Shown here: positions 1 to 64,000 of the stretch, one piece after another
Position numbering within the stretch: position 1 is the stretch's first letter
Layout: the number at the start of each line of letters is the position of its first letter
NCBI GenBank assembly: GCA_945869475.1
Contig: CAMBOV010000006.1
Coordinates: 62,001-126,000 of the forward strand
Source of the DNA: Singulisphaera sp. GP187
Lineage (GTDB): Bacteria > Planctomycetota > Phycisphaerae > Phycisphaerales > SM1A02
Direction: 5' to 3'
DNA length: 64,000 nt
Position numbers and translations under genes: made by a program
Notes under the pieces: model-generated
Databases searched by the model: none
What the model saw: the letters and a program-made list of their open reading frames with translations, nothing else
What the model was told of the DNA's origin: nothing

Positions 1-408
1 GACGCCTGGCACCACGACCAGTTCGATTGACTCATGTGGAATCTGCGCGCCCGTCGTAGGAGTGCGCACTCCAAGTTCATCAGCTCCCATCGATTCATCA
101 TCGAAGGTGCTCGTCTCGATCGCGTGCATCGACTTGCGTCCTGTTTCGACGCGCGGGACGCAGACAGTCATCCCGAGGCGAAAGGCCTCAAGCGCGACTG
201 AAATCACATCAATCTCGCTGCGCATCGGCATGTACAGCATGACCGTCGAAGCGCGTTGAAAGGCCTCGCACTCAATGAGTTTCGCGCAGGCCGCCGCTGA
301 ACCGCTCACGCGCTGCTCGTCTGTGAGTGCAGCCAAGCGCGCGCGCATCGCGGTTCGAATCGCATTCTTGCGATCAGTGAGTTCGGGAGGGGTTTGCGAC
401 GCATCCAT
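1..408 (-). CDS. 5-formyltetrahydrofolate cyclo-ligase, C-terminus cut by window edge
   Basis: The minus strand is open from an ATG at 406-408 to the window edge, giving 136 residues without a stop. The translation starts MDASQTPPELTDRK, continues with a helical stretch of the KNAIRTAMRARLAAL type, then VMLYMPMRSEID, VCVPRV and finally ELVVVPGV. This order (basic N-terminal helix, xxYxPMRsEID, PRV, lvvVPGv) is that of the MTHFS/5-FCL family, which uses ATP to convert 5-formyl-THF to 5,10-methenyl-THF in the cytosol. The last about 60 residues, including the glycine-rich nucleotide loop, lie outside the window. It is divergent from glmS with a 138-base gap. The folate link to folP downstream fits but is not an operon. 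Fairly sure of the family. Confidence 0.8.
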   Translation of the reverse strand, partial: MDASQTPPELTDRKNAIRTAMRARLAALTDEQRVSGSAAACAKLIECEAFQRASTVMLYMPMRSEIDVISVALEAFRLGMTVCVPRVETGRKSMHAIETSTFDDESMGADELGVRTPTTGAQIPHESIELVVVPGV

Positions 409-546
409 GCGCCAGAGTCCTCAAGTGAGCGTCCTGCCAATTGGGGCGCACAACACGTGCGCCGACCTGCGTGCGTACGCTACCTTACCCAACAGTTCGT
501 GGCGAGAATTTCTCAGAGCATCTTCCCTTCCTAGGAGTCTCAATCA

Positions 547-2382
547 ATGTGCGGAATCGTTGCCTACATCGGTCGCAAGCAAGCACTGCCGATTCTTCTT
601 GAAGGATTGAAACGACTCGAGTACCGCGGGTACGACTCGGCGGGAGTCGGACTCATGAACCATGGTCTGCACATCTGCAAGGCAATCGGTCGCGTGCGCG
701 CGCTCGAAGAGAAACTCTCGGCGGTCGACGGCTTCACCGGCACAATCGGAATCGCTCACACGCGATGGGCCACGCACGGTGGAGTGACCGAGGCTAATGC
801 CCATCCTCACTGCGACGACTCAAAGGCCGGTCACGGCATCGCCATCATCCACAACGGCATCATCGAGAACTACTCGGTGCTAAAGAAGTATTTAGAGGAA
901 AAGGGACATACCTTCACGAGCGAGACTGATACTGAGGTTCTCTCACATCTCATCGGCGAGCTCTACCACGGTGATCTTGAGAAAGCGGTGCAGGCCGCGC
1001 TGCGCGAAGTCACTGGTGCATATGCCATTGCAGTGATTTGCGCCCAAGAACCAGACACGCTTGTCGTCGCTCGTAAGGGTTCGCCTCTTATGGTCGGGGT
1101 CGGCAACGGCGAGTACATCGTGGCGAGCGATTCGAGCGCGATCGTCGCTCACACCACGCAGGCCTTCACGCTTCCTGATTTCACCGTCGCCAAGTTGACC
1201 CGCGACGCCTTTCGAACTTCGACGATCGACGACGTCGCCTTCACCACTGAGGTGCGCGAACTCGAATTCGAACTCGCCGAGATCGACCTCGGTCCCTACG
1301 AGCACTACATGCTCAAGGAGATCTTCGAGCAACCCCGCTCGCTTCGCATGACGATGCAAGGTCGCGTCGACAGTCGCACTGGATCGATCGTGCTCGGTGG
1401 CATCGCAGAGCATGCTCGAACCCTCGCCAACGCCAAGCGAATCGTGATGGTCGGTCAGGGCACCGCCTTTCACGCGAGCATGGTCGGCAAGTATTTGATG
1501 GAAGATCTTGCCAAGATCGCGGCTGAGAATGATTATGCCAGCGAGTTTCGCTATCGAAATCCGATCGTCGATTTCGGAACGGCGGTCATCGCGGTCAGTC
1601 AGTCTGGCGAGACAGCCGACACGCTCGCCGCGTTGCAAGAGGCGAAGCAGCGCGGCGCACTCGCGCTTGGCGTCGTCAACGTCGTTGGCTCGACGATCGC
1701 ACGCGAGACGGATGCGGGCGTTTACTTGCGCGTCGGTCCTGAGATTGGAGTTGCGAGCACCAAGGCATTTACAGGACAGATTCTCGCCCTCGCAATGCTC
1801 GCTCTCTATGTCGGACGTCGACGATTTCTCTCACAGGAGTTCGTCACCTCGTTCATCCGCGAGATGGTTAGCATCCCAGACAAGATTCAACGCATCCTCG
1901 AAACCAGCGATGCGATTCGCGAAGCAACCGCGCGTTACGTCGAGCGTGAGAATTGGCTCTTCCTCGGTCGCGGTGTGAACTATCCCGTCGCACTCGAGGG
2001 GGCGCTGAAGTTGAAAGAGATTTCATACATTCACGCAGAGGGAATGCCCTCGGCCGAGATGAAGCACGGTCCTATTGCATTGATTGATAAGGGGATGCCC
2101 GTCGTCTTCGTTGCAACGCGCAACTCGCAGTATGAAAAGGTGCTCGGCAACATCTCTGAAGTGCGTAGTCGCGGCGGGCATGTGATCGCAGTTGCGACCG
2201 AAGGCGACGAACACATTCGTACCGTCGCTGAAGATGTGTTCTATGTGCCCGATGTGATCGAACAATTGCAGCCGCTGCTCTCGGTTATCCCATTGCAGTT
2301 GCTTGCCTATCACGCCGCTGTGTTGCGGGGAAAAGACGTTGACAAGCCGCGCAATCTCGCAAAGAGCGTGACCGTTGAGTAG
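547..2382 (+). CDS. glmS: glutamine--fructose-6-phosphate aminotransferase (isomerizing)
   Basis: This 611-residue protein is full length for GlmS, which makes glucosamine-6-phosphate from fructose-6-phosphate and glutamine as the first step towards peptidoglycan and LPS amino sugars. It begins MCGIVAYIGRKQA, so Cys2 becomes the N-terminal nucleophile of the class II glutaminase domain (about residues 2-220); RGYDSAG and the TRWATHG loop are present. Two SIS domains follow (about 290-420 and 460-590), with SQSGETADT and STKAFT motifs. The C-terminus DKPRNLAKSVTVE matches the conserved family tail. The ATG at 547 is fixed by the required Cys2; an AGGAG stretch lies about 9 bases upstream. The 138-base leader is too short for, and shows no sign of, a glmS ribozyme. 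Confidence 0.97.
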   Translation: MCGIVAYIGRKQALPILLEGLKRLEYRGYDSAGVGLMNHGLHICKAIGRVRALEEKLSAVDGFTGTIGIAHTRWATHGGVTEANAHPHCDDSKAGHGIAIIHNGIIENYSVLKKYLEEKGHTFTSETDTEVLSHLIGELYHGDLEKAVQAALREVTGAYAIAVICAQEPDTLVVARKGSPLMVGVGNGEYIVASDSSAIVAHTTQAFTLPDFTVAKLTRDAFRTSTIDDVAFTTEVRELEFELAEIDLGPYEHYMLKEIFEQPRSLRMTMQGRVDSRTGSIVLGGIAEHARTLANAKRIVMVGQGTAFHASMVGKYLMEDLAKIAAENDYASEFRYRNPIVDFGTAVIAVSQSGETADTLAALQEAKQRGALALGVVNVVGSTIARETDAGVYLRVGPEIGVASTKAFTGQILALAMLALYVGRRRFLSQEFVTSFIREMVSIPDKIQRILETSDAIREATARYVERENWLFLGRGVNYPVALEGALKLKEISYIHAEGMPSAEMKHGPIALIDKGMPVVFVATRNSQYEKVLGNISEVRSRGGHVIAVATEGDEHIRTVAEDVFYVPDVIEQLQPLLSVIPLQLLAYHAAVLRGKDVDKPRNLAKSVTVE

Positions 2383-2388
2383 CGTGCG

Positions 2389-2958
2389 ATGATTCGGACG
2401 CTCTTACTTGCTCTTGGAATTGGATGTGCACAGACGGCGGTGCCCGATCCCGCACTCATTGAGAAGTGGAAGGACAAATCGATGTACTCAGTTGAAACCA
2501 AGGATCTCGATGGCAAGAAACTCGACCTCGCGCAATTCAAAGGCAAGGTCGTTGTCATCGTGAATGTCGCGAGCAAGTGTGGCTACACGCCGCAGTACGC
2601 TGAATTGCAACAACTTTACGACGACTTCAAGAGCAAGGGTGTCGTCGTGATCGGAGTGCCGAGTAATGACTTCGGCGCGCAAGAGCCTGGAACTCCCCAA
2701 GAAATACAGTCGTTCTGCAGCAAGAACTACGGAGTGACTTTTCCGATGCTCGAAAAATCAAAGACCAAGGCGGGCGCGGGTCAGTCGCCGCTCTATGAGT
2801 TTCTGGCCTTACGAACCGGCAAGTTGCCCGCGTGGAACTTCTCGAAGTATGTGATCGGTCGCGATGGACAACCAATCGAACTCTTCGCAAGCGCAATCAA
2901 ACCGTCGAGCGCCGAGTTTCGAAAGTGCATCGAGAGCGCGTTGGCGGTGGCGCCATGA
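2389..2958 (+). CDS. glutathione peroxidase-family thiol peroxidase (Cys type), exported
   Basis: 189 residues starting 6 bases after the glmS stop. A short hydrophobic N-terminus (about 1-17) suggests export. The core VNVASKCGYT places the peroxidatic Cys at residue 64, where selenoproteins have Sec; the codon is TGT, so this is the Cys form. The rest of the GPx tetrad is visible: Gln98 in NDFGAQEPG and Trp149-Asn150 in the WNFSKY motif. Cys110 could resolve the oxidised cysteine. Cys-type bacterial GPx enzymes generally reduce peroxides with thioredoxin rather than glutathione; trxA lies 2.7 kb downstream on the same strand. The stop overlaps the next start (ATGA), so the two are probably co-translated. 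Confidence 0.9.
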   Translation: MIRTLLLALGIGCAQTAVPDPALIEKWKDKSMYSVETKDLDGKKLDLAQFKGKVVVIVNVASKCGYTPQYAELQQLYDDFKSKGVVVIGVPSNDFGAQEPGTPQEIQSFCSKNYGVTFPMLEKSKTKAGAGQSPLYEFLALRTGKLPAWNFSKYVIGRDGQPIELFASAIKPSSAEFRKCIESALAVAP

Positions 2959-4670
2959 AGGATATGAATGACACGACTCGCGGGATGCGCGCGCTCGCGT
3001 GTGCGCTCTGCTGCGCGCTCGGTACATCACCGATCGCACGCGGTGATTCTCTCGATGACCTGCTCGTGCTGATTCCAGCTGATGTGGTGAGCGCGATCGC
3101 GATTGCCGATATGCAGCGCCTCTCAGGCGGTCTCGATGAATGCATCGCGCGTATGGACCGAAAAGAGACTCTCGTCGCAGGACGATCGATCGATCATCTC
3201 AAACGTGCGCTGCAACTTCGCGAGGGATTCGACGAGAGCGGATCGTTCGCCGGATGGACCATGCTCGAAGGCACCGCGCTGCTTGTGCCGTGTGACGATC
3301 CAGCGGCATTCATCAAGGCAAATCTCACGCCGAGCGCCGACGCAAATCTTGCGCCCGGCGCCGAGGGCATCGGTTCATTTCGCGGCGAACCCGTCTACAG
3401 CAAAGCACTCGCCAAGCACGCGCTCATCTCGTCGTCGAAGGCAGTGATCGATGGCTATGACGTGAAAGGTGGAAGTGGCGCGACACTCGCAACAAGATTC
3501 GGTGAGCGGGGGATGCAACTCGCCAACGGCGGTGACCTCATCGCGTGGGGCAGCGGCATGGCACTCACAGAGATGGCGGCCAAAAATGAGGCGACACCAA
3601 CACGCGTCGCGGCACTGTTGAGCGGAATCGCCGGCGGACTTCTCGTCGTCGACGCCGATGCACTCGGAATCTCGCTGCGTGGATACGTGGTCTATGCGCC
3701 CGCCAGCGAACTCGCACGACTCGCGGCCGACACGAAGCGTGTTGCGGGAAATGCAGGAGCGACGCTCGCAGGTTTGCCCAAGGCTTCCTTCTACGTCGCG
3801 GCTGCGATCGATGCGACTGCACTCGGCGGTGGATCAAAGGTCGATGCGCTCGCGACTGCGCTGGGGGTGACCGAACTCATGCCTGCGTGGCTCGCTCAAG
3901 CGAAGGATGGCGTGCGTTCGGTGCGATTTGCCGCGTATCCATCGAAGCTCGGCCTCTTGGCAGGTGGACTTCTCAACGACAGCGCATTCGTGATTGAAAC
4001 AGAGCATCCTGAAAAAATTCGCGATCTCTTTAAGTCATCGTTGCTCGCCCAGGCTGGAGTCGGCGATGGCGTGCGGCGTGAGCCAGCGTGGGAAGATGCA
4101 CGAACTCTCAAGGATGGCGCCGTCGTCGACGCATTCGAGCTGAAGGTCTCGCCGCTTGGCGCAAGTGAAGCGGTCGGCGAAGACCTCAGCGGAGTGCCGA
4201 TGCAGCAGTTGATGCGTCAAGCGTTCTTCGGAGCGCGCGGCATGCATGGATTCGGAAAGGCACTTTCGGGTTCAGTCATCGTCACGTTCAGTCAGCGCCC
4301 CGATGTTTTCGCGCGCGCGCTTGCAGCGGCGAACGGCGGTGAATCACTCAAAGATGAGAGTGTGCTCGTGTCGATGCGTCCATGGCTGATTCCTGGCGCA
4401 CAGTGCGAGCTCTTCATTTCAGCGGGACAGATTCTCAAAGTCGTGCGACAACTCGCCTCAACATTTGGCATGGGCGAGATGCAACTTCCAACGATCGCAT
4501 CCAAGAGTGCTCCCATCGCATGTGCATTGCGCATCGATCCACAGGCGGCCGAACTGGCTGTGATGATTCCGACGGCGACACTCGCCGCGGGATATGACCA
4601 GATGCTCAACAGTTTTCTCGGCGGTCCGCGCACTGAGCCCGCACCACCCGCGGAGCCCGCGAAGGAATGA
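2955..4670 (+). CDS. hypothetical exported protein
   Basis: The frame is open from 2832, but the ATG at 2955 overlaps the preceding TGA (ATGA) and puts a signal peptide at the N-terminus (MRALACALCCALGTSPIARG, about residues 11-30), so I use that start: 571 residues. The mature part begins DDLLVLIPADVVSAIAIADM and looks like a repetitive soluble alpha/beta protein. It resembles planctomycete proteins that score how a stored value behaves at a periplasmic surface, but I cannot name a family. No cysteine pairs, heme motif or membrane helix are seen after the signal. The C-terminus is proline/alanine-rich (GPRTEPAPPAEPAKE). It is sandwiched by 4-base overlaps between the GPx gene and folP, which argues for real translation. 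Function unknown. Confidence 0.75.
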   Translation: MKDMNDTTRGMRALACALCCALGTSPIARGDSLDDLLVLIPADVVSAIAIADMQRLSGGLDECIARMDRKETLVAGRSIDHLKRALQLREGFDESGSFAGWTMLEGTALLVPCDDPAAFIKANLTPSADANLAPGAEGIGSFRGEPVYSKALAKHALISSSKAVIDGYDVKGGSGATLATRFGERGMQLANGGDLIAWGSGMALTEMAAKNEATPTRVAALLSGIAGGLLVVDADALGISLRGYVVYAPASELARLAADTKRVAGNAGATLAGLPKASFYVAAAIDATALGGGSKVDALATALGVTELMPAWLAQAKDGVRSVRFAAYPSKLGLLAGGLLNDSAFVIETEHPEKIRDLFKSSLLAQAGVGDGVRREPAWEDARTLKDGAVVDAFELKVSPLGASEAVGEDLSGVPMQQLMRQAFFGARGMHGFGKALSGSVIVTFSQRPDVFARALAAANGGESLKDESVLVSMRPWLIPGAQCELFISAGQILKVVRQLASTFGMGEMQLPTIASKSAPIACALRIDPQAAELAVMIPTATLAAGYDQMLNSFLGGPRTEPAPPAEPAKE

Positions 4671-5548
4671 GCCCCGCAACGGCGTGGCGCCTCTCGCTCG
4701 AGCGCACGCTGCGGTGGTCGAGTGGTGATCCACTGCTGATGGCGATACTCAACGTCACCCCTGATTCATTCTCAGATGGTGGATCGCACAACGACCTCGA
4801 GCGAGCGTGCGCGTTTGCCGACGAGTGCATCGTGGCCGGCGCGCAGATCGTCGACATCGGCGGTGAGAGCACACGACCTCACGCATCATCCGTCTCGTGC
4901 AGTGAGCAGATCGCGCGCACGCAACCTGTGATCACGCGCGTCTCTCGACACAGGGGCGGCGCGACAATCTCGATCGACACAACACGCGCCGATGTCGCAC
5001 GTGCCGCGCTCGACGCAGGCGCAGCGATTGTTAACGATGTCAGCGCGGGTGATGATGATGCCGCACTGTGGCCACTCGTCGCTGAGCGCGGGTGTGGCTA
5101 TGTCTTGATGCATCGGCTTCGCCCGCCGAGCGAAGATTCGTACAGCGACCGATATGCGCACGAGCCCGAGTACTGCGATGTCGTCGACGATGTTGCCGAG
5201 TGGCTGCGTCTTCGAGCGCACGCCGCGCAGCAGGCAGGCATCGCGCGTGAATCGATCGCTCTCGATCCAGGACTCGGATTCGGCAAGTCTGTTGCGCAGA
5301 ACTTCGCGCTCATCGCGCGCATGAGTGAGATCGTCGCGTTGGGCTATCCGGTTGTTGTCTCTGCGAGTCGCAAGTCGTTCCTTGGAGCGACGAGCGGCGA
5401 AAGTCGACCGGCAGCGCGCGATTCAGCGAGCATCGCAGTTGCGATCGAACTCGCGCGCGCCGGCGTTGCGGTGGTTCGCGCACACGATGTGGCGGGGCAC
5501 CACCGTTCGCTGCGCAACCGCGACGAAAAGACCAAAAAAACACTGTGA
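4667..5548 (+). CDS. folP: dihydropteroate synthase
   Basis: 293 residues; the enzyme joins p-aminobenzoate to 6-hydroxymethyl-dihydropterin diphosphate to give dihydropteroate in folate synthesis. The TIM-barrel signatures are clear: ILNVTPDSFSDGG (about 27-39) holds the loop that binds pyrophosphate/Mg, DIGGESTRP (about 64-72), SIDTTRADVA (about 103), IVNDVSAG (about 122), DPGLGFGKS (about 203) and SASRKSFLG (about 233), the Lys and Arg of which bind substrate. The insert YSDRYAHEPEYCDVVDDV matches the usual region before the fifth strand. Its ATG overlaps the stop of the upstream exported protein (ATGA), which implies translational coupling despite the lack of an obvious functional link. 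Confidence 0.95.
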   Translation: MSPATAWRLSLERTLRWSSGDPLLMAILNVTPDSFSDGGSHNDLERACAFADECIVAGAQIVDIGGESTRPHASSVSCSEQIARTQPVITRVSRHRGGATISIDTTRADVARAALDAGAAIVNDVSAGDDDAALWPLVAERGCGYVLMHRLRPPSEDSYSDRYAHEPEYCDVVDDVAEWLRLRAHAAQQAGIARESIALDPGLGFGKSVAQNFALIARMSEIVALGYPVVVSASRKSFLGATSGESRPAARDSASIAVAIELARAGVAVVRAHDVAGHHRSLRNRDEKTKKTL

Positions 5549-5625
5549 AAACGGCTTCGCTTTCGCCGCCGCGCATTGCTACTATTTCGCCTCGCATTTC
5601 ATTTCAAACTTCATTGGAGACACAC

Positions 5626-5955
5626 ATGGCTGGCGCGAACACGCTTGAATTTACGGATGGAAACTTTCAAACCGATGTCATGGAATCGAAAGTTCCAGTG
5701 CTCGTCGATTTTTGGGCAGAATGGTGCGGTCCCTGTCGCGCCTTGGGTCCAGCGATTGACGAGCTTGCCAACGACTATCAAGGCAAGGCCAAGATCGGCA
5801 AAGTGAACGTCGACAACAGTCGCGAAGTTGCGCTGAAGTTTGGCATCCAGTCAATTCCAACAATTCTCGTGATGAAGAACGGCGAGATGCACAAGAAGTT
5901 TGTCGGACTCGTTTCAAAGAGCGTCCTCGCAGGTGCGATCGACTCGGCGATGTGA
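5626..5955 (+). CDS. trxA: thioredoxin
   Basis: 109 residues, the normal size for a classical cytosolic thioredoxin. The redox site WCGPC has Cys34 and Cys37; the buried Asp (LVDFWAEW, Asp28), the cis-proline loop SIPTILVM and the C-terminal helix are all present. The open frame starts earlier (5545), but the ATG at 5626 has a good ribosome site (GGAGA at 5616-5620) and gives the standard N-terminus MAGANTLEFTDGNF. It would reduce ribonucleotide reductase, peroxiredoxins and possibly the Cys-type GPx encoded upstream. It lies 77 bases after folP and is followed 46 bases later by a tRNA gene. Confidence 0.95.
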   Translation: MAGANTLEFTDGNFQTDVMESKVPVLVDFWAEWCGPCRALGPAIDELANDYQGKAKIGKVNVDNSREVALKFGIQSIPTILVMKNGEMHKKFVGLVSKSVLAGAIDSAM

Positions 5956-6001
5956 AGGCGAGCATCTGCTATCCTCCGTTTCGAAAAGTTTCGGTTTCGT
6001 A

Positions 6002-6074
6002 GGGCCTGTAGCTCAATTGGGAGAGCGCTTCCATGGCATGGAAGAGGTCGTCGGTTCGACCCCGATCAGGTCCA
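6002..6074 (+). tRNA. tRNA-Ala (anticodon GGC)
   Basis: A full cloverleaf can be drawn. The acceptor arm GGGCCTG (6002-6008) pairs with CAGGTCC (6067-6073, one G-T wobble), followed by discriminator A6074. The D arm is GCTC/GAGC, the anticodon stem CTTCC/GGAAG encloses the loop ATGGCAT with anticodon GGC (reads GCC, GCU), and the T arm is GTCGG-TTCGACC-CCGAT. No CCA is encoded. No intron is present. Confidence 0.95.
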
Positions 6075-6077
6075 TTG

Positions 6078-6172
6078 GATTGGCTTCACGCGCCCGGGGC
6101 GCTGATTGGCTTCACGCGCCCTTCGGCGCTGATTGGCTTCACGCGCCCGGGGCGCTGACTGGCTTCACGCGC
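6078..6172 (+). repeat. tandem repeat of a hairpin-forming 26-27 bp unit, about 3.6 copies
   Basis: Starting 3 bases after the tRNA, the unit GATTGGCTTCACGCGCC plus a variable loop plus GGCGCT occurs at 6078-6103, 6104-6130 and 6131-6156, with a partial copy (GACTGGCTTCACGCGC) at 6157-6172. Each full unit holds the inverted repeat GCGCC/GGCGC. In units 1 and 3 the loop is CGG, in unit 2 it is CTTC, so the stem is kept although the loop sequence and length differ. It could act as a 3' processing or termination structure for the tRNA transcript, or be a dispersed repeat; the sequence alone does not decide. Confidence 0.85.
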
Positions 6173-6291
6173 AGCGATCTCGGCACCCTGCGCGGCGCGT
6201 GTGTGCGTGCCTGCGTGCCGCACTCGCCCAATGATGCAATGTTGCGTTCCCATGATTGTGTGGGATTGCAGGTCCGTCTATCTTCAGCGGT

Positions 6292-6810
6292 ATGAAGCCA
6301 ACCACACTCATTCCCTGGACTCTCGCGATTGTGATTCCCGTCGGCGTGCTCTGCGGCGGGCTGATCGCTGCGAACGTGAAAGATGACAAGTCGAGCGACA
6401 AGCTGAGTATTCGGGGCAGCTACATGCTCGAGTATCGAATGCTTCCCGACGGTAAGAAGGTCGTCGCACCCGATGTCATCGGAATGATGACCTTCACCGA
6501 GAGCTCAAGAAACCTCAATGTTTTTTGGACCGCCGGCGGCAAGACCAATTCCATTTCACTCATCGCCAAGTACACACTCACCGACAAGGCGTACACCGAA
6601 AGTTCGATCTACTACGCAGCCGATTTCGACGGTAAGGGCATGACCTACGAGACCGCCGCGTCGCAGGGCACGAGTGCTGTGACGAGCAATGGCGGCAAGA
6701 CGCAATTTCAGTTTCCGCTGCACGGCGAGCCATCAGGCGAATTCGACAAGCACTCACTCACTGCGACGAAAGCAGGCGCATTCGTCGATTACTGGAAGAA
6801 GATCGACTGA
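6292..6810 (+). CDS. hypothetical membrane-anchored or exported protein
   Basis: 172 residues from the ATG at 6292 (the frame is open from 6256, but this start leads directly into a hydrophobic segment). Residues about 5-27 (LIPWTLAIVIPVGVLCGGLI) form a single membrane anchor or an uncleaved signal. The rest is a soluble beta-rich domain: LSIRGSYMLEYRMLPDGKKV, then MTFTESSRNLNVFW, YTLTDKAYTESSIYYA, and a C-terminal FVDYWKKID. The pattern of short strands ending in a tyrosine/tryptophan-rich tail is reminiscent of lipocalin-like small domains, but I do not recognise a family. It stands alone, with the tandem repeat upstream and a GC-rich hairpin downstream. Confidence 0.65.
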   Translation: MKPTTLIPWTLAIVIPVGVLCGGLIAANVKDDKSSDKLSIRGSYMLEYRMLPDGKKVVAPDVIGMMTFTESSRNLNVFWTAGGKTNSISLIAKYTLTDKAYTESSIYYAADFDGKGMTYETAASQGTSAVTSNGGKTQFQFPLHGEPSGEFDKHSLTATKAGAFVDYWKKID

Positions 6811-6855
6811 GTCGCGAGCGAGCGCCGATTGAACGGCAAGTTCCTTGACCTCGGG

Positions 6856-6875
6856 CGCGCTCACCACTGAGCGCG
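6856..6875. terminator. GC-rich hairpin, possible terminator
   Basis: CGCGCTCA (6856-6863) and TGAGCGCG (6868-6875) form a perfect 8-bp stem with the loop CCAC, 45 bases after the stop of the 6292 gene. There is no T-run on either side, so intrinsic termination is uncertain. Confidence 0.3.
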
Positions 6876-7022
6876 TGTGCGGTAAACGCAATGATCGGCA
6901 CTTGAGAAGCCGACCCCCGCAGTTGTCGCAGTGCACCGCCACGTTGAGTGCCGAGGCTGAGTGTCGGTGCGATCCCGATGGGGTCCATTGAATGCAATGA
7001 GTCGCTGTAGAGTTCACATCTC

Positions 7023-8024
7023 GTGATTCCCTTCTTGAAGATTCGTCGCAGACCTCGCCTTCTCGGTTGTGACTTGATTGCGCTCGCAACTGGCGTCATC
7101 AGCGTCCTGCTGCTCTGGCTTGGCTACGCCGCATTGACTCAGGGTCGCGAGCGCGTGATGCAGACTGAGGAGGCACTCATCGCCGAGCGTGTGCAGCAAA
7201 CGAAAGTGAACGCAGACAGCCGTCGGAGTGTGACAGAGCACTTCGTCCAGGAGATGTATGAACGCCAGGTCGCCGGGGAAGAACACACCATCGACTTCCT
7301 CATCCTCTCGGGGGGAGGTGATCGGGGTGCATTCGGCACGGGTTTCCTGCGCTCATGGGGAGCGATCGATGATCCAAAGTTTAGAAGACCAGAGTTTGAA
7401 TCAGTCTCCGGTGTGAGCACTGGTGCGTTCATCGCTCCCTTTGCCTTTCTCGGGACTGATGCCGACTTCGAGGTGGCCGATCATCTCTTTCGAAATCCCC
7501 GGTCAGATTTCGTCGCCCCGCGCGGTCCTCTGTTCTTCGCTCTAGGCAACGAGAGTTTCGCCGAGATTCTGGGACTTGAGCAGAAGCTGGTCGAGAGCGT
7601 GGACCTCGCGTTTGCACGGCGGATCGTTCAGGCCGGCGGCCACGGTCGCACGCTCATGATTCAGGCGACCGAACTCGATGAAGGTGCTGCGTGGCCTTTC
7701 GATTTCGTCGCGGCTGCGCGTCATGCGGTCGAATCGCGCGATGGTGCGCTCTTCGTGGACGGCAGCGTGATGGGCAACATCTTTTACGGCGCCAATTTTA
7801 AACGCGAAGATTCATTCGGCGCAGTGTGGAAGAGGATCCACCCTGGACATCCGGTGCCCACGATGCGCTACTGGGTCATCCTGAACACCTACGCCCGTTC
7901 GATGCGCAAAACATGCGAGCGATCTCGGACGAAGGCAGGTGAGTTGGCGCAGACCAGAAATCATGGAATACCGAGCCGCCATAACGCGCGTTGCTCGGTG
8001 AGAGAACCCAGAACAGGAGATTAA
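7023..8024 (+). CDS. patatin-like phospholipase, membrane-anchored, C-terminus possibly frameshifted
   Basis: 333 residues from a GTG at 7023. A transmembrane segment (about 17-43) is followed by a short helix and a patatin domain. The oxyanion loop is SGGGDRGAFGTGFL (about 97-110), the nucleophile elbow is GVSTG (about 134-138), and the dyad Asp probably sits in VDGSVMG (about 246). Patatins are Ser-Asp acyl hydrolases of lipids. After YWVILNTYARS (about 284) the sequence turns into an Arg/Ser/Thr-rich tail unlike the family, whereas a neighbouring frame around 7955-8005 reads PEIMEYRAAITRVAR, which looks more protein-like. A frameshift near 7900 or natural decay is possible. Two bases separate it from the next gene. 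Confidence 0.75.
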   Translation: MIPFLKIRRRPRLLGCDLIALATGVISVLLLWLGYAALTQGRERVMQTEEALIAERVQQTKVNADSRRSVTEHFVQEMYERQVAGEEHTIDFLILSGGGDRGAFGTGFLRSWGAIDDPKFRRPEFESVSGVSTGAFIAPFAFLGTDADFEVADHLFRNPRSDFVAPRGPLFFALGNESFAEILGLEQKLVESVDLAFARRIVQAGGHGRTLMIQATELDEGAAWPFDFVAAARHAVESRDGALFVDGSVMGNIFYGANFKREDSFGAVWKRIHPGHPVPTMRYWVILNTYARSMRKTCERSRTKAGELAQTRNHGIPSRHNARCSVREPRTGD

Positions 8025-8025
8025 C

Positions 8026-8679
8026 ATGACTTTTTCAAAGTACTTACTCGTCGCAATGATCGGTCTGAGCATTCTGTTTGTGTACTTGCTCTGCAGGGAC
8101 CCGGCGCTTGAACAGCCGATCGAGCAGTCAACCATTTACCGGTTGATGATGCTGCTCACTGGCGGAGCGGGATTGTTCGTGGCTCTGACGCTGTATCACC
8201 AGGCGCGTAGCCAAGAGGCTGCGTCCGAGCAGGCCTTGGAGTTGTCCACCATCAAGATCATCAACGATTTGTGGATCACGCCGAATCTGCGGCTCGCGCA
8301 TGAGTACGACCAGCTCGGTTCGATGCCGGCCGAGATGTATCCCGACCTTTCGATCGCATCCTCACGGGACATGCATCAGGTGGCGTTCGCGATCTCGATC
8401 TTTCAGATCTTTGAGGATTACAAAACGATCTACACGCACGATAAGACTGGACTCGATGTCTGGCTTGGCAATTTTCTCAACTGGGCGCAAAGCGACACGC
8501 TGCAGCGATTGTGGCCGCGACTTCGCATCAACTATCAGCCGAGCACAATTCGATTGACCGAGGCACTCTTTGCGGCGGCGAATGAGATCAAGGCGTTGCG
8601 AGCAAAGCAGGGGCAGGTCACTTACGACGACTATCGGGCGGCGATCCAAACGCTTGCGCCGATCGTTCGTCGTATGTGA
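8026..8679 (+). CDS. hypothetical membrane protein
   Basis: 217 residues, start supported by AGGAGA at 8015-8020. Two hydrophobic helices (about 5-23 and 43-60) are followed by a soluble helical domain that begins HQARSQEAASEQALELSTI. This layout (two N-terminal helices, then a long charged helical part with repeated aromatic/acidic motifs such as FQIFEDYKTIYTH and WLGNFLNWAQS) matches a loose group of uncharacterised bacterial membrane proteins that sense or scaffold from the inner membrane; I cannot name it further. It directly follows the patatin gene and is probably co-transcribed with it. Confidence 0.7.
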   Translation: MTFSKYLLVAMIGLSILFVYLLCRDPALEQPIEQSTIYRLMMLLTGGAGLFVALTLYHQARSQEAASEQALELSTIKIINDLWITPNLRLAHEYDQLGSMPAEMYPDLSIASSRDMHQVAFAISIFQIFEDYKTIYTHDKTGLDVWLGNFLNWAQSDTLQRLWPRLRINYQPSTIRLTEALFAAANEIKALRAKQGQVTYDDYRAAIQTLAPIVRRM

Positions 8680-8793
8680 AAGCTATCGATCGCCCAAACT
8701 CGTGCGAGCCTTGAGAGTGGCTCGCGACTCGGGAGAGCGCTGAATGATTTCTCGACGCACCGAGTGTTGACATGGGATGATCGTCTTGATCAG

Positions 8794-10104
8794 TTAGTTC
8801 GCCAAAGCCTTCGTGATCGCGGCGCGAAGGTGCTTCTCTGGTTCGCCGCCCACTCCAACCTCAGCCAAGGCGATGGTTCCATCTTTGTTGATCAGGATGA
8901 GCGTGGGAATGCCAGTGACACCATACGCCTCCGCGAGCGGATCGCCCTTAAGCAAGCATCCATAGGTGAACTTCTTTGAGTCCATGTACTTCTTGGCGGC
9001 GCCATCGCCACGTTCGAATGTGTTGACGCCCAGAACGACCGCGCCCTTGTCCTTGAACTCATCACTGAGTTTCTGAATCGTCGGCATCACCTGCTTACAT
9101 GGACCGCACCACGTCGCCCAGAAATCGAGCAGTACTACTTTTCCTTTGAGGGATGCCATCGAGACATCCGTTCCATCGAGAAGCTTGAGTTGAAAGTCGG
9201 GAGCCTTGTCGCCGATCTTCACGGCGAGGCCAGACGCGCCCCGAGGCGCCTTTGTGATGGTCGCTCCGTCCTTCACTGGTTTGCCTTCTCTGAGCACGAG
9301 CACGTTGTCCGGTTGCTTTGCGTGATCTTCTTCTTTGGGCGCGTCGACCCTTGCGAAACCCTCTGGCGCCGTCTGTGTGAAGAGTGCGGGATCGACCGCT
9401 GCGTTGACCTTCACCCTCGAATAGGTGAGAGTGGTTGGGGGTGGACCAAAGGGCGATCCATCGGCCATGTTGAACGTTTCTGTCAGCCGTCTCGGCATGT
9501 TGTCGGCGCGCGCAAGCGCGAGTGTCGTGACGAGGCGAATCGACTTCGCATTGGCCGGATCTGAAGCTTTCGCGCCGCCTGGTGGTCCTTCCATCATCGT
9601 CATCTCCCGCACGAGGCGCACGACATCGCACGGGGTGCCATCCAAAGTCTGCTCAGGATCGAGCGTGATCGAAACTGGTTGAGGCACATGCTCGCCACCT
9701 TCGCCGCCGCGTTTTTGATCCATGAGCCACTGCGGAAAATGCTGGAGAACTTCTTCGAGCACTGGGTCAATGGTGTTGCCGAGATCCATATAGGTCTTCG
9801 ACGTGAAGTCGACGACAACGGTCATCTGGTCGTTGTTGGTAATCACACGGGTTGGCGTGCCGTCTTTCAGCGTCTCGATGCGAAACTTGACTGTGCTGTC
9901 ATCGGCAGGATCGAACGCCATCACAACATGTACGGGCGTGCCGCCGCTCGCTGTGATCCCGTCGAACGAGGTGACTTTCCTCGCGGTACTTACGTAGGCG
10001 TCGAAAATGGCTTTCGCCTTCGGATCAATCGTGTTTTGCGCAAGTGCGTTGCAGCAGAAGAACGCAACCGTGGCGGCGAGAACCGACGATCGAAAAAAGC
10101 TCAT
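8794..10104 (-). CDS. exported TlpA/ResA-like thioredoxin-domain protein
   Basis: 436 residues with a signal peptide (about 1-22, ending ALAQ). The first about 290 residues form an outer-membrane-lipoprotein-sorting-like domain (DUF2092-type pattern: KAIFDAYVSTARKVTSFDGI, VVVDFTSKTYMDLG, SITLDPEQTLDGTPCDVVRL). Then comes a TlpA-like thioredoxin domain with APDFQLKLLDG, the redox pair WCGPC (Cys333, Cys336), the GVNTFERGD insert and the cis-Pro loop GIPTLILI. Such fusions are common in planctomycetes and are presumed to handle extracytoplasmic thiol/disulfide exchange. Convergent with the gene ending at 8679; upstream neighbours are on the same strand but 42 bases away. Confidence 0.88.
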   Translation of the reverse strand: MSFFRSSVLAATVAFFCCNALAQNTIDPKAKAIFDAYVSTARKVTSFDGITASGGTPVHVVMAFDPADDSTVKFRIETLKDGTPTRVITNNDQMTVVVDFTSKTYMDLGNTIDPVLEEVLQHFPQWLMDQKRGGEGGEHVPQPVSITLDPEQTLDGTPCDVVRLVREMTMMEGPPGGAKASDPANAKSIRLVTTLALARADNMPRRLTETFNMADGSPFGPPPTTLTYSRVKVNAAVDPALFTQTAPEGFARVDAPKEEDHAKQPDNVLVLREGKPVKDGATITKAPRGASGLAVKIGDKAPDFQLKLLDGTDVSMASLKGKVVLLDFWATWCGPCKQVMPTIQKLSDEFKDKGAVVLGVNTFERGDGAAKKYMDSKKFTYGCLLKGDPLAEAYGVTGIPTLILINKDGTIALAEVGVGGEPEKHLRAAITKALAN

Positions 10105-10146
10105 GGTCGCAGAGTCTAAGGCAAATCTGTGCCATCGCGAAAATCG

Positions 10147-10707
10147 TTAGCGTCGGCGCGAACGAACGAATCCGGCGAGCACCATCGCTGCGAGCACCCC
10201 TGGAGCAGGAACTGGAGGGACGACCGTTCCGCCACCCGTCGATGGGTTGCCATCTCCGTCAACGAATGAAAGCGGACTGTCGCTTCCGCCCTTGATGAAG
10301 TACGCACCAGCCTGAGCATCGCGTGCACTCGAAAAGAGCATCGCGGTGTAGACGTGGCCCGCCAAGAGCGAGATTGAATCACCGGTGAATGCGACGAAAT
10401 CGAATTGCTGGGTGAAACTGCTCGGGCCGAGTGTCACGCTGAGCAGGTTTGCAGTAGTGCCGTAGTCCTCGTACGCACCTTCAAAGATCACGAATGAAAT
10501 CGAATCGGTCGTTTGCGATCCAGCTTTCATTGTCAGCAGAGCGCCTTCAATGTCAAACATGTCTTGCGATACGGAGTAGGTCCAGTGCTGGGTATGGTTG
10601 ATGTCGCATTGCACCTGCGCGCCCGTATGGCCAGTCGAAAGCAGGATCGCTGCGGTCGCGTTCGGCGCGAAGGCGAGAGTTGCGATGGCGAAACCGAAGA
10701 TTGCCAT
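10147..10707 (-). CDS. exported protein with PEP-CTERM-like sorting tail
   Basis: 186 residues with a signal (about 1-19, FAIATLAFAPNATA) and a short C-terminal module: a proline-rich stretch PVPAPG, a hydrophobic helix (VLAAMVLAGF) and a basic end VRSRRR. This is the tripartite layout of PEP-CTERM/exosortase-type sorting signals. The middle is a predicted beta-sandwich (MFDIEGALLTMKAGSQ, ISFVIFEGAYEDYG) as in many such structural proteins. The ATG at 10707 has no close ribosome site; a strong GGAGG lies about 28 bases upstream, so the true start may be a non-standard codon upstream. No exosortase gene is in the window. Confidence 0.75.
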   Translation of the reverse strand: MAIFGFAIATLAFAPNATAAILLSTGHTGAQVQCDINHTQHWTYSVSQDMFDIEGALLTMKAGSQTTDSISFVIFEGAYEDYGTTANLLSVTLGPSSFTQQFDFVAFTGDSISLLAGHVYTAMLFSSARDAQAGAYFIKGGSDSPLSFVDGDGNPSTGGGTVVPPVPAPGVLAAMVLAGFVRSRRR

Positions 10708-10885
10708 GGATTGGCGATCCGTATGGATAAAAGTCCTCCAGGTAGCACAAAGAGCAAAAGTTTGATAAAAGATTTAGAAATTCCGCAAAATGAAAACAAT
10801 ATTGCGATAGCGGAAGGTTTCTCATTTTAATAGCCGCAGTGTTTTTATGAATGCAGAATCAGTTCGGACAGCCAGAACTACTGCG
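10708..10885 (-). promoter_or_regulatory. AT-rich leader of the PEP-CTERM-like gene
   Basis: 10740-10850 is clearly more AT-rich than its surroundings (TTTGATAAAAGATTTAG, ATTTTAATAG), as expected of a promoter region. An imperfectly spaced inverted repeat TTCCGC (10781-10786) / GCGGAA (10810-10815) lies within it and could be an operator. No protein gene is credible here. Confidence 0.4.
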
Positions 10886-11233
10886 TCAGATCGAAGGAAG
10901 CTCGAATTCGACCATTTGCTCGGGTGTGGCGATCGAGCGACCATCAAAGGGCGAGTCTCGAACATGCTGGGGTTGAACGGGTTGTGCTTTCGCAATAAGC
11001 AGGGCGCCAATTCGCGCCAGCGTCGGCGTCGGGGAAGGGGATTCGCAGCGGCTCGTCGCCGTGACCACTCCCCACGCGCTCATCAGGAACGTGAGACCCG
11101 CCGCGTCGACCCTGCTGCTTTCGTTGATGTCTCCAAGTCGCCTCTGTGGCATGTTGAATGCCCGGCAGAGAAAGGCGCGGAATCTCGGCCGATACCCGGT
11201 CGCTACCACGACGCGACAATCGAGAAGTTCCAC
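10886..11233 (-). pseudogene. possible C-terminal remnant of a flavin-dependent monooxygenase
   Basis: 115-codon minus-strand frame starting with a GTG inside the end of the methyltransferase gene. It reads VVVATGYRPRFRAFL, then RVDAAGLTFL and a final helix ARIGALLIAKAQ. The order ATGYRP, pGLxF, small helix is that of the C-terminal part of NAD(P)/FAD monooxygenases, but the nucleotide-binding N-terminus is absent, since the upstream DNA encodes another gene in a different frame. The composition is better than that of the Arg-rich opposite-strand frame (10847-11254), so a remnant is the more likely reading, yet coincidence cannot be excluded. Confidence 0.3.
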
Positions 11234-11937
11234 TGCGGAACTCCTTGGTCGTAGGTGCTCGGTTCATATCGAGCCGTCATGCCGATCGATCGCAGGTGTT
11301 CGAGCACAGCGTCGGCGTATGGATGCCGCATCGGTCGCGTCGGGTCGAGGCCATAGCAGGGGTAGAGGCGAATCTCACGCGCGACTCGCGCGAGGCCGGA
11401 GGTCGCGCGAAGGTGAAAGGCGAGATCGAATTCGCGAGTCTCCAGCATTCCAGCGTCCTCGACCGGCGCGTAGGTGAAGAGAAAGTGTGCCGAGAGCGCG
11501 AGGTCGAACGAGCGATCGGCGAATGGCAAGACCGGCAGGGCGGCGTTGACGTATCGACTGTCGCATTCGGGTCCAGCTGGACCATGCTTCGAAAAATCGT
11601 CGAGCAATTCATCGAGCGCGAGTCGCTTGTCGTGTGCGTAGGTCTCTGGATCATCCCCCGCGAGCCTTGGATTCTCCGTGCGAATGAGTTGGATGCAATC
11701 GACGATGTCTGCCTCGCCTTGCGCGCGCAACTTCTCGATCGACAGTGCGAAGAGCGGATCGCATCCCACAATATCGATGCCCCGTTTGCGGCCCTCTGAG
11801 ACAAAACTTGCGGGACCGCAGGGACAATCGAGCACGCGCGTTCCGTGCAAGTCGTCGAGTCGAAGGTTCCAGATCTGCTCGTACTCCTGCCAAGTACGGC
11901 CGAAGAACTGCACGCGAGGAAAATGAAGTGGAGGCAT
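11203..11937 (-). CDS. class I SAM-dependent methyltransferase
   Basis: 244 residues from the ATG at 11937 (a GTG at 12003, directly after a stop, would add 22 residues). Motif I is VLDCPCGPASFVSEG, followed by the acidic end of strand 2 in IVGCDPLF, an insert rich in acidic residues (GDDPETYAHDKRLALDEL), then motif FADRSFDLALSAHFLF, which is the strand 4 region, and a C-terminal beta-hairpin. The substrate is unknown; related proteins are annotated only as methyltransferases acting on small molecules or lipids. The Cys-Pro-Cys variation in motif I is not rare in this group. It stands alone on the minus strand, upstream of the possible monooxygenase remnant. Confidence 0.8.
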   Translation of the reverse strand: MPPLHFPRVQFFGRTWQEYEQIWNLRLDDLHGTRVLDCPCGPASFVSEGRKRGIDIVGCDPLFALSIEKLRAQGEADIVDCIQLIRTENPRLAGDDPETYAHDKRLALDELLDDFSKHGPAGPECDSRYVNAALPVLPFADRSFDLALSAHFLFTYAPVEDAGMLETREFDLAFHLRATSGLARVAREIRLYPCYGLDPTRPMRHPYADAVLEHLRSIGMTARYEPSTYDQGVPQWNFSIVASW

Positions 11938-12041
11938 CGGGCGATCGTATCGAGCCGCCAGTGCCGTACCTTGGTTCGCGGCGCGCGCGATGACCTCAAC
12001 CACTCAAGGCTCTGCTCATCGGACTCTCGAGTGTCGGTTTG

Positions 12042-12323
12042 ATGCGTGTGAGATTCCTTGCGCTGCAGTTGAAGTGCCAGGTCAAGGAACGCACGATCGC
12101 GCTCGCGCAAGGTTCGTATGCGGGTGACACGGGCGGCCCGTACGCGAGCATTCAGTCAGCGGCGGATGGCGACCGCGAACTTCTCGCTGCGCTTGAAAAG
12201 GGGCGACTCTTCGCCTACATCGGAAACCTCGAGGCATACAAGTCGCCACTCGAGCCAAACAGTGATCGACTGCGCTCGTACTCACTCAACCGATCTTTTC
12301 GGCGCGAGAGCCACTCCAACTAA
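12042..12323 (+). CDS. doubtful small ORF
   Basis: 93 codons from the ATG at 12042, in the gap between the methyltransferase and the MFS gene; the last 40 bases are antisense to the MFS 3' end. The translation (MRVRFLALQLKCQVKERT, DGDRELLAALEKGRLFAYIG) has an ordinary amino acid balance, unlike most shadows here, but there is no ribosome site and no recognised motif. It may be a remnant. Confidence 0.22.
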   Translation: MRVRFLALQLKCQVKERTIALAQGSYAGDTGGPYASIQSAADGDRELLAALEKGRLFAYIGNLEAYKSPLEPNSDRLRSYSLNRSFRRESHSN

Positions 12324-13526
12324 TCCGCCAATCGCGAAGAGCGCGAGTACCACTGCGGGGCCGGTCGATCCCCACTTGTCCGCGACGAGCAACATCACGA
12401 ACGGTCCACTGCCGCCGACGAGTGCAGCAGCGCAGTCGTACGAAGTAGCGAGCCCCGAGACTCGCACTTCGGCAGGAAAGAGCCTTGGCAGCAATCCGAG
12501 ATAGCCGCCGATGAAGACGCTTGCGATCGCGCCCAGTGCGATCGCGGGCAGTGCGCCGTGCACTTCGATCAGGTGATATGCGGGCAGTGCGAAGAGGATC
12601 AGAGTGCAGAGTGCGAAGCCGCAGACTCGTCGCGCGCCAATTCGGTCGGCGAGCCATCCACTGAAAATGTAAATCGCTGATCCGCAGCTCGCCGAAATGA
12701 GCGCGATGCCATCGGCGCGATGCACCTCAATCTTGCAGATCTGCACGAGGAATGTCGGCAACGCGAGGAAGAGTGCCGCGACCACCCAGGCGTGCACCGA
12801 GCACATCAAGAATCCAGCGACGACTGCGCGGGGAGATTCGCGCAAGAGTCGGCGCAGTGGAAAACGTTCAATCTCGCTGTTTGCTCGCAGCGTTTCGAAA
12901 GTCGTTGTCTCGCCGACGTGACGACGAACGAAGTAGGCCATGACGCCGACGCAGCTTCCAAATCCGAAGGCCAATCTCCAGGCCCACGCAAGCGCTTGCT
13001 CGGTTCCAAAGATGCTTTCGATGATGAGCGCGACACCTTGCCCAAGCGCCATCCCTGAGTTGACGCCGGCGAGAAGAATCGCTGTGACAAGTCCCGCGTG
13101 TCGAGTGCCCGCGTGTTCGCTGAGCCAGCAGAGTGATGCGGGGATCTCGCCGCCCAGTGCCATGCCTTGCATGAGCCGGAAGATCACCAGAAGAATTGGA
13201 GCCGCGATCCCGATGGTGGCGTAGCCAGGGAGCAGGCCGATCAACAGCGTGGTGGCGGCCATCCCAAGAACGGTGTGAGAAAAAACGTACGCGCGGCCGC
13301 GGCGATCAGCAATATGCGCCCACAGGATTCCACCGATTGGTCGAGCGAGGTATCCCACGGCGAAGACGGCAAAGGCTTTGAGTGTCGCAGTCGATTCGCC
13401 AGCGGAGGCAGGAAAAAATGCCTTGCCGATGTGTGGAGCGAAGACCGCGAAGATCACGAAGTCGTAAAACTCGAAGACCCCGCCGAGTGCGGAGATTGCC
13501 GTCGCGCGCCAGAGCGGAGTCGCCAT
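12282..13526 (-). CDS. MFS transporter, metabolite:H+ symporter type
   Basis: 414 residues with about 12 predicted membrane helices. The start MATPLWRATAISALGGVFEFYDFVIFAVFA has the FEFYDF motif typical of the MHS/sugar-carboxylate symporters. The loop 2-3 signature is GHLADRRGRA-like: here WAHIADRRGRAYVF, and loop 8-9 repeats it as GWLADRIGARRV. MHS members import carboxylates, betaines or aromatic acids with protons. The substrate cannot be read from sequence. A second, distinct MHS-type transporter is encoded at 39899-41227. It appears to be a single-gene unit. Confidence 0.85.
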   Translation of the reverse strand: MATPLWRATAISALGGVFEFYDFVIFAVFAPHIGKAFFPASAGESTATLKAFAVFAVGYLARPIGGILWAHIADRRGRAYVFSHTVLGMAATTLLIGLLPGYATIGIAAPILLVIFRLMQGMALGGEIPASLCWLSEHAGTRHAGLVTAILLAGVNSGMALGQGVALIIESIFGTEQALAWAWRLAFGFGSCVGVMAYFVRRHVGETTTFETLRANSEIERFPLRRLLRESPRAVVAGFLMCSVHAWVVAALFLALPTFLVQICKIEVHRADGIALISASCGSAIYIFSGWLADRIGARRVCGFALCTLILFALPAYHLIEVHGALPAIALGAIASVFIGGYLGLLPRLFPAEVRVSGLATSYDCAAALVGGSGPFVMLLVADKWGSTGPAVVLALFAIGGLVGVALAPKRSVE

Positions 13527-13541
13527 TTTCGAAACCTACCA

Positions 13542-13559
13542 CGCGCTGAGTTCAGCGCG
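13542..13559. terminator. hairpin without T-run
   Basis: CGCGCTG (13542-13548) pairs with CAGCGCG (13553-13559) around the loop AGTT, between the start of the MFS gene and the end of the small-protein/hydrolase unit. It may end the upstream minus-strand transcript. No T-tract follows. Confidence 0.3.
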
Positions 13560-13613
13560 CTTCAAAGGCCGCCTCGAGAGCAGTCGTCGGCGCGCGTGTG
13601 ATCGTGGTCCCGA

Positions 13614-13796
13614 CTAGTGCGCGGGCATTTCCGCTGGCATCGCCATCATGCCACTGATCTGTGGACCGCGATTCGACCACTCGGTGCATGTGTGGCCGTA
13701 TGGTTGAGGAAGAGAGTTCTTCACTGTCCATCCGAGCAGTTGTGCAGAGAAGGACTGCGCCGCGGGGGACGTGTCGTGTGTTGCTGATTGAGTCAT
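13614..13796 (-). CDS. small hypothetical protein
   Basis: 60 residues starting at an ATG with one of the best ribosome sites in the window (AAGGAG, spacing about 7). The protein begins MTQSATHDTSPAAQSFSAQ, has a central LLGWTVKNSLPQPYGHTC and ends in a Met-rich tail (GMMAMPAEMPAH). No membrane helix, no known motif. It follows the alpha/beta hydrolase gene by 35 bases on the same strand and is probably co-transcribed with it. Function unknown; the strong site and short spacing are the reasons for calling it. Confidence 0.6.
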   Translation of the reverse strand: MTQSATHDTSPAAQSFSAQLLGWTVKNSLPQPYGHTCTEWSNRGPQISGMMAMPAEMPAH

Positions 13797-13831
13797 TGGA
13801 TGCTCCTTGAGAACGGGCGAAGCAGCCGAGC

Positions 13832-14743
13832 CTAGAGCGTGTTGTGAAGCCATTCGAGCATGATGGAGGCGATGGCTGAACTGTTTTTCTCGAGCATCAG
13901 CATGTGCCCATTGCCGACAATACCTCGCGAGCCGAGGTCGATGAAGTCTGCTGAGATGCCATGGGAGAGAAGGTACGTGACGATTTGTTGATCGAGCTCT
14001 GGTGGATGGTCGAGGTCGTCGGTTCCAGTGATGACTGCGAATTTTATCTTGCTAAGCGCGCGAAAATCATCAACGCGAAGCTGCGATCCTCGCACGTTGC
14101 ATCGCTCGTGCATGAGCTGCGGCGCAATTGGATGGAGCGACGCGAGATACTCGCTCGCGTACTCGCGAGGAAAGTGCTGGCTTCGATCGCCGATCATCTT
14201 CTCGCGCGCGCCAGCGTCGCTATAGCTGAATGGCGCCGCGCGGTCCAACGTGAGTTCGTTGCCGAGAAATCGAATCGTCAACTCATCACTTGACTCGTGC
14301 AGGATCTTGGAGTGCTCTTGAATGTTGCCCATCGGTCCTGGGGCGACGGCGATCACTCGCGTGATGATCGAATTGCACAGCTCAGCGAGCTTCCACCCGT
14401 ATGGCCCCGCCATCGAGTGCGTCACAAGAATCACGCCGCCGCCGATCTCTTCAAGGAGTGACGCGAGTCCTGCGACGATACGCGCGCCGTCGTGGAGTTC
14501 AAGAGCGATGGGATCGCTCTGCCCGCATCCGGGCCAATCTGGCACGAACACCTCGTATCCCTTCTGCGCAAAGTCATATGCCCAACTCGGCCGACCATCA
14601 GGTGTGCGCAGGTAGCACGCGCTCGTGTGCGCGGCACCATGAATCATCACGACCCGCTCGTCGTGCAGCCGTGCAGTTGGAGTGATCTTCTCGTACGAGA
14701 CGTGGCACTCTGACGTGCGGTGACTCAATCGCTGTGTTTGCAC
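13832..14743 (-). CDS. alpha/beta hydrolase with atypical nucleophile elbow
   Basis: 303 residues from a GTG. The fold is clear: VVMIHGAAHTSACY (HG oxyanion loop), VFVPDWPGCGQSD, the elbow VTHSMAGPYGW, the acid loop VITGTDDLDHPPE and the final His in GNGHMLML. The elbow is T-H-S-M-A-G, lacking the usual Gly at both G-x-S-x-G positions (T and A instead); Ser-Asp-His is otherwise intact. Related enzymes are esterases and lactonases of unknown substrate. An ATG internal start is unlikely because the first strand lies at about residue 30. It is the first gene of a two-gene minus-strand unit with the 60-residue protein. Confidence 0.82.
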   Translation of the reverse strand: MQTQRLSHRTSECHVSYEKITPTARLHDERVVMIHGAAHTSACYLRTPDGRPSWAYDFAQKGYEVFVPDWPGCGQSDPIALELHDGARIVAGLASLLEEIGGGVILVTHSMAGPYGWKLAELCNSIITRVIAVAPGPMGNIQEHSKILHESSDELTIRFLGNELTLDRAAPFSYSDAGAREKMIGDRSQHFPREYASEYLASLHPIAPQLMHERCNVRGSQLRVDDFRALSKIKFAVITGTDDLDHPPELDQQIVTYLLSHGISADFIDLGSRGIVGNGHMLMLEKNSSAIASIMLEWLHNTL

Positions 14744-14793
14744 GAGCGAGAAGCGTAGTCAAGTGGAGGGCACTGCGAGTAATCTTCCTTTGA

Positions 14794-15072
14794 GGCAGGA
14801 CACAACCATGGGATGCTTGCCACAGTTCCCGAATCTGCACTCACGATGCAGTTCCAGAATACTTGCTTGCGATGAAGGCAATGGCAGCGCGCATCGGTGG
14901 CACGGCCGATGAACCCTCTGATGTCGCGGACATCAGATTCTTGATACGCCATTTGAAACTCGCGTCCGCCACCGATGTGCTCGCGCTGGTTGCGCGCTAC
15001 TACCCAGCGGGTCGGGTGCCCGCGAAGACACAATTCTTAGTTGACGGCTTGTTCGACGAGGAAGCGTTATGA
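14794..15072 (+). pseudogene. C-terminal remnant of a DUF6036-type (nucleotidyltransferase-like) protein
   Basis: The frame is open from 14794 (after a TGA at 14791) and reads VPEYLLAMKAMAAR, DVADIRFLIRHL, ALVARYYPAGRVPAKTQF and a short end. This is the C-terminal pattern (yLLAMKlxA, DxxDixxLl, yyP...lpp+...l) of DUF6036-like proteins, which resemble MNT/toxin nucleotidyltransferases. The similarity begins before any usable start codon (the first is TTG at 14863 or ATG at 14869), and the N-terminal catalytic GS/DxD part is absent, so it is likely truncated. A small ORF is coupled to it by ATGA. Confidence 0.45.
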
Positions 15073-15266
15073 GACCAACTTCGCTCGCTGAAGTTGTGCG
15101 GCTTGCAGCAGCCGTCGTCGAACTCGCACATCGTTGTCGTCACATGGTGGAGCCGTTGAGTCTGGTGTGTGTTGTGTTGGGGCACCTCCTTCCGCACGAT
15201 CACTGGTATCGCCATCCACAAGAGGGCACGCGAATCTGGGCTGTAGGTGAAATCGACGCTCTCTGA
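15069..15266 (+). CDS. small hypothetical ORF coupled to the DUF6036 remnant
   Basis: 65 codons whose ATG overlaps the stop of the remnant (ATGA). It reads MRPTSLAEVVRLAAAVVEL, then VLGHLLPHDHWYRHPQ and ends GEIDAL. It could be the broken partner of the DUF6036 gene. No known motif; no further support. Confidence 0.35.
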   Translation: MRPTSLAEVVRLAAAVVELAHRCRHMVEPLSLVCVVLGHLLPHDHWYRHPQEGTRIWAVGEIDAL

Positions 15267-15387
15267 GGGCTTCGATCTCACCTACAGGCGGAGTTGACGG
15301 CGGGCATTGCTCTTGAGGGGCGGATTCTCTCGCCTCTGGAGGCATTTTCAGAGAAGTTCGTTGTCCTGCGAGGACGCCAATCAGACA

Positions 15388-16506
15388 ATGTGGCTGATGT
15401 CCACCTCACCGCTTCGGCTTTCCTCGCTCGGCGTCACCGCTGGCTCGCTCGCCGCGCTCGTCGCCGTCTTCATGCTCACCTCGAGCGCGTCGGCGCAGTG
15501 GCAGCAGTCCACGGGAACGGCTGCGCTCAACTTTCAGTCACTGATCTCGCGTGGACCAACGGTCTTCGCGGGCGGCGCAACGGGCGCGTACCGATCAGAA
15601 AACAACGCGACCAGTTTTACATTTTCAAACTCGGGCAATAGCGCGGTTGGACCAACACGCGGCTTCGCATCTGAGGACACATACATTTACACATGCACGA
15701 GTCAGGGTGTCTTTCGAAGTGCCAACAATGGCGTCAATTGGATTCTAAAGAGCACCGGGCTCACCAGCCTGCTCAGCCATGGGATACTCCAAGTGCAATC
15801 GAAGCTCTTTCTCGTTGGACCGACTGGTGCTTTTCGGTCAGACAATCAGGGCGACAGTTGGACCGCTGCTGGGATGGCGGGAATCGATACGCGCTGCATT
15901 ACTGCGATCGATTCGACCCTCTTCGTCGGCACCAACGGCACCGGCGTCTACAAGAGCACGAACTGGGGAGCCAGCTGGACCGCGATCAATACCGGTCTCG
16001 CGTCAACGAACATACGTGCGATCGAAGCCAAAGGAACGACACTCTTTGCGGGCGGACAGATCGGAACGGGGGTCTATCGCTCGACCGATCTCGGCGCGAA
16101 CTGGACTCTCCTTGCGGGCGGACTCGCAACGGGTTCTTATCGCGGCTTCGCGCATGACGATCGATTGATCGTCGCGGGATCATTCGGCGACGGTGTGTTT
16201 TACTCGGTCGACAACGGCGGCAAGTGGACGCAGATCAATGGCGGTCTCACCGACCTGACGATCTTCGATCTTGAGATTCACCAGGGATACATCGTCGCAG
16301 CGACGAACACCAACGGAGTCTTTCGTTACGCGATCTCGAACACGATCGATCTCACGGGCGATCTCTGCGTCGATGGATCCGATCTCGCTGCGTTCTTGAG
16401 CGCATGGGGAACCTGCACAGATTGCGCCGCTGATTACAACGGCGACGACCAGGTTGATGGCAGCGATTTCGGTTTGCTGCTCTCGAATTGGGGCTTGTGC
16501 GGGTGA
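15388..16506 (+). CDS. exported BNR/Ycf48-like propeller protein with dockerin-like tail
   Basis: 372 residues from the ATG at 15388; the ATG at 15397 is the alternative. A signal peptide (about 10-36, ending SASA) precedes 6-7 repeats of the type VYRSTDLGANWT / GVYKSTNWGASWT / FYSVDNGGKWT, the Asp-box pattern of BNR/sialidase-like and Ycf48-like propellers. The C-terminus holds two calcium-loop repeats (DLCVDGSDLAAFLSAWGTC and DYNGDDQVDGSDFGLLLSNW), the dockerin-like pairs common in Phycisphaerae. No sialidase catalytic residues can be placed. It is probably a surface or periplasmic protein of unknown ligand. It stands alone, between the remnant pair and guaD. Confidence 0.82.
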   Translation: MWLMSTSPLRLSSLGVTAGSLAALVAVFMLTSSASAQWQQSTGTAALNFQSLISRGPTVFAGGATGAYRSENNATSFTFSNSGNSAVGPTRGFASEDTYIYTCTSQGVFRSANNGVNWILKSTGLTSLLSHGILQVQSKLFLVGPTGAFRSDNQGDSWTAAGMAGIDTRCITAIDSTLFVGTNGTGVYKSTNWGASWTAINTGLASTNIRAIEAKGTTLFAGGQIGTGVYRSTDLGANWTLLAGGLATGSYRGFAHDDRLIVAGSFGDGVFYSVDNGGKWTQINGGLTDLTIFDLEIHQGYIVAATNTNGVFRYAISNTIDLTGDLCVDGSDLAAFLSAWGTCTDCAADYNGDDQVDGSDFGLLLSNWGLCG

Positions 16507-16561
16507 CAGGTGACTAGCATCGCGCGCACCATTGGCGCCGCCGTCGCTCGTGACTGCCTTT

Positions 16562-17053
16562 ATGAACCACGACTCTCGCGAATCTCAGCACGACCGTTTC
16601 ATGCGCCGGGCGATCGCACTTTCGATTGAAAGTGCGGTGACGCAGCGGGGGGGTCCATTCGGTGCAGTGATTGTGAAGGATGGCGCCATCATTGGCGAGG
16701 GAGTTAATTGTGTCACGGCGTGGAACGATCCAACAGCTCATGCAGAAGTCGTCGCCATTCGTGCGGCGTGCAAACAGGTGAGTTCGTTCGATCTTTCAGG
16801 TGCGAAGATCTACACGAGTTGCGAGCCCTGTCCGATGTGCCACGCGGCGATTTATTGGGCGCGGCTTGGAGCGATCTACTACGCCAACACGACGGGCGAT
16901 GCAGCGGCGATTGAGTTCGATGACGCGCGCATCACTCACGAGCTTGGGGCGCCGCCAGAGTCGCGAGCGATTTCGATGACGCAACTTTTGCGAGACGAGG
17001 CACAGATCGCATTCGTCGCGTGGACGAAGCAGCCCAACAAGATTCAGTACTGA
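16562..17053 (+). CDS. guaD: guanine deaminase (nucleoside/cytidine deaminase fold)
   Basis: 163 residues from the ATG at 16562. The zinc motifs are intact: HAE (His60-Ala-Glu62), where Glu is the proton shuttle, and PCPMC (Cys90, Cys93). The C-terminal region KIYTSCEPCPMCHAAIYWAR and the following FDDARITHELG match the GuaD/TadA-like guanine deaminase group rather than cytidine deaminase, since a dimer tail with SMTQLLRDEA follows. It converts guanine to xanthine, the substrate of the XDH encoded 6 kb downstream. It is convergent with uricase and placed at the edge of the purine locus. Confidence 0.85.
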   Translation: MNHDSRESQHDRFMRRAIALSIESAVTQRGGPFGAVIVKDGAIIGEGVNCVTAWNDPTAHAEVVAIRAACKQVSSFDLSGAKIYTSCEPCPMCHAAIYWARLGAIYYANTTGDAAAIEFDDARITHELGAPPESRAISMTQLLRDEAQIAFVAWTKQPNKIQY

Positions 17054-17084
17054 ACCGCTGCGATCAGCACTCGGTCGCCAGCGA

Positions 17085-17996
17085 TCACCACGAGGGCCAC
17101 TCGCCCGCGACCGGTGGAGCATCGTCACGTTGGATGACCGCCTCGATCAATCCATAGGGCCGGTCGGCGGCGATGTAGACCTCGCTGCGATTCTCGCGCA
17201 AGAAGGGCGAGAGGTCGACGAGAAAGTGATGTTTGTTGGGAAGCGAGAGGCGAATCGCCGCGATCGCGCGCTCTTGCGCGAGCACGCGTTCGCCCATGAG
17301 GTAGAGCGTCTGCTGCAGCGAGAGTGAGTGGTGCTCGGCGAAGGCCGTGAGCATCGTGTCGAGTGCGCGGTCGAACTGCGATCCCCAATCGTTGGCGTCA
17401 AGCCGCGCGCCGTCGGTGGACTCGATGCGCCAGCGCGCCGAAACTTCAGTCGCCATGACGCGGTCTGTCGCATCGGCAAGTGTCGTGTGCTTGTCGCGCA
17501 GGAATCCAGAAAATTCGCTGTCGCTCGTCTTGAGAACCACCAAGTCTTCGAGGCCGCTCACCACAAACTCATGCGTGGATGCTCCAGCGCGAGTGACACG
17601 TGCGGATGCCGTACGTCTCATCGATCCATTGCGTCGAAATGCGCGCGGGCTCGGTGTGCTTGCGCAGATGATTCGCTCCCAGTCGAACTTCTCGATACGA
17701 ACTTCAGCGGCGCAGAGATGCGTATGCGAGGTGAGAAAGTGGCGGCCAACGCGCAGCGCGAATGCTTCGGGTTGGAGCGCGCCGAATTCGTGCGAAAGGG
17801 CGAAGACCGTGTTCTTCATCGTGTCCGTCGGCACGACGTTGCTGTTGTCGCCAGTGAGATGCGTCGCGGCGAATTCACCGCTGAGTTGCACTGTGACGTT
17901 AAGGTCGAGAATCTCGTGCGTGTTTCCAGTGCGCGTGATGCGAACGACTCGGTTCTCAGCTTTTCCGTAACGATTCACCCCCAAGACGATCGCCAT
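17085..17996 (-). CDS. uaZ: urate oxidase (uricase)
   Basis: 303 residues, the usual uricase size, with two T-fold halves. The catalytic pair is Lys11 (NRYGKAENRVV) and Thr57 (NVVPTDTMKNTVF). The end of the protein reads NRSEVYIAADRPYGLIEAVI, close to the family ending with a conserved YGxIxA-type motif. The enzyme oxidises urate with O2 to 5-hydroxyisourate and H2O2 without a cofactor. Its ATG overlaps the hiuH stop (TAATG), so the two are translationally coupled and the product of uricase goes to HIU hydrolase. The unit is divergent from the fusion gene. The C-terminus does not show a peroxisomal-type signal, as expected in bacteria. Confidence 0.95.
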   Translation of the reverse strand: MAIVLGVNRYGKAENRVVRITRTGNTHEILDLNVTVQLSGEFAATHLTGDNSNVVPTDTMKNTVFALSHEFGALQPEAFALRVGRHFLTSHTHLCAAEVRIEKFDWERIICASTPSPRAFRRNGSMRRTASARVTRAGASTHEFVVSGLEDLVVLKTSDSEFSGFLRDKHTTLADATDRVMATEVSARWRIESTDGARLDANDWGSQFDRALDTMLTAFAEHHSLSLQQTLYLMGERVLAQERAIAAIRLSLPNKHHFLVDLSPFLRENRSEVYIAADRPYGLIEAVIQRDDAPPVAGEWPSW

Positions 17997-18349
17997 TAGG
18001 CGCTTCCTCGATAGGTCGTATATCCAAAGGGACTCAGCAGCAGAGGAACATGATGGTGCCGAGGCATGCCATCGACTCGAAAGACAATCGTCACCTCAGG
18101 AAAGAAACACTCGACGCCATGCTGCGCGAACCAGGCTGCCGTGTCGAAGATGAATCGGTAGTCGCCTGCAACCAGTGCACCCGTCGAGAATCCGTGCGCC
18201 CGTCCGCTGGTGCTCGTTCGTGCCTCGTGGCGATCGACCCATGCGCCGGCTTCGAGTGATTGAAACCGCACGAGCATTCCATCGACCGGATGGCCACTTG
18301 AAGTATCGAGAACGTGGGTCGAAAGTCCAGTGGTTGCGGTCGCCGTCAC
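17996..18349 (-). CDS. hiuH: 5-hydroxyisourate hydrolase (transthyretin-like)
   Basis: 117 residues from a GTG start. The N-terminal LSTHVLDTSSGHPVDGM and the C-terminal TYRGSA are the signatures of this family: His in LSTHVLD, Arg in the second strand region and the terminal YRGS form the active site. HHHVPLLLSPFGY gives the third conserved strand. It converts 5-hydroxyisourate into OHCU, the substrate of the UraD domain encoded divergently at 18448. The stop overlaps the uricase ATG. The start has no strong ribosome site. Confidence 0.95.
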   Translation of the reverse strand: MTATATTGLSTHVLDTSSGHPVDGMLVRFQSLEAGAWVDRHEARTSTSGRAHGFSTGALVAGDYRFIFDTAAWFAQHGVECFFPEVTIVFRVDGMPRHHHVPLLLSPFGYTTYRGSA

Positions 18350-18447
18350 ACCGCGAGGCTAAATCGAATTGGTGCGCGGGTCAACGCTTCGACGCCGCCG
18401 TTGCGGGTCAACGCTTCGACGCCGCGGCGCAGAGGTATCGTGGTGGG
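18350..18447. promoter_or_regulatory. divergent promoter region between hiuH and the fusion gene
   Basis: 98 bases separate the GTG of hiuH (minus) from the ATG of the fusion gene (plus). It holds a two-copy direct repeat (next entry). With both promoters this close, one regulator could control both arms of the locus. No regulator gene lies next to it. Confidence 0.5.
18376..18425. repeat. 23-bp direct repeat, 27-bp period, in the divergent promoter
   Basis: GCGGGTCAACGCTTCGACGC continues with CGC at 18376-18398 and recurs identically at 18403-18425, a spacing of 27 bp (about 2.6 helical turns). Perfect repeats of this length in a short intergenic region suggest a tandem operator or a recent local duplication. 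Confidence 0.7.
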
Positions 18448-21400
18448 ATGAGTGGTCGCGGAGTCGTGAATGACGCAGGGAGTCCCTCATACCACGACTT
18501 CATTTCGGATGAACTCTTTCGAAACATTGAGCGGGACCTCGTGCCGGTCGATGGGGTCGCAGATCTCTGGCAGCTTGGCGCAGTGGGGGGGCTTGAAACC
18601 CCTGAATCGCTGCGGTTTCTCTGTGAACTATACGAGGCCGTGAAGGCACCGCTCGATGCACTGCTGCGAGCGCGCGTCGCCGACCGCGCGTTCATCGATG
18701 AACGCACGCGCGCGTGTTGCGAACTGAATCGGTCGCTTCGGGTGCCATTCGGTGACGCGCACTATCGCACCGTGATCGGTCAAGAAGATGGTCGTGGGCG
18801 AGTCGTGATCGGACCGCGCGCCGCGAACTACGACCGCGCCGGCGGACGGGCGGTTGCGCCGATTCCGGCATTTCTACAAGGCAGTCATGTCACTCTCTTT
18901 GGACCCCCCGACGACGCAAAACTTTCGATCAACGCGATGAACGCTTTTCACCGCTCGATCAAGGATGAGCCGGCGATCGTCGCTGAGCTGCTGCGAGATT
19001 TTCGCGGATCCGTGAAGTGGGGAGCCGACGATGAAGATTCCAAGACGCCCCTGCGCGAAGATTTGGTCGTAGCTGGGGAACACCTGACGGCGTGCATGGA
19101 GGGGACGCTTTCGTACATCGATGCCCGCACTGGCAAACACTACGCATTGGCATCGACGAATCGTGCACTGCCAATCAAGCGTCTTCCGGGGCTCGCGCTG
19201 CCGTGCATATTTCTCTACCTGCGGGGCACGCCGCTTGCGTTGCACCTCTACGACTTTGCGCTGCACCTCTTTACGAATTGGCAGAATCCAGAGGCGCTAG
19301 TTTTCTATCTGCCGAAGCTCGAGAACGAAGAAGAGGCCGCGTACGTGCGACTCATGATCGAACGGGCAGAGCAGCTGATCTCTGCGATCCATCCGACGTA
19401 TCAGCTCGGCACGATTCGAGTGATGATCGTTCTTGAAAATCCACGCGCACTCTTTCGAGTGCACGAGATAATGGACGCACTGCATCCGTACTTCGCTGGG
19501 GCATCCCTTGGATGGCATGACTTTCTCGCATCGACCGCGCGAGTCATGAAGCACGAGAGTCACTACCGCATCCCGGTGAAGTCTGATCCAAACATCGTCA
19601 TCAAACACATCAAGGCTTCACACGATCTACTCGCCGAGGTTGTCGGATCGCGCGGCGGAATCAAAGTCGGCGGCATGTACGGGGTCTTGCCAACTGAGGC
19701 AGCGATCGAAAGCGCATCCTTTCAAGTCGCCATCAAAGGATTCATCAAAGACGTCATCGCGCAAATGAAGCGCAATCTCGATGGATTCTGGGTTGCGCAT
19801 CCCGACTTCGTTCGCATCGGGGTTGCGCTCGTCGAAGGATGGAAGCGCTCGGTGGCCGGCGACTCTGCGCCGCTCGACGCGCTCGTGCGTGCGCTGTTGA
19901 ATCCGAACCAGCACGATGAGGTGTTGGCGTTCATTCACTCTGCTGATGTGCGCGGGCTCGATCGAGCCGATCCGAGGTATCCGCGCGCACTGCTCGTCGC
20001 CGATGGACGCACGACGAGCGCGCTCGCGAACAATGACCCGCAAGAGATTCGATACAACATCTTTCAGTCGTTGCAGTACCTGACGGACTGGCTCTGCGGC
20101 AATGGCTGCGTGGCGCTTCCCGCATCGATCGATGGAGTCGCAGTGCGAATCATGGATGACCTTGCGACTGCCGAGCGATCGCGCTGGGAGGTCTGGCACG
20201 AGTTGCATCACGGGAGGTTTTCGTACGAGGATTTCGTGCGCCTCATGCACGAGGAGATGCATTTCATTCGGCACGGTTGCGGGGAGGAGCGAAAGAGCGT
20301 CGAGGTCACATGGAACGATCGAACGCGCAAGTGGTATCCCGTTGCGATGAATCTGCTGTTGCAGCTGATGGCAGACGAAGAGCCAGTCGAGTTTGCGACT
20401 GAATTGCTCCTTCCGTTCACGCTTGAACGCATCCGTAGCGCGGATGATCCGTGGGCCGCCGCGCAGAGACTCGACGCTAAGAAGTTCTTGATTCCACCGA
20501 CGGTCGCGCGATTGAATTCGTTCTTCAGCGCGTGTGGATGCGCACGCTTCGCGGCGAGCATGGCACACGATGGGGTGACCGATCTGCGCTGTGCTGAGCG
20601 ACTCGTGCGCAGCTTCACTCTCGATGAGGTCAATGAAGCAGCACGTTTTCACGGGGATATCGGTCAGTCTGCGCACACGCTCGATGCGACTGCGGCGCGC
20701 GAACAGGCGCGTGTGCTTGCGGAGAGTGCACCGTCGAGCGCGGCAAGCGCCGATGCGTCAATCGCAAGCGAGTCGCTTGTAGCACTGCGCGTGCTTGCGG
20801 GCGCTTACCAAGCGCGTTTCGGGTTTAAATTCCTGGTCGCGGCGAAGGGGCGATCTGTGCACGAGTTGCTCGAAGTGCTGCGCGCGCGAATCGATCACCC
20901 GCCTGCTGAGGAACTCGAATGTGCGCGCGAGGCGCTCTGGCAGATCACAGAGGGGAGACTGCGGGCAGCACCAGTCGATTCTGTCGCCAGTCAAATCGCA
21001 GCGGCGCGCGAGCGGCACGGCGTGAAGGGTGCGTCGATCGCTGTGATGAGCGGCTTGGGACGCACGCAATCGCTCGAACTCGGCACGCGCGATGCGCTCA
21101 ACCCTGTCACACCGAAAACGCGCTTTGAGATTGCGTCGCTCAGCAAGAGCATCGCCGCTGCGTTCGCGATCGAGTACTTCAGCACGAAGCGAATCGCCCT
21201 GTCGACCTGTGTGAATGCCCTCTTTGCATCCACCCCGTCGTCCTATCGAATTCGCTCGCTCGATACGGGGAATCCGCAGTGGGGAGACCGAGTCACGATC
21301 GCGCACTTGCTCTCGCATCACGCGCTCAACATGCACTACGTCAACGGCGTCTCTGCAAGCGACGTCCGACCGCCGATTCGCGAGTTGCTCGATGGAATCG

Positions 21401-23235
21401 CGCAGTGTGACGACGCACCCGTGGGTGTGATCAGCGAGCCTGGCGCGACCTTTCACTACTCGGGGGGCGGTTTTATGGTGCTGCAGCATCTCATCGAGAG
21501 CCTCGAAAGATCGCCGATCCACATTCTCATAGATGGATTCCTGCGCGGGCTTGGGATGAACGAGACATCCTTCGAGCAGCGGATCGCGCCTGAGCAGGAA
21601 TACGCGAGCGGATTTCTCGACTCGGGCGAGCCGATCGCAGCCGCGCGCAAGTTCTATCCACCACTTGCTGCTGGAGCGACCTCGACAGCAAGGGACGTCG
21701 CGCGATTTCTTACGGCGCTCGCGCACGCGCACCGAGATCTCGCGGGGTGTGGTCCGATTTCACACGAATGCTCGGTGCGAATGGTGCACGGCTCTGACAA
21801 AGGTGCCCTCGAGTTCATGGGCTGCACGATGGGACTTGGCATCTTCATCGCCGAAGCGGGAGCGAATCGGCTCGCGATCCACCAAGGCGCGAATGACGGA
21901 TTTCGCGCGCTTTTCGTGCACTGTTACGCGGGTCCAGACGCGGGAAAGGGATTCATCGTGCTCTGCAACGGTGAAGAATCTGGGATGCTCTTCATCGCAG
22001 AAGTTGCGCACATCTTGCTCAGTCATCTCGACCTGCAGGGAGTCGACTGCACGCGCGTTGTCGCTCGCACGGTCGCTCCCACCGTCGAGTCATTTGCCGC
22101 AGTTGCGCAGGAACATCGAGTCAATACTGGGTTTCGAGAACTCGTCTTCTCGATCTTCGATCCAGATCTTCCTGAAGCCATTGTCACTCGGGGAGAACTC
22201 GATCGACTCTCGCAGTTCAATCTCGCAGTCGGTGCGCGCATCGAGGCAGTTTCAAACCAGCGGTTCGCCCGAGCGGAGAATGTGCTCTCGCCACACCTTC
22301 CACTGTTCGATCCAACGCTCTTCGGTCGGCAAGGAAAGACTATGGATAGCTGGGAGACCGTGCGCCATAATGTGCAAGAGTGCGACTGGCTCGTTTTCGA
22401 ACTCGCCACAGCGTTCGCGATTGATTGCCTTTCAATCTCGACGCAGTTTCACAGTGGGAATCACGCTGAGGAGGTCGCGATTGATGGATGGGATGCGACA
22501 ACTGCACAGTGGCAGAGCCTTGTCGCACGATCGCCACTCGTCGGTCACGCCAATCACCTCTTCGAATGCGCGGCGAGCACGACGATGTTTCGTCGCATCC
22601 GCGTGCGGATCTTTCCAGATGGTGGACTCACCAGACTTGCGCTCTACGGCGCGAACCTTCCAGCGCACGAACGCGAAGAACTCATGTCGCAGCACGGCCA
22701 CGTCTGGCCTCCGGTTGATTCGCAGAGTCGAAAGCCGCTCGCGCCGACGTTCACGGCATCCGATGCAGAGATCGAAGCGAACTTCGCGCGGTGCGCCCTG
22801 GGGGGAGTCGGCGGCGAGATCGACCTTGCGAGCGCGGCCTTTGGAGGTCGCGTGGTCTTCGCATCGAACGAGCACTACTCGGCAGCGGCGAACGTCATCT
22901 CGCCATTCGCCGCGCTCAATATGGCGGACGGACTTGAGTCGGCGCGTAGTCGCCTTGCGCACCACAGTGAAGAGGTCGTGATCGCGCTGGGTCGTGAAGC
23001 GACAATCGCTCGAATCGAGCTTGATTTCAGCCACTTTGTAAACAATAATCCGCGCGAGATTGCGATCGAGGGGCTGAGTGCAGGGCAGTGGATCGCGCTC
23101 GTTGCACGAACCGACGTCAAGGCCTTCGGCGGAAACGCCATCGCATTTTCCAGCGACGCTCGAGCGCTCGTCGAACAGGTTCGCGTGACACTCTTTCCAG
23201 ACGGCGGAGTGAATCGCATTCGGGTCTGGTGCTAG
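18448..23235 (+). CDS. malate synthase / OHCU decarboxylase / serine hydrolase / allantoicase fusion
   Basis: 1595 residues from the ATG at 18448 (the frame is open from 18175, but that part is antisense to hiuH). Domain 1 (about 25-655): malate synthase A type, with Arg239 (NRALPIK), Glu330 (VLENP), Asp358 (GWHDF) and the base Asp571 (MDDLATAERSR), so the known catalytic and Mg residues are present. Domain 2 (about 668-838): UraD, with His735 in FHGDIG (usually HPxIG), Glu752-Gln753 and FGFKFLVAAKGRS. Domain 3 (about 845-1210): class-C beta-lactamase/esterase fold, with Ser897-x-x-Lys900, Tyr1004-Ser-Gly and His1145-Gln-Gly. Domain 4 (about 1255-1595): allantoicase with both repeats, each ending FPDGG-x-x-R. 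The flanking genes supply its substrate. No allantoinase or ureidoglycolate lyase is seen, so domain 3 may fill a gap; that is inference. Confidence 0.93.
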   Translation: MSGRGVVNDAGSPSYHDFISDELFRNIERDLVPVDGVADLWQLGAVGGLETPESLRFLCELYEAVKAPLDALLRARVADRAFIDERTRACCELNRSLRVPFGDAHYRTVIGQEDGRGRVVIGPRAANYDRAGGRAVAPIPAFLQGSHVTLFGPPDDAKLSINAMNAFHRSIKDEPAIVAELLRDFRGSVKWGADDEDSKTPLREDLVVAGEHLTACMEGTLSYIDARTGKHYALASTNRALPIKRLPGLALPCIFLYLRGTPLALHLYDFALHLFTNWQNPEALVFYLPKLENEEEAAYVRLMIERAEQLISAIHPTYQLGTIRVMIVLENPRALFRVHEIMDALHPYFAGASLGWHDFLASTARVMKHESHYRIPVKSDPNIVIKHIKASHDLLAEVVGSRGGIKVGGMYGVLPTEAAIESASFQVAIKGFIKDVIAQMKRNLDGFWVAHPDFVRIGVALVEGWKRSVAGDSAPLDALVRALLNPNQHDEVLAFIHSADVRGLDRADPRYPRALLVADGRTTSALANNDPQEIRYNIFQSLQYLTDWLCGNGCVALPASIDGVAVRIMDDLATAERSRWEVWHELHHGRFSYEDFVRLMHEEMHFIRHGCGEERKSVEVTWNDRTRKWYPVAMNLLLQLMADEEPVEFATELLLPFTLERIRSADDPWAAAQRLDAKKFLIPPTVARLNSFFSACGCARFAASMAHDGVTDLRCAERLVRSFTLDEVNEAARFHGDIGQSAHTLDATAAREQARVLAESAPSSAASADASIASESLVALRVLAGAYQARFGFKFLVAAKGRSVHELLEVLRARIDHPPAEELECAREALWQITEGRLRAAPVDSVASQIAAARERHGVKGASIAVMSGLGRTQSLELGTRDALNPVTPKTRFEIASLSKSIAAAFAIEYFSTKRIALSTCVNALFASTPSSYRIRSLDTGNPQWGDRVTIAHLLSHHALNMHYVNGVSASDVRPPIRELLDGIAQCDDAPVGVISEPGATFHYSGGGFMVLQHLIESLERSPIHILIDGFLRGLGMNETSFEQRIAPEQEYASGFLDSGEPIAAARKFYPPLAAGATSTARDVARFLTALAHAHRDLAGCGPISHECSVRMVHGSDKGALEFMGCTMGLGIFIAEAGANRLAIHQGANDGFRALFVHCYAGPDAGKGFIVLCNGEESGMLFIAEVAHILLSHLDLQGVDCTRVVARTVAPTVESFAAVAQEHRVNTGFRELVFSIFDPDLPEAIVTRGELDRLSQFNLAVGARIEAVSNQRFARAENVLSPHLPLFDPTLFGRQGKTMDSWETVRHNVQECDWLVFELATAFAIDCLSISTQFHSGNHAEEVAIDGWDATTAQWQSLVARSPLVGHANHLFECAASTTMFRRIRVRIFPDGGLTRLALYGANLPAHEREELMSQHGHVWPPVDSQSRKPLAPTFTASDAEIEANFARCALGGVGGEIDLASAAFGGRVVFASNEHYSAAANVISPFAALNMADGLESARSRLAHHSEEVVIALGREATIARIELDFSHFVNNNPREIAIEGLSAGQWIALVARTDVKAFGGNAIAFSSDARALVEQVRVTLFPDGGVNRIRVWC

Positions 23236-23245
23236 GATCGGCACG

Positions 23246-24712
23246 ATGCGTGACTTCGCACTGATCCATCTCAATGGCGTGCGCAGAGAAGTTCGCGGTC
23301 GCGACGCCTTGATGATGGTGGCAGATTGGCTTCGAAGCGAACTGGGGCTCACCGGAACAAAGATCGTCTGCGCTGAAGGAGATTGCGGCGCATGCACCGT
23401 TCTGCGCGCCTTCGTGCGACCGGGGAGCGATCCGACGGCTCCGCTGAACTTCGAGATGATCAACGCGTGCATCATGACCGTTGCGCAGATAGACGGTTCA
23501 CACATCGTCTCAGTCGAGGGGATGCGATGCGGCGACGAACTCTCGCCCGCGCAAGAAGCGATGCGCACCTGCCACGCATCTCAGTGCGGCTATTGCACTC
23601 CAGGATTCGTCATGGCAATAAGTGGGATGGTCGAGCGTCACGCTCAAGCCGATGCGCGAACGGCGGCCAACTATCTCACCGGAAATCTCTGTCGGTGCAC
23701 TGGATATCTGCCGATTCTCGAGGCGGCGGTCGCGGTGCGCGCCACGGAGAAGCATTCGGTTGCGGGCCGATACTCGAACGCGCAACATGTTGCCGACTCG
23801 GTTGCCGCCACATCGCAATCAATGCGCATCGATCACGCAGGTGTGACGCTCGTGGCGCCTGTGTCCGTGCGCGAGGCCGTGACATATGCCGCGCTCACTC
23901 CTGGCACTCGAGTGATCGGCGGCGCGACCGATCTTGGAGTTCAGGTGAACAAGGGATGGTCGCTTCCAAGTGCGCTGATGAGTCTTCACTTGATCGGCGA
24001 ACTCTACGAGTCGAAGATCACGCGTCGCGGAGTCTCAGTGGGCGCACGCGTCTCGCTTGCTGAGGTGCGCCGGATGAGCGAAGGGGTCGCACCTGAGTTC
24101 GCTCGCTTTCTCAATCTCTTCGCGTCACCGCAGATCAAGAATGTCGGGACGCTCGTTGGCAACATCGCGAACGCGTCTCCTATCGGCGACACGCTTCCGT
24201 TTCTTTTGATCGCAGGGGGCGAGGTGCATGTCGCGAGTCGACCAGGGGGCAAGGGCGCGGTGCAGCGACGATCGATCCCAATGACCGAGCTTTTCACCGG
24301 CTACAAGAAACTCGCAGTCGAGCCTGGAGAGATCATCACGCATGTGACGTTCGATCGCACGCAACCAGGCGAGATGCTGCGCCTCTCCAAGGTCTCGAAG
24401 CGAAAAGATCTCGATATTAGCGCGGTGAGTGGTGCGTTTTCGGTCACGATCACCGCACGGGGGCGCGCGTCGGCGCCGATTCTCTCGTCGGCCCGCATTG
24501 CATACGGCGGGATCGCAGCGACGCCGATGCGGATGACCGACGCCGAGGCTGCGCTCTGCGGCGAGTTGACGAGCGAGCGCATCGAGAGAGTCGCGCAAAT
24601 GATCGCGGCGTCGATCGCCCCGATCTCAGATGTCCGTGGCAGTGCGGCGTACCGTCGCGTGATCGCAACCAATCTCTTTCGTCGCTTTGCGGATGAGGTG
24701 CTTTGTGGTTGA
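23246..24712 (+). CDS. xdhA: xanthine dehydrogenase small subunit (2x[2Fe-2S], FAD)
   Basis: 488 residues, 10 bases after the fusion gene. The N-terminal ferredoxin-like domain has Cys42, Cys47 and Cys50 (KIVCAEGDCGACTV) with Cys75; the second cluster domain has Cys114-x-x-Cys117 (CGYC) and Cys149-x-Cys151 (LCRCTGY). From about 195 the FAD domain follows, with VIGGATDLGVQVNKG and GTLVGNIANASPIGD. This is the XdhA arrangement in bacteria with split subunits, which pass electrons from the Mo centre via FeS to FAD and NAD+. It makes urate from hypoxanthine and xanthine together with XdhB. Its 3' end overlaps xdhB. Confidence 0.95.
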   Translation: MRDFALIHLNGVRREVRGRDALMMVADWLRSELGLTGTKIVCAEGDCGACTVLRAFVRPGSDPTAPLNFEMINACIMTVAQIDGSHIVSVEGMRCGDELSPAQEAMRTCHASQCGYCTPGFVMAISGMVERHAQADARTAANYLTGNLCRCTGYLPILEAAVAVRATEKHSVAGRYSNAQHVADSVAATSQSMRIDHAGVTLVAPVSVREAVTYAALTPGTRVIGGATDLGVQVNKGWSLPSALMSLHLIGELYESKITRRGVSVGARVSLAEVRRMSEGVAPEFARFLNLFASPQIKNVGTLVGNIANASPIGDTLPFLLIAGGEVHVASRPGGKGAVQRRSIPMTELFTGYKKLAVEPGEIITHVTFDRTQPGEMLRLSKVSKRKDLDISAVSGAFSVTITARGRASAPILSSARIAYGGIAATPMRMTDAEAALCGELTSERIERVAQMIAASIAPISDVRGSAAYRRVIATNLFRRFADEVLCG

Positions 24713-27191
24713 CGAGTCGAGCGAGCGCGAGGCGCGTGCCGCCATTCTGATTGATTCAGGATCGCCCACCCACGACTCGGCGCGCACGCACGTCACAGGT
24801 GAGTCGGTGTACGTCGACGATCGGCCGATGATTCAGGGAAGTCATGCAGTTCACAGCTCGAGCGGCTTCAAAGGCGAGTTGCACTGCGGACTCATCTATA
24901 GCCCGTACGCACACGCACGCATCGTCGGTCTCGACACGGCTCCAGCGCTGCGAGTCGCCGGTGTTGTCTGCGCGGTGACCGCCGCAGACGTCTCGCACAA
25001 CAGGTGGGGAAGCATCTTTCAAGATCAGCCGATCCTCGCAAGTGACGAAGTGCACTACGTCGGCGAGGTGGTCGCTGTATTGGGGGCAGAGACCAAGGAA
25101 GCATTAAAACTCGGGCTCGCTGCGGTTGTGGTCGCGTGGGAGAAACTGCCAGATATCCGCTCGATCGAAGAGGCTGTCGCGGCCAAGAGTTTCATCGGGT
25201 CCGAGCGAGCGATTTCAGTGGGCGACGTTGAAGCAGCGCTCGCGCGCGCTCCGCACACGCTCGCTGGCACACTCGACATTGGCGGGGCAGATCACTTCTA
25301 TCTCGAGAGTCAGGCGGTCGTCGTCTATCCGGGTGAGGATGGTCAGCTCGAAGTGCACTCGTCGACGCAGCATCCAACCGAGACGCAGCATGTCGTTGCC
25401 GAAGCGTGCGGAGTGCCGTTCTGCGATGTGGTGTGTATCGCCAAGCGACTCGGTGGCGCCTTCGGTGGAAAAGAATCACAGGCAGCGCCGATTGCCGCGT
25501 ACGCCGCGTTGATCGCCAAGCGCAGTGGCCGTGCTGCGCGACTCGTGCTCAGCAAGGACGATGACATGATCATCACCGGCAAGCGCAATCCATTTCGAAT
25601 CAGTTTTCGGTGCGGCTTTGACGCGACAGGCAAGATTCTCGCACTCGACGCAATGTTGCACAGCGATGGAGGGGCCTACGCCGATCTCTCCACTGCCATC
25701 ATGGAGCGCGCACTGCTTCATTGCGACAACGCTTATTCGGTTGCAAATATGCGTGTGCGGGGTCAAGTTTGTCGGACGAACTTTCATCCGCACACTGCTT
25801 TTCGTGGATTCGGCGCTCCCAAGGGAGTCGCGATGATCGAGTCGATCATTGAAGAGATCGCGCGCGTCGTTGGACGTGATGCGCTCGATGTGCGCATGGT
25901 GAACTGCTACGCCGATGGTCAAGATGTGACGCACTATGGTCAGCGCGTTGAAGACAATCATCTGCCCGCGCTCTTTGCGACACTCGCGCAGCGCTGTGAC
26001 TATCGAGAGCGCCGCGAGGGGATTCGGTCGCACAATGCTGCGCATGCTGTCACGCCCAATGGCACTCTTCGCGGCCTCTCACTCACCGCGGTGAAGTTTG
26101 GAATCTCGTTCACAACACGGTTTCTCAATCAAGCCAACGCGCTTGTAAATGTTCACCGCGATGGCACCGTGCAAGTCTCGACGGGTGCCGTCGAGATGGG
26201 GCAGGGAGTGAACGCGCGTATCGCAACGATCGTTGCCGACGCATTTGGTGTCGCGTTGCCATGCGTGCGCATCATGCCGACCTCGACCGAGAAAAACGCG
26301 AATACCTCGCCGACCGCGGCATCAACTGGCACCGACATCAACGGCAGCGCGGCACTGAAGGCGTGCGAGCGCATCTGTGGACGCCTCGCGGCGCTTGCGA
26401 TCGCGTTGCGATCGATCCCACCTGAGTTGTGGGCGTCGAAAACCGCCGGACTCGGCACGATGCCAGAGATCAGTGTTGGCGACGGAGCAACCCAGCACGG
26501 CACAGACGAACAGCGCGTCGCATTCGCCGACGGCCACGTCACCGTGACCGATCGATCAGGTACACGCTTCTCGATTGGCTTTGCTGAGTTGGTTCGAGAG
26601 GCCTACCGGAATCGAATCTCGCTCAGTGACTATGGCCATTACGTGACTCCGACGCTCGGATATGACAAAGTGAAGGGCAAGGGCAGGGCGTTTCTCTACT
26701 TCACTCAGGGCGTCGCCGCGAGCGAAGTTGAAATTGATGCACTCACGGGTGAAGTGAAGGTGCGTCGCGTCGACATCCTCATGGACCTCGGGCGGCCGGT
26801 GAATCACGCGCTCGACCGCGGGCAGGTGATGGGTGGATTCATCCAGGCAATGGGATGGGTCACCACTGAGCATCTTGTCTACGACGACAATGGCAAGTTG
26901 ACCTCGCACTCGCCGAGCACCTACAAGATTCCAAGTGTGCACGACACTCCGCGCATTTTCAACGTCGAAATGATTGAGAACGAGCACAACACCACCAACA
27001 TCCGAGGGTCGAAGTCGTCGGGTGAACCGCCACTGCTCTTGGCCCTCTCGGTGTGGACGGCGATTCGCGATGCGATCAGCGCAGTGCGTGGTGATGCAGG
27101 TGTGAGTCTTGCGATTCCAGCGACATCGGAGCGGGTTCTGCGCGCGTTGACTCCCAAAGCATTCGCGGCGTGTGAGGGTCTCTCGCGATGA
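24693..27191 (+). CDS. xdhB: xanthine dehydrogenase large subunit (Mo cofactor)
   Basis: 832 residues from the ATG at 24693; a GTG at 24705 within the overlap with xdhA is an alternative, and the TTG at 24687 is less likely. The molybdopterin domains show FGGKESQAAPIAAYAA, FRGFGAPKGVAMIE, GAVEMGQGVNARIA, TSTEKNANTSPTAAS and, near the C-terminus, SKSSGEPPLLLALSV with the catalytic Glu in the GEPP motif. The enzyme hydroxylates hypoxanthine and xanthine. Overlaps with xdhA and xdhC (ATGA) show a tight operon. Length and motif order are normal for XdhB. Confidence 0.95.
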   Translation: MRCFVVDESSEREARAAILIDSGSPTHDSARTHVTGESVYVDDRPMIQGSHAVHSSSGFKGELHCGLIYSPYAHARIVGLDTAPALRVAGVVCAVTAADVSHNRWGSIFQDQPILASDEVHYVGEVVAVLGAETKEALKLGLAAVVVAWEKLPDIRSIEEAVAAKSFIGSERAISVGDVEAALARAPHTLAGTLDIGGADHFYLESQAVVVYPGEDGQLEVHSSTQHPTETQHVVAEACGVPFCDVVCIAKRLGGAFGGKESQAAPIAAYAALIAKRSGRAARLVLSKDDDMIITGKRNPFRISFRCGFDATGKILALDAMLHSDGGAYADLSTAIMERALLHCDNAYSVANMRVRGQVCRTNFHPHTAFRGFGAPKGVAMIESIIEEIARVVGRDALDVRMVNCYADGQDVTHYGQRVEDNHLPALFATLAQRCDYRERREGIRSHNAAHAVTPNGTLRGLSLTAVKFGISFTTRFLNQANALVNVHRDGTVQVSTGAVEMGQGVNARIATIVADAFGVALPCVRIMPTSTEKNANTSPTAASTGTDINGSAALKACERICGRLAALAIALRSIPPELWASKTAGLGTMPEISVGDGATQHGTDEQRVAFADGHVTVTDRSGTRFSIGFAELVREAYRNRISLSDYGHYVTPTLGYDKVKGKGRAFLYFTQGVAASEVEIDALTGEVKVRRVDILMDLGRPVNHALDRGQVMGGFIQAMGWVTTEHLVYDDNGKLTSHSPSTYKIPSVHDTPRIFNVEMIENEHNTTNIRGSKSSGEPPLLLALSVWTAIRDAISAVRGDAGVSLAIPATSERVLRALTPKAFAACEGLSR

Positions 27192-28009
27192 GCTGTTCGA
27201 TGCACGACTACCTGCAACACGCGAACGATCTTGCTCAGCGCGGCACTGTGTTCGTCACGGTCACCCTCGTCGAGCCTGAGGGACACGTTCCACAAGACAT
27301 CGGTGCGAAGGCGATCGTGACCGAGCGAGGGCTCTCGTGGGGAACAGTCGGCGGAGGTCGACTCGAAGCGCGTGCGATTCTCCACGCGCAAGAAATGATC
27401 ACCCGCGCGAGTGCCGTCGTGCGAACAGCGGGTGTGATCCAACCAGAACTCGTGCGATACGAGTTGCTTCGCGATCTCAACATGGTGTGCGGTGGCGCAG
27501 CGACCTTGTTCTACGAACTCTCCTCGCGACCGAGTTGGAAGATTGCACTCTTCGGCGCAGGACACGTCGCGCAAGCAACGATCTCATTGCTCTGCACTTT
27601 TTCGTGCACACTGACCTGCGTCGACTCGCGCAGTGAGTGGCTGAGTCGAGTTGTCGATCGCGCGAATGTCATCAAAGTGTTGGCGGCGAGTCCACCCGAG
27701 ATCGTTGCGAACTTCGAACCGAGCACCTTCTATCTCTGCATCTCGCAAGGGCACGCAACCGATCTGCCAATCGTGCGGGAGATTCTTCGGCGAGGCGACG
27801 CGGCCTTCATCGGAGTCATCGGCAGCGAGGCGAAGTCACGCACCCTTCGAAGCACCTTGTTGAAGGACGGATTCGCAGAGGCGCACGTCGCAGCAATTCA
27901 CTGCCCACTTGGGCTGCCAATGGGATCAAACGCCCCCGCCGAGATCGCCGTCAGCATCGCGGCACAACTCTTGCAAGAGCGCGATCGCGTGCGGGTGAGT
28001 GGAGTATGA
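27188..28009 (+). CDS. xdhC: xanthine dehydrogenase accessory protein XdhC
   Basis: 273 residues, ATGA overlap with xdhB. XdhC binds and delivers the sulfurated Mo cofactor to XDH. The N-terminal domain contains the GTVGGGRLEARAI motif and a Cys in NMVCGGAATLFYE; the C-terminal Rossmann half starts at about 115 with IALFGAGHVAQA and has FIGVIGSEAKSRTLR and the conserved end IHCPLGLPMGSNAPAEIAVSI. All these are typical. Its presence supports that XdhA/B is an active Mo enzyme. The stop overlaps the start of fdhD (ATGA). Confidence 0.93.
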   Translation: MSCSMHDYLQHANDLAQRGTVFVTVTLVEPEGHVPQDIGAKAIVTERGLSWGTVGGGRLEARAILHAQEMITRASAVVRTAGVIQPELVRYELLRDLNMVCGGAATLFYELSSRPSWKIALFGAGHVAQATISLLCTFSCTLTCVDSRSEWLSRVVDRANVIKVLAASPPEIVANFEPSTFYLCISQGHATDLPIVREILRRGDAAFIGVIGSEAKSRTLRSTLLKDGFAEAHVAAIHCPLGLPMGSNAPAEIAVSIAAQLLQERDRVRVSGV

Positions 28010-28872
28010 ACGTCGAGCATCGGGATGACCCAGAGACGCTGAGCGTGCAAGCGCAGGTGATTCGCGTGACGCCGACAGCGTCGACGCGGATCGTCGATCA
28101 CCTCGCGATCGAAGAGCCCTTGGAGATTCGCGTCGAGTCTCTCGAAGGTGCGGTGCGGCGCACGAAGAGTCTCGCGATCACGATGCGTACTCCTGGTCAC
28201 GACGAAGAGTTGGCGGCGGGGTTTCTCTTCAGCGAGGGAGTCATTCGCGAAAGTCGTGACATCATCGAGATCGTCGCGTGCGGCGCAGAGCGCGGTGCGC
28301 ACGATGGGCAGAACATCGTCAAGGTGCGCCTCGCTGATCACGCAACGGTCGATTGGCCGAAGCTTGAGCGCCATTTTTATTCGACGTCGAGTTGCGGAGT
28401 CTGCGGAAAGTCATCCCTCGACGCTCTCGACGTACCGGGAATCCGCCCCATCCCCCGCGAGGGGATTCGACTGAGCCGTGAGGCGATCTGTTCGCTCCAA
28501 GAGAAGATGCGCGCCGACCAGTCGGTCTTTCATCAGACTGGTGGACTGCACGCCGCGGCGCTCTTCAGTGATGCGGGAGAGTTGGTCGATGTGCGCGAAG
28601 ATGTCGGCCGTCACAATGCCGTCGACAAGTTGCTCGGCGCGCGATTCACCGCAGGCGAGACTCCACTTTCGAATCGGCTGCTTTTTCTGAGCGGACGCGC
28701 GAGTTTCGAGTTGGTGCAGAAGGCGAGCGTCGCAGGCATTCCGATGGTGGTCGCCGTGGGTGCGCCATCGAGTCTCGCTGTCGAACTCGCCAAACGCTTT
28801 GGCATGACGCTGATCGGATTCGTGCGCGATGAGCGATTCAACATCTATCACGGCGAGTGGCGGGTGCAATGA
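28006..28872 (+). CDS. fdhD: formate dehydrogenase accessory sulfurtransferase FdhD
   Basis: 288 residues from the ATG that overlaps the xdhC stop. The frame is open from 27637, but that part is antisense-like to xdhC and Arg-rich. The motif STSSCGVCGKSS carries the CxxC that relays sulfur from IscS to bis-MGD. Further family motifs: TPGHDEELAAGFLFSEG, QTGGLHAAALF, REDVGRHNAVDKLLG and SGRASFELVQKA. FdhD matures formate-dehydrogenase-like enzymes and here directly precedes a YdeP/FdhF-like enzyme, its likely client. It is co-located with XdhC, the equivalent factor for XDH. Confidence 0.95.
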   Translation: MNVEHRDDPETLSVQAQVIRVTPTASTRIVDHLAIEEPLEIRVESLEGAVRRTKSLAITMRTPGHDEELAAGFLFSEGVIRESRDIIEIVACGAERGAHDGQNIVKVRLADHATVDWPKLERHFYSTSSCGVCGKSSLDALDVPGIRPIPREGIRLSREAICSLQEKMRADQSVFHQTGGLHAAALFSDAGELVDVREDVGRHNAVDKLLGARFTAGETPLSNRLLFLSGRASFELVQKASVAGIPMVVAVGAPSSLAVELAKRFGMTLIGFVRDERFNIYHGEWRVQ

Positions 28873-31184
28873 CACACGAGCCCACTCCAGCGCGCACGCA
28901 AGCCCGTACTCCAGAGTTTCTCAGTCCAGAGGTGCTTGACGCAGACTTGCGCGTCGGTGCGCCAAGCGAGTCGGCGGGAGGTCCACGTGCCGTCCAGGTT
29001 GGACTCACGATGTCGGTGCAGCAGATGGGAGTCGCTCGTGCACTCTCGGCGCTTCGTGATGTGAATCAAACCACCGGATTCGATTGTCCAGGATGCGCGT
29101 GGCCCGATCCAGAAGAGAAGCGATCAGTCGCCGAGTTCTGCGAGAACGGTGCGAAGGCAGTCGCGCACGAGGGAACACTTTCTCGCGCAACCCCCGCGTT
29201 GTTCGCCACTCACTCAGTCGAGGAGTTGTCGCGCAACTCGGATCATTGGCTCGGTCAACAGGGTCGCCTCACAGAGCCGATGTATCTCGCGGCGGGTGAT
29301 TCGCACTATCAGCCAATCACATGGGAGCGCGCCTTCGAACTGCTCGGCAACACCCTCAAAGCGCTCGCATCACCAGACCAAGCAGTCTTCTACACCTCCG
29401 GTCGCACGAGCAACGAGGCAGCGTTTCTCTACCAACTCTTCGTACGTCTCTATGGCACGAACAATCTTCCCGACTGCTCGAACATGTGCCATGAGTCGAG
29501 CGGAGTTGCGATGACAGAGTCGATCGGCACTGGCAAGGGCACCGTCTCGCTCAAAGATTTCGACACTGCAGATTGCATCGTCGTCATCGGACAGAATCCC
29601 GGCACCAACCATCCACGCATGTTGCGCACACTGCAAGAGGCGGCGCGGCGAGGGTGCGAGATCATCAGCATCAATCCGCTCGCTGAGACAGGGTTGAAGC
29701 GGTTTCGCCATCCACAAGAATTCAGTGGCATCTTTGGCAGCGGCACGCCATTGATGACGCACCACCTGCCGGTCAAGATCAACGGAGATGTCGCGCTTCT
29801 CAAGGGTATTCAGAAAGCGATGCTCGAGAATGCATCGACGCGCATCGACCATGAGTTCATCGCCCGATACACCGAGGGCTTCGACGCCTTTCGCGCAGAC
29901 TTGCAACAGGAAACCTGGGAGTCCATTGAGACCGCCTCAGGCATTTCGCAGAGTGAGGTACGCGTTGTTGCCGACGTGATCGGTCGCAGCAAGGCGATGA
30001 TCTGCTGCTGGGCGATGGGTCTGACGCAGCACCGAAACGCTGTTGCCAACATTCAAGAGATCATCAATCTGCTGCTGCTGGGAGGTCACTTTGGACGGCC
30101 TGGCGCGGGGGCGTGTCCAGTGCGCGGGCATAGCAACGTGCAAGGCGATCGAACAATGGGAATCTGGGAGCGACCCAGCGCCGAGTTCTTGCGCCGCCTC
30201 GGCAGTGAGTTCGAGTTCACTCCGCCCCACGAGCATGGACACTCAACGGTCGAAGCGATCGAGGCGATGCACGCGGGCACCATCGGCGTCTTCTTCGCGC
30301 TCGGCGGAAATTTCTTGAGCGCCTCGCCAGACACTGCATACACGGCGCTCGCACTCTCGCGCTGCGCGTTGACAGTGCAGGTCTCGACCACGTTGAATCG
30401 TTCACATTTGGTTACCGGCGCACAGGCGTTGATCTTGCCGTGCCTTGGTCGCACCGAACGCGACATGCAAGCGTCCGGCGCGCAGTCTGTCACGGTTGAA
30501 AACTCGATGGGCGTGGTGCACTCTTCGCAGGGGCGACTCGAGGCGGCATCCACGCATCTCATGAGCGAGCCCGCGATTGTCGCGGCCCTCGCACGCGCGA
30601 CACTCGGCGTCGATTGGAGCGGCTACGTCGCGAACTATGACACCATTCGCGATCGAATTGCGCGGGTGATCCCTGGGTTCGAGAATATGAATGAGCGCAT
30701 TCGTGAACCCAACGGATTCGAGTTGCCCCACGCAGTGCGCGACCGACGAGAGTTCCTCACGCCAAGCAAGAAGGCGCAGTTCACGGTGCATGAGATACCG
30801 CGACTTGACGTCGCTGTCGATCAGTTTGTGCTCACCACCATTCGCTCGCACGATCAGTACAACACGACGATTTACGCGCTCGACGATCGATACCGAGGCA
30901 TCCACAAGGGACGCCGCATCGTGCTGATGAACAGTGCAGATATCGCCGCGCGAGGGTTCACAGCGGGTGATGCCGTTGACCTCGTCAGTCACCACCTCGG
31001 CAGGCGGCGCCGTGCGAAAAACTTTCGCCTCGTTGCCTACGAGATTCCGCGCGGCTGCGTGGCGAGTTACTTTCCAGAGACGAATGTCTTGGTCCCTATC
31101 GAGAGCGTTGCAGAGTCGAGTCTGACTCCGACGTCGAAGTCGCTCGTTGTCTCGATCGAACGCGCATCCAATGAGCGAGGGTGA
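28869..31184 (+). CDS. FdhF/YdeP family molybdopterin oxidoreductase
   Basis: 771 residues from the ATG overlapping the fdhD stop (ATGA). It shows the YdeP-type start with GFDCPGCAWPD (two Cys, possible FeS ligands), then LTEPMYL, FYTSGRTSNEAAFLYQLF, DCSNMCHESSGVAM, GQNPGTNHPRML and INPLAETGLKRF, all bis-MGD binding motifs. The C-terminal beta-barrel has the molydop-binding part (YNTTIYALDDRYRGI). The family is called formate dehydrogenase-like, but substrates of most members are unproven; YdeP of E. coli is linked to acid resistance. There is no Sec codon, and the usual active-site Cys/Sec of FdhF is not clear. Last large gene of the chain. Confidence 0.88.
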   Translation: MTHEPTPARTQARTPEFLSPEVLDADLRVGAPSESAGGPRAVQVGLTMSVQQMGVARALSALRDVNQTTGFDCPGCAWPDPEEKRSVAEFCENGAKAVAHEGTLSRATPALFATHSVEELSRNSDHWLGQQGRLTEPMYLAAGDSHYQPITWERAFELLGNTLKALASPDQAVFYTSGRTSNEAAFLYQLFVRLYGTNNLPDCSNMCHESSGVAMTESIGTGKGTVSLKDFDTADCIVVIGQNPGTNHPRMLRTLQEAARRGCEIISINPLAETGLKRFRHPQEFSGIFGSGTPLMTHHLPVKINGDVALLKGIQKAMLENASTRIDHEFIARYTEGFDAFRADLQQETWESIETASGISQSEVRVVADVIGRSKAMICCWAMGLTQHRNAVANIQEIINLLLLGGHFGRPGAGACPVRGHSNVQGDRTMGIWERPSAEFLRRLGSEFEFTPPHEHGHSTVEAIEAMHAGTIGVFFALGGNFLSASPDTAYTALALSRCALTVQVSTTLNRSHLVTGAQALILPCLGRTERDMQASGAQSVTVENSMGVVHSSQGRLEAASTHLMSEPAIVAALARATLGVDWSGYVANYDTIRDRIARVIPGFENMNERIREPNGFELPHAVRDRREFLTPSKKAQFTVHEIPRLDVAVDQFVLTTIRSHDQYNTTIYALDDRYRGIHKGRRIVLMNSADIAARGFTAGDAVDLVSHHLGRRRRAKNFRLVAYEIPRGCVASYFPETNVLVPIESVAESSLTPTSKSLVVSIERASNERG

Positions 31185-31905
31185 ACTTGCCATCCTTGTG
31201 GGACTGATCTGCGCGATGGCCGCGCTCTACGCGAGCGTCGGTCATGGTGGCGCATCGGGATATCTCGCGGTGATGGCGCTCGTTGGGGTGAGCAGCGTTG
31301 TGATGCGACCTTCGGCACTCATTTTGAATGTGCTCGTGGCGACGCTCGCAACGATCGCATTCATGCGCGCGGGGCACCTTCGATGGAATCTGCTCTGGCC
31401 CTTCCTCATCACCTCAATCCCGTGTGCATTTTTCGCCGGTTCGTACGCGGTGAACGAGCCGACATTCAAGCGACTCGTCGCAGCGACACTCTTCATCGCC
31501 GCACTGCGCATGTTTATGCCGCAGCGCGAGACGACCACGCGTGCACTCTCGATTCCGATTGCTGCACTCTGTGGCGCACTCATCGGGGTACTCTCTGGAC
31601 TCGTCGGCGTCGGCGGTGGAATCTTGCTCACGCCGCTCATGATTCTCGCTCGTTGGTCGAGCGCGCGCGAAGCGGCAGCAGTCTCGGCGCCCTTCATTTT
31701 GCTCAATTCACTTGCAGGACTCGCAGGTCTACTCACGGTCGGATTCACCGTCGAGTCGTGGCTCTGGTGGGCCGCCGCAGTGGCGATCATCGGCGGATTC
31801 GCCGGCGCGCGCTGGAGTCTTCAGAGCGCATCTCAACTCTGGTTTCGTCGAGCGCTCGGCGTGGTGCTCTTGATTGCAGCGTTCAAGTTTGTCGTCACGT
31901 CGTGA
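31171..31905 (+). CDS. TauE/SafE family permease
   Basis: 244 residues from the ATG at 31171, overlapping the previous gene by 14 bases. About 7-8 membrane helices; the two halves start with YASVGHGGASGYLAVMAL and LSGLVGVGGGILLTPLMIL, the twin G-x-G-G-G motifs of the TauE/SafE/DUF81 family, which exports or imports sulfite, sulfoacetate or other small anions. With sulfur-dependent cofactor factors and a Mo enzyme upstream, it may move a small anion related to that enzyme; this is a guess. Its 3' end overlaps the convergent gene at 31895 by 11 bases. Confidence 0.85.
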   Translation: MSEGELAILVGLICAMAALYASVGHGGASGYLAVMALVGVSSVVMRPSALILNVLVATLATIAFMRAGHLRWNLLWPFLITSIPCAFFAGSYAVNEPTFKRLVAATLFIAALRMFMPQRETTTRALSIPIAALCGALIGVLSGLVGVGGGILLTPLMILARWSSAREAAAVSAPFILLNSLAGLAGLLTVGFTVESWLWWAAAVAIIGGFAGARWSLQSASQLWFRRALGVVLLIAAFKFVVTS

Positions 31906-32341
31906 TGTCGTGACGGCGTGAGCTGCGCATGACGATGAGAGCTGCGAGAAAGGTCGCAAGCGAGATCGCGAGGTAGACCACCAGCGGCGGAGCGCCTCCC
32001 CAATTCGCATTGGATGGCGGGGCTGACTCGCTGTTGAACTTGATTGCGTAGTACCCGATGAGATAGACCACCGGGATCGCCCCAAGCATCGCGAGTGCGA
32101 TCGGGCGGGCGAAGAGCGCGACCAAGATCATTGCAATTCCCGTCTCGAGGTTTGCGATCCCAAATGCTCCGAGCAATTGCAGTTGGTCTCGAGCGGTACT
32201 CGTTGTGAGGTCGAGTACGGCGATGTTTGTCGCGGAGTACTTCAGCAGAATCGTGTGCATGAACCCGCGCACGAGGTCGTAGCAGCCGAGCAAGAGGGCG
32301 ATGACTGAAACGAAACGGGGGATGGATGTCGGTTGGCGCAT
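31895..32341 (-). CDS. hypothetical four-helix membrane protein
   Basis: 148 residues from the ATG at 32341; the longer open frame upstream reads as low-complexity shadow. Four hydrophobic helices are visible: FVSVIALLLGCYDLV, LGAFGIANLETGIAMILVAL, LAMLGAIPVVYLIGYYAI and LVVYLAISLATFLAALIVM. The C-terminus is basic (RSSRRHDITT). The layout is loosely DoxX-like or like other small four-helix membrane proteins, but no signature motif is present. Convergent with the TauE gene; the minus-strand terminator at 32381-32413 lies just upstream of its start and isolates it from the next gene. Confidence 0.7.
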   Translation of the reverse strand: MRQPTSIPRFVSVIALLLGCYDLVRGFMHTILLKYSATNIAVLDLTTSTARDQLQLLGAFGIANLETGIAMILVALFARPIALAMLGAIPVVYLIGYYAIKFNSESAPPSNANWGGAPPLVVYLAISLATFLAALIVMRSSRRHDITT

Positions 32342-32380
32342 GATGAATCGATTGTCGCCGATTGGCACTCGCCGCACAAC

Positions 32381-32413
32381 AAAAAAAGCCCCTCGGTCAT
32401 GAGACCGAGGGGC
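32381..32413 (-). terminator. intrinsic terminator (minus strand)
   Basis: GCCCCTCGGT (32388-32397) and ACCGAGGGGC (32404-32413) form a perfect 10-bp stem with the loop CATGAG. On the minus strand it is followed by a run of seven T (32387-32381). It is placed 53 bases after the stop of the 32466 gene, so it ends that transcript. Confidence 0.9.
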
Positions 32414-32465
32414 GTTGCGTGCGAAGAAAAACGACGAACCTAAACTTCGAGTCAGAGTCTGCGCC

Positions 32466-34040
32466 TTATGGGCAGACTCCCCAACCGCTGAGCAGCGTCG
32501 CGAGATCGCTACCGCCGGTTGCGCCATCGCCATCGATGTCGCCGGCTGGCGTTCCCCACGCTGAGAGCAACGTCGCCAAATCGGCGCCGTCGCGAATGCC
32601 GCTCGCGTCGTAATCACCTGGGCATGGTGGCGCCTGAGGTGGACCATCGATCGCCAGGATGCTTGTCACATTCGCCGCCGCTGAGAACGAGCCAGCGACG
32701 ATGTAGTAGTCCTGACCCGAAACGAGGTCCTGCGTCAGTGGGAATCCAGCGAAGCTGCCTGTTGAGCCTCCGTTGGTTGCGTCGATGATGCTTGCCAAGT
32801 TGGCGGTGCCGCCGCTCGAACAGAGTGGCGCATCGTCGTTGTAGGCGAGCGACTGAAAGGTCGTCCCGATTGTTGGACAGGTCTGACCGATTGCAATCAT
32901 TGTGTCGCCTGTCGATCCGCACAATCTGAAGCTGTATGCGCCTGTGGCTCCTGCGGTGAACTTGTACCAGACTGATTTCTGGATGACCGCAGTCGTCGTG
33001 CCGGCAAGGTTCGAAACAACCGTCTGTGGTGTTGTCGATGCCGTGTCGTCAAAGACGTTGTCGCCAAACACTGCAACAACTGCGTCGACGCAGGCTGGAA
33101 TCGGCGGTCCACTGACAACAATTCCGATGGAAGTCGGGAGGACCGTCGAGGCCGTCGCTCCACCCACAACAACATAGACCGTCTGACTTGCAGTCAAACT
33201 CAGTTCGGTTTGGCACGATCCACTGCTGCAAGAGAGCACGCCCGATCCTGGGGCGCATCCATCGAGTACTGCGACGCGAGCATCAGCCGCTGCGCACGCA
33301 TTGAATGCGTACGCGCCAGCGACTGGTGCAACGAACTTGTAAAAGTTCGCTTTATATGAGATGCCGCAACTACCAAGGTCGCGGTCGGTCGCGGTTGCTT
33401 GGTTCATCGCGAGTGAATTGTTTCCGACTGATGCGGTTGGATTGAATGGCGCGCATGGGTCGTAGGCTGGTGGTGGTCCGCCGCCAGTTCCTGCGCGAAC
33501 TCCGGTTGCTGGAATCGTGTCATACGCGTAGTCAACGATGGTGCGCGTTGCGGCGTCGGCGCCTATTGCCATGCGAAGCCATCCGTAGTGCACGAGTCCG
33601 TCTGCGGCAACGAACTTGAATCCAAAGATTCCCGAAGCATTGGCGGACCACTGTCCAACGAGTGTTCCGATCGTCGCGCTCGAACTTCCATAGAAGAAGG
33701 ATGCAGGATCGATCGATGTGTCGGCGTCAAGGTTTGTTCGGGCCGTGCTGGTGCCAGCACCAGGATTGCGCATGTACCCGGTTCCGGTCGCTGCAAAGAG
33801 CGACACGGCAGTGAGCGAGGTGCCGTAAGGATTGACATCCCATCCTGGAGCGCCCGAATTAGGACCGTTGACGTACACGCCGGTCTCGACGTTCAGATAG
33901 CAGCCGTCGATGTTGAATTGGATTGGGATGTTGACGACGCCGCTATAGACAACATCAGCGTTCGCGGTTGTGGCGAGCGCGGTTGCGACCGCGGCAGTGC
34001 AGAGTGCGAGGTGCTGTCCAAGACGATTTGAATGACTCAT
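32466..34040 (-). CDS. exported protein with pre-peptidase-like domains and dockerin-like tail
   Basis: 524 residues from the ATG at 34040, with GGAG about 9 bases upstream. A signal peptide (LALCTAAVATALATTANA, about 9-29) is followed by a beta-rich N-terminal domain (YSGVVNIPIQFNIDGCYL, IFGFKFVAADGLVHYGWLRM, which resembles the start of PEP-CTERM surface proteins). Then two beta-sandwich units resembling bacterial pre-peptidase C-terminal domains (YKFVAPVAGAYAFNACAA; YKFTAGATGAYSFRLCGS) occur, and finally the repeat pair DYDASGIRDGADLATLLSAW and DIDGDGATGGSDLATLLSGW. Such tails are probably calcium-binding. No catalytic residues are seen. Terminated by the hairpin at 32381. Confidence 0.82.
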   Translation of the reverse strand: MSHSNRLGQHLALCTAAVATALATTANADVVYSGVVNIPIQFNIDGCYLNVETGVYVNGPNSGAPGWDVNPYGTSLTAVSLFAATGTGYMRNPGAGTSTARTNLDADTSIDPASFFYGSSSATIGTLVGQWSANASGIFGFKFVAADGLVHYGWLRMAIGADAATRTIVDYAYDTIPATGVRAGTGGGPPPAYDPCAPFNPTASVGNNSLAMNQATATDRDLGSCGISYKANFYKFVAPVAGAYAFNACAAADARVAVLDGCAPGSGVLSCSSGSCQTELSLTASQTVYVVVGGATASTVLPTSIGIVVSGPPIPACVDAVVAVFGDNVFDDTASTTPQTVVSNLAGTTTAVIQKSVWYKFTAGATGAYSFRLCGSTGDTMIAIGQTCPTIGTTFQSLAYNDDAPLCSSGGTANLASIIDATNGGSTGSFAGFPLTQDLVSGQDYYIVAGSFSAAANVTSILAIDGPPQAPPCPGDYDASGIRDGADLATLLSAWGTPAGDIDGDGATGGSDLATLLSGWGVCP

Positions 34041-34312
34041 TTGAGATGCTCCATGAAGAGAGTGATCGACCACCGAACCACGAATTCACCCGCGGGGCGA
34101 ACTGAAATCGCGCTGCACACGCAACACAACATTGGACAAACATAACCCCGTGGATGGCAAAAGCCAATTCGATGTCGAGAAATCGCGAAACGTCGAGCTG
34201 GCCCACCTGGCTACGGGCAGAACTCGATCATAAATGGGCTGTTTTTGACCGTAATGTGCGGGCGGACTCGCGCAGCCGGCGCCGCGGCGTTGAGCGATAG
34301 CCTCGGGCGGGT

Positions 34313-34762
34313 ATGAAGCAGGCACCGACAAACTTTTCGGTCACTGCGCTCTGGGCCGTCGCCGGTTCGATCGCTCTCGCTAGGTGCATGGACCAGGCGC
34401 GGCATTCCTGTCCACCACATGCCGCACAGCCATCCATTGCGCTGCTGGGGTTTTCCGACTGCCCACACACTCCAGAGATGCGAGCGAATCTCACCGCCGC
34501 CCTCGAGTCAATGCACACAGGATGGACCTTCACCGAGGTTGACCAAGAAGCGCTCGCCGCGGGCGACGTCAGGCGCGGGTATCCGACGCCGACAATTCTC
34601 GTCGATGGACACGATCTCTTTGGACTCGCAAGACCCGTGTCGTCCACGATGAGTTGTCGGGTGTATATCGGCGGGGTGCCATCGGCAGAAGTGATTGCTG
34701 CTCGACTTACGGTGTGGCGGGGGGCGAACGCTTCACGTGCGACCTCGGCACCTTGCGAGTAG
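34313..34762 (+). CDS. exported thioredoxin-fold protein of unknown function
   Basis: 149 residues from the ATG at 34313. A hydrophobic N-terminus (about 8-24) suggests export. The core IALLGFSDCPHTPEMRANL has a single Cys at the start of helix 1 (CPHT), and GYPTPTILVDGHDLFGL has the cis-Pro and DGxDLFG pattern of small thioredoxin/glutaredoxin-like proteins found near mercury or metal genes. With one Cys only at the CxxC place, it is not a standard oxidoreductase. Two other Cys near the end (SCRVYIGG and the C-terminal APCE) could take part. The next gene's open frame overlaps its 3' end, but that gene's real start is later. Substrate unknown. Confidence 0.6.
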   Translation: MKQAPTNFSVTALWAVAGSIALARCMDQARHSCPPHAAQPSIALLGFSDCPHTPEMRANLTAALESMHTGWTFTEVDQEALAAGDVRRGYPTPTILVDGHDLFGLARPVSSTMSCRVYIGGVPSAEVIAARLTVWRGANASRATSAPCE

Positions 34763-34860
34763 CTGGTCTCGTTTCGTCACTGGGCGATTGTGGGTGTGTA
34801 GCCTCTTCTGCGCGCACGGGCGCCGATCCGGTCATTGAATTCGCACCAATGGAGTTCGCC

Positions 34861-37473
34861 ATGCACAACGTGCCAAAGAAAACCTGCCTGTTTTTCCGAA
34901 AACTCTTCGCCGCGCTGATCTGCTGCATCGTGGTAGCGGTACTCGTGACCTCGTCCGCTGCACTCGCCGCTGACGTCGAACCACTTCGCAGCGCAGAACT
35001 CGACGCGCAACTCAAAGCCGCCGGGTTCGACGACTCGCAACGCGCGCGAGTGCTCGCCGAACACCCCAAATACGTCGAGCAGTTCACAGCGGTGGTGACC
35101 GCACGTCTCGCGGAGTGGCAGGTGATCGCACGCATCTTTCCATCAACGCTTGAAGATGCGCGCGCGCTTCAGAGCAAGGCGCGTTCAGCGGCACAGTCGA
35201 TCGACGAGGCAGAGCGCCCACTTCTTGAGGCGGTTCGTGCTGCTGCGCGACCCGATCAGAGTGAAGCCACGCAACGAGTGATTGCACTGCTTGAGATTCG
35301 GCGCGACCTCGCATTTGCGAGCACGATGCGCGAGGGGATGTTTTCGGGACGCTCAGTCGATGTGCTCGAGGTGATCGAGGCGCTCAAGCTGCCGAGTGCG
35401 GTCATGACGAAGCTTCAGCCACTGCTCACGCAGTACCTCAATGAGCGACAGATCGCCGTGCATCGCATTCGAGATGCAACTCTGAATGTGCCCACGCGAC
35501 GAGTCGAGGCGAGAGCGAAGTATCCACGTCCGCCGCAGCCCGTTGCAGGCGCCGAGGGAGTCGAGGCGACTCGAATTCAAGAGTGGACCAATGAAATCCA
35601 AAACAATGAGCGCGCGTCGCGCACTGAAGCGAACGCCGAACGAACCGCGTCGCGCTCGAAGGCGCTCGAACTCGACTTGCGAACGATCGATTCGCTGCTG
35701 CCCCAACTGCGCGGTCGTGATCAGGCGCACTTCTTGAGTCGTTGGTGGTCGGGTGAGGGAATGATGGTTCACAGCGTCGGTCCAGGTCCGAGGTCGTTGA
35801 AGCGAGCGTGGAGTGAGGTGAGCGCACCCCTAAGTGCAGCCGTCGCGTCGAAAGTCGATTTGGTCTGCACAGAGTGGATCGGCGCATGGTGGCCAACGGC
35901 AAAGGAGGCTCTTCTCGAGTCGATTCGCAACTCAGATGTTTTCATGTTTGAGATGCCAGGCGAAGCGAAGGGCTCGGACAAGGCTGAGCGTGCAGAAGCA
36001 GCGACGACCCGCGCGAGCGAAGCGCTCGACCTTGCGATCGATGGAAGACTCGCCGAGCCCGCGACCAATGCCGCGGCGCCCGGCGTTCAAACTGCAAGCG
36101 CAGTGACTAGCGTTTTCATGGTTGGTGGCGACGCAGGAGGCATCGAGTTTTCGATTGAAAACCTCGAGGACGAGATGATGGAATTCGATGGCGAAGTGGT
36201 GATGGCGAGCGTCTCGGTCACCACCGACGGAGCCGGCGGATTCAAACAACCCAGTGCGCTCCCACAACTCATGCAGTTTGAAGAGATCGAGCCTGCGCTT
36301 CGCGCCGCGGGTGTTGACGCATCAATGATGGAAGTCGCCAAGACTGCAGTGGGCGATCTCCTCACCGAGGCGAGCGCGATCGTGAAAGAGTCCGAGGCAC
36401 TTCAGGCGGGTGGCGGGCAGACACTCGACGGCATGTTTGAGGTAGGACCAGATGGAGCCATGAAGGTGGTCGATCCTGCGATTCGTGCGCAGCAGGTTGC
36501 GACGCGCGACGCGCTGCGGGCACGATTGCTCGCACTCGAAGCGGCTAAACTCGACGAGATTCTCGCGGCATTCGTGCCAGATGCAGGGCGTCCATGCGCC
36601 GCATGGCTCGCCCCGTGGCGAACGTTCGTAAGCGAAAGAAGCGCAACAGCCTCCACTGATTTCTTTGGGATGGGTCGCAGTCAACTCGATCCAACACTGG
36701 CTGTTCGAAGCGCGAAGCTCACCGATGCGGAGTTGTGCGCGGTCGCTCCAGAACTCGCTGTGATGTACGCCGATCTTGCAGCACGCGTGCATTCGGTTGC
36801 GCGTGCGAAGGAGAGAGCTCGCAGTGCGATGCCGATGGATGTTTTTTCAGGAGCAGGTCTCTCGGGTCAGGCGCCGCAAGAGGTGAGCAATGGTGAGAAC
36901 CCGATCCTCGAATACGAGAAGCTTGAACGAGAGTCGCAGCGACTACAGAAGATCGCGCGCATGGCCACGCTCGAGGCGATCCCACGCATCAAGGCGCGGC
37001 TGACTGCAGAGACTGCTCTGCGACTTCAAGAGGCATGGGAGAACCAACTCTATTCGCGCGACCTAAAAGATTCGACGTCGCTGATTGGGCGATTCGAGAG
37101 CGTGCTCGCGATGACCCTGACCGATGCAGTTCGCGGGCAGGTCGTCGTGCTCGAGGCTTCGTGGAAGAGCGCCTCGCGTCTCTGCAGAGAAAAGATTGTC
37201 GCAATGAAGGCTCAGGCGCAAGCCGAGACGGACGCGGGCGTCGAGGGCAAGAGTCATGAAGCAGCCATGGACGCTGTGAAATCCGCCAAGAAGCGACAGA
37301 CTGAAATAAAGGCGATTCACTTCGAACGCGATGAACTCAATCGACGAGTCTTTCGAGAACTCGTCGCAGTGCTCGGTGCTGACCTCGCCGCGAAGGTGCA
37401 GGCCCTACCAGCAGCGAAAGCTAAGGCGATGGGCTTTACCTTTGAGTCGCCGGGCGTCGGAGCGGTTCGTTAG
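34861..37473 (+). CDS. large exported helical protein, unknown
   Basis: 870 residues from the ATG at 34861, chosen over the upstream open frame because TGGAG sits 6 bases before it and a signal peptide follows (FFRKLFAALICCIVVAVLVT, ending AALAAD). The mature protein is rich in Ala, Glu, Arg and long helices (EVIEALKLPSAVMTKLQP, RESQRLQKIARMATLEAI), with coiled-coil character from about 100 to 330 and from 690 to the end. An acidic patch EDEMMEFDGEVVM occurs in the middle. It has no enzymatic motif I can see. It may be a periplasmic structural or scaffolding protein. Its stop overlaps the end of the convergent gene at 37470 by 4 bases. Confidence 0.7.
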   Translation: MHNVPKKTCLFFRKLFAALICCIVVAVLVTSSAALAADVEPLRSAELDAQLKAAGFDDSQRARVLAEHPKYVEQFTAVVTARLAEWQVIARIFPSTLEDARALQSKARSAAQSIDEAERPLLEAVRAAARPDQSEATQRVIALLEIRRDLAFASTMREGMFSGRSVDVLEVIEALKLPSAVMTKLQPLLTQYLNERQIAVHRIRDATLNVPTRRVEARAKYPRPPQPVAGAEGVEATRIQEWTNEIQNNERASRTEANAERTASRSKALELDLRTIDSLLPQLRGRDQAHFLSRWWSGEGMMVHSVGPGPRSLKRAWSEVSAPLSAAVASKVDLVCTEWIGAWWPTAKEALLESIRNSDVFMFEMPGEAKGSDKAERAEAATTRASEALDLAIDGRLAEPATNAAAPGVQTASAVTSVFMVGGDAGGIEFSIENLEDEMMEFDGEVVMASVSVTTDGAGGFKQPSALPQLMQFEEIEPALRAAGVDASMMEVAKTAVGDLLTEASAIVKESEALQAGGGQTLDGMFEVGPDGAMKVVDPAIRAQQVATRDALRARLLALEAAKLDEILAAFVPDAGRPCAAWLAPWRTFVSERSATASTDFFGMGRSQLDPTLAVRSAKLTDAELCAVAPELAVMYADLAARVHSVARAKERARSAMPMDVFSGAGLSGQAPQEVSNGENPILEYEKLERESQRLQKIARMATLEAIPRIKARLTAETALRLQEAWENQLYSRDLKDSTSLIGRFESVLAMTLTDAVRGQVVVLEASWKSASRLCREKIVAMKAQAQAETDAGVEGKSHEAAMDAVKSAKKRQTEIKAIHFERDELNRRVFRELVAVLGADLAAKVQALPAAKAKAMGFTFESPGVGAVR

Positions 37474-39284
37474 CTCCAGTTCGTCAAGAGAATCGCGAGG
37501 TCAGCGCCGTCGACGATGCCACTTGCATTGATGTCGCCAATGCCGTTCGTGCCCCAACCACTCAAGAGAGTCGCAAGGTCGCCGCCATTGATGACGCCAT
37601 CGCCATTGAGATCGGATGGATTTCCCGCGCCACTTGGGCCTTGCACTGCAACGGTTGCGGATGTGCCGGTTCCTGGGCGAAAGAGTCCCAGTGTCGCGGT
37701 TGCAGTGGTTGGCGGTGTTGAAGAGTCGAACCTGAAGTTGTAGAGCGTCGCGAATCGCAGTGCGTTGCCGTTGACGCTGACGGCGTAATCGCCGCCGGTC
37801 CAGGTCACTGCGCCTGCTGCGACCGATGAGGTCCAATCGGTGCCAGAGTATGGATCGCCTGAGTGGTAATCGATGTCGTGAAAGCCAACGTTTGTGATGA
37901 CTGCGCCTGCAGCAACAGGAACGCTGAACGATCGCGCGCCTCGGTGGCTGTTGATGTTCTGAACTGCGTACTCGTAGTGCCAGGTGCCGTTGCCGTTGTC
38001 AGTCACGAGATAGCCCGTGGTGAATCGTCCGTCACTTGCGATGTCGGTGTTGACGAGGGTGACTGCTGGCATCGCGGCGCGCCACGCGGCGACCGCAGGT
38101 TGCTGCTGAATCGTCGCGCCTGTCAGCGCAAGTGTGTACGCGCCGCTCGCAAGTGTGCCAACGGTGAAGGCGCGCCACGATCCATTGTTGTTGTCGTTGG
38201 TCGCGGTGGCATCCCCTGGATGGATGTACTGCGCTTCGGCGAAGTAGGTCGCACCGACGTTGAGTGTCGGGTTCAAATCGTTCGCATTCACTTGAATGCG
38301 ACGACCGATCGTCGCGGCTGCGCCGGGCATTCCAGCATTGGGAGTGCCCGGAAAGACGCCTGTTGCGGCATTGACTTCAGAGCGGCATCCAAGACCGCTT
38401 TGACTTCCGTTGAGTCCGGCGCTGTAGGGGTCAGAGCAACCGACGCCGAGCCACGTTCCGCTCGACGATGGAGTGCAGGCGCCGCAGAGTGATCCTTGAA
38501 GCGCGGTGAATCCGTGCTTGCCCCATCCCGCGCCGATCTGTTCAACCCGTCCACTCTTGATTCGGTAGAGATTCTGCGGAATGAATGGATGGCGATTGTC
38601 AGGCGAGGCGAACCAATCGAGCAGCGAGTCGCCGATGTTGCAGCTCGTCGTGCCGATCGCGTACGCCATGATCGTCTGACCCGCGACGACGACCGATCCA
38701 TACTTTGAAACGTCTGGGATCGCGCCAACGATGACGTCGGGTCCGACCGTTCCACCACCACCACCGCCACCGCCGACGAATGCGATCGTTACTGCGCCGA
38801 CTCCGCCGTCGGCACTTGCGTAGCCGCCCACCACGATGCGGTAGGTGGTGTTGGCGACGAGTACGCCCGTCGCGGTGCTTTGGTAGTTGCACGCATCGTC
38901 ATTGCACGCGATGGGTACTTGGTTTGCGCCGCACGCAGCATTCACTGCGATGCGTGTGTCCCATGTTGCAGAGCTACAGGTCGAGAATGAATGGTTTCCA
39001 CTTTCGAGCGCCGTGAACGAGAAGTAGTTCACCTTGTAGATCGTGTGCGTGCTGCACCCTGCGCCTGAACCGATCGCGAGTGATGCCGTCGCTGCTGCGG
39101 TGTTGAACGAGTTGACCCCAATCAGTGCCGCCGGCGCGGTTGCACAATCGGTTCCGCCGCCAGCGACTCCACCATCACCTGGGATGCGAGGCGCTCGCGC
39201 GTTGACCGGCGCGGCAAGTTGTCCAACGAGCACAGCGGCGAATGTCAGACTCAGAGCAACAGCGACAGTGGGGGAGTTCTTCAT
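37470..39284 (-). CDS. exported protein with pre-peptidase-like domain and dockerin-like tail
   Basis: 604 residues, signal at about 8-29 (VALSLTFAAVLVGQLAAPVNA). After a Gly-rich linker, a beta-sandwich with two disulfide-type Cys pairs (YFSFTALESGNHSFSTCSSA; GTTSCNIGDSLLDWFASPDN) occurs, then a central domain (KYGSVVVAGQTIMAYAIG, LVDWFASPDNRHPFIPQNLY) typical of planctomycete proteins with a repeated Cys-Gly-rich core (CGACTPSSSGTWLGVGC). The tail is DLNGDGVINGGDLATLLSGW and DINASGIVDGADLAILLTNW. Calcium-loop tail and signal imply a surface location. Function unknown. Convergent with the helical exported protein. Confidence 0.82.
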   Translation of the reverse strand: MKNSPTVAVALSLTFAAVLVGQLAAPVNARAPRIPGDGGVAGGGTDCATAPAALIGVNSFNTAAATASLAIGSGAGCSTHTIYKVNYFSFTALESGNHSFSTCSSATWDTRIAVNAACGANQVPIACNDDACNYQSTATGVLVANTTYRIVVGGYASADGGVGAVTIAFVGGGGGGGGTVGPDVIVGAIPDVSKYGSVVVAGQTIMAYAIGTTSCNIGDSLLDWFASPDNRHPFIPQNLYRIKSGRVEQIGAGWGKHGFTALQGSLCGACTPSSSGTWLGVGCSDPYSAGLNGSQSGLGCRSEVNAATGVFPGTPNAGMPGAAATIGRRIQVNANDLNPTLNVGATYFAEAQYIHPGDATATNDNNNGSWRAFTVGTLASGAYTLALTGATIQQQPAVAAWRAAMPAVTLVNTDIASDGRFTTGYLVTDNGNGTWHYEYAVQNINSHRGARSFSVPVAAGAVITNVGFHDIDYHSGDPYSGTDWTSSVAAGAVTWTGGDYAVSVNGNALRFATLYNFRFDSSTPPTTATATLGLFRPGTGTSATVAVQGPSGAGNPSDLNGDGVINGGDLATLLSGWGTNGIGDINASGIVDGADLAILLTNWS

Positions 39285-39372
39285 GTGTGTTCCTTTGTGT
39301 GGGGCGCTCAGAAGACTCTACTGCCGAATCGGGGCCAGTCCAACGAATCAAGGGGTTTTTTGGGCGATCGCC

Positions 39373-39912
39373 TTACCAGTGCGCTTGGCTGTTGTCGTCA
39401 GTGAGGGCGTAAAACCCCTGTCCTTCGCGACGCAGTTTGCCCAACTGCACGAGGGCATCCCAGACTTCGAGGGGATATTCGCGCGGAGGAACCATCGAAT
39501 TGATTGTGCGACTCGATCCGCCGCTGAGCGGACTTCGCGCGAGCTTCGATTCGGCATCAAGTTGCGAAAACTTGATGCGACGGCGAAAGGTCTTGAGCGC
39601 GGTCTGCAAGAGCACGGGATCGATCGCAACGGGCGCCGCTGCACTCTCGATCGGCGCGGGCTCGACTTTCTCTCCATGCAAGCGAGCGACGACGCGGGTG
39701 AGCGCATCGATGTCGCGCGCGCCGATGACTCGCAGCAGCGAAGTCGAATCAACCTTCGCCTTCAAGAGCAACTTGTGCATCGCTCCCCAGTGTGGTCCGG
39801 CAGTCGCAGCATCGCAGGCGCCGATCGCGGCGAACTTCGCATCGATCTCAGTGAGAAGTTGTGGGGATGGTTGCGGCACGGTGTTGTTGCGAGTGGTGCT
39901 AGCGCAGCGCAC
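39373..39912 (-). CDS. hypothetical protein
   Basis: About 179 residues from a GTG at 39912, which overlaps the MFS stop by 14 bases; a second GTG at 39879 would give 168 residues. The first part is QPSPQLLTEIDAKFAAIGAC, then a helical AMHKLLLKAKVDSTSLLRVI, a variable Ala/Pro linker and a basic, ordered end RRRIKFSQLDAESKLARSPL ending YALTDDNSQAHW. The pattern suggests two small helical domains; no family is recognised. The 5' part of the longest frame (to 40008) is antisense-like to the MFS gene and was dropped. Probably co-transcribed with the MFS gene. Confidence 0.55.
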   Translation of the reverse strand: MRCASTTRNNTVPQPSPQLLTEIDAKFAAIGACDAATAGPHWGAMHKLLLKAKVDSTSLLRVIGARDIDALTRVVARLHGEKVEPAPIESAAAPVAIDPVLLQTALKTFRRRIKFSQLDAESKLARSPLSGGSSRTINSMVPPREYPLEVWDALVQLGKLRREGQGFYALTDDNSQAHW

Positions 39913-41227
39913 GCGGCGCCGTTTCGCGCGTGAACCAGAGCGAGACGAATGCCCATGCGCAGAAGAGTGCGCTATAGACGCCTGGCCCCGCGAGCCAGCC
40001 GAATTCATCAGCGAGAAGTGTCGCGATAAAGGGCGACGTTCCCGCGAGAAAAGCCATCGAAAAGCTGTACGCGAGTGAGAACATCCGGCAGCGCAAGGCG
40101 GCGGGGGTGATCTCGACGATCATTGCTCCTTGGACTCCGAGCACGAGGCCAATTGGAAGTCCCACGATCGCCTGAGCCACGAAGAAGATCGTGGCGTCGA
40201 AGGTGTGCCCTGGAAAGAACGCGCTGATCGTTCCTTGGTCGCCCATGAGCACGAGCGTTCCAGGAATTGAAAACACCAGAAGCGCCGCGGTGCAGAAGAT
40301 CGAAACAGATCGGCGTCCATATCGGTCGCTGAGCCATCCACCCAAGACCATCCACACCGCGATGAGCGCGAGATTGAAGGTATTCGCCGCTTGGATCGAC
40401 GTGCCGTTCTCGACCATGGTTTGCGCGCGATCGACGACCCAGATGTAGAGCAGATAAAAGATGAGGCTCGCACCTGTCACGATGCCGACGATGCGGATGA
40501 GGTCGCGCCAGTGTTGTTGAAAGATCGTCTGAAAGCCGTCGTCTTTGACTGTCGCGTCTTTGGCTGGTTCCATCGTCTCTGGGATGTGCTCGCGAAGCCA
40601 GAGTCCGAGCAGGCAGATTGGCAACCCCATGAGGAATGGAAGTCGCCATCCCCACGCGACGACCCCAGCGTCTCCGAGTTGCGCGGTGAGAATCCAATCG
40701 GTCGCCGAGCCGAGCAAGAGCCCGATGACCGCGCCCACGGTTGCGAAACTACTGAGAAGTCCGCGGCGATTGGGCGGCGCGACTTCAGTGGTGTAGGTCA
40801 TCGATCCGGTGTATTCGCCGCCGACCGAAAAGCCCTGCGCCATGCGAAGAATCGTTAAGAGGATGGGTGCAGCGATGCCGATCGAAGCGTGCGTTGGAAG
40901 GACTCCAATGAGGAAGGAGGCGACGCCCATGATGACAATCGACACGATGAGCATCCGCTTGCGGCCGTAGCGATCGCCGATCGATCCGAGCACGATGCCG
41001 CCGAGGGGACGCATGAAATAGCCCACCGCGAAGACGCCGAATGCTGCGAGCGTTGAAGCGACCTTGTTCTCGGTGGGAAAAAAGAGCACACCCATCGTCG
41101 TCGCGAGGTAGCCGTAGACCGCGAAGTCATACCACTCGAGCACGTTGCCCACCGTGCCGCCGATGATTGCGCGACGCATTTCGCTCTTTGTAAACGTGCG
41201 CGCGAGTGGCGCTGAGATTGAACTCAT
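39899..41227 (-). CDS. MFS transporter, MHS family
   Basis: 442 residues from the ATG at 41227, 12 membrane helices. The N-terminus IGGTVGNVLEWYDFAVYGY and the signature GSIGDRYGRKRMLI define the metabolite:H+ symporter family (proline/betaine, citrate, alpha-ketoglutarate, shikimate carriers). The second-half motif GWLSDRYGRRSV is also intact. The central loop ends LREHIPETMEPAKDATVKDD. It is different in sequence from the transporter at 12282. A possible role in purine or glyoxylate-derived acids cannot be judged; no purine-permease motif is present. Followed at a 14-base overlap by the 39373 gene. Confidence 0.88.
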   Translation of the reverse strand: MSSISAPLARTFTKSEMRRAIIGGTVGNVLEWYDFAVYGYLATTMGVLFFPTENKVASTLAAFGVFAVGYFMRPLGGIVLGSIGDRYGRKRMLIVSIVIMGVASFLIGVLPTHASIGIAAPILLTILRMAQGFSVGGEYTGSMTYTTEVAPPNRRGLLSSFATVGAVIGLLLGSATDWILTAQLGDAGVVAWGWRLPFLMGLPICLLGLWLREHIPETMEPAKDATVKDDGFQTIFQQHWRDLIRIVGIVTGASLIFYLLYIWVVDRAQTMVENGTSIQAANTFNLALIAVWMVLGGWLSDRYGRRSVSIFCTAALLVFSIPGTLVLMGDQGTISAFFPGHTFDATIFFVAQAIVGLPIGLVLGVQGAMIVEITPAALRCRMFSLAYSFSMAFLAGTSPFIATLLADEFGWLAGPGVYSALFCAWAFVSLWFTRETAPRALR

Positions 41228-41391
41228 GAGTGAACGCTCGTCATGCGCCGAGGCTACTCGCACGACTCGCTGAGAACGCAGGGAAGCCGCAGTTCGAACG
41301 CGGCGCCTGCATCGATGGAGGCGGTGACGGTGACCTCGACTGCGCCTACCGATTCGAGACTGTCACTGCATCGGCGCCGCGCACTGGACAG

Positions 41392-43632
41392 TTACGGACA
41401 AGCGCCCCACGCGCCGAGCATGATTCCAAGATCAGCGCCGTCGGTGTAGAGATCGCCGTTGACATCGGTCTGCGCGCTTCCCCATCCACCGAGCAGCATG
41501 CCGAGATCGGCGCCGTCGACGTAGAGGTCGTGGTCAAGATCAGCAGGGCACTGCGCGACTGCAACGCAACTCATCGCAAGCGTTCCAGAACCGCTCGTTG
41601 CAGCAGGCGCACCGACGCGCACATACCAGGTGCTTCCAGCGGTGACAGCCCACGTTGCCGAACTCGAGGAACTCGCACATCCCGCACCATTGTCAGAGCA
41701 TGCAGAGACCGGAGTCGTCGTGCCGGGGCAGGCGCCTCCTGCGTAGACAGCGATGCGCGTGTCGAAGATCGCGGTGCCACATGTGCTCGCCGTTGCGTTT
41801 CCAGTGCAAGCCGCCGTGTACCTGAACCAGACATCCTTGTTGATCGCAACGCCACCACCTTCATTGCAACTCGTTGGAAGCGCGAGAGCCGTAGTGGTCG
41901 CGTACGTCGTATCGAACGCAAATGAGCCCGCGCCGACTGCTGTTGCCGCTGCGCAGTTGTCATTGACGGGCGCTGGAGTCGTCCAACTCATCGTCATCGA
42001 ATAGTCGTTGCGTGTGTCCGCCGAGAGGTAGACGCGCATCAAGAGTGTCGTCGATGGTCCTGGATTCGTATACGAGAGCGTCTCATTGTTGACGTTGCCA
42101 TTGCGAACGAGCACCGCAGTCGTTCCGCAGGCGCTGTAGAGATCGACGTCAATGTCGCCATTGGAATGCGTGTAGGTGAAGGTTCCTGTGACCGCCTGTC
42201 CGACGGGCACGTTGAGCGAGTACCAGTCTTCGTCGAGTCGCTTGACGATCAGTCCGGTGTAGGTGCCAGCAGCCAGGATCCTGGGAGTCGCGCACGCATC
42301 GTTTGGTTCTTGTGCATCATCGGATCCAGCGGCGAGCGGTGATGCGAATCCGCCACTGGCCACGGCGAGGTCCCACCGACCGTATCCATCGTCGGCGGCT
42401 GGGTTCGCGCAAGAACTCGCGCCACATGTCAGCACGCCGTACATCTTGTGATCGCTATCGCGGTAAATCGCCGATCCCGACGATCCACCCTCTGTGATGC
42501 CGTTGGTCCACGAGAGCGAGTTCCAATTGCCAGCGGGAGATCCGCAGTTGAAAGAGGCGGAGTTCTTGACTCCGAACGAAATCGCTTGCGCCGTTCCGCT
42601 TGGATGGTGAAGTCCAGTCGATGCGGTCGATGTCGCTGGATTCGTGTTGGTCCAGCCAGCCCAATAGACGCCCGTCGGAAGCGTTCCGCGCGCCATGAGC
42701 AGCGTGCAATCGCTCGCGCCGTATCCAACGGTGAGGTCTGCGCCTGAAACAGTCGTTCCCGCCGAGTTGCCGCCTGTGCATGCAGAACGGTAAAAGAAGA
42801 TGAACGCGGCGCTGTTCGCTTCTGCGGTCGTGCTGATGCAGTGGTTCGCCGTCGACACATACGGAGTCTCATCGGCTGCCGTCGTCGCCACCAACTGCGA
42901 TGAGCAGAGGTATCCGCCGCCGCCGCTCGTGAAGGTGAGCTTCGCAGTCGCATTCGATTCGTTCAGCCACGCTGCATAGCACGCTGGATTCAGCGAGCAG
43001 GTGCCTCCGAGTTGGTCGAACATGCCGAAGACATCGCGGTAGCCGAAAGCGTCGGCAGCAGAGTCGAATGGCAATTCCTGCACGGTATGCCCCGTTGGCA
43101 CGAACCACTCGATGCGTGTGCGTGTGGTTGGAGCGCAGATTCCAAAGGCCTCGCCCGTTAAGAAATCGCCTGTGCCTGAGAGCACACCGGTCATCTGTTC
43201 TTCAAGTTCGGGATTCACAATCGCGAGCTCTTGTCCCTCGGCGAGGTTGAGTCCGCTGAGATGCAAGCGCGAACTCATTGCGCCATCCAAGACGATGTCG
43301 AGTCTCCAGAGCCGACCACCCTCGACGTCGATCCACTGACCATCAGAGAGCGAAAAGTCGAGCGCTCGTTCGATGGCGAAGCGATAGGGTTGCGATGGGT
43401 CGGTGTTCGCGTCTTCTTTGAGATAGCCCTGCGTGTCCATCGCTTCGAGCACGATCTGCGATGGAGGGACGAACCATGTTCCGTAGCGCTCACTCAACGT
43501 CGGCTCCGCGGGCTTCTCGTTGGTGGGGGCGGCGAGCGGTCCATGACCATCGGCATCGCCCGCGGCGAGCGCCATTGAGGTGAAGGCTGATGCGAGGATG
43601 CAAGAAATTGGCATAAGTGCCGTGACTCTCAT
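41392..43632 (-). CDS. exported trypsin-like serine protease with dockerin-like tail
   Basis: 746 residues from the ATG at 43632 with a signal (CILASAFTSMALAAG, about 11-25). A chymotrypsin/lysyl-endopeptidase-like domain spans about 195-440: His264 in STANHC, Asp308 in SDCTLL, Ser385 in GGSSGSA; several Cys pairs as in bacterial lysyl endopeptidases. A propeptide-like region (about 45-190) precedes it. Two beta-sandwich domains follow (EDWYSLNVPVGQAVTGTF is pre-peptidase-C-like; DVWFRYTAACTGNATAST), and finally DLDHDLYVDGADLGMLLGGW and DVNGDLYTDGADLGIMLGAW. It is probably secreted and cleaves proteins, perhaps after Lys; specificity not provable here. Confidence 0.87.
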   Translation of the reverse strand: MRVTALMPISCILASAFTSMALAAGDADGHGPLAAPTNEKPAEPTLSERYGTWFVPPSQIVLEAMDTQGYLKEDANTDPSQPYRFAIERALDFSLSDGQWIDVEGGRLWRLDIVLDGAMSSRLHLSGLNLAEGQELAIVNPELEEQMTGVLSGTGDFLTGEAFGICAPTTRTRIEWFVPTGHTVQELPFDSAADAFGYRDVFGMFDQLGGTCSLNPACYAAWLNESNATAKLTFTSGGGGYLCSSQLVATTAADETPYVSTANHCISTTAEANSAAFIFFYRSACTGGNSAGTTVSGADLTVGYGASDCTLLMARGTLPTGVYWAGWTNTNPATSTASTGLHHPSGTAQAISFGVKNSASFNCGSPAGNWNSLSWTNGITEGGSSGSAIYRDSDHKMYGVLTCGASSCANPAADDGYGRWDLAVASGGFASPLAAGSDDAQEPNDACATPRILAAGTYTGLIVKRLDEDWYSLNVPVGQAVTGTFTYTHSNGDIDVDLYSACGTTAVLVRNGNVNNETLSYTNPGPSTTLLMRVYLSADTRNDYSMTMSWTTPAPVNDNCAAATAVGAGSFAFDTTYATTTALALPTSCNEGGGVAINKDVWFRYTAACTGNATASTCGTAIFDTRIAVYAGGACPGTTTPVSACSDNGAGCASSSSSATWAVTAGSTWYVRVGAPAATSGSGTLAMSCVAVAQCPADLDHDLYVDGADLGMLLGGWGSAQTDVNGDLYTDGADLGIMLGAWGACP

Positions 43633-43739
43633 GGATGGCTCCGAGTATGAGTTCGAACGGGGCTCAAATGGGATGCCCTGTAAAGGTAACCCCATTTCCG
43701 CGATGGCTCGAATCAAACTGCCAGGGTTTTCAAAGAAAG

Positions 43740-46700
43740 TCACGGCACTGCGGGCGCGGAAGACTCGAGATAGCGCACAAGTGCTAGAACTTCACTGCGG
43801 GAGCGAGTATTCAGCAGTCCGCCCGGCATGCTTGAGGTTGGGAGCGCCGAGATTGCCGCAATGTCGCTCTTGAGCAGTCGCTGGCGATCTTCGCGAAGCG
43901 GATCGGTGCGAACGTCAATGTTGACTCCATCATCGTGAACGATTCTGCCAACGACGATCGATCCATCGCGCGTCTCGATGAGGCTGTCGCGGTATTGATC
44001 TGAAACCGTTGCAGATGGATCGAGAATCGCCGTCAACAGATCACGCCGCGAGAAGCGACCGCTGACTCCCGTGAGGTCGGGGCCAGTGGTGGCGCCATCC
44101 CCAGCAAATCGATGACAGAGAATGCAGCTCGACTCGCGAAAGAGTTGCGCACCGTGGGCGAGTTCACCCTCGGTGACGTTCCCGTCAGCGGTTGCGTCGA
44201 ACGCACTCTCGAACTCTGCGACTTTCCACTCGTGGATCGCTGAACTCGTCGTGGTGAATGGGGCAGGGGATGGCTGCGCAGTGGTCGCGGCGGCGGCGGT
44301 CGGCGCGCCAGCGAGAGGTTCTCCCACAACGACCTTCGCGTCGCGGCGGATCTGTTCGATGAAGCCGCGCAGGCTGAATCCGCCTGCGCGATCGTTCGCC
44401 GCGGTGAGCCACTGCCAGTAGCGCGCACGCGACGAGTCGGTCCATCCATCTTTGACATTCCGCAGATCTGTCGCGAATCGAAGCGCTTCACTTCGATTGG
44501 GCGCTGTCTCGAGTGCTGCCATCGCCAGGGGCACGGTCGCTGGAAGTGCGAGCGCGCCGCCGAGTTCGAGAGCGATCCACTGCAGTGGATTTCCTTGCGA
44601 ACTCGCGCGCGCTGCGAGTTCGAGCGCACTCGCGCCCGCGCTCACAACACTCGCCTCGCCAGTAAGTGCGCGGTGGCGAGCGACGGCGACCTCAATGATG
44701 CGGATCGCGGCGACGGCATTCTCGTTGTCACTTTTCGTCGAGGGATTGCGCGCGACGAGTTCGCTCAGTGCGCCCGCTGCAACCGTGCACGCAACCTTCG
44801 CGTCGTCGAGCGTGCCGACACGCACAAGCGAGAGTGCCCCCGCGAGTCGAGCGCGCTCCGAGGTGAGTGACGCGACAGCTCGGCGCCACGCTTCGATCGA
44901 TTGATGCTCGAGCGCGATTCGCGCTGCGTACTGCACGAAACGATCGTCGTGGTTGAGTCCTGCAAGAAGTGTTGGAAGGCTTGTCGCGAGTTCTTCAGCG
45001 CTCAGCGAGTGCTGCGACTTCTCAAAGTCACGCCTGAGTGCGCGAAGTGTCGCACGTGCGCTCTCTGCCGCCTGCGCTGTTGCGCCCGAGATCACCTGTG
45101 CGACCTGCGCACTCGCGGAGGCGCTCGCCTTCACGCCATACAGCCCGCTCTGCGTGCCGCGACCTCCGGTCACGAAATACATCGCGCCGTCGGGACCCCA
45201 TGCGAGATCAGCGACGGGCATCGGTCGACCGGTGATGAAGGGTTGCCAGCGCGCCGTGAAGGATGCGCCATCTTCGACGAGCGTCATCGCGAGGATGCGG
45301 CCGTACGTCCAATCCGCCGCAAAGATCATGTCCTTCCACGGCGCAGGGAATGCGCCATCGCATCCAGCAACCATGCCCGTTGGCGACGATGAATCAGTCT
45401 CGCACGCTGCAGGCAAACTGTCTGGATACCACGAGGGCCACGCGCTGCTTCCGCTGCGCCATCCATATTCGCCACCTTGCACGACGTGCACAAAGCGCGG
45501 CGCGCGGTACCACGGAGCGCCAATGTCCCACTCCATGTCGCTGTCGTAGGTGAAGAGTTCGCCGCGAGAATCGAAGCAGTGGTCGTAGGCGTTTCGAAAT
45601 CCTCCCGCGAAGATCGTCGCCTGTTCTGTGACGGGATCGACTCGCACCACAACTCCACCAGGTGAATAGACACCAACGGCGTGTCCTCGTGGATCCCACA
45701 TCCGCGCGTCGACGCGATCCTCGCCATACAGATTGAGTGGCGAGTTCGGTGCGCTGCCTGGAGTTTCGTCCGTTGAATACTTCGCAAGCGTCTGGGGGAC
45801 TCGTGCGTGATTTCCAAGAGCAACATAGAGCGCACCATCACGACCCTTCACGACCGCGTGCGGGCCATGCTCGCCCGCATCGCCGGTGTAAACCATGAGC
45901 GCCGTCGCCTCTTCGTAGGACCCATTTTTGTCGAGGTCTTGCATCCGCCAGAGCGCCGAGCGACCATCCGCGCCGAAACCGTTGGCATAGAGAACATCGC
46001 CGAGAAAACAAAGCCCTTGCGCGCCGCGAATGGGAGCGTCGAGCGGAGCGATCGTCGTCGCCTCACCGCTGAAGAGTGATCCATCGCTAGTGCGCGACAC
46101 TCCAGGAATCGACGCGATTGAGAGTCCGCCATCCTGTGGAGAAATCACCGCACGTCCACTCGAATCGAACGTCAACGCGACCCAACTTCCTTGCGACGAT
46201 TGGGCGCTCGCGAGAAGTTCACAGGTGAATCCTGCGGGAAGTGTGAGACTCGAAACAGGTGGCGCCGATTGAATTGCCCGTACCTCGAGTGCGCAGTAGC
46301 GAACTTCCATCGGCGGTCCTTGGTGAAGTTGAAACGCAAGGAGGCCGTCACGACGAAAGCGGCTCGCGTCTCCGTCGGTGACATCGCTCATCAGCACATC
46401 GTTGATCCAGTGGCGCACACGCGTTCCGTTCGCCTCGATGCGGTACTCGTTCCACTCTCCAGTTCGAATCGAATCTCGCAGCACCGCGTCTGGAGCGAAT
46501 TGTGCGATCACGCGCTTGCCCGCTGGAGTGAACTCAACCTGCTCGCCTCGTGCACTCATCAATTCGCGGCCGAGTCCTTCATAGAGCACGCCTGAGTAAC
46601 TGTTCTGCGCATCAAGATCTGCCTGAAATCCCTGTAAATCGTGCTGTCCATCGACGCGCGAACTTCGGTAATGGATGCCGCTGTTTCCACCCGTCAACTT

Positions 46701-47600
46701 CACGCGGCAGCGCAACTCGAAATCCTGCGGCATGTCGCCATCCCAGACCACATAGGTGCTTGTGGTCAGTGGATGCTCGAGCGTTGACGCACCGACGATG
46801 CAGCCGTCATCAACACTCCAGTAGGAACGGTCGCCACTCCATCCATCGAGCGAGATGGCGTTAAATGGTTCGATCACTCCCGTGGGCCGGTGAAACCACA
46901 TGAGGTGTTGTTGCGGCAGCGACGTATCGGTGCGATCGAAGGTCAGTCCCGCCGCTTCGAGTTCGCGACGAGCTTGGTGTTGCGTCATCTTATGAAGCGG
47001 TTTGATCTCGACCTTTGGATCCTCGCCGCGAAACTCGACGAGCGCGACGCGACCGCCTGGGCGAAGTGCGCGCACGATCGACCGCATCATCTCCCAGGGA
47101 TGATCGAACTCGTGGTACGCATCAACCAACAACACGAGGTCGACGCTCGACGGGGCGAGTTTGACATCGTCGATCGCGCCCAAGACCGCCGTGATGTTCT
47201 CGATACTTTCCTTTTTCGCGCGAGCCGTGAGAAAGTCGACCATCTCTTGCTGCACATCGACCGCGAAGACTCGACCACCCGCGCCGACCGCGCGCGCGAG
47301 CGGAAGCGAGAAGTACCCACTGCCAGCGCCGATGTCTGCAACGACCTCTCCACTTTTCACGCCGAGTGCAGCGATCAGGAGGTCGGTTCGTTCTTCGCCT
47401 CTGCGATGGGGTCGCTCGAGCCAACCAATGGCAGGATGCCCCATGACCTGCGCGATCTCTCGGCCGAAGTACGTCGTGCCGATGCCATCGGCAGTTGCCT
47501 CACACACGCCGTATGCACCAACTGGTGGCGGCTCACAAGGGGCAGTGCACGAAATCGAAAGTGTGACGATGGCGGCGAGCAGGCGCAGGAGAGTTGGCAC
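43740..47600 (-). CDS. exported methyltransferase/DUF1080/propeller/cytochrome c fusion
   Basis: About 1286 residues from a GTG at 47600, which precedes a hydrophobic signal (LLRLLAAIVTLSIS, Cys after it); the earlier part of the frame is Arg-rich and overlaps the divergent SUMF1 gene. Domains: a class I methyltransferase (about 60-230, motif VADIGAGSGYF), DUF1080 concanavalin-like (about 255-440, ISLDGWSGDRSYWSVDDG), a sorbosone-dehydrogenase-like propeller (about 455-860, GPHAVVKGRDGALYVALG; GGFRNAYDHCFDSRG), a helical part, and a cytochrome c (about 1140-1286) with Cys1159-Ile-Leu-Cys-His1163. DUF1080+propeller+cytochrome is known in the PVC group; the N-terminal methyltransferase is odd for an exported protein. 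Electron transfer to a partner oxidase is inferred. Confidence 0.85.
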   Translation of the reverse strand: MPTLLRLLAAIVTLSISCTAPCEPPPVGAYGVCEATADGIGTTYFGREIAQVMGHPAIGWLERPHRRGEERTDLLIAALGVKSGEVVADIGAGSGYFSLPLARAVGAGGRVFAVDVQQEMVDFLTARAKKESIENITAVLGAIDDVKLAPSSVDLVLLVDAYHEFDHPWEMMRSIVRALRPGGRVALVEFRGEDPKVEIKPLHKMTQHQARRELEAAGLTFDRTDTSLPQQHLMWFHRPTGVIEPFNAISLDGWSGDRSYWSVDDGCIVGASTLEHPLTTSTYVVWDGDMPQDFELRCRVKLTGGNSGIHYRSSRVDGQHDLQGFQADLDAQNSYSGVLYEGLGRELMSARGEQVEFTPAGKRVIAQFAPDAVLRDSIRTGEWNEYRIEANGTRVRHWINDVLMSDVTDGDASRFRRDGLLAFQLHQGPPMEVRYCALEVRAIQSAPPVSSLTLPAGFTCELLASAQSSQGSWVALTFDSSGRAVISPQDGGLSIASIPGVSRTSDGSLFSGEATTIAPLDAPIRGAQGLCFLGDVLYANGFGADGRSALWRMQDLDKNGSYEEATALMVYTGDAGEHGPHAVVKGRDGALYVALGNHARVPQTLAKYSTDETPGSAPNSPLNLYGEDRVDARMWDPRGHAVGVYSPGGVVVRVDPVTEQATIFAGGFRNAYDHCFDSRGELFTYDSDMEWDIGAPWYRAPRFVHVVQGGEYGWRSGSSAWPSWYPDSLPAACETDSSSPTGMVAGCDGAFPAPWKDMIFAADWTYGRILAMTLVEDGASFTARWQPFITGRPMPVADLAWGPDGAMYFVTGGRGTQSGLYGVKASASASAQVAQVISGATAQAAESARATLRALRRDFEKSQHSLSAEELATSLPTLLAGLNHDDRFVQYAARIALEHQSIEAWRRAVASLTSERARLAGALSLVRVGTLDDAKVACTVAAGALSELVARNPSTKSDNENAVAAIRIIEVAVARHRALTGEASVVSAGASALELAARASSQGNPLQWIALELGGALALPATVPLAMAALETAPNRSEALRFATDLRNVKDGWTDSSRARYWQWLTAANDRAGGFSLRGFIEQIRRDAKVVVGEPLAGAPTAAAATTAQPSPAPFTTTSSAIHEWKVAEFESAFDATADGNVTEGELAHGAQLFRESSCILCHRFAGDGATTGPDLTGVSGRFSRRDLLTAILDPSATVSDQYRDSLIETRDGSIVVGRIVHDDGVNIDVRTDPLREDRQRLLKSDIAAISALPTSSMPGGLLNTRSRSEVLALVRYLESSAPAVP

Positions 47601-47630
47601 GAGCGAAGAATAGAGAGTTAGGATGCGTAA

Positions 47631-48566
47631 ATGACAACAGGTTCCCTCATCGCTATCAGCGTGGCGTTGGCAATGTGCTTTGGAAGTGCGCCTACTCAGC
47701 AATCGGCGCCACTCGCGTGGGCGGACGTTCTTAATGCTGCGCCGGACGCAGCGGTCATTCCCGATGCAGATGTACGCGCGCGGTTGATCGCAACAGGTCT
47801 TCCGTGGCGGGTGCGCGATCGCACGAGCGGAATTGAAATGTTGCTCATTCCGCCTGGAAAGTTCACGATGGGGGTGAGGCCATCCCAAGGTGAATCAACA
47901 CATGCTGGCGTGCCCGCGGACGAAGTCACGATCGCTGCTCCTTTTTATCTCGGTCGTACTGAGGTCACGCAGGAGCAGTGGGAGAAGGGTGGGCGCGCGA
48001 ATCCGAGCGCGTTTCAGATTGCAGCATTTCAAGCGACCGTTGAAGCGGGGCGCGAGGTCAAGATTAAGGCGATCATGGATGGGGGCTACACGCGAAAAGA
48101 AGCCGATGCCAAGGTCGAGCGAGCGATGTACAAGTTCGCCGCCACCGATCAGTGGCCCGTCGAGTCAGTTTCTTCAGAGGAAATCGAATCGTTTCTTGGT
48201 GCGAACGAGCTGAGACTCCCAACCGAAGCAGAGTGGGAGTATTCCTGTCGCGCAACAACCACGGGAGCGCGCTACGGAGAACTCGACGAGATTGCATGGG
48301 TCGGCGAGAACGCGCATGGAACTCCACACGCAGTCGCGACGAAGCAGGCGAACGCATTTGGGGTGCACGACATGCTCGGAAACGTTTGGGAGTGGTGTTC
48401 AGATCGGTATCAGCCGACCGACCCAACCGCGCCGACCACAGTTGACGCACGAGTTCTTCGCGGTGGAAACTGGCTCAGCCTTCCGGTGACGTGCACATCG
48501 ACCTATCGCATCGGGTCAGACGTCGGTCGGCAGGCTTACGGTGTGCGAGTCGCTCGCAACCCATAA
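47631..48566 (+). CDS. exported SUMF1/FGE-fold protein, copy 1
   Basis: 311 residues with a signal (about 5-22). The SUMF1 fold shows IEMLLIPPGKFTMGV, FYLGRTEVTQEQWE, LRLPTEAEWEYSCRA, VHDMLGNVWEWCSD, VLRGGNWLS and the end YGVRVARNP. Between the NPSAF and WPVE elements lies a charged helical insert with GGYTRKEADAKVE that typical family members lack. The catalytic Cys pair of formylglycine-generating enzymes is incomplete (only one Cys, in PVTCTS), so sulfatase activation is unlikely and a binding or scaffold role is more probable. Starts 30 bases from the divergent fusion gene; copies 2 and 3 follow. Confidence 0.88.
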   Translation: MTTGSLIAISVALAMCFGSAPTQQSAPLAWADVLNAAPDAAVIPDADVRARLIATGLPWRVRDRTSGIEMLLIPPGKFTMGVRPSQGESTHAGVPADEVTIAAPFYLGRTEVTQEQWEKGGRANPSAFQIAAFQATVEAGREVKIKAIMDGGYTRKEADAKVERAMYKFAATDQWPVESVSSEEIESFLGANELRLPTEAEWEYSCRATTTGARYGELDEIAWVGENAHGTPHAVATKQANAFGVHDMLGNVWEWCSDRYQPTDPTAPTTVDARVLRGGNWLSLPVTCTSTYRIGSDVGRQAYGVRVARNP

Positions 48567-48593
48567 AGAGCGATTTGCGTTAGGATTCTGGGC

Positions 48594-49598
48594 ATGCAGA
48601 CATGGGGTACCACAATCGTTGCCACAACTTTGGTCGTGGCGGGTCTGAGCGGTTGCTCAATCACGGTGCAGGGCGGTCTCGGCAAGGGAAGCTCAAATGC
48701 TTCCATGGCCTGGGCTCAAGTTCTTGAGCGCTCGCCAAATCCTGCGGTCGTCACCGACGCCGCGTTGCTCGCGCGCATCAAGGCGACGGGTCTTCCGTGG
48801 CGGGTGCGAGACATCGGCAGCGGCATCGAGATGTTGCTTGTGCCCCCTAGCGAATTCGTGATGGGCATGAGCCCGGGCGACATGAGTGCGATGGAAGACG
48901 AACGCCCATCGCACGAAGTCACATTGACCAAGGCTTTCTATCTCGGTCGCACCGAAGTCACGCAAGCACAGTGGACGCAGGTGATGGGTTTCAATCAGAG
49001 CTACTTTCAAGAGGTTCGCTTTCAAGTCGCCAGCGCTCCGGTGTATGACGCGAAGGTCACAGCACTCATCGACGCTGGATACACGCGAGCCGAGGCCGAA
49101 TCGAAGGCGGGAACAGACACGCTCATCGAAGTGGACTCAGGGCAGTGGCCCGTTGAAACTCTCACGCCTGAGGAGATGCGTCCATACTTGCTCAAGACGC
49201 AACTTCGACTCCCCACCGAAGCAGAGTGGGAATACGCCGCGCGCGCAGGAGTTCGCGAAGCTCGATACGGCGACTTGGATGCGATCGGGTGGTACTCAGG
49301 AAACTCTCAGGGACGCACCCACGCCGTGGGCGCGAAGCAAGCCAACGCACTCGGGTTCTACGACATGATCGGCAACGTCTGGGAGTGGGTGGGCGATTGG
49401 TATTCGTCCGACTACTACACAGCGTGCGAAAATGGCGCGACCGATCCGACAGGTCCAGCGTCGAGCGACTTCGGCGTTGCGCGGGGAGGATCATGGGATC
49501 ACGTCGCCAAGAACTGCCGCGTTTCGTTTCGCCAGAATCACTACATGCCCGACCCGCGCATCACAGACTTCGGTTTCCGCGTCGCGCGCAATCCATAA
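48594..49598 (+). CDS. exported SUMF1/FGE-fold lipoprotein, copy 2
   Basis: 334 residues, 27 bases after copy 1. The signal TTLVVAGLSGC is a good lipobox with Cys at residue 21, so this copy is probably a lipoprotein. The SUMF1 body shows IEMLLVPPSEFVMGM, FYLGRTEVTQAQWT, FYDMIGNVWEWVGDWY and ARGGSWDHVAKNCRVSFR, ending TDFGFRVARNP. The insert with DAGYTRAEAESKAG matches copies 1 and 3. The first catalytic FGE Cys is replaced (SWDHVAKNC holds only the second). The gene order and spacing support one transcript of three paralogues. Confidence 0.9.
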   Translation: MQTWGTTIVATTLVVAGLSGCSITVQGGLGKGSSNASMAWAQVLERSPNPAVVTDAALLARIKATGLPWRVRDIGSGIEMLLVPPSEFVMGMSPGDMSAMEDERPSHEVTLTKAFYLGRTEVTQAQWTQVMGFNQSYFQEVRFQVASAPVYDAKVTALIDAGYTRAEAESKAGTDTLIEVDSGQWPVETLTPEEMRPYLLKTQLRLPTEAEWEYAARAGVREARYGDLDAIGWYSGNSQGRTHAVGAKQANALGFYDMIGNVWEWVGDWYSSDYYTACENGATDPTGPASSDFGVARGGSWDHVAKNCRVSFRQNHYMPDPRITDFGFRVARNP

Positions 49599-49621
49599 CA
49601 CTTCTAGAGAGGATCCCACCC

Positions 49622-50737
49622 ATGAGTATTCACAACAGCGCCGTGCGCGTTCAACACTTTCTCTCACTTGGTTCAGCAGCAGCGTGCGTCGTGCTCTCAC
49701 TCGGCGCGCAGCAGACTCCGCCGGCAGCACTGCCAACTGCGGCACCGGCCGCAGCTGCAGCGCAAGCTCAGCCCACCACGATTCCACCGCGCATTCAGCC
49801 TGGCACACCCGATGGCAATCGCATGGCCACCGCAGCATCGGCGATGGGATGGGCCGAGATTCTCGACCAAGCTCCAGATCCAAATGTTGTCACCGACGCG
49901 ACGCTTCGAACAGCGATTGCGGGCAGCGGACTTCCGTGGCGCGTGCGCGACAAACTGACGGGCATTGAGATGCTCTTGGTTCCAGCGGGCGAGTTCGTGA
50001 TGGGCATGAGCGTCGACGACGCGCTTGCGAACAGCGACGAGCGACCCGCACATGAAGTGATTCTGACGAAGGCGTTTTATCTCGGCCGCACCGAGGTGAC
50101 ACAAGCGCAGTGGACTCGCCAGATGGGAACGAATCAGAGTTACTTTCAAGACATCAACTTTGAAGTGATTCCAGAAGAGGACCGCACCGCCAAGGTCGCT
50201 GAGTTGATGGAAGCTGGTTACACGCGCAAGCAGGCCGAAGAAAAACTCGGAGTCGAGATCATGGCGACTGTCGTGACGGCGGACTGGCCAGTCGAAACGC
50301 TGACGTTCGAAGAGATTCAACCCTTCCTTGCCAAGACGAAAATGCGTCTGCCATCCGAAGCTGAATGGGAATATGCATGTCGCGCAGGATCGCGCGCGCC
50401 GACCTACGGACCATTGAATGACATCGCGTGGAACTCTGACAACGCTGAGAGTCGCACGCATGCGGTCGGCGAGAAAGCAGCCAATCCGCTGGGATTTAGC
50501 GACATGATCGGCAACGTCTGGGAGTGGGTCACCGATTGGTACAGCGCCGACTACTACCGGTCGTGCGAAAACGGCGTGACGAATCCAACTGGACCAGCGC
50601 AGAATGCATTCCGAGTTCTTCGCGGTGGATCATGGGATTACGGCGCGCAGAATTGCCGCGCATCTTTTCGCATGAACCACTGCACGGGCGATCCACGAAT
50701 CACTGACTTTGGATTCCGCGTCGCGCGGACGCCCTGA
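49622..50737 (+). CDS. exported SUMF1/FGE-fold protein, copy 3
   Basis: 371 residues from the ATG at 49622 (24 bases after copy 2; the frame is open further upstream but inside copy 2). A signal at about 10-29 is followed by an Ala/Pro-rich linker (about 30-70) that copies 1 and 2 lack. Body: IEMLLVPAGEFVMGM, FYLGRTEVTQAQWTRQMGTN, MRLPSEAEWEYACRAG, FSDMIGNVWEWVTDWY, LRGGSWDYGAQNCRASFR. The shared insert reads EAGYTRKQAEEKLG. As in copy 2, only the second FGE-type Cys is present. It is closest to copy 2, so the triplet probably arose by tandem duplication. Confidence 0.9.
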   Translation: MSIHNSAVRVQHFLSLGSAAACVVLSLGAQQTPPAALPTAAPAAAAAQAQPTTIPPRIQPGTPDGNRMATAASAMGWAEILDQAPDPNVVTDATLRTAIAGSGLPWRVRDKLTGIEMLLVPAGEFVMGMSVDDALANSDERPAHEVILTKAFYLGRTEVTQAQWTRQMGTNQSYFQDINFEVIPEEDRTAKVAELMEAGYTRKQAEEKLGVEIMATVVTADWPVETLTFEEIQPFLAKTKMRLPSEAEWEYACRAGSRAPTYGPLNDIAWNSDNAESRTHAVGEKAANPLGFSDMIGNVWEWVTDWYSADYYRSCENGVTNPTGPAQNAFRVLRGGSWDYGAQNCRASFRMNHCTGDPRITDFGFRVARTP

Positions 50738-50783
50738 GTCGAGCGTGCTGCGACAGGAGCAGGAGAAAGTCGCAGCGAAAACA

Positions 50784-52208
50784 ATGCAGCGGTCGGATCG
50801 CTCTCGTTCATCTATGAGCTGCGTGATCGCAGTGTGTCGAGCCGCAGTCCTTCTTCTCACGTACGCAGCGTCTGGCCAGTCGCCGCAGGTCGATCCGGAT
50901 CCGTTTGTCACGGCATATGAGAGCGCGGTGCGCGATTGCCGAGAACTTGAACAGCGCACTCGCAACTCTGCGGATGTCGATGGGATTCAGTTGTTGTTTG
51001 TTCGACCGCCTCTCACATCTGCAACTCTCGAACAACTGGTGAAGTCGCTCGAACTCACTCCGCAAGGGACGTTGCTCTGTATCGAAGCATGTCGCTCGTA
51101 CTGTCAGCAGACGACCGCGGTGCACACGGGACCGATGCTGTCCCTCCGCCTGCGCATGGCTGAGTTGTCTGTTGCTCTGAGTGCTGATGACAGCGATGCA
51201 ATTTCAGAGCGGTGTGGTTCGATTCGCGATGAACTCTTGCGACTCAGCCGCCTGCTGAAGGCAGAGGAGACGCGCTTGTTCGCGTCGATCGTCGCGCAAG
51301 AACAAACGCGTGGAATGCGCGCAATTGCGGTGCACGCCTACCAACAAGAGGTTCGTCTTTCGCAGACGTTTCGATCTCAAATCAAGGGGGCGCTCGTTGA
51401 TATCGTCGCCTTTCTCGCAACATGTCAGCGGGACGGGGGCGAGACTGATCCTGTTGCACTGCGAGAGTGCGATGCGGTACTGATCGCTTCACTCGAGCAC
51501 GGGGCAGCACTTCACCGCGAGAGAATTGAGATTGTAAAGGATGCGCACTGCGAAATCGCGCGTGCGCGTTCGAATGCACTCACAAGTGGAATCGGGGCGT
51601 CACACGCGTGGGAGGTGTGCCGTCAAGCGGGCAAGCGAGAGCATCGCGCAAATCTCGCGATCGTGCAGTGGAATCGACGAGTTGTGGATGCATATGCCAG
51701 CGGTCTCTCCGCCGAGTGTGCGGCGTCGATTCGCGCGCGACTGTCCGAGATTCTTTTCCCAACCGTGTATCCCGACCCGACAACGCTTCATGATTTTCAG
51801 GCAAGCCTCTTCGAAACAGAGGACGCATTGTTTGACCGTGAAGCAGTTCGTCTGATTCTTGCTGATGCAGAACGGCAACGGCGAGAAATCTGTGCAGAGA
51901 TGGAGAAGCAGTCCCGGTTGTGGAGTGAAACAAGGGCGGTAGAACTTGGCGGCAACGATGGGTGGCAGCAACACTGTGACACTTTCGCGGCTCTCGCGCT
52001 GCGCAGATGGACGAGTGCTTCATCGGCTCTCTTGCAAGTGAAAACGCTGGTCACTCCGACTGAATCGGATCGCGCCGCGAACGGTCAACTCGTTGCTCTC
52101 ATCGCGCAGCGTGAGGCCGAGCTGCTCGAGTGCGCAACAGTGCGGCCCGATTGGGACTTTCCGATGACCCTGAAACTTCTACCCGCACCCTCTACCGCAC
52201 CGGAATGA
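50784..52208 (+). CDS. hypothetical exported helical protein
   Basis: 474 residues if started at the ATG at 50784, which gives a basic N-terminus and a hydrophobic stretch (CVIAVCRAAVLLLTYAASG) before a cleavage-like site; ATG at 50814 is an alternative. The rest is almost wholly helical and rich in Glu, Arg, Ala and Cys (LLCIEACRSYCQQ, REICAEMEKQSRLWSE), like the large exported protein at 34861, though not obviously homologous. No domain recognised. It follows the SUMF1 triplet and may belong to the same transcript. Its end overlaps the convergent gene by 17 bases. Confidence 0.6.
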   Translation: MQRSDRSRSSMSCVIAVCRAAVLLLTYAASGQSPQVDPDPFVTAYESAVRDCRELEQRTRNSADVDGIQLLFVRPPLTSATLEQLVKSLELTPQGTLLCIEACRSYCQQTTAVHTGPMLSLRLRMAELSVALSADDSDAISERCGSIRDELLRLSRLLKAEETRLFASIVAQEQTRGMRAIAVHAYQQEVRLSQTFRSQIKGALVDIVAFLATCQRDGGETDPVALRECDAVLIASLEHGAALHRERIEIVKDAHCEIARARSNALTSGIGASHAWEVCRQAGKREHRANLAIVQWNRRVVDAYASGLSAECAASIRARLSEILFPTVYPDPTTLHDFQASLFETEDALFDREAVRLILADAERQRREICAEMEKQSRLWSETRAVELGGNDGWQQHCDTFAALALRRWTSASSALLQVKTLVTPTESDRAANGQLVALIAQREAELLECATVRPDWDFPMTLKLLPAPSTAPE

Positions 52209-53175
52209 CTTCGTACGGGCGCGATTGAAAGTCTTTCCACTCGCTTCCAACCTCGCCGAGGTCTGCGAGGTTTCCATCGCGTCGTTCATCCGAGGTCGCA
52301 GCCTCTGCGAGAACGAAAGTCTTTCCCTTGTACGCAATCGTCTGATCGGTTGTGTGTGCCGTGACGCCGACTCCCAAGATCGCGTGACCTGAACCATCGG
52401 GCATCGTGAGGGTCACGATCACAACGTCTGCAAGTTTCTTCGATCGAATCAGCGCCGCCATGAGCACGCTCTTTGAATCGCAGTCGCCTCCCTTGAGCAG
52501 TGTGATGAGTGGAGTGCGCATGCCGCAGCGATCTTTGCCGTCGGCGAGTTCTGAAATCGTCTTGTACGGAATGCTCTGGATGAAGCGAAAGATCGCCGCA
52601 ACTTTGTCGCGCGCCGTGGCGATGCGTGGCGCGTCGCTCGCCTTGAGCACTCGGTCGGTCTCGCGCAGAATGCTCGCGGTGATCGACTCGACCTCCTTCT
52701 CGCATCCATCAATGAGCCACTGGTAATCGGCGTTGAGCACGCCAAACGATCCATCGCTCGACTCGGTTAAGCGCATGCCGTGATGGGCGAGCTTGGTCGT
52801 CTCGAGTCGCTGGCACTTCACCATTTCTTCTTCGCTGGTGAAACCGAACTGAATCGAATCCATTGGGACGCCGAAGTGACGCTCGATCGAATTCGCCCGC
52901 GCCTCATCGATCGACGCGGTGATCGAGAATCGCCACGGCTCAGTTTCGGGATTGCGATACTTCACTCCACCGCGCGTCGTGATTGCGGGAGTCGCATCGA
53001 GCCAGGTAAAGGTGTGCTCTGCGAGCGTCGGCTTCACTTTGGTCGGTGCATTGGGCGTCTTGAGCCACGCGTTGAATTTCTTGTTGTAGTCCGCAGGATC
53101 TGCTTGCTGTGCCGCGATCGAAAAGAGGGTCACGAGCGTGATCGATGCGAGGGTCTTGCACGAGATGGGCTTCAC
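52192..53175 (-). CDS. exported transglutaminase-like cysteine protein
   Basis: 327 residues from a GTG at 53175, followed by a hydrophobic signal (CKTLASITLVTLFSIAAQQ). The upstream continuation of the frame is Arg-rich and was left out. The C-terminal half contains LKGGDCDSKSVLMAALI, the Cys of the transglutaminase/cysteine-peptidase core, and GSGHAILGVGV with the His; an Asp partner is likely in TFVLAEAATSD. The N-terminal half (HTFTWLDATPAITTRGG, WRFSITASIDEARANSIE) has no clear fold. Bacterial members cleave or cross-link periplasmic peptides, but this cannot be assigned. It is convergent with the helical exported protein and divergent from the FG-GAP protein. Confidence 0.75.
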   Translation of the reverse strand: MKPISCKTLASITLVTLFSIAAQQADPADYNKKFNAWLKTPNAPTKVKPTLAEHTFTWLDATPAITTRGGVKYRNPETEPWRFSITASIDEARANSIERHFGVPMDSIQFGFTSEEEMVKCQRLETTKLAHHGMRLTESSDGSFGVLNADYQWLIDGCEKEVESITASILRETDRVLKASDAPRIATARDKVAAIFRFIQSIPYKTISELADGKDRCGMRTPLITLLKGGDCDSKSVLMAALIRSKKLADVVIVTLTMPDGSGHAILGVGVTAHTTDQTIAYKGKTFVLAEAATSDERRDGNLADLGEVGSEWKDFQSRPYEVIPVR

Positions 53176-53235
53176 AACTTTCGATTCTAAGCGCCTCTGT
53201 GTGGGATTCTCCAGATTCTGGGTTACCTTGCAGGT

Positions 53236-55497
53236 GTGAGAAAAATCGCGACGGTTCTCATCATTCCAGCGTGCGCAGGTGTCGCATCGGCGGCGATCAC
53301 GCTCGTGGGTCCGACGACGCTGCCGCTCACGCCGCTGGTGAATCCGACGCACGCCGCGGTTGCGGATGTCGATGGCAACGGAGTGGTCGACATCATTGTG
53401 AGTTCGCGCGACAGCACGGGGCAGTTGGCATTCCTTCGTGGCATCGGCGGGGGCGTCTTCGCGGCTCCCGAGTTCATCGCCGTGGGTGCACCCACCGACT
53501 GGGTCGAGGTGCGCGATCTCACAGGTGACGGCGTGCCCGATCTGCTCGCAGCTGTGCGCTCAAACTACGGACGGCTCGTGTTCCTGCCAGGTCTCGGTGG
53601 CGGGCAGTTTGGGAAGCCAGTGATGACTCTCGCGCAGCGCAATCCATCAAAGGTTGTGCTCGAAGACTTTGACGGCGATGGCGATCTCGATGCCGCAGTC
53701 ACGAATTATGGTTCGGGCTCAGTTGAGATCTGGAAGTGGGATGCGACCGCGCACTTTCAACCCACGCAACACATCGCCGCGCAACCGTGGGCCACTGCGA
53801 TTCCCTACCCGTTCTGCATCATCGCTGCTGACTTCGACGGCGACGCAGATGTCGATCTTGCCACGGCATCAACGGGCGGCGCAGCGGTCGCGATCATGCG
53901 CAACAATGGCAGTGGCGTCTTCGCGCAAGGCGAGTCGTGGCAAGTGCCCACAGTCGGCAAAGAGCGCGTGTCGATTTCGAACATTACTCAGGCTGACATC
54001 GATCTCGATGGCGACCATGACATTCTCTCGAATGGACTGCTCCTCAACTCGCCCAACGCGACGGTTGTCTGGGTCAATGATGGACAGGGTCACTTCGGCA
54101 CGACGATCATTCGCCACGGTGGATTCGAGGGATATTCATGGACGGTCAACACGGCTGATCTGGACGGCGATGGTGATCGCGATGTGCTGATGGGATCGGC
54201 GCTGCCAGGAAAGTTGACGATCGCTCAGGTCTCAGGAGCGACCGGCGGCGACTTCGTGCAAGTCACGGCGAAAGCGGGCGGCACATTTCTTCGTGACATC
54301 ACACCCATCGACATCGATAACGACGCGGACATCGACGTTGTCGCAGTCGATATCGCGGCGCATACGGTGATGATTTATCGAAACACAACGGGGGGCGTTG
54401 CGGACGATCCTCCTGCGCCTCCACCCTCGGACACACCGCCACTCTTTGTCAGTGCATCGGCGGCCTCGCAGTGGCTCGCACAGTGGCAGGATGACGCCGA
54501 GTTCTTCGGGGATCCAGTGCCGCCCGCATGCGGAGCGGGAAGCGGTCTCTGCGAAGAACCACACGACACCCCTGGATGCGTTCGCACGAGTTGCTGCCAA
54601 GCGGTGTGCGAGTTCAATCCGCTCTGCTGCGAAGTCACGTGGGATCAAAACTGCGTCGACGCAGAGGATGAACTTTGCGACGATTTCAATTGTCCAAGCG
54701 CGGGTGGGTGCGATGTGTTTCACGCGGGACCAGGATGTGACGATGAATCGTGTTGCACATTCCTCTGCACCTTCGATGCGTTCTGTTGCTATGCAATCTG
54801 GGATGAAGTTTGCGCGCGCGAAGCTCTCGCACTCTGCGGCGCATCGCCCTGTTCGATCGGTCACGATCCATCCGCGATTGTGCTGGCCGAGATCTGCTAT
54901 CAGCGCATCGATGAGGGATGCAACCGAGTCGACGGCGCATCAACACTCGTCGCGTGTGGACAGACCTTCGAGTCGACAGTCTCGACCGAGTCGACGCGCG
55001 ACACGGATTGGTTTCAGCTCGATGCGCTTGCGTGCGGGGTCGAGATCACTCTCGAGAGCGAGTTCCCCGCACTCGCGATCGTTGTGCGAGGTCCGTGTGA
55101 GGGTCCGATGCAGTTGATTGAAATGCTCGAGGTTGCGCCCTGCACGAGCGCGTCGCTGAAACTCGCAGCGGCGAACGACTGGCTCGTCATCGGTGCGGCG
55201 AACGCTGATCGTCCATTTCGAAGCGCGTTTCCATGCGATGTTGAAGATCCCGATGCGCCTCCGCCAGATCCAGGCGATCCCCCATCTGTCCCGAGCTTCT
55301 TTGGATTGCACTACCGCGTCTCATTCGCCGCGCAGATTGTTGCAGGCGACATCAATGGAGATGGATCAGTCGATGGCGCTGACCTCGCCGCGCTCTTGAG
55401 TGGATGGGGTGGGCGTGGCCCAGCCGATCTCGATGGAAGCGGAGTCGTCGACGGACTCGACCTCGCGACGCTGCTCTCAAACTGGGGTGGGAGTTGA
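53236..55497 (+). CDS. exported FG-GAP repeat protein with Cys-rich modules and dockerin-like tail
   Basis: 753 residues from a GTG at 53236. The signal (VLIIPACAGVASA) is followed by about seven FG-GAP/VCBS-like repeats with the loops DVDGNGVVDI, DFDGDGDLDAAV, DFDGDADVDLAT, DLDGDHDIL, DLDGDGDRDVL, DIDNDADIDVV, the calcium-binding beta-propeller of integrin-like type (about 20-390). Then two Cys-rich modules of about 45 residues (about 430-535) in the pattern C..H..PGC....CC..xC...x.CC...WD..C, a pre-peptidase-like beta domain, and the tail DINGDGSVDGADLAALLSGW / DLDGSGVVDGLDLATLLSNW. A surface adhesion or binding function is likely but not proven. Confidence 0.85.
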   Translation: MRKIATVLIIPACAGVASAAITLVGPTTLPLTPLVNPTHAAVADVDGNGVVDIIVSSRDSTGQLAFLRGIGGGVFAAPEFIAVGAPTDWVEVRDLTGDGVPDLLAAVRSNYGRLVFLPGLGGGQFGKPVMTLAQRNPSKVVLEDFDGDGDLDAAVTNYGSGSVEIWKWDATAHFQPTQHIAAQPWATAIPYPFCIIAADFDGDADVDLATASTGGAAVAIMRNNGSGVFAQGESWQVPTVGKERVSISNITQADIDLDGDHDILSNGLLLNSPNATVVWVNDGQGHFGTTIIRHGGFEGYSWTVNTADLDGDGDRDVLMGSALPGKLTIAQVSGATGGDFVQVTAKAGGTFLRDITPIDIDNDADIDVVAVDIAAHTVMIYRNTTGGVADDPPAPPPSDTPPLFVSASAASQWLAQWQDDAEFFGDPVPPACGAGSGLCEEPHDTPGCVRTSCCQAVCEFNPLCCEVTWDQNCVDAEDELCDDFNCPSAGGCDVFHAGPGCDDESCCTFLCTFDAFCCYAIWDEVCAREALALCGASPCSIGHDPSAIVLAEICYQRIDEGCNRVDGASTLVACGQTFESTVSTESTRDTDWFQLDALACGVEITLESEFPALAIVVRGPCEGPMQLIEMLEVAPCTSASLKLAAANDWLVIGAANADRPFRSAFPCDVEDPDAPPPDPGDPPSVPSFFGLHYRVSFAAQIVAGDINGDGSVDGADLAALLSGWGGRGPADLDGSGVVDGLDLATLLSNWGGS

Positions 55498-55513
55498 AGC
55501 GCCCGCGCGCCCG

Positions 55514-55837
55514 TCAACCTTCGTTGGCGGTCTTCTCGGCGGCGATCTGGTAGCAGCGTGTCATCTCGGTGCGCACTTCAGCGCTCGAGAGAGTGACCCC
55601 GCGGCTCGTGAGGTCGGCTGTGACTTTGGCGAGCACATCAGCATCACCGGGAGTCTTGAGATCAAACGCGATGAGCTCGGCGGCGTACGCGGCGATCTCG
55701 TCGGCTGTCATCTTCGCGCGCTCACCGACCCACTGTGCGAGCAACTTGTTGCGGCGCGCCTCTGCGCGAAAACGTTTTTCTTGGTCGAAAGCAAACTTGT
55801 TCTCGAGGGTGTCTTTGCGTTCTTCAAAGCCTGACAT
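55514..55837 (-). CDS. DUF1476 / F1FO-ATPase inhibitor zeta-like protein
   Basis: 107 residues. The start MSGFEERKDTLENKFAFDQE followed by RFRAEARRNKLLAQWVGE matches DUF1476, whose best-known member is the zeta subunit that inhibits ATP hydrolysis by the alphaproteobacterial F1FO-ATPase. The second half (TADEIAAYAAELIAFDLKT, ADVLAKVTADL) fits the four-helix layout, ending with a short acidic tail. In alphaproteobacteria the N-terminal segment is the inhibitory part, and here it is well conserved. Finding it in a planctomycete is unexpected. It is monocistronic, with an AGGAG site and an A/T-rich leader at 55838-55902 shared with mgtE. Confidence 0.82.
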   Translation of the reverse strand: MSGFEERKDTLENKFAFDQEKRFRAEARRNKLLAQWVGERAKMTADEIAAYAAELIAFDLKTPGDADVLAKVTADLTSRGVTLSSAEVRTEMTRCYQIAAEKTANEG

Positions 55838-55902
55838 GGTTCAATCTCCTTATAAAAAGGTCATAGTATCGTCGTGTCCTCACAGCGGACGCAACACAAA
55901 CC

Positions 55903-56967
55903 ATGAATCAGAATTCAACGACAGACCCAGCGCGTGCGGCAACCTCAGAACCCGTCACCGGTGGCATGCCAACCGTCGGCGCGATGATGGAGTCTGTGCA
56001 CGCGATTTTTTCGCCCAGCGAAACGGTGCATGAAGCGACCGAGCACTTGCGCGAGCTCATTAAGAGTGTCTTCGTCACATATGGATGGGTCTGCGACGAA
56101 CAGGGAAAGCTGCTCGGCGTGCTCACGACGCGCGACCTCTTGCTCGCGACGGCCACGACGCGACTCGATGCGATCATGATTCGGGATCCATTTTCGCTTC
56201 GACCCGAGCTTTCGCTCGTCGATGCGATGCGCGAAGTCGTCACGCGGCACTATCCGATCTATCCAGTCTGCGATGCGACGGGCAGACTCGTTGGATTGAT
56301 TCGCGGGCAAAAGATGTTCGAAGCGCAGGCGATTGAAATCAGCGCACAAACGGGAACGATGGTGGGAGTGTCGCGTGAGGAGCGGCTCGCAACGCCGTGG
56401 CTTCGAAGTTTGATGTTTCGCCATCCCTGGTTGCAGCTCAATCTCTTGACCGCGTTTATCGCCGCAGCGGTCGTTGCATGCTTTGAGGGAACGCTTGAAT
56501 CGCTGGTGATTCTCGCGGTTTTTCTGCCAGTGCTCGCAGGGCAATCGGGCAACACCGGATGCCAAGCGCTCGCAGTGGCACTGCGTGGGATGACGCTGGG
56601 CGAACTCAAGGCGGGGCGTGAGCGAACGCTCGTGATCAAGGAGGCGTTGCTCGGGCTCGCCAATGGCGCGCTTGTTGGAATCACTGCGGGAATTGGCATG
56701 TACATCTTCGCGGGGCTGCAGCCCAAGCCTGAAGATCCGACCTACATTTGGGCTGCCGATCGCGCGCTTGAACTCGCGGTGATCACCTTCGTCGCGATGA
56801 TCTGCAGTTGCATGATCAGCGGACTCTCCGGGGCGTTCATCCCATTGACACTCAAGAGACTCGGCGCAGATCCGGCGACGGCATCGAGCATTTTTCTGAC
56901 GACCGCAACCGATGTCGCAAGCATGGGAATTTTTCTCGGACTCGCGGCGATTTTCATTCACAAATAG
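55903..56967 (+). CDS. mgtE: MgtE-type magnesium transporter
   Basis: 354 residues; the N-terminal magnesium-sensing N domain usual in MgtE is missing. A CBS pair (about 30-165; MIRDPFSLRPELSLVDAMRE, YPIYPVCDATGRLVGLIRG) is followed by five membrane helices with PVLAGQSGNTGCQALAVALRG, the selectivity motif, and the Asp in the last helix (TTATDVASMGIFL). Shorter MgtE forms without the N domain are known; the CBS domains may still sense Mg or nucleotides. Divergent from the zeta-like gene. Followed by a hairpin that can end transcription on either strand. Confidence 0.9.
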   Translation: MNQNSTTDPARAATSEPVTGGMPTVGAMMESVHAIFSPSETVHEATEHLRELIKSVFVTYGWVCDEQGKLLGVLTTRDLLLATATTRLDAIMIRDPFSLRPELSLVDAMREVVTRHYPIYPVCDATGRLVGLIRGQKMFEAQAIEISAQTGTMVGVSREERLATPWLRSLMFRHPWLQLNLLTAFIAAAVVACFEGTLESLVILAVFLPVLAGQSGNTGCQALAVALRGMTLGELKAGRERTLVIKEALLGLANGALVGITAGIGMYIFAGLQPKPEDPTYIWAADRALELAVITFVAMICSCMISGLSGAFIPLTLKRLGADPATASSIFLTTATDVASMGIFLGLAAIFIHK

Positions 56968-56997
56968 AAAAAGGGTCGAAGCTCGTCGCTTCGACCC
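56968..56997 (-). terminator. intrinsic terminator (mainly minus strand)
   Basis: GGGTCGAAGC (56973-56982) and GCTTCGACCC (56988-56997) form a 10-bp stem with the loop TCGTC. On the minus strand a T-run (56972-56968) follows, so it ends the transcript of the small membrane protein; on the plus strand it comes directly after the mgtE stop but has only TT after it. Confidence 0.8.
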
Positions 56998-57032
56998 TTC
57001 CGATCAAATGATCCTTAATAGTCTGAATGAAA

Positions 57033-57272
57033 TCAGGTGGTCGCATTGCGCTTCGTGAACACACCGATGATCACGAGAAGTGCAATGAGTCCCACGAAGC
57101 CGCCGCTACCGATTTGGCTGACGAAGCCCATGAGATTGCTGGTGATGCCAGCGAAGAATCCAACATTGTTCGAACCAAAGATGATCTGAACGAGAACGCC
57201 AAGTCCGATGAAAAGAAGCATGATGTCCATAAGTTCACGGGCCCAACCTTTGATCCATGTGAATGCCTGCAT
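57033..57272 (-). CDS. small two-helix membrane protein
   Basis: 79 residues from the ATG at 57272, which has a strong site (AGGAG, spacing 8). The sequence begins MQAFTWIKGWARELMDIMLL and holds two hydrophobic helices, LLFIGLGVLVQIIFG and FVGLIALLVIIGVFT, linked by a Gly/Asn-rich loop and ending in KRNATT. The pattern resembles small inner-membrane proteins such as stress or pore-type peptides, but no family is recognised. The start upstream in the same frame (57473) is unsupported. It has its own terminator, which makes it a single-gene unit that is likely well expressed. Confidence 0.7.
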   Translation of the reverse strand: MQAFTWIKGWARELMDIMLLFIGLGVLVQIIFGSNNVGFFAGITSNLMGFVSQIGSGGFVGLIALLVIIGVFTKRNATT

Positions 57273-57515
57273 TTGATAGCTCCTGGGGATTCTGATCACT
57301 GGAAACACTGCACATTGCAGGCCTCCGATGCTGTTATCGACCGATTCCAATAATTTCACCAAGATTTGCGTGTTTTTCAGTCGCGTTTGCGAAATGTCCT
57401 TGGTCATTCGTGCGTTCATATCGTCACTCTTTCGTAAAAAACGACGATTTAGAGGCAATCGCGCAATATCCACACTACGCCCACTTGGGTAGCCTCAAAC
57501 TGTCAAAACAAGCCC

Positions 57516-58268
57516 ATGCCAGCACTGATAAACGCTCAGAATCTGCACAAATCCTTCGGCGCAATTCGTGCCGTCAACGGGGTGTCACTCACAGTGAATG
57601 CAGGTGAGGTGGTTGGATTCCTCGGTCCCAATGGCGCGGGAAAAACCACGACGATGCGGATGCTCACGGGCTTTCTCGATCCGAGCGACGGATCGATCAC
57701 GATCAGCGGAGTCTCACTGCACGATGATCCCATCGCGGCGCGACGATGCTTTGGATATCTGCCAGAGGGTGCGCCTGCGTATCCCGACATGACGGTGCGC
57801 GACTATCTCACCTTCATCGCGCGCGCACGTGCGATCGCGCCGCGCGAGATTGCAGCGAGACTCGAGAGTGTCGTCGCGCGCATTCACCTCGGCGGCGTGA
57901 TCGATCAGGTCATCGAGACTCTCTCGAAAGGATTCAAGCGAAGAGTCGGCATTGCGCAGGCACTCATTCACGATCCTCCAATTCTGATCATGGATGAACC
58001 GACTGATGGACTTGATCCCAATCAGAAGCACGAGGTTCGTGAACTCATTCGCGCGATGGGATCGACTAAGGCGATCGTGCTCTCGACGCATATTCTCGAA
58101 GAGGTCGAAGCGGTCTGCACTCGCGCAGTCGTGATCGCAGCGGGGCGGGTGGTCTTCGACGGAACTCCAGAAGAGTTTGAGCGCAGAGCTCCGGCGCACG
58201 TCACTCGCAATCGAATGGATAGCGCATTCCGAGCGATGACTGCGCCCACCAGCGAGGTGGTGACGTGA
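57516..58268 (+). CDS. gldA: ABC transporter ATP-binding protein (Gld-type)
   Basis: 250 residues. Walker A GPNGAGKT (37-44), Q-loop in YLPEGAPAYPDMTV, signature LSKGFKRRVG (136-145; the usual LSGGQ is LSKGF, as in CcmA/GldA-like members), Walker B ILIMDEP (156-162) and the switch His in VLSTHILEE. It would power the permease encoded next. GldA-like ABC modules move unknown cargo and are required for gliding in Bacteroidetes; outside them their job is uncertain. It heads an operon of five overlapping or adjacent genes to 62633. Confidence 0.88.
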   Translation: MPALINAQNLHKSFGAIRAVNGVSLTVNAGEVVGFLGPNGAGKTTTMRMLTGFLDPSDGSITISGVSLHDDPIAARRCFGYLPEGAPAYPDMTVRDYLTFIARARAIAPREIAARLESVVARIHLGGVIDQVIETLSKGFKRRVGIAQALIHDPPILIMDEPTDGLDPNQKHEVRELIRAMGSTKAIVLSTHILEEVEAVCTRAVVIAAGRVVFDGTPEEFERRAPAHVTRNRMDSAFRAMTAPTSEVVT

Positions 58269-58999
58269 GTGCCTGGCGTGCCATTTTTCAGCGGGAATTC
58301 AGCAGTTATTTCGCGACTCCGGTCGCAGCCGTTTTCTTGGTGGTCTTTCTCTTTCTCGCTGGCATCTTCACCTTTTCGATGGGCGGACTCTTCGACCGCG
58401 GGCAAGCCGACTTGCGTCCCTTCTTTCAATTCGTGCCGTGGCTCTTTCTTTTTCTCGCTCCGTCGCTCTCGATGCGATTGTGGTCTGAAGAGCGCCGGCT
58501 CGGAACGATTGAGATTCTCACGACGCTGCCGCTTGGGATCACGCAGGCCGTCGCCGGAAAATTTCTCGCCGCGTGGCTCTTCGCGCTTGTTGGCCTCGCG
58601 TTGACCTTTCCACTCTGGGTCACCGTCTCGTGGCTTGGAGATCCCGACCAGGGGGCGATCGTTGCGGGATACATCGCATCTGCAATGGTGGGTGGACTCT
58701 TTCTCGGCATCGGAGGTCTCGTCTCGGCGATGACGAAGAACCAAGTGATCGCGTTTGTCGTGACCGTTGTTCTTTGCTTTCTCTCGCTGCTGACGGGGTT
58801 TCCAGTCGTGCTCGAATTCTTTCGTGGATGGCTCGCCCCGAGCGCGATCGACCTCATCGCTGGAGTCAGCGTGATGACCCACTTCAGCAGTCTCATGCGT
58901 GGTGTGATCGAACTGCGCGACCTCGTCTACTTCGCAACGGCGATCGCAGCACTTCTCGCAGCGACCGCGCTCGTGATCGACTGGAGAAAGAGCGGCTAA
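58265..58999 (+). CDS. ABC transporter permease (GldF-like)
   Basis: 244 residues from a GTG that overlaps the preceding stop (GTGA). Six membrane helices are visible; the first half has FQREFSSYFATPVAAVFLVVF, a usual GldF start, and the loop RLWSEERRLGTIEILTTLPL is the conserved EERRxGTxExLxTxPxs signature of the family. It forms the membrane part with the ATPase and the two following proteins. The next gene starts right after its stop. Confidence 0.88.
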   Translation: MSAWRAIFQREFSSYFATPVAAVFLVVFLFLAGIFTFSMGGLFDRGQADLRPFFQFVPWLFLFLAPSLSMRLWSEERRLGTIEILTTLPLGITQAVAGKFLAAWLFALVGLALTFPLWVTVSWLGDPDQGAIVAGYIASAMVGGLFLGIGGLVSAMTKNQVIAFVVTVVLCFLSLLTGFPVVLEFFRGWLAPSAIDLIAGVSVMTHFSSLMRGVIELRDLVYFATAIAALLAATALVIDWRKSG

Positions 59000-60892
59000 A
59001 TGAAGCGACTTTCGAGACGATCGGCTGCGATTCTTGGATGCGCGCTCTTGCTCGCAGCGTGGTTGGCGGTGCATGCGATCCTCTCGATGGTTCGGGTGCC
59101 GGTGCGACTCGACCTGACTGAGGGTTCGCTCTACACGCTCTCTCTTGGAACTCGGGCGATGCTCGAGTCGCTCGACGAGCCCGTGCGCATTGACTTCTTC
59201 TATTCAGCGGACGCGGCGAAAGACATCGCGGTGTTGCGCAATCACGCGATTCGCGTGCAGGAGTTTCTTGATGAACTCGCTCGCGCCTCGCATGGTCGCG
59301 TCGAGGTACGGGTGATCGATCCACTGCCTTTTTCAGAAGCAGAGGATGCCGCCAACGCCGCGGGCATCGCGCCGATTCAAGCCGATGGCTCAGGACGGCA
59401 ACTCATGTTGGGATTGCTCATCTCGGGCTCGACCGATCGGCGCGAGGGGATTCCATATCTGAATCCTGCCGAGGAGGCCTACCTCGAATATGACATCTCG
59501 CGTGCGATTGTCAATGTCTCGCGCGTCACGCGCGCGCGCGTTGCGCTCATCACGAGCTTGCCGATGGATTCGAGTTTCGATCCGCGCGCGCAGCAGATGG
59601 CTCCTCCGTGGCAGGTGCTCGCGCAGCTTCGAAATCTTTTCGAGGTCGAAGTGGTCGCGGCTGACGCCGAGACATTGCCCGAGCAGTTCGACGCGCTTGT
59701 GATCGCACACCCCAAAGCGCTCAGCGAGAATCTCCTACGCGCGATCGATCAGTACGCGGTCGGCGGCGGAAAACTGCTTCTTTTTCTCGATCCATACTGT
59801 GAATCAGATGCGCAGGCCGCCGGTGCGATGGGTTTCGGCGCGGGCGGTGGCGCGAGCGACCTTGGATCGCTTCCCTCGGCATGGGGCATTGGATGGACGG
59901 GCGGCGATGTCGTGGCCGATCGCACCTATGCGCAGCGAGTTCGCGCGCGTTCGAAGGAGGGGCTCGCAACCATTGATTACGTCGCGTGGCTCTTGCTGAC
60001 CAACGATGCAATTCTCAAGGATGATCCTGCATACGCCGTGCTCGCCAACATTGTGATGCTTTCGGCGGGCAGTCTCTCGACGGTTGAGGGTGGCCCGATG
60101 CAGATGACGCCGCTCATCGTGAGCTCGACTGATTCGATGATGATCGAGGGATCGAAGTTGGGAGCGTTCGCCGATCCTGCAGCGCTGCTTCGCGAGTTCG
60201 TGCCGTCCAACAAACGGCACACGCTTGCGGCGCGTTTCGTCGGAGTGGTCACGAGCGCTTATCCCGCCGCGAAAGGTGCCGAGACGATCGCAGCAGAAGT
60301 CGCAACACCACCAGCAAAGCCTGCAACACTTGTCGTGATCGCCGATGCCGATCTACTTCGCAACGAAGCATGGACTCAAGAAGAACGGCTCGGATCACTC
60401 AGTCTGGGATGGCGATCCTTTGCAGACAATGGATCGCTTCTCGTCAACGCGGTCGAACAACTCTGCGGTGACAGTGCGCTTCTCTCGCTGCGTTCGCGCG
60501 GATCGAGCCAACGTCCATTCGATGTCGTGCGTCAATTGCAGCGGGGCGCCGAAGAGCGGTATCGCGCGCGTGAGCAAGAACTTACTGCGAGCATTACGCA
60601 GTCGCAGGCGAGCATCAACGACCTTCAGAAGCAGAAGAGTCCAGATCAGTTGCTCATTCTGACCAGCGAGCAACAATCGCAGCTCGTCACCCTTCAAGCA
60701 GCAGTCGCGAAAGCGCGAAAGGAACTTCGACAGGTGCAATTCAGTTTGCGCGAAGAGGTCGAATCGCTCGGTCACCGACTCATGCTTCTCAATGTGGTCG
60801 TGTGGCCGCTCGTGGTCGCAGTCGCCGCAGTTGGATGGGGTCTTCGCCGCACATTCTTCAAGAGGTTTTTCAAAAGGAGCATCGCTCGATGA
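59000..60892 (+). CDS. GldG-type ABC auxiliary protein
   Basis: 630 residues with a membrane helix near each end (about 9-29 and about 595-620). In between is the GldG/DUF7088-like extracytoplasmic domain: VRLDLTEGSLYTLSLGTRAM, VRIDFFYSADAAKDIAVL, EYDISRAIVNVSRV, ALITSLPMD, LLFLDPYCESDAQAAG. Near residue 530-590 is a coiled coil (EERYRAREQELTASITQS, QQSQLVTLQAAVAKARKELR), then the last helix. GldG proteins pair with GldF and may shape or pull the substrate at the membrane. Stop overlaps the next ATG. Confidence 0.85.
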   Translation: MKRLSRRSAAILGCALLLAAWLAVHAILSMVRVPVRLDLTEGSLYTLSLGTRAMLESLDEPVRIDFFYSADAAKDIAVLRNHAIRVQEFLDELARASHGRVEVRVIDPLPFSEAEDAANAAGIAPIQADGSGRQLMLGLLISGSTDRREGIPYLNPAEEAYLEYDISRAIVNVSRVTRARVALITSLPMDSSFDPRAQQMAPPWQVLAQLRNLFEVEVVAADAETLPEQFDALVIAHPKALSENLLRAIDQYAVGGGKLLLFLDPYCESDAQAAGAMGFGAGGGASDLGSLPSAWGIGWTGGDVVADRTYAQRVRARSKEGLATIDYVAWLLLTNDAILKDDPAYAVLANIVMLSAGSLSTVEGGPMQMTPLIVSSTDSMMIEGSKLGAFADPAALLREFVPSNKRHTLAARFVGVVTSAYPAAKGAETIAAEVATPPAKPATLVVIADADLLRNEAWTQEERLGSLSLGWRSFADNGSLLVNAVEQLCGDSALLSLRSRGSSQRPFDVVRQLQRGAEERYRAREQELTASITQSQASINDLQKQKSPDQLLILTSEQQSQLVTLQAAVAKARKELRQVQFSLREEVESLGHRLMLLNVVVWPLVVAVAAVGWGLRRTFFKRFFKRSIAR

Positions 60893-61899
60893 ACAATTCG
60901 AAGTTGATTCGTGGGCTGATCGCCGCCATGATCGGACTCGTCGCGATCACTGCGATTCTTCAGATGCAAACGAAAAAGCTCGTCGTCTCAGATGAGATCG
61001 ATCAATACCTCGAGACCCTCGCGACGCTTGCTCCACAGATCACGGCGGTCGAAGTGCAGTCGGGCGAGAGTGTGCTTCGCGTCGAGAAGTCGGGTGATCG
61101 GTGGATCGTCGCATCGCGCTGCGGATTCTCCGCCAAGGCTGAACCGATCCAAGAACTTGTTCGAGGATTGATCGCGCTCGAAACGACTCAGAAGATGACG
61201 GCGAAACCAGATCGCCATCATGAGCTCGGTCTCGCGTGGCCCGACGAGAAGAAGGTTGCTCGGCGCGTTCGCGTCTTCATCGATGGTGCCTCCGATGCGA
61301 CGACCGACATCATCGTCGGAAACGCGGTGCAATCTCCAACGGGCGTGTATCTGCGAAAGTTCGGCGAGAATCAGGCGTATCGCGCCAGCGGCAGGTTGGC
61401 TGCGGTTGCGGATGCGGGCCTCTGGCTCGACGGACCCATTGCCGAATTCGAATCGAAGAACATCCAGCAGATCGACGTGGACGGGTTGACCCTCACCCAG
61501 AAAGATTCGCAGTGGAACTTTGTGGCTGACGCAGCGCCGGAGACCAAGCGCGATGCGTTGAAGTCGACGATTCCATACTTGCTCAGCGGATTCCAACCCG
61601 AAGATGTGCGCGTCGCGTCACCCGATGATCTCACACATCCCAATCAAGTCGCGGCGATCTTTCATCTCGATGCAGAACATGCAGTCGATGCGCGCATCTG
61701 GAAGGAGTCCGATGGCATCTGGGTGCGGCTCGCTGCCGGCGAGTGCAGTGCGACGCCGCATGAGTTGCTCGACAAGTACAGTGCGCAGTGGAACGGATGG
61801 GTCTTTCGACTGCCGACCTGGCGCGCGGGACAATTCGAGCCACTCTTCGCTGATCCGACGCTCGCACCACCGCTCGCACCAAAGGTGATCTCACCATGA
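60889..61899 (+). CDS. DUF4340 protein
   Basis: 336 residues from the ATG overlapping the GldG stop. A single N-terminal helix (IRGLIAAMIGLVAITAIL) anchors it outside the membrane. The beta-rich body shows ITAVEVQSGESVLRVEKSGDRW, NIQQIDVDGLTLTQKDSQWNF and a second copy-like segment, as in DUF4340, which is a regular partner of GldF/GldG-like ABC systems. Its stop overlaps the ATG of the next gene (ATGA), so translation is coupled throughout the operon. Confidence 0.85.
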   Translation: MNNSKLIRGLIAAMIGLVAITAILQMQTKKLVVSDEIDQYLETLATLAPQITAVEVQSGESVLRVEKSGDRWIVASRCGFSAKAEPIQELVRGLIALETTQKMTAKPDRHHELGLAWPDEKKVARRVRVFIDGASDATTDIIVGNAVQSPTGVYLRKFGENQAYRASGRLAAVADAGLWLDGPIAEFESKNIQQIDVDGLTLTQKDSQWNFVADAAPETKRDALKSTIPYLLSGFQPEDVRVASPDDLTHPNQVAAIFHLDAEHAVDARIWKESDGIWVRLAAGECSATPHELLDKYSAQWNGWVFRLPTWRAGQFEPLFADPTLAPPLAPKVISP

Positions 61900-62633
61900 C
61901 AACAACACCTAACACTCCGAAGAATGCAACGACAGCTGCCGCGCGCATCTACGAGGGAGATGGCGACCGTCTCGTCGAAGTTCCCGTCGCAGGACCCAAG
62001 GTCACATTGTTGCCGTCGGGCGATCCGCGAACATGCAGTGGATCGTCGCGCATTCGAGTGATGTGGGGACAGCATCTTCTTGATGACGTCGTTGAAGGGC
62101 ATTACCGCACACTCGTCTGCGGCGTGAACGACTCGGACAATACGCATGGCATTCTCAGTGAGATTCTTAAACTCGTTGCGACAAGCCAGTGGACTCTCGC
62201 TTCGGCGACGAGCTACGCGAAGGTCTTTCGCAGTGCGGTGAGTGTTCACGCGAAAGAGGATCGCGAACCCTACATCTTGAAGTTCGACCTCGATCGAATT
62301 CTCGTGCTCGCGCTCTTGCGACCAACAGGACGCGACCACTTCAATCTCGAAGATATTTACCGAGGATTTCGCACCGTCACGCAGATGTTGAGCGGCCGCG
62401 CCGATCGCTCACCCGTCGCGACGATTTCATTTCTTGGCGCCAAGAGCAATCGACTGCGCGATCATCAAGGAAACGAACCAAGCGTCGAAGCGGTGCTCAA
62501 GGCGATGCACGAAGCGGGCTATCGCGGCGACTATTACCCGCCCGTTTCAGCGTGGGAAAGTCCAAGCACTGGAGTCTTTGCGCGCTATCCATTTCCTGCC
62601 GGTGTCGATCGCATGCGCGAAGGCAGTAGCTAA
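61896..62633 (+). CDS. hypothetical cytosolic protein of the Gld-type operon
   Basis: 245 residues, ATGA overlap with the DUF4340 gene. No signal or membrane helix. The sequence begins with a Thr/Asn-rich stretch, then an IYEGDGDRLVEVPVAGPKV, a metal-site-like HGILSEIL, FRSAVSVHAKEDREPYILKF, a phosphate-loop-free core, and ends GVFARYPFPAGVDRMREGSS. I do not recognise the family. Its position at the end of the ABC operon, with 4-base overlap, suggests a functional link, perhaps a cytosolic partner of the transporter. It is convergent with the M28 gene, overlapping by 4 bases. Confidence 0.65.
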   Translation: MTTTPNTPKNATTAAARIYEGDGDRLVEVPVAGPKVTLLPSGDPRTCSGSSRIRVMWGQHLLDDVVEGHYRTLVCGVNDSDNTHGILSEILKLVATSQWTLASATSYAKVFRSAVSVHAKEDREPYILKFDLDRILVLALLRPTGRDHFNLEDIYRGFRTVTQMLSGRADRSPVATISFLGAKSNRLRDHQGNEPSVEAVLKAMHEAGYRGDYYPPVSAWESPSTGVFARYPFPAGVDRMREGSS

Positions 62634-64000
62634 GCAGCCGCTCCATCCCACACCGGGCGACAGGCGATCATCACCAGCGCGCCGCGAAGTGCGGTGAATC
62701 CGCCGAGGGAGAGTCCAAATGCATCGGCGAATGAGGGTTCGAGTGGAGCCCACATCAATAGTGCGATGGCGCCGGTCGCGACTGCACACGCGTTGAGTGA
62801 GTGCCATCGACGCAGCGTCGCAAGAACGGTCAGCGCACTGGCAAGAGCAATCGGAACAAGCAGTGGATGGATCGCCCCCGGCGCGACCATCGCGAGTACG
62901 CCGCAGAGAAGTGCCATCGCGATCCAACTGCCGAGCCACGCATCCCAGTCAACACACGCGAGTGAGCGGCGCGCTTGTCGACGGCGCGCAATCATCCGCG
63001 AGGGAAGCCCAACAGCGAGCGCTCCCACGAGAAGTAACAGTGCATCTCCCCACCACACGCTCGCGACCGGCCAGGGCATCTCGACGACGCCAGTGAGTTT
63101 CAAGAGAAATGATCCGAGCGTTCCCAGCGCGACGGCGAGCACAATCGTGCACCAAACGCACGCGAGACTCATGAGCGATCCAATCAATGATGCAGTGCTC
63201 GAGTGGCGATGCATGCGAAGTGCGATCAGCAGTGCGAGAAGCGATGCGCCCACCGCGCAGAGACTCATCCACGCAGGCCAGTGCACGACGGCGAAGCCGA
63301 AGAAGTCGAACCAGACTTCTGCGCGTGGCTCTGGTTGTGCAGTCACTCCAGTGACCGCCGCGACCTCATCACCACTCATCATCGGGGCGCCGCCGCGTGC
63401 GAGGGCGCGCACGAGAGCGAGTGCGCTCGTGCCCATCTGAGTGACAGTGCGCGCGTCGAGATTCGCCACCGTGTCATCAGCGGTGTGGTAGTTGCGAGGC
63501 GATCCAATGAATGCGAGGTTGAATCCAGGGCGTCCCGCGCGCAGATAGACCGAGAAATCAGTGCCATTTGGCATGCGCTTGTACGCCTCGCTCGCGAGAC
63601 TCGTCGTGTGCGCAGGCACGTTGAGCGACGCAAGCAGTTCAGCGTGCGCGGCACCATCAGCTCCTGTTTCAAAGACGTAGACAACACCATCACTTCCGCG
63701 CGCGTCGAGATTCACAACCGCGCCGACGTGCGCCCAAAGCGCATGATCTGTCACAAACGCACGCGCGCCGAAGAGTCCAGTCTCTTCACCATCAGGAAAG
63801 AGAACGATCACATCGCGCTCAGGTGGATCTGCCTTGAGCGCGCGGATGACTTCGAGCGCGCAGGCGACGCCCGCAGCGTTGTCGCCAGCTCCCTCGCCTC
63901 GCGCAACCGAGTCGTAGTGAGCGCTCAAGAGCACGCACGGCAGAGCCGGATCACTCGCCGTTCCCTTCACGCGCACGAGAACATTCACCATCGCAACAGC
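62630..64000 (-). CDS. M28 family metallopeptidase with C-terminal membrane domain, N-terminus cut by window edge
   Basis: At least 457 codons, open up to the right edge, so the start is outside. Peptidase M28 zinc and catalytic residues are all visible: His in LLSAHYDSVARGEGAGDNAAG (Asp bridging), Glu-Glu in PDGEETGLFGARA, Asp in VVNLDARGSDG, and His in NYHTADDTV. From about 200 residues onward there are some seven to eight membrane helices (FGFAVVHWPAWMSLCAVGAS; LASALTVLATL; WAPLEPSFADAFGLSLGG). This M28-plus-membrane layout resembles ER or vacuolar Fxna/Pff1-like peptidases and similar bacterial proteins, which would cut peptides at the outer side of the membrane. Convergent overlap with the hypothetical gene. 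Confidence 0.85.
   Translation of the reverse strand, partial: AVAMVNVLVRVKGTASDPALPCVLLSAHYDSVARGEGAGDNAAGVACALEVIRALKADPPERDVIVLFPDGEETGLFGARAFVTDHALWAHVGAVVNLDARGSDGVVYVFETGADGAAHAELLASLNVPAHTTSLASEAYKRMPNGTDFSVYLRAGRPGFNLAFIGSPRNYHTADDTVANLDARTVTQMGTSALALVRALARGGAPMMSGDEVAAVTGVTAQPEPRAEVWFDFFGFAVVHWPAWMSLCAVGASLLALLIALRMHRHSSTASLIGSLMSLACVWCTIVLAVALGTLGSFLLKLTGVVEMPWPVASVWWGDALLLLVGALAVGLPSRMIARRRQARRSLACVDWDAWLGSWIAMALLCGVLAMVAPGAIHPLLVPIALASALTVLATLRRWHSLNACAVATGAIALLMWAPLEPSFADAFGLSLGGFTALRGALVMIACRPVWDGAAA

Follow-up and report, generated by a model that had tools for sequence, protein, structure and literature searches.

A four-domain protein predicted to convert OHCU to malate, with a putative serine-type allantoinase, in planctomycetes and Bdellovibrionota

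Enzymes of urate breakdown are known to occur as fusions. In Cryptococcus, allantoicase is joined to ureidoglycolate hydrolase (PMC3646786), and a plant fusion of OHCU decarboxylase with HIU hydrolase is cited in the same paper. The yeast malate synthase DAL7 is encoded in the allantoin cluster, where it disposes of glyoxylate (PMC3646786). In bacteria, an allantoicase-OHCU decarboxylase protein is represented by the NCBIfam model NF010371/PRK13797 (521 positions), in which the allantoicase part precedes the OHCU decarboxylase (UraD) part; standalone UraD matches model positions 351-518. Here, we analyzed a 64,000-nucleotide stretch of DNA (the window) that encodes malate synthase, UraD, a serine hydrolase and allantoicase in one chain. 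This four-domain chain is a new domain architecture, and in the literature within reach of our search, which left out most subscription journals, neither the architecture nor a serine-type allantoinase was described.

One open frame with four enzyme domains

The gene comprises 1595 open codons and a stop codon within a stop-free frame spanning 1693 codons (Table 1). An initial annotation, made without database searches, had read it as a single chain of four enzymes, and Pfam bore this out, with the profiles of all four enzymes matched in the annotated order and over their curated cut-offs: MS_TIM-barrel (residues 246-458, E = 1.6e-19) and MS_C (532-652, E = 1.3e-10) for malate synthase, OHCU_decarbox (701-839, E = 1.7e-18) for UraD, Beta-lactamase PF00144 (849-1180, E = 1e-25) for the hydrolase, and Allantoicase (E = 1.1e-53) at the C terminus, in the two repeats that had been annotated there. 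Sequence matches in the PDB agreed with Pfam (malate synthase A 3cuz, OHCU decarboxylases and yeast allantoicase 1o59/1sg3).

Table 1. Positions of the four-domain gene, its parts and its neighbors in the window
Feature	Position	Strand	Evidence
Guanine/cytidine deaminase family protein	16532..17053	+	PF00383; members of the family lie close to the fusion in 8 loci
Cofactor-independent urate oxidase (uricase)	17085..17996	-	TIGR03383 314.6 bits, over cut-off
HIU hydrolase (5-hydroxyisourate hydrolase, HIUase), divergent to the fusion	17996..18349	-	TIGR02962 110.9 bits, over cut-off
Four-domain fusion gene, 1595 aa (malate synthase - UraD - serine hydrolase - allantoicase)	18448..23235	+	Open frame, Pfam, 71 intact homologous loci
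N-terminal part, residues 1-186	18448..19005	+	No Pfam match; mean pairwise identity 52% among fusions
Malate synthase A-type domain, residues ~187-660 (Arg245, Glu330, Asp358, Asp571)	19006..20427	+	PF01274, PF20659; alignment with E. coli AceB 3cuz; residues 68/68
OHCU decarboxylase (UraD) domain, residues ~690-842 (His735, Glu752)	20515..20973	+	PF09349, TIGR03180; residues 68/68
Serine beta-lactamase-fold hydrolase, residues ~846-1200 (Ser897-x-x-Lys900, Tyr1004, His1145-x-Gly1147); proposed allantoinase	20983..22047	+	PF00144, AlphaFold, Foldseek; motifs 68/68
Allantoicase repeat 1, residues 1261-1405	22228..22662	+	PF03561; yeast allantoicase 1o59/1sg3
Allantoicase repeat 2, residues 1457-1595	22816..23232	+	PF03561, second stretch; 1o59/1sg3
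Xanthine dehydrogenase small subunit XdhA	23246..24712	+	TIGR02963 413.6 bits, under its cut-off of 467
Xanthine dehydrogenase molybdopterin subunit XdhB	24687..27191	+	TIGR02965 833 bits, just under the cut-off of 849.5
XdhC, molybdenum cofactor insertion for xanthine dehydrogenase	27188..28009	+	PF13478, PF02625

We aligned the window protein with 67 others (71 loci with an open frame of at least 1500 aa, minus 4 duplicate records), and the active sites of all four domains were invariant in the resulting 68 rows. The malate synthase domain is of the A class (PF01274 and PF20659 over cut-off; the catalytic Arg245 and Asp571 and the Mg-binding Glu330 and Asp358 in 68 of 68), and its 136.9 bits against TIGR01344, under the equivalog cut-off of 594.5, mark it as a divergent subfamily. 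UraD scored 68.1 bits against PF09349 (cut-off, 24), with the catalytic His735 and Glu752 invariant. The allantoicase domain scored 181.7 bits over two stretches of PF03561 and 195.8 bits against TIGR02961, under the cut-off of 277.9; its D-x-W-E-x-x-R-H and D-G-x-E-x-x-R motifs were present in every row, as were Asp1300, Trp1302, Glu1303, Arg1306, His1307 and Asn1338. In the hydrolase, Ser897, Lys900, Tyr1004, His1145 and Gly1147 were invariant. Most of the key residues named in the initial annotation (Glu330, Asp358, Asp571, His735, Glu752, Ser897, Lys900 and Tyr1004) are thus retained throughout, the exception being Arg239, which is Leu in 52 of the 68 rows. The arginine kept in all 68 is Arg245, which aligns with the residue of E. 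coli malate synthase A that we take to be the catalytic arginine.

AlphaFold predicted a compact and confident fold for residues 662-1595, which cover UraD, the hydrolase and allantoicase (pLDDT 92.9, pTM 0.92), and this model suggests a fixed arrangement of the three domains. The predicted allantoicase (residues 1256-1595, model m89fd949eeeac, a monomer) covered both repeats of yeast allantoicase with a TM of 0.42 of the target and an rmsd of 20, indicating that the predicted repeats are oriented unlike those of the yeast monomer. We infer from the modeled arrangement that the fusion may channel its substrates, and joining the domains could limit the loss of glyoxylate.

The window's own genome yielded no second match to the fusion protein and thus has no other malate synthase of the fusion type, although a distant G-type enzyme could escape this search. 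We rejected the glyoxylate shunt as the role of the malate synthase domain: none of the five fusion genomes searched contained a convincing isocitrate lyase (in four of them a single weak match scored about 50 bits, and the match that was inspected proved PEP-mutase-like), and therefore no shunt role is evident. The domain appears to serve purine-derived glyoxylate, like yeast Dal7 (PMC3646786). The profiles, conserved active sites, gene neighborhood and lack of isocitrate lyase all support the disposal of glyoxylate by malate synthase that had been annotated initially.

Gene neighborhood, distribution and inheritance

In the window, the uricase and HIU hydrolase genes lie just upstream of the fusion and are divergent from it, and xdhABC lies just downstream. 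The order in most Bdellovibrionota loci is PuuD-type urate oxidase (PF06181), HIU hydrolase and fusion, often with adjoining xdhCBA on the opposite strand; uricase/HIUase adjoin the fusion in several planctomycetes, and xdhABC was found near it in about 25 loci. These conserved neighbors indicate that a short cluster encodes the conversion of xanthine to urate, HIU and then OHCU, at which point the fusion takes over. The PF00383 deaminase of the window is probably a guanine deaminase feeding xanthine into this sequence.

The PuuD-type urate oxidase found upstream of the fusion in Bdellovibrionota, whose family occurs near the fusion in 51 loci, has a C-terminal CarboxypepD_reg-like domain in the single representative scanned (L102:7937-9649). 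In one planctomycete subgroup (L084, L085, L086, L106, L138, L153 and L155), the genes flanking HIUase and the fusion include an aspartate-kinase-like one with AA_kinase and ACT domains; neither a uricase nor an xdh family member was present within the flanks examined. A GTATC(G/T)T element just 5' of the ATG is kept in all five genus members (window 18425-18448; L002-L005) and might serve either as a -10 box lying very close to the start codon, as for a leaderless message, or as a regulator site. Directly after xdhC (window 28000-31905) are genes for an FdhD-like protein, a YdeP/FdhF-type molybdopterin oxidoreductase (TIGR01701, 926 bits), which is a second molybdoenzyme in the cluster, and a TauE-type exporter. 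Amid the purine genes (window 15307-16506) is the gene for a protein that looks secreted, with weak BNR/sortilin-like repeats and, at its C terminus, an acidic dockerin-like repeat.

At least 71 loci, belonging to Phycisphaerales-type planctomycetes and to Bdellovibrionota, were retrieved with the same architecture uninterrupted, at identities of 39-69%. Among the Phycisphaerae, the whole protein was free of stops in four other genomes from the genus, where its identity was 50-65%, and the fusion also occurred in one other genus of the same family. The four-domain form, which had been noted for this one genome, is therefore conserved beyond it, with a wider reach that includes another phylum, Bdellovibrionota, in which it is common. 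A scan of one genome per GTDB species, using patterns placed within the malate synthase part of the fusion, returned 80 loci. Apart from genes truncated at a contig end, those retrieved have the complete architecture, such that no member of this malate synthase subfamily was seen without its fusion partners. The distribution was patchy in the genomes sampled, with the fusion in 5/19 genomes of the genus, 3/397 sampled in the class and 2/392 sampled in the phylum.

We considered that an assembly or sequencing error, or a fragmenting pseudogene, might have joined separate genes. The homologues come mostly from metagenome bins, the genomes reached via the loci carry no completeness figure, and three loci have an internal break (one in-frame TAA in L127 and apparent frameshifts in L139 and L157; the remaining short loci stop at contig ends). 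However, the same order recurs in 71 loci, several of them on contigs of 0.3-1.5 Mb, and two of the Bdellovibrionota records are not labeled as MAGs (L134 and L144). Furthermore, dN/dS in five close pairs ranged from about 0.02 to 0.28, both within each domain and where one enzyme joins the next, indicating that these joins, too, are translated and subject to selection; higher values, of up to 0.6, were confined to the linker joining the allantoicase repeats. An artifactual join is scarcely credible against this evidence, and we rejected assembly error on the basis of the conserved intact frames.

Per-domain distances correlated (r of 0.67-0.80), which is what joint inheritance of the domains would produce. 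In an unrooted FastTree phylogeny of the 68 fusion proteins, labeled with bin names that can be unreliable, the planctomycete sequences formed one fully supported group amid Bdellovibrionota. This sequence tree suggests a single transfer of the fusion between predatory-type bacteria and planctomycetes, most simply from Bdellovibrionota.

The hydrolase domain and the step from allantoin to allantoate

The hydrolase is a member of the serine beta-lactamase-like class, with 91.1 bits against PF00144 (cut-off, 27) and the S-x-x-K, Tyr and His-x-Gly motifs in all 68 rows. Its AlphaFold model (pLDDT 94.4) was matched by Foldseek to esterase IS11, SurE, R61 DD-peptidase, D-amino acid amidase, LACTB and class C beta-lactamases, with identities of about 20%. 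It passed no cut-off in NCBIfam and reached 39.4 bits against a class C beta-lactamase cut-off of 415. The fusion protein had no amidohydrolase match in Pfam and the hydrolase fold differs from that of the AllB family, which does not in itself rule out the activity. Given that every catalytic motif is retained in 68 of 68 sequences, the domain very likely functions as an enzyme rather than serving as a spacer. Members of PF00144 are mostly esterases, peptidases and beta-lactamases, and to our knowledge none is an allantoinase. The hydrolase also has relatives in the phylum that stand alone, at about 30% identity; in the 9 loci retrieved with flanks they were located in no purine cluster and thus do not help in assigning its function. 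In the plasmid collection, the malate synthase part alone was matched among the matches listed.

PF00144 is large and promiscuous and the best structural neighbors are esterases and peptidases, so that the hydrolase might be a passenger, with the chance fusion of a common esterase or peptidase that stands outside the pathway. We regard this as very unlikely given that the active site is intact in every full-length homologue, in two phyla and under purifying selection, and that AlphaFold packs the domain between UraD and allantoicase with high confidence.

The hydrolase is placed between UraD, whose product is allantoin, and allantoicase, whose substrate is allantoate, and an allantoinase is therefore needed between the two. 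We rejected a classical enzyme elsewhere in the genome, as neither AllB (TIGR03178) nor PuuE (TIGR03212; best score about 30 bits against 424.6) was over cut-off in any of the 53 fusion-bearing genomes. In a control genome of the same order that lacks the fusion (G348, a single genome), AllB scored 511 bits and lies beside separate allantoicase, uraD, HIUase and uricase genes; the hydrolase thus fills the slot that AllB holds there.

We also considered that the chain could be truly purine catabolic while its hydrolase performs another job in the pathway, such as hydrolysis of ureidoglycolate or of a side product, with allantoin opened elsewhere by a dihydropyrimidinase/hydantoinase or an unrecognized enzyme. 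Dihydropyrimidinase-like proteins are found in many fusion genomes. An AllB-superfamily protein under the cut-off is present in 40 of the 53, where a dihydropyrimidinase could open allantoin, and of the two such proteins in the window genome, one is a dihydropyrimidinase (529.5 bits, over cut-off) and the other a dihydroorotase. Ureidoglycolate lyase (PF04115) was likewise absent from 53 of 53, leaving two steps without an enzyme. However, ureidoglycolate decays spontaneously to glyoxylate and urea (PMC3793230), and the AllB-bearing control genome also lacks PF04115, such that this second gap need not be filled. Against the same reading, 13 of the 53 genomes have no AllB relative at 1e-40, one (G013) retains a single long match that scores as dihydroorotases do, and the position between UraD and allantoicase fits an allantoinase. 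We therefore think it unlikely that the hydrolase acts at another step. The absence of the lyase implies that the ureidoglycolate step is either spontaneous or carried out by allantoicase, whose action on ureidoglycolate is a further possibility.

We infer from the genomic gap and the domain position that the hydrolase is the allantoinase. The initial annotation had proposed a route from OHCU to malate; the four-enzyme chain and its place in urate breakdown stand, as judged from domain profiles, active sites and neighborhood, whereas the route had a gap from allantoin to allantoate and left the hydrolase without a role. In the pathway that we propose, OHCU formed from urate by the neighboring urate oxidase and HIU hydrolase would be converted to malate by a single cytosolic multifunctional enzyme. 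UraD would produce (S)-allantoin, and the hydrolase would open its hydantoin ring through an acyl-enzyme at Ser897 to give allantoate, as beta-lactamases open a lactam. This route is chemically reasonable by analogy, given that the beta-lactamase fold opens cyclic amides and that the allantoin ring is a cyclic imide/amide. The two-repeat allantoicase would then release urea and ureidoglycolate, the latter would break down to glyoxylate and another molecule of urea, by itself or on allantoicase, and malate synthase would join glyoxylate with acetyl-CoA to form malate. The hydrolase would thereby stand in for AllB and PuuE, the metal-dependent allantoinases, without being homologous to them. Genomic context lends good support to the claim of a serine-type allantoinase, and we consider it probable that the protein is a multifunctional OHCU-to-malate chain with such an enzyme as its hydrolase. 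We also favor, a little more cautiously, the broader view that the domain represents a third independent allantoinase class, of penicillin-binding/beta-lactamase fold, within a four-enzyme chain passed between Bdellovibrionota and planctomycetes.

If true, one chain would hold four catabolic steps that follow each other directly or nearly so and lead to a central metabolite, a natural case of a pathway built into one protein around the toxic aldehyde acid glyoxylate. If the hydrolase opens allantoin, it would be a third unrelated class of allantoinase, and genomes now scored as unable to complete urate breakdown could do so. The fusion also points to purines as a source of nitrogen and carbon in Bdellovibrio-like bacteria and aquatic planctomycetes.

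Comparison with known systems

The bacterial protein NF010371/PRK13797 has neither malate synthase nor the hydrolase, and its allantoicase and UraD parts are in the opposite order. The fungal allantoicase-ureidoglycolate hydrolase fusion also joins successive enzymes of urate breakdown, and its authors propose channeling (PMC3646786); it differs by adding ureidoglycolate lyase/hydrolase units, and its allantoinase (DAL1) is a separate, classical enzyme. In the plant OHCU decarboxylase-HIU hydrolase protein, UraD is likewise fused to a pathway neighbor, although the partner acts upstream and there are two domains. The Saccharomyces DAL cluster resembles the fusion in that the DAL7 malate synthase is dedicated to allantoin-derived glyoxylate (PMC3646786), but it consists of separate genes with the classical allantoinase DAL1. 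AllB and PuuE catalyze the reaction that we propose for the hydrolase domain; their folds are of the metal-dependent amidohydrolase or polysaccharide-deacetylase type, whereas the fusion hydrolase is a Ser-Lys-Tyr serine hydrolase. It has its fold and three catalytic motifs in common with the PF00144 hydrolases (class C beta-lactamase, D-amino acid amidase, R61 DD-peptidase and esterase IS11), from which it is set apart by an identity of about 20% and by being embedded in a multienzyme.

Follow-up and report, generated by a model that had tools for sequence, protein, structure and literature searches.

How can a protein that contains a methyltransferase of the SAM-dependent type work outside the cytoplasm? 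The gene described here, from a freshwater planctomycete relative, encodes a single chain in which a signal-like segment is followed by a methyltransferase (MTase), a DUF1080 domain, a beta-propeller and a cytochrome c. To our knowledge SAM is confined to the cytoplasm, and we know of no methyl donor outside it. The conflict between an exported MTase and the location of SAM, raised in a preliminary description of this DNA, is real, but it belongs to a whole protein family and not to this gene alone. What emerges is a subfamily of class I MTases with an unexpected location, together with one new multi-domain architecture; the stronger claim, that SAM chemistry may occur outside the cytoplasm, is a testable hypothesis. 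No description of the exported family was found in the literature searched.

Organization of the fused gene

An open frame spans positions 43740-47888 on the minus strand of the window (the whole stretch of 64,000 nucleotides that was analysed). From the GTG at 47600 it encodes 1286 amino acids uninterrupted by a stop, ending with the stop codon at 43740-43742 (Table 1). The 5' region of the gene is conserved with two homologous loci, L086 and L087. The signal-like segment, VPTLLRLLAAIVTLSISC, has the lipobox-like SISC at its C-terminal end. The N-terminus fits our own signal-peptide/lipoprotein rule (positive start, hydrophobic core, lipobox) with a non-canonical lipobox; this one rule, and not SignalP, was used for all loci. 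The MTase motif I, downstream of the signal-like segment, and the heme motif are situated where the preliminary description had placed them.

The fused protein scores above the Pfam cut-offs for Methyltransf_25 (61.3 bits, cut-off 27) and PF06439 (95.4 bits, gathering score 26.8), and above that for Cytochrom_C (24.9 bits, cut-off 21.3). The C-terminal domain, with CxxCH present, matches the NCBIfam model TIGR02603 (83.7 bits, cut-off 68.15). These scores, the single frame and a fused counterpart in a second species bear out the existence of a predicted exported chain that carries both an MTase and a heme motif. The region linking the propeller to the cytochrome is probably a helical repeat, judged by reading only, and matches no Pfam or NCBIfam family above threshold. 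The MTase is present as a single copy in the source genome, where the four other, weaker matches all score 57 bits or less.

Table 1. Features of the fused gene in window coordinates
Feature	Residues	Position	Strand	Basis
Complete fused gene from the GTG start (1286 aa and stop codon)		43740..47600	-	Frame and fused homologue L086
Signal peptide, lipobox-like TLSIS-C18	1-21	47538..47600	-	Rule-based, not SignalP
Family-specific N-terminal block (DGIG..GREIAQVMGH..WLER..R..EE)	38-70	47391..47489	-	Residue conservation, 81/81 rows
Class I MTase core	71-238	46887..47390	-	Methyltransf_25 match, model, 3dh0 fold
SAM motif I, VADIGAGSGYF	87-97	47310..47342	-	Sequence and alignments
Fusion junction	236-245	46866..46895	-	Site of the 4-nt MTase-stop/next-start overlap in split congeners
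PF06439 (DUF1080, 3-keto-disaccharide hydrolase) domain	243-435	46296..46874	-	Pfam
Beta-propeller, PQQ-dependent glucose dehydrogenase fold	440-835	45096..46283	-	Predicted model and fold comparison
Linking region	836-1130	44211..45095	-	By reading only
PVC-type cytochrome c domain	1145-1280	43761..44168	-	TIGR02603
Heme motif CILCH	1159-1163	44112..44126	-	Sequence

The predicted model of the propeller (pLDDT 84.2) has the fold of the PQQ-dependent glucose dehydrogenases (GSDH). Comparison with 1qbi gave a Z score of 31.1 and an rmsd of 3.0 over 305; for propellers of other types Z was at most 25.5. The sequence falls below the cut-offs of PF07995 (GSDH; 16.5 vs 25 bits) and TIGR02604 (69.9 vs 122.2 bits). 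No pqqE above cut-off was detected in the source genome, and a TENA/PqqC-type gene (PF03070) was matched in none of 21 genomes, the source genome included. A working quinoprotein step is doubtful, because the propeller is below the PF07995 cut-off and neither pqqE nor the TENA/PqqC-type gene is found; PQQ could be taken up from outside. The cytochrome maturation family PF01578 is present in the source genome (108.1 bits).

Fused and split forms within the genus

The whole protein was searched against 61 genomes (its own and 60 relatives), 44 of which gave some match. Among the 19 genomes of the genus sample (G000-G018), the fused gene occurs in two, G000 and G001. The copy in G001 (L086, SIAP01000025.1) is 71% identical over residues 8-1280. 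Two adjacent genes in related strains, as the preliminary description had envisaged, were also found: an MTase gene is followed directly by a DUF1080-propeller-cytochrome gene in six of the 19 genomes (G002, G009, G011, G012, G015 and G016), the second gene being cut by a contig end in the first three. A DUF1080 gene stands without an MTase match in two more, G006 and G007.

At base level, the stop of the MTase gene and the start of the next gene overlap by four nucleotides in the split loci L005, L006, L007, L010, L011 and L013 (ATGA in five, GTGA in one). The second protein begins with a signal-like segment of its own, and by the same rule the separate MTase also has a signal peptide. In the fused forms this second segment is absent and the frame continues through the junction. 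At L008 and L009 the MTase is kept and the DUF1080 gene has been lost after the same four-nucleotide overlap. The occurrence in six congeners of two genes, each with a signal peptide, indicates that the fusion was a local event between two predicted exported proteins. The two-gene state leaves the SAM paradox standing, because the separate MTase has a signal peptide too.

The fused rows form a single group in 94% of the bootstrap MTase trees and in 0% of the bootstraps of both DUF1080 trees; these trees lack the strength to place the fusion in time or to show that it arose only once. In L085 the second half clusters with L087 (G006), a locus that lacks an MTase and has a signal peptide joined straight onto DUF1080. 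Loss of the MTase after fusion is therefore possible.

A putatively exported methyltransferase family

A contig scan found 278 relatives, and the best 80 were kept. According to their record titles, these best 80 of 278 come from Planctomycetota, Verrucomicrobiota, Armatimonadota, Abditibacteriaceae, Gammaproteobacteria bins, Bacteroidota (Rhodocytophaga, Larkinella, Spirosoma) and Cyanobacteria (Pseudanabaena, Stenomitos, Rhizonema and others). Identity across phyla is about 50% or more. Within the Planctomycetota, 45 of 199 sampled genomes contain a match at E 1e-40. Family members also lie on four plasmid records; the two that were translated begin, by our own reading, with clear signal peptides.

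The signal peptide adjoins the MTase domain in 65 of the 80 cross-phylum loci, and eight others have it in frame at a greater distance upstream, giving 73/80 by our rule; the set comprises the best 80 of the 278 loci, ranked against a query that itself included the signal peptide, and contains near-copies (e.g. L026/L035, L071/L079, L072/L075/L083). The seven without one are L026, L034, L035, L047, L051, L058 and L078. A Planctomycetota set (L106-L164) was found mostly with an alignment starting after the hydrophobic core, the remainder being taken from the 61-genome search. Here the signal peptide is beside the domain in 48 of 59 loci and further upstream in frame in seven, a count in which one place appears twice (L109 and L128), distant relatives such as L160-L164 are included, and there is overlap with the 80-locus set at L153 and L159, on the contigs of L037 and L043 respectively. 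Four loci lack it: L111, L124, L139 and L158, of which L158 is truncated at the end of its contig.

The predicted model of the MTase (pLDDT 93.5) is a Rossmann-like class I fold, and the sequence has the class I motif D/E-x-G-x-G-x-G together with an acid ending strand 2. Members of this fold bind SAM through motif I and through the strand-2 acid, which holds the ribose. After removal of six duplicate rows, D89, G91, G93, G95 and the acidic residue 115 are kept in 81/81 rows; in the wider Planctomycetota set, reduced from 60 rows to 59 distinct ones, they are kept in 59, 59, 58, 59 and 59 of 59, the exception being one G>A change. Since the residues of the SAM pocket are essentially invariant, the MTase is not a decayed domain. 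The suggestion that it is a non-catalytic binding domain is likewise not favoured, motif I and the beta-2 acid being intact in every row but that one.

Invariance extends beyond the pocket. R47, E48, M53, H55, W60, R63, R66 and E70 are found in 81/81 rows, and H163, E164, H203 and E213 are also invariant in this alignment. R66, H163 and E213 are retained in 59/59 rows of the wider set as well, which suggests that a reaction is conserved.

Apart from the MTase itself, no Pfam family was matched in the marine Phycisphaerales members with an N-terminal extension (L018, L029 and L033). A ThuA-like N-terminal domain was rejected for L118 (26.1 bits, cut-off 33.4) and was not matched in L116 or L122.

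Fusion partners were scanned in ten long frames chosen from 45 hits, so that the result is not a rate. Other Planctomycetota have the exported MTase in the same frame as a Sulfatase (187.8 bits, L117), a PQQ_2 propeller (69 bits, L109) or a different PF06439 domain (129.9 bits, L129). AP_endonuc_2, a xylose-isomerase-like barrel, is in frame with the MTase at L124 and L125 (65.5 and 54.5 bits). The combination of domains had been called unusual; this holds for the exact architecture but not for the MTase family, which is recurrently fused to exported carbohydrate-handling domains. By eye, the fusion at L115 resembles that at L129. No conserved gene neighbourhood was found outside the genus, six-frame clustering of 81 loci yielding shadow frames and clade-specific synteny only. 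On the IncP plasmid pAKD18 the relative adjoins an ABC uptake system and a metallophosphoesterase, not sugar oxidation genes.

Comparison with known proteins

Among solved folds, the MTase model is nearest to 3dh0 from Aquifex aeolicus, titled a SAM-dependent methyltransferase (Z 26.4, with 190 residues at an rmsd of 1.9). It has the F/YHE motif of the family but is at most 24% identical, and the match, which runs from model residue 29 onward, does not take in the beginning of the family-specific block. Another class I fold, 3ocj of Bordetella parapertussis, is titled "possible exported protein" in the PDB; its TMq is only 0.59, with 21% identity. The MTase passes the cut-off of UbiE/COQ5 (PF01209, 40.8 vs 20.1 bits) but is far below the UbiE/MenG models TIGR01934 (35.6 vs 158.35) and NF001240 (41.7 vs 378). 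Unlike the exported family, 29 of 30 Planctomycetota UbiE controls have no signal peptide, the same script calling one in 1/30. A UbiE-type quinone enzyme was rejected on these low scores and this control.

The fused protein shares the C-terminal CxxCH domain, over cut-off, with the PVC-type heme-binding proteins (TIGR02603/TIGR02604) and differs from them in that the MTase and DUF1080 precede and the propeller is under the TIGR02604 cut-off. DUF1080 proteins are described as periplasmic 3-ketoglycoside hydrolases whose partner is a sugar dehydrogenase bound to the membrane (PMC9007349); for CCNA_01705 a periplasmic location is proposed there and a sugar dehydrogenase is encoded nearby. CCNA_01705 and BT2157 have the PF06439 domain in common with the fused protein. 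Each has a single DUF1080 domain (PMC9007349), whereas the fused protein has the MTase, propeller and cytochrome in the same chain.

Alternative explanations

The two-gene state of six congeners would agree with a frameshift, an assembly error or a meaningless read-through that joins two genes. The probability of such an artefact is nearly negligible, given that the same fusion occurs in a second species (L086), that the second signal peptide is gone from both fused forms with a clean change of frame, and that dN/dS is low on both sides of the junction. Between L086 and the present gene the dN and dS components are 0.238/1.389 for the MTase, 0.092/2.38 for DUF1080, 0.185/1.557 for the propeller and 0.213/1.376 for the cytochrome, the synonymous values being near saturation. 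Ratios well below 1 indicate that the MTase and cytochrome are under purifying selection. With a second species fused and the junction clean, the frameshift was rejected; the preliminary description had named it as an observation that would count against its own reading. That description had also offered a cytosolic start, by which the MTase would stay in the cytoplasm and only the remainder be exported. The sole in-frame start between the signal peptide and the conserved block is a GTG at residue 32, which is absent from L086 and from the six split loci with the four-nucleotide overlap. Over the 16 residues that precede the conserved block, 50 of 81 rows have no start codon; in most of the remaining 31 the sole start is an ATG one residue ahead of the block. 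A conserved cytosolic start was thus not found in the 81 rows. Within the fused chain the MTase is inseparable from the cytochrome, which needs export, and the single-gene relatives carry signal peptides of their own. A cytosolic MTase was rejected as very improbable.

A different view accepts export and questions the chemistry: the SAM-type pocket would be kept but no methyl group transferred, the protein binding another adenosine compound or carrying out acid-base sugar chemistry outside the cell. Some class I folds act without methyl transfer, and the structural hits include SpnF, titled [4+2]-cyclase. The extracytoplasmic location, the additional invariant residues (R47, E48, H55, H163, E164, H203 and E213) and the fusion to sugar-acting domains would all suit such a function. 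However, the recognised SAM contacts, including the ribose-holding beta-2 acid, are retained with no drift across phyla, and this explanation is considered unlikely, though it deserves some weight.

Proposed function

The likeliest reading of the MTase is a predicted enzyme that acts outside the cytoplasm in carbohydrate breakdown. The best explanation of the gene, to which we give an even chance, is a lineage-specific fusion of overlapping genes for exported proteins, producing a periplasmic glycoside machine with an MTase of the SAM type. Neighbouring overlapping genes, both with exported products, would have been joined in this lineage. The fused chain would cross the membrane via Sec and be held by a lipoprotein anchor; heme would be attached outside, and the chain would work in the periplasm. 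There the propeller and PF06439 domain may oxidise a glycoside and then cleave the keto-glycoside, with electrons passing to the cytochrome. Such an oxidise-and-cleave machine is reasonable but unproved. The MTase might methylate a compound that this extracytoplasmic carbohydrate step consumes or yields, or use SAM on it in some other way; it is solely the repeated fusion that points to this role. Since the MTase belongs to a conserved family of exported proteins, these bacteria should have SAM, or a donor resembling it, within reach outside the cytoplasm.

More broadly, we propose tentatively, and at less than even confidence, that this bacterial MTase family works extracytoplasmically in glycan or glycoside breakdown, that SAM or a donor fitting the pocket reaches the periplasm by an undescribed route, and that in the present gene the enzyme is hard-wired to three partners: a hydrolase of keto-glycosides, a propeller resembling sugar dehydrogenases, and a cytochrome.

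The pairing of MTase and DUF1080 is loose and neither half needs the other (L008 and L009; G006 and G007), which counts against the best explanation, as do the lack of a conserved neighbourhood outside the genus, the context on pAKD18 and the doubt over the quinoprotein step.

A conserved family that nearly always bears a signal peptide, has an intact SAM pocket and is repeatedly joined to exported carbohydrate-handling domains means that either SAM is available outside or the fold performs other chemistry there. Both alternatives are directly testable on the small single-domain members. Such members occur in cultured bacteria, namely in Spirosoma, in Larkinella and on a Delftia plasmid.

Genomic surroundings of the fused gene

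The stretch immediately 5' of the fused-gene start, ATCCTAACTCTCTATTCT (window 47600-47630), is mostly common to the fused homologue of the congener G001 (L086) and to the G006 locus L087, where the DUF1080 gene lacks the methyltransferase. No ribosome-binding site is visible in this stretch, and the message of the fused gene may therefore be leaderless. Three genes for FGE-sulfatase (SUMF1-like) proteins are transcribed divergently from the fused gene in the window, the first of them starting just 30 bp away. The gene that follows the fused gene encodes a large, secreted-looking product that ends in dockerin-like repeats, recognized by reading; a Pfam scan of it returned a single weak match.

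Neighbours of the fused gene in the window
Feature	Position	Strand	Basis or remark
Three consecutive FGE-sulfatase (SUMF1-like) proteins	47631-50737	+	signal-like starts
Next gene downstream, abutting the fused-gene stop	41392-43743	-	reading of frame

Related proteins at other loci

G001 has a second DUF1080-propeller-cytochrome gene (G001:C35:3337-6354), which shares 54% identity with the second half of the fused gene; this match, obtained by searching with the whole fused protein, has no methyltransferase. At the Planctomycetota locus L117, the same methyltransferase family is joined to an exported sulfatase (Sulfatase, 187.8 bits). An N-terminal extension of about 300 residues, having its own signal peptide, precedes the methyltransferase in the Phycisphaerales loci L018, L029, L033, L040, L055, L062 and L081. 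A Pfam scan of three of these (L018, L029 and L033) matched nothing beyond the methyltransferase.

The exported methyltransferase is also carried by the IncP plasmids pBHB and pAKD18 and by a Delftia plasmid (loci L199 and L200). On pAKD18 it is preceded by an operon for ABC-type solute uptake, together with a metallophosphoesterase gene.
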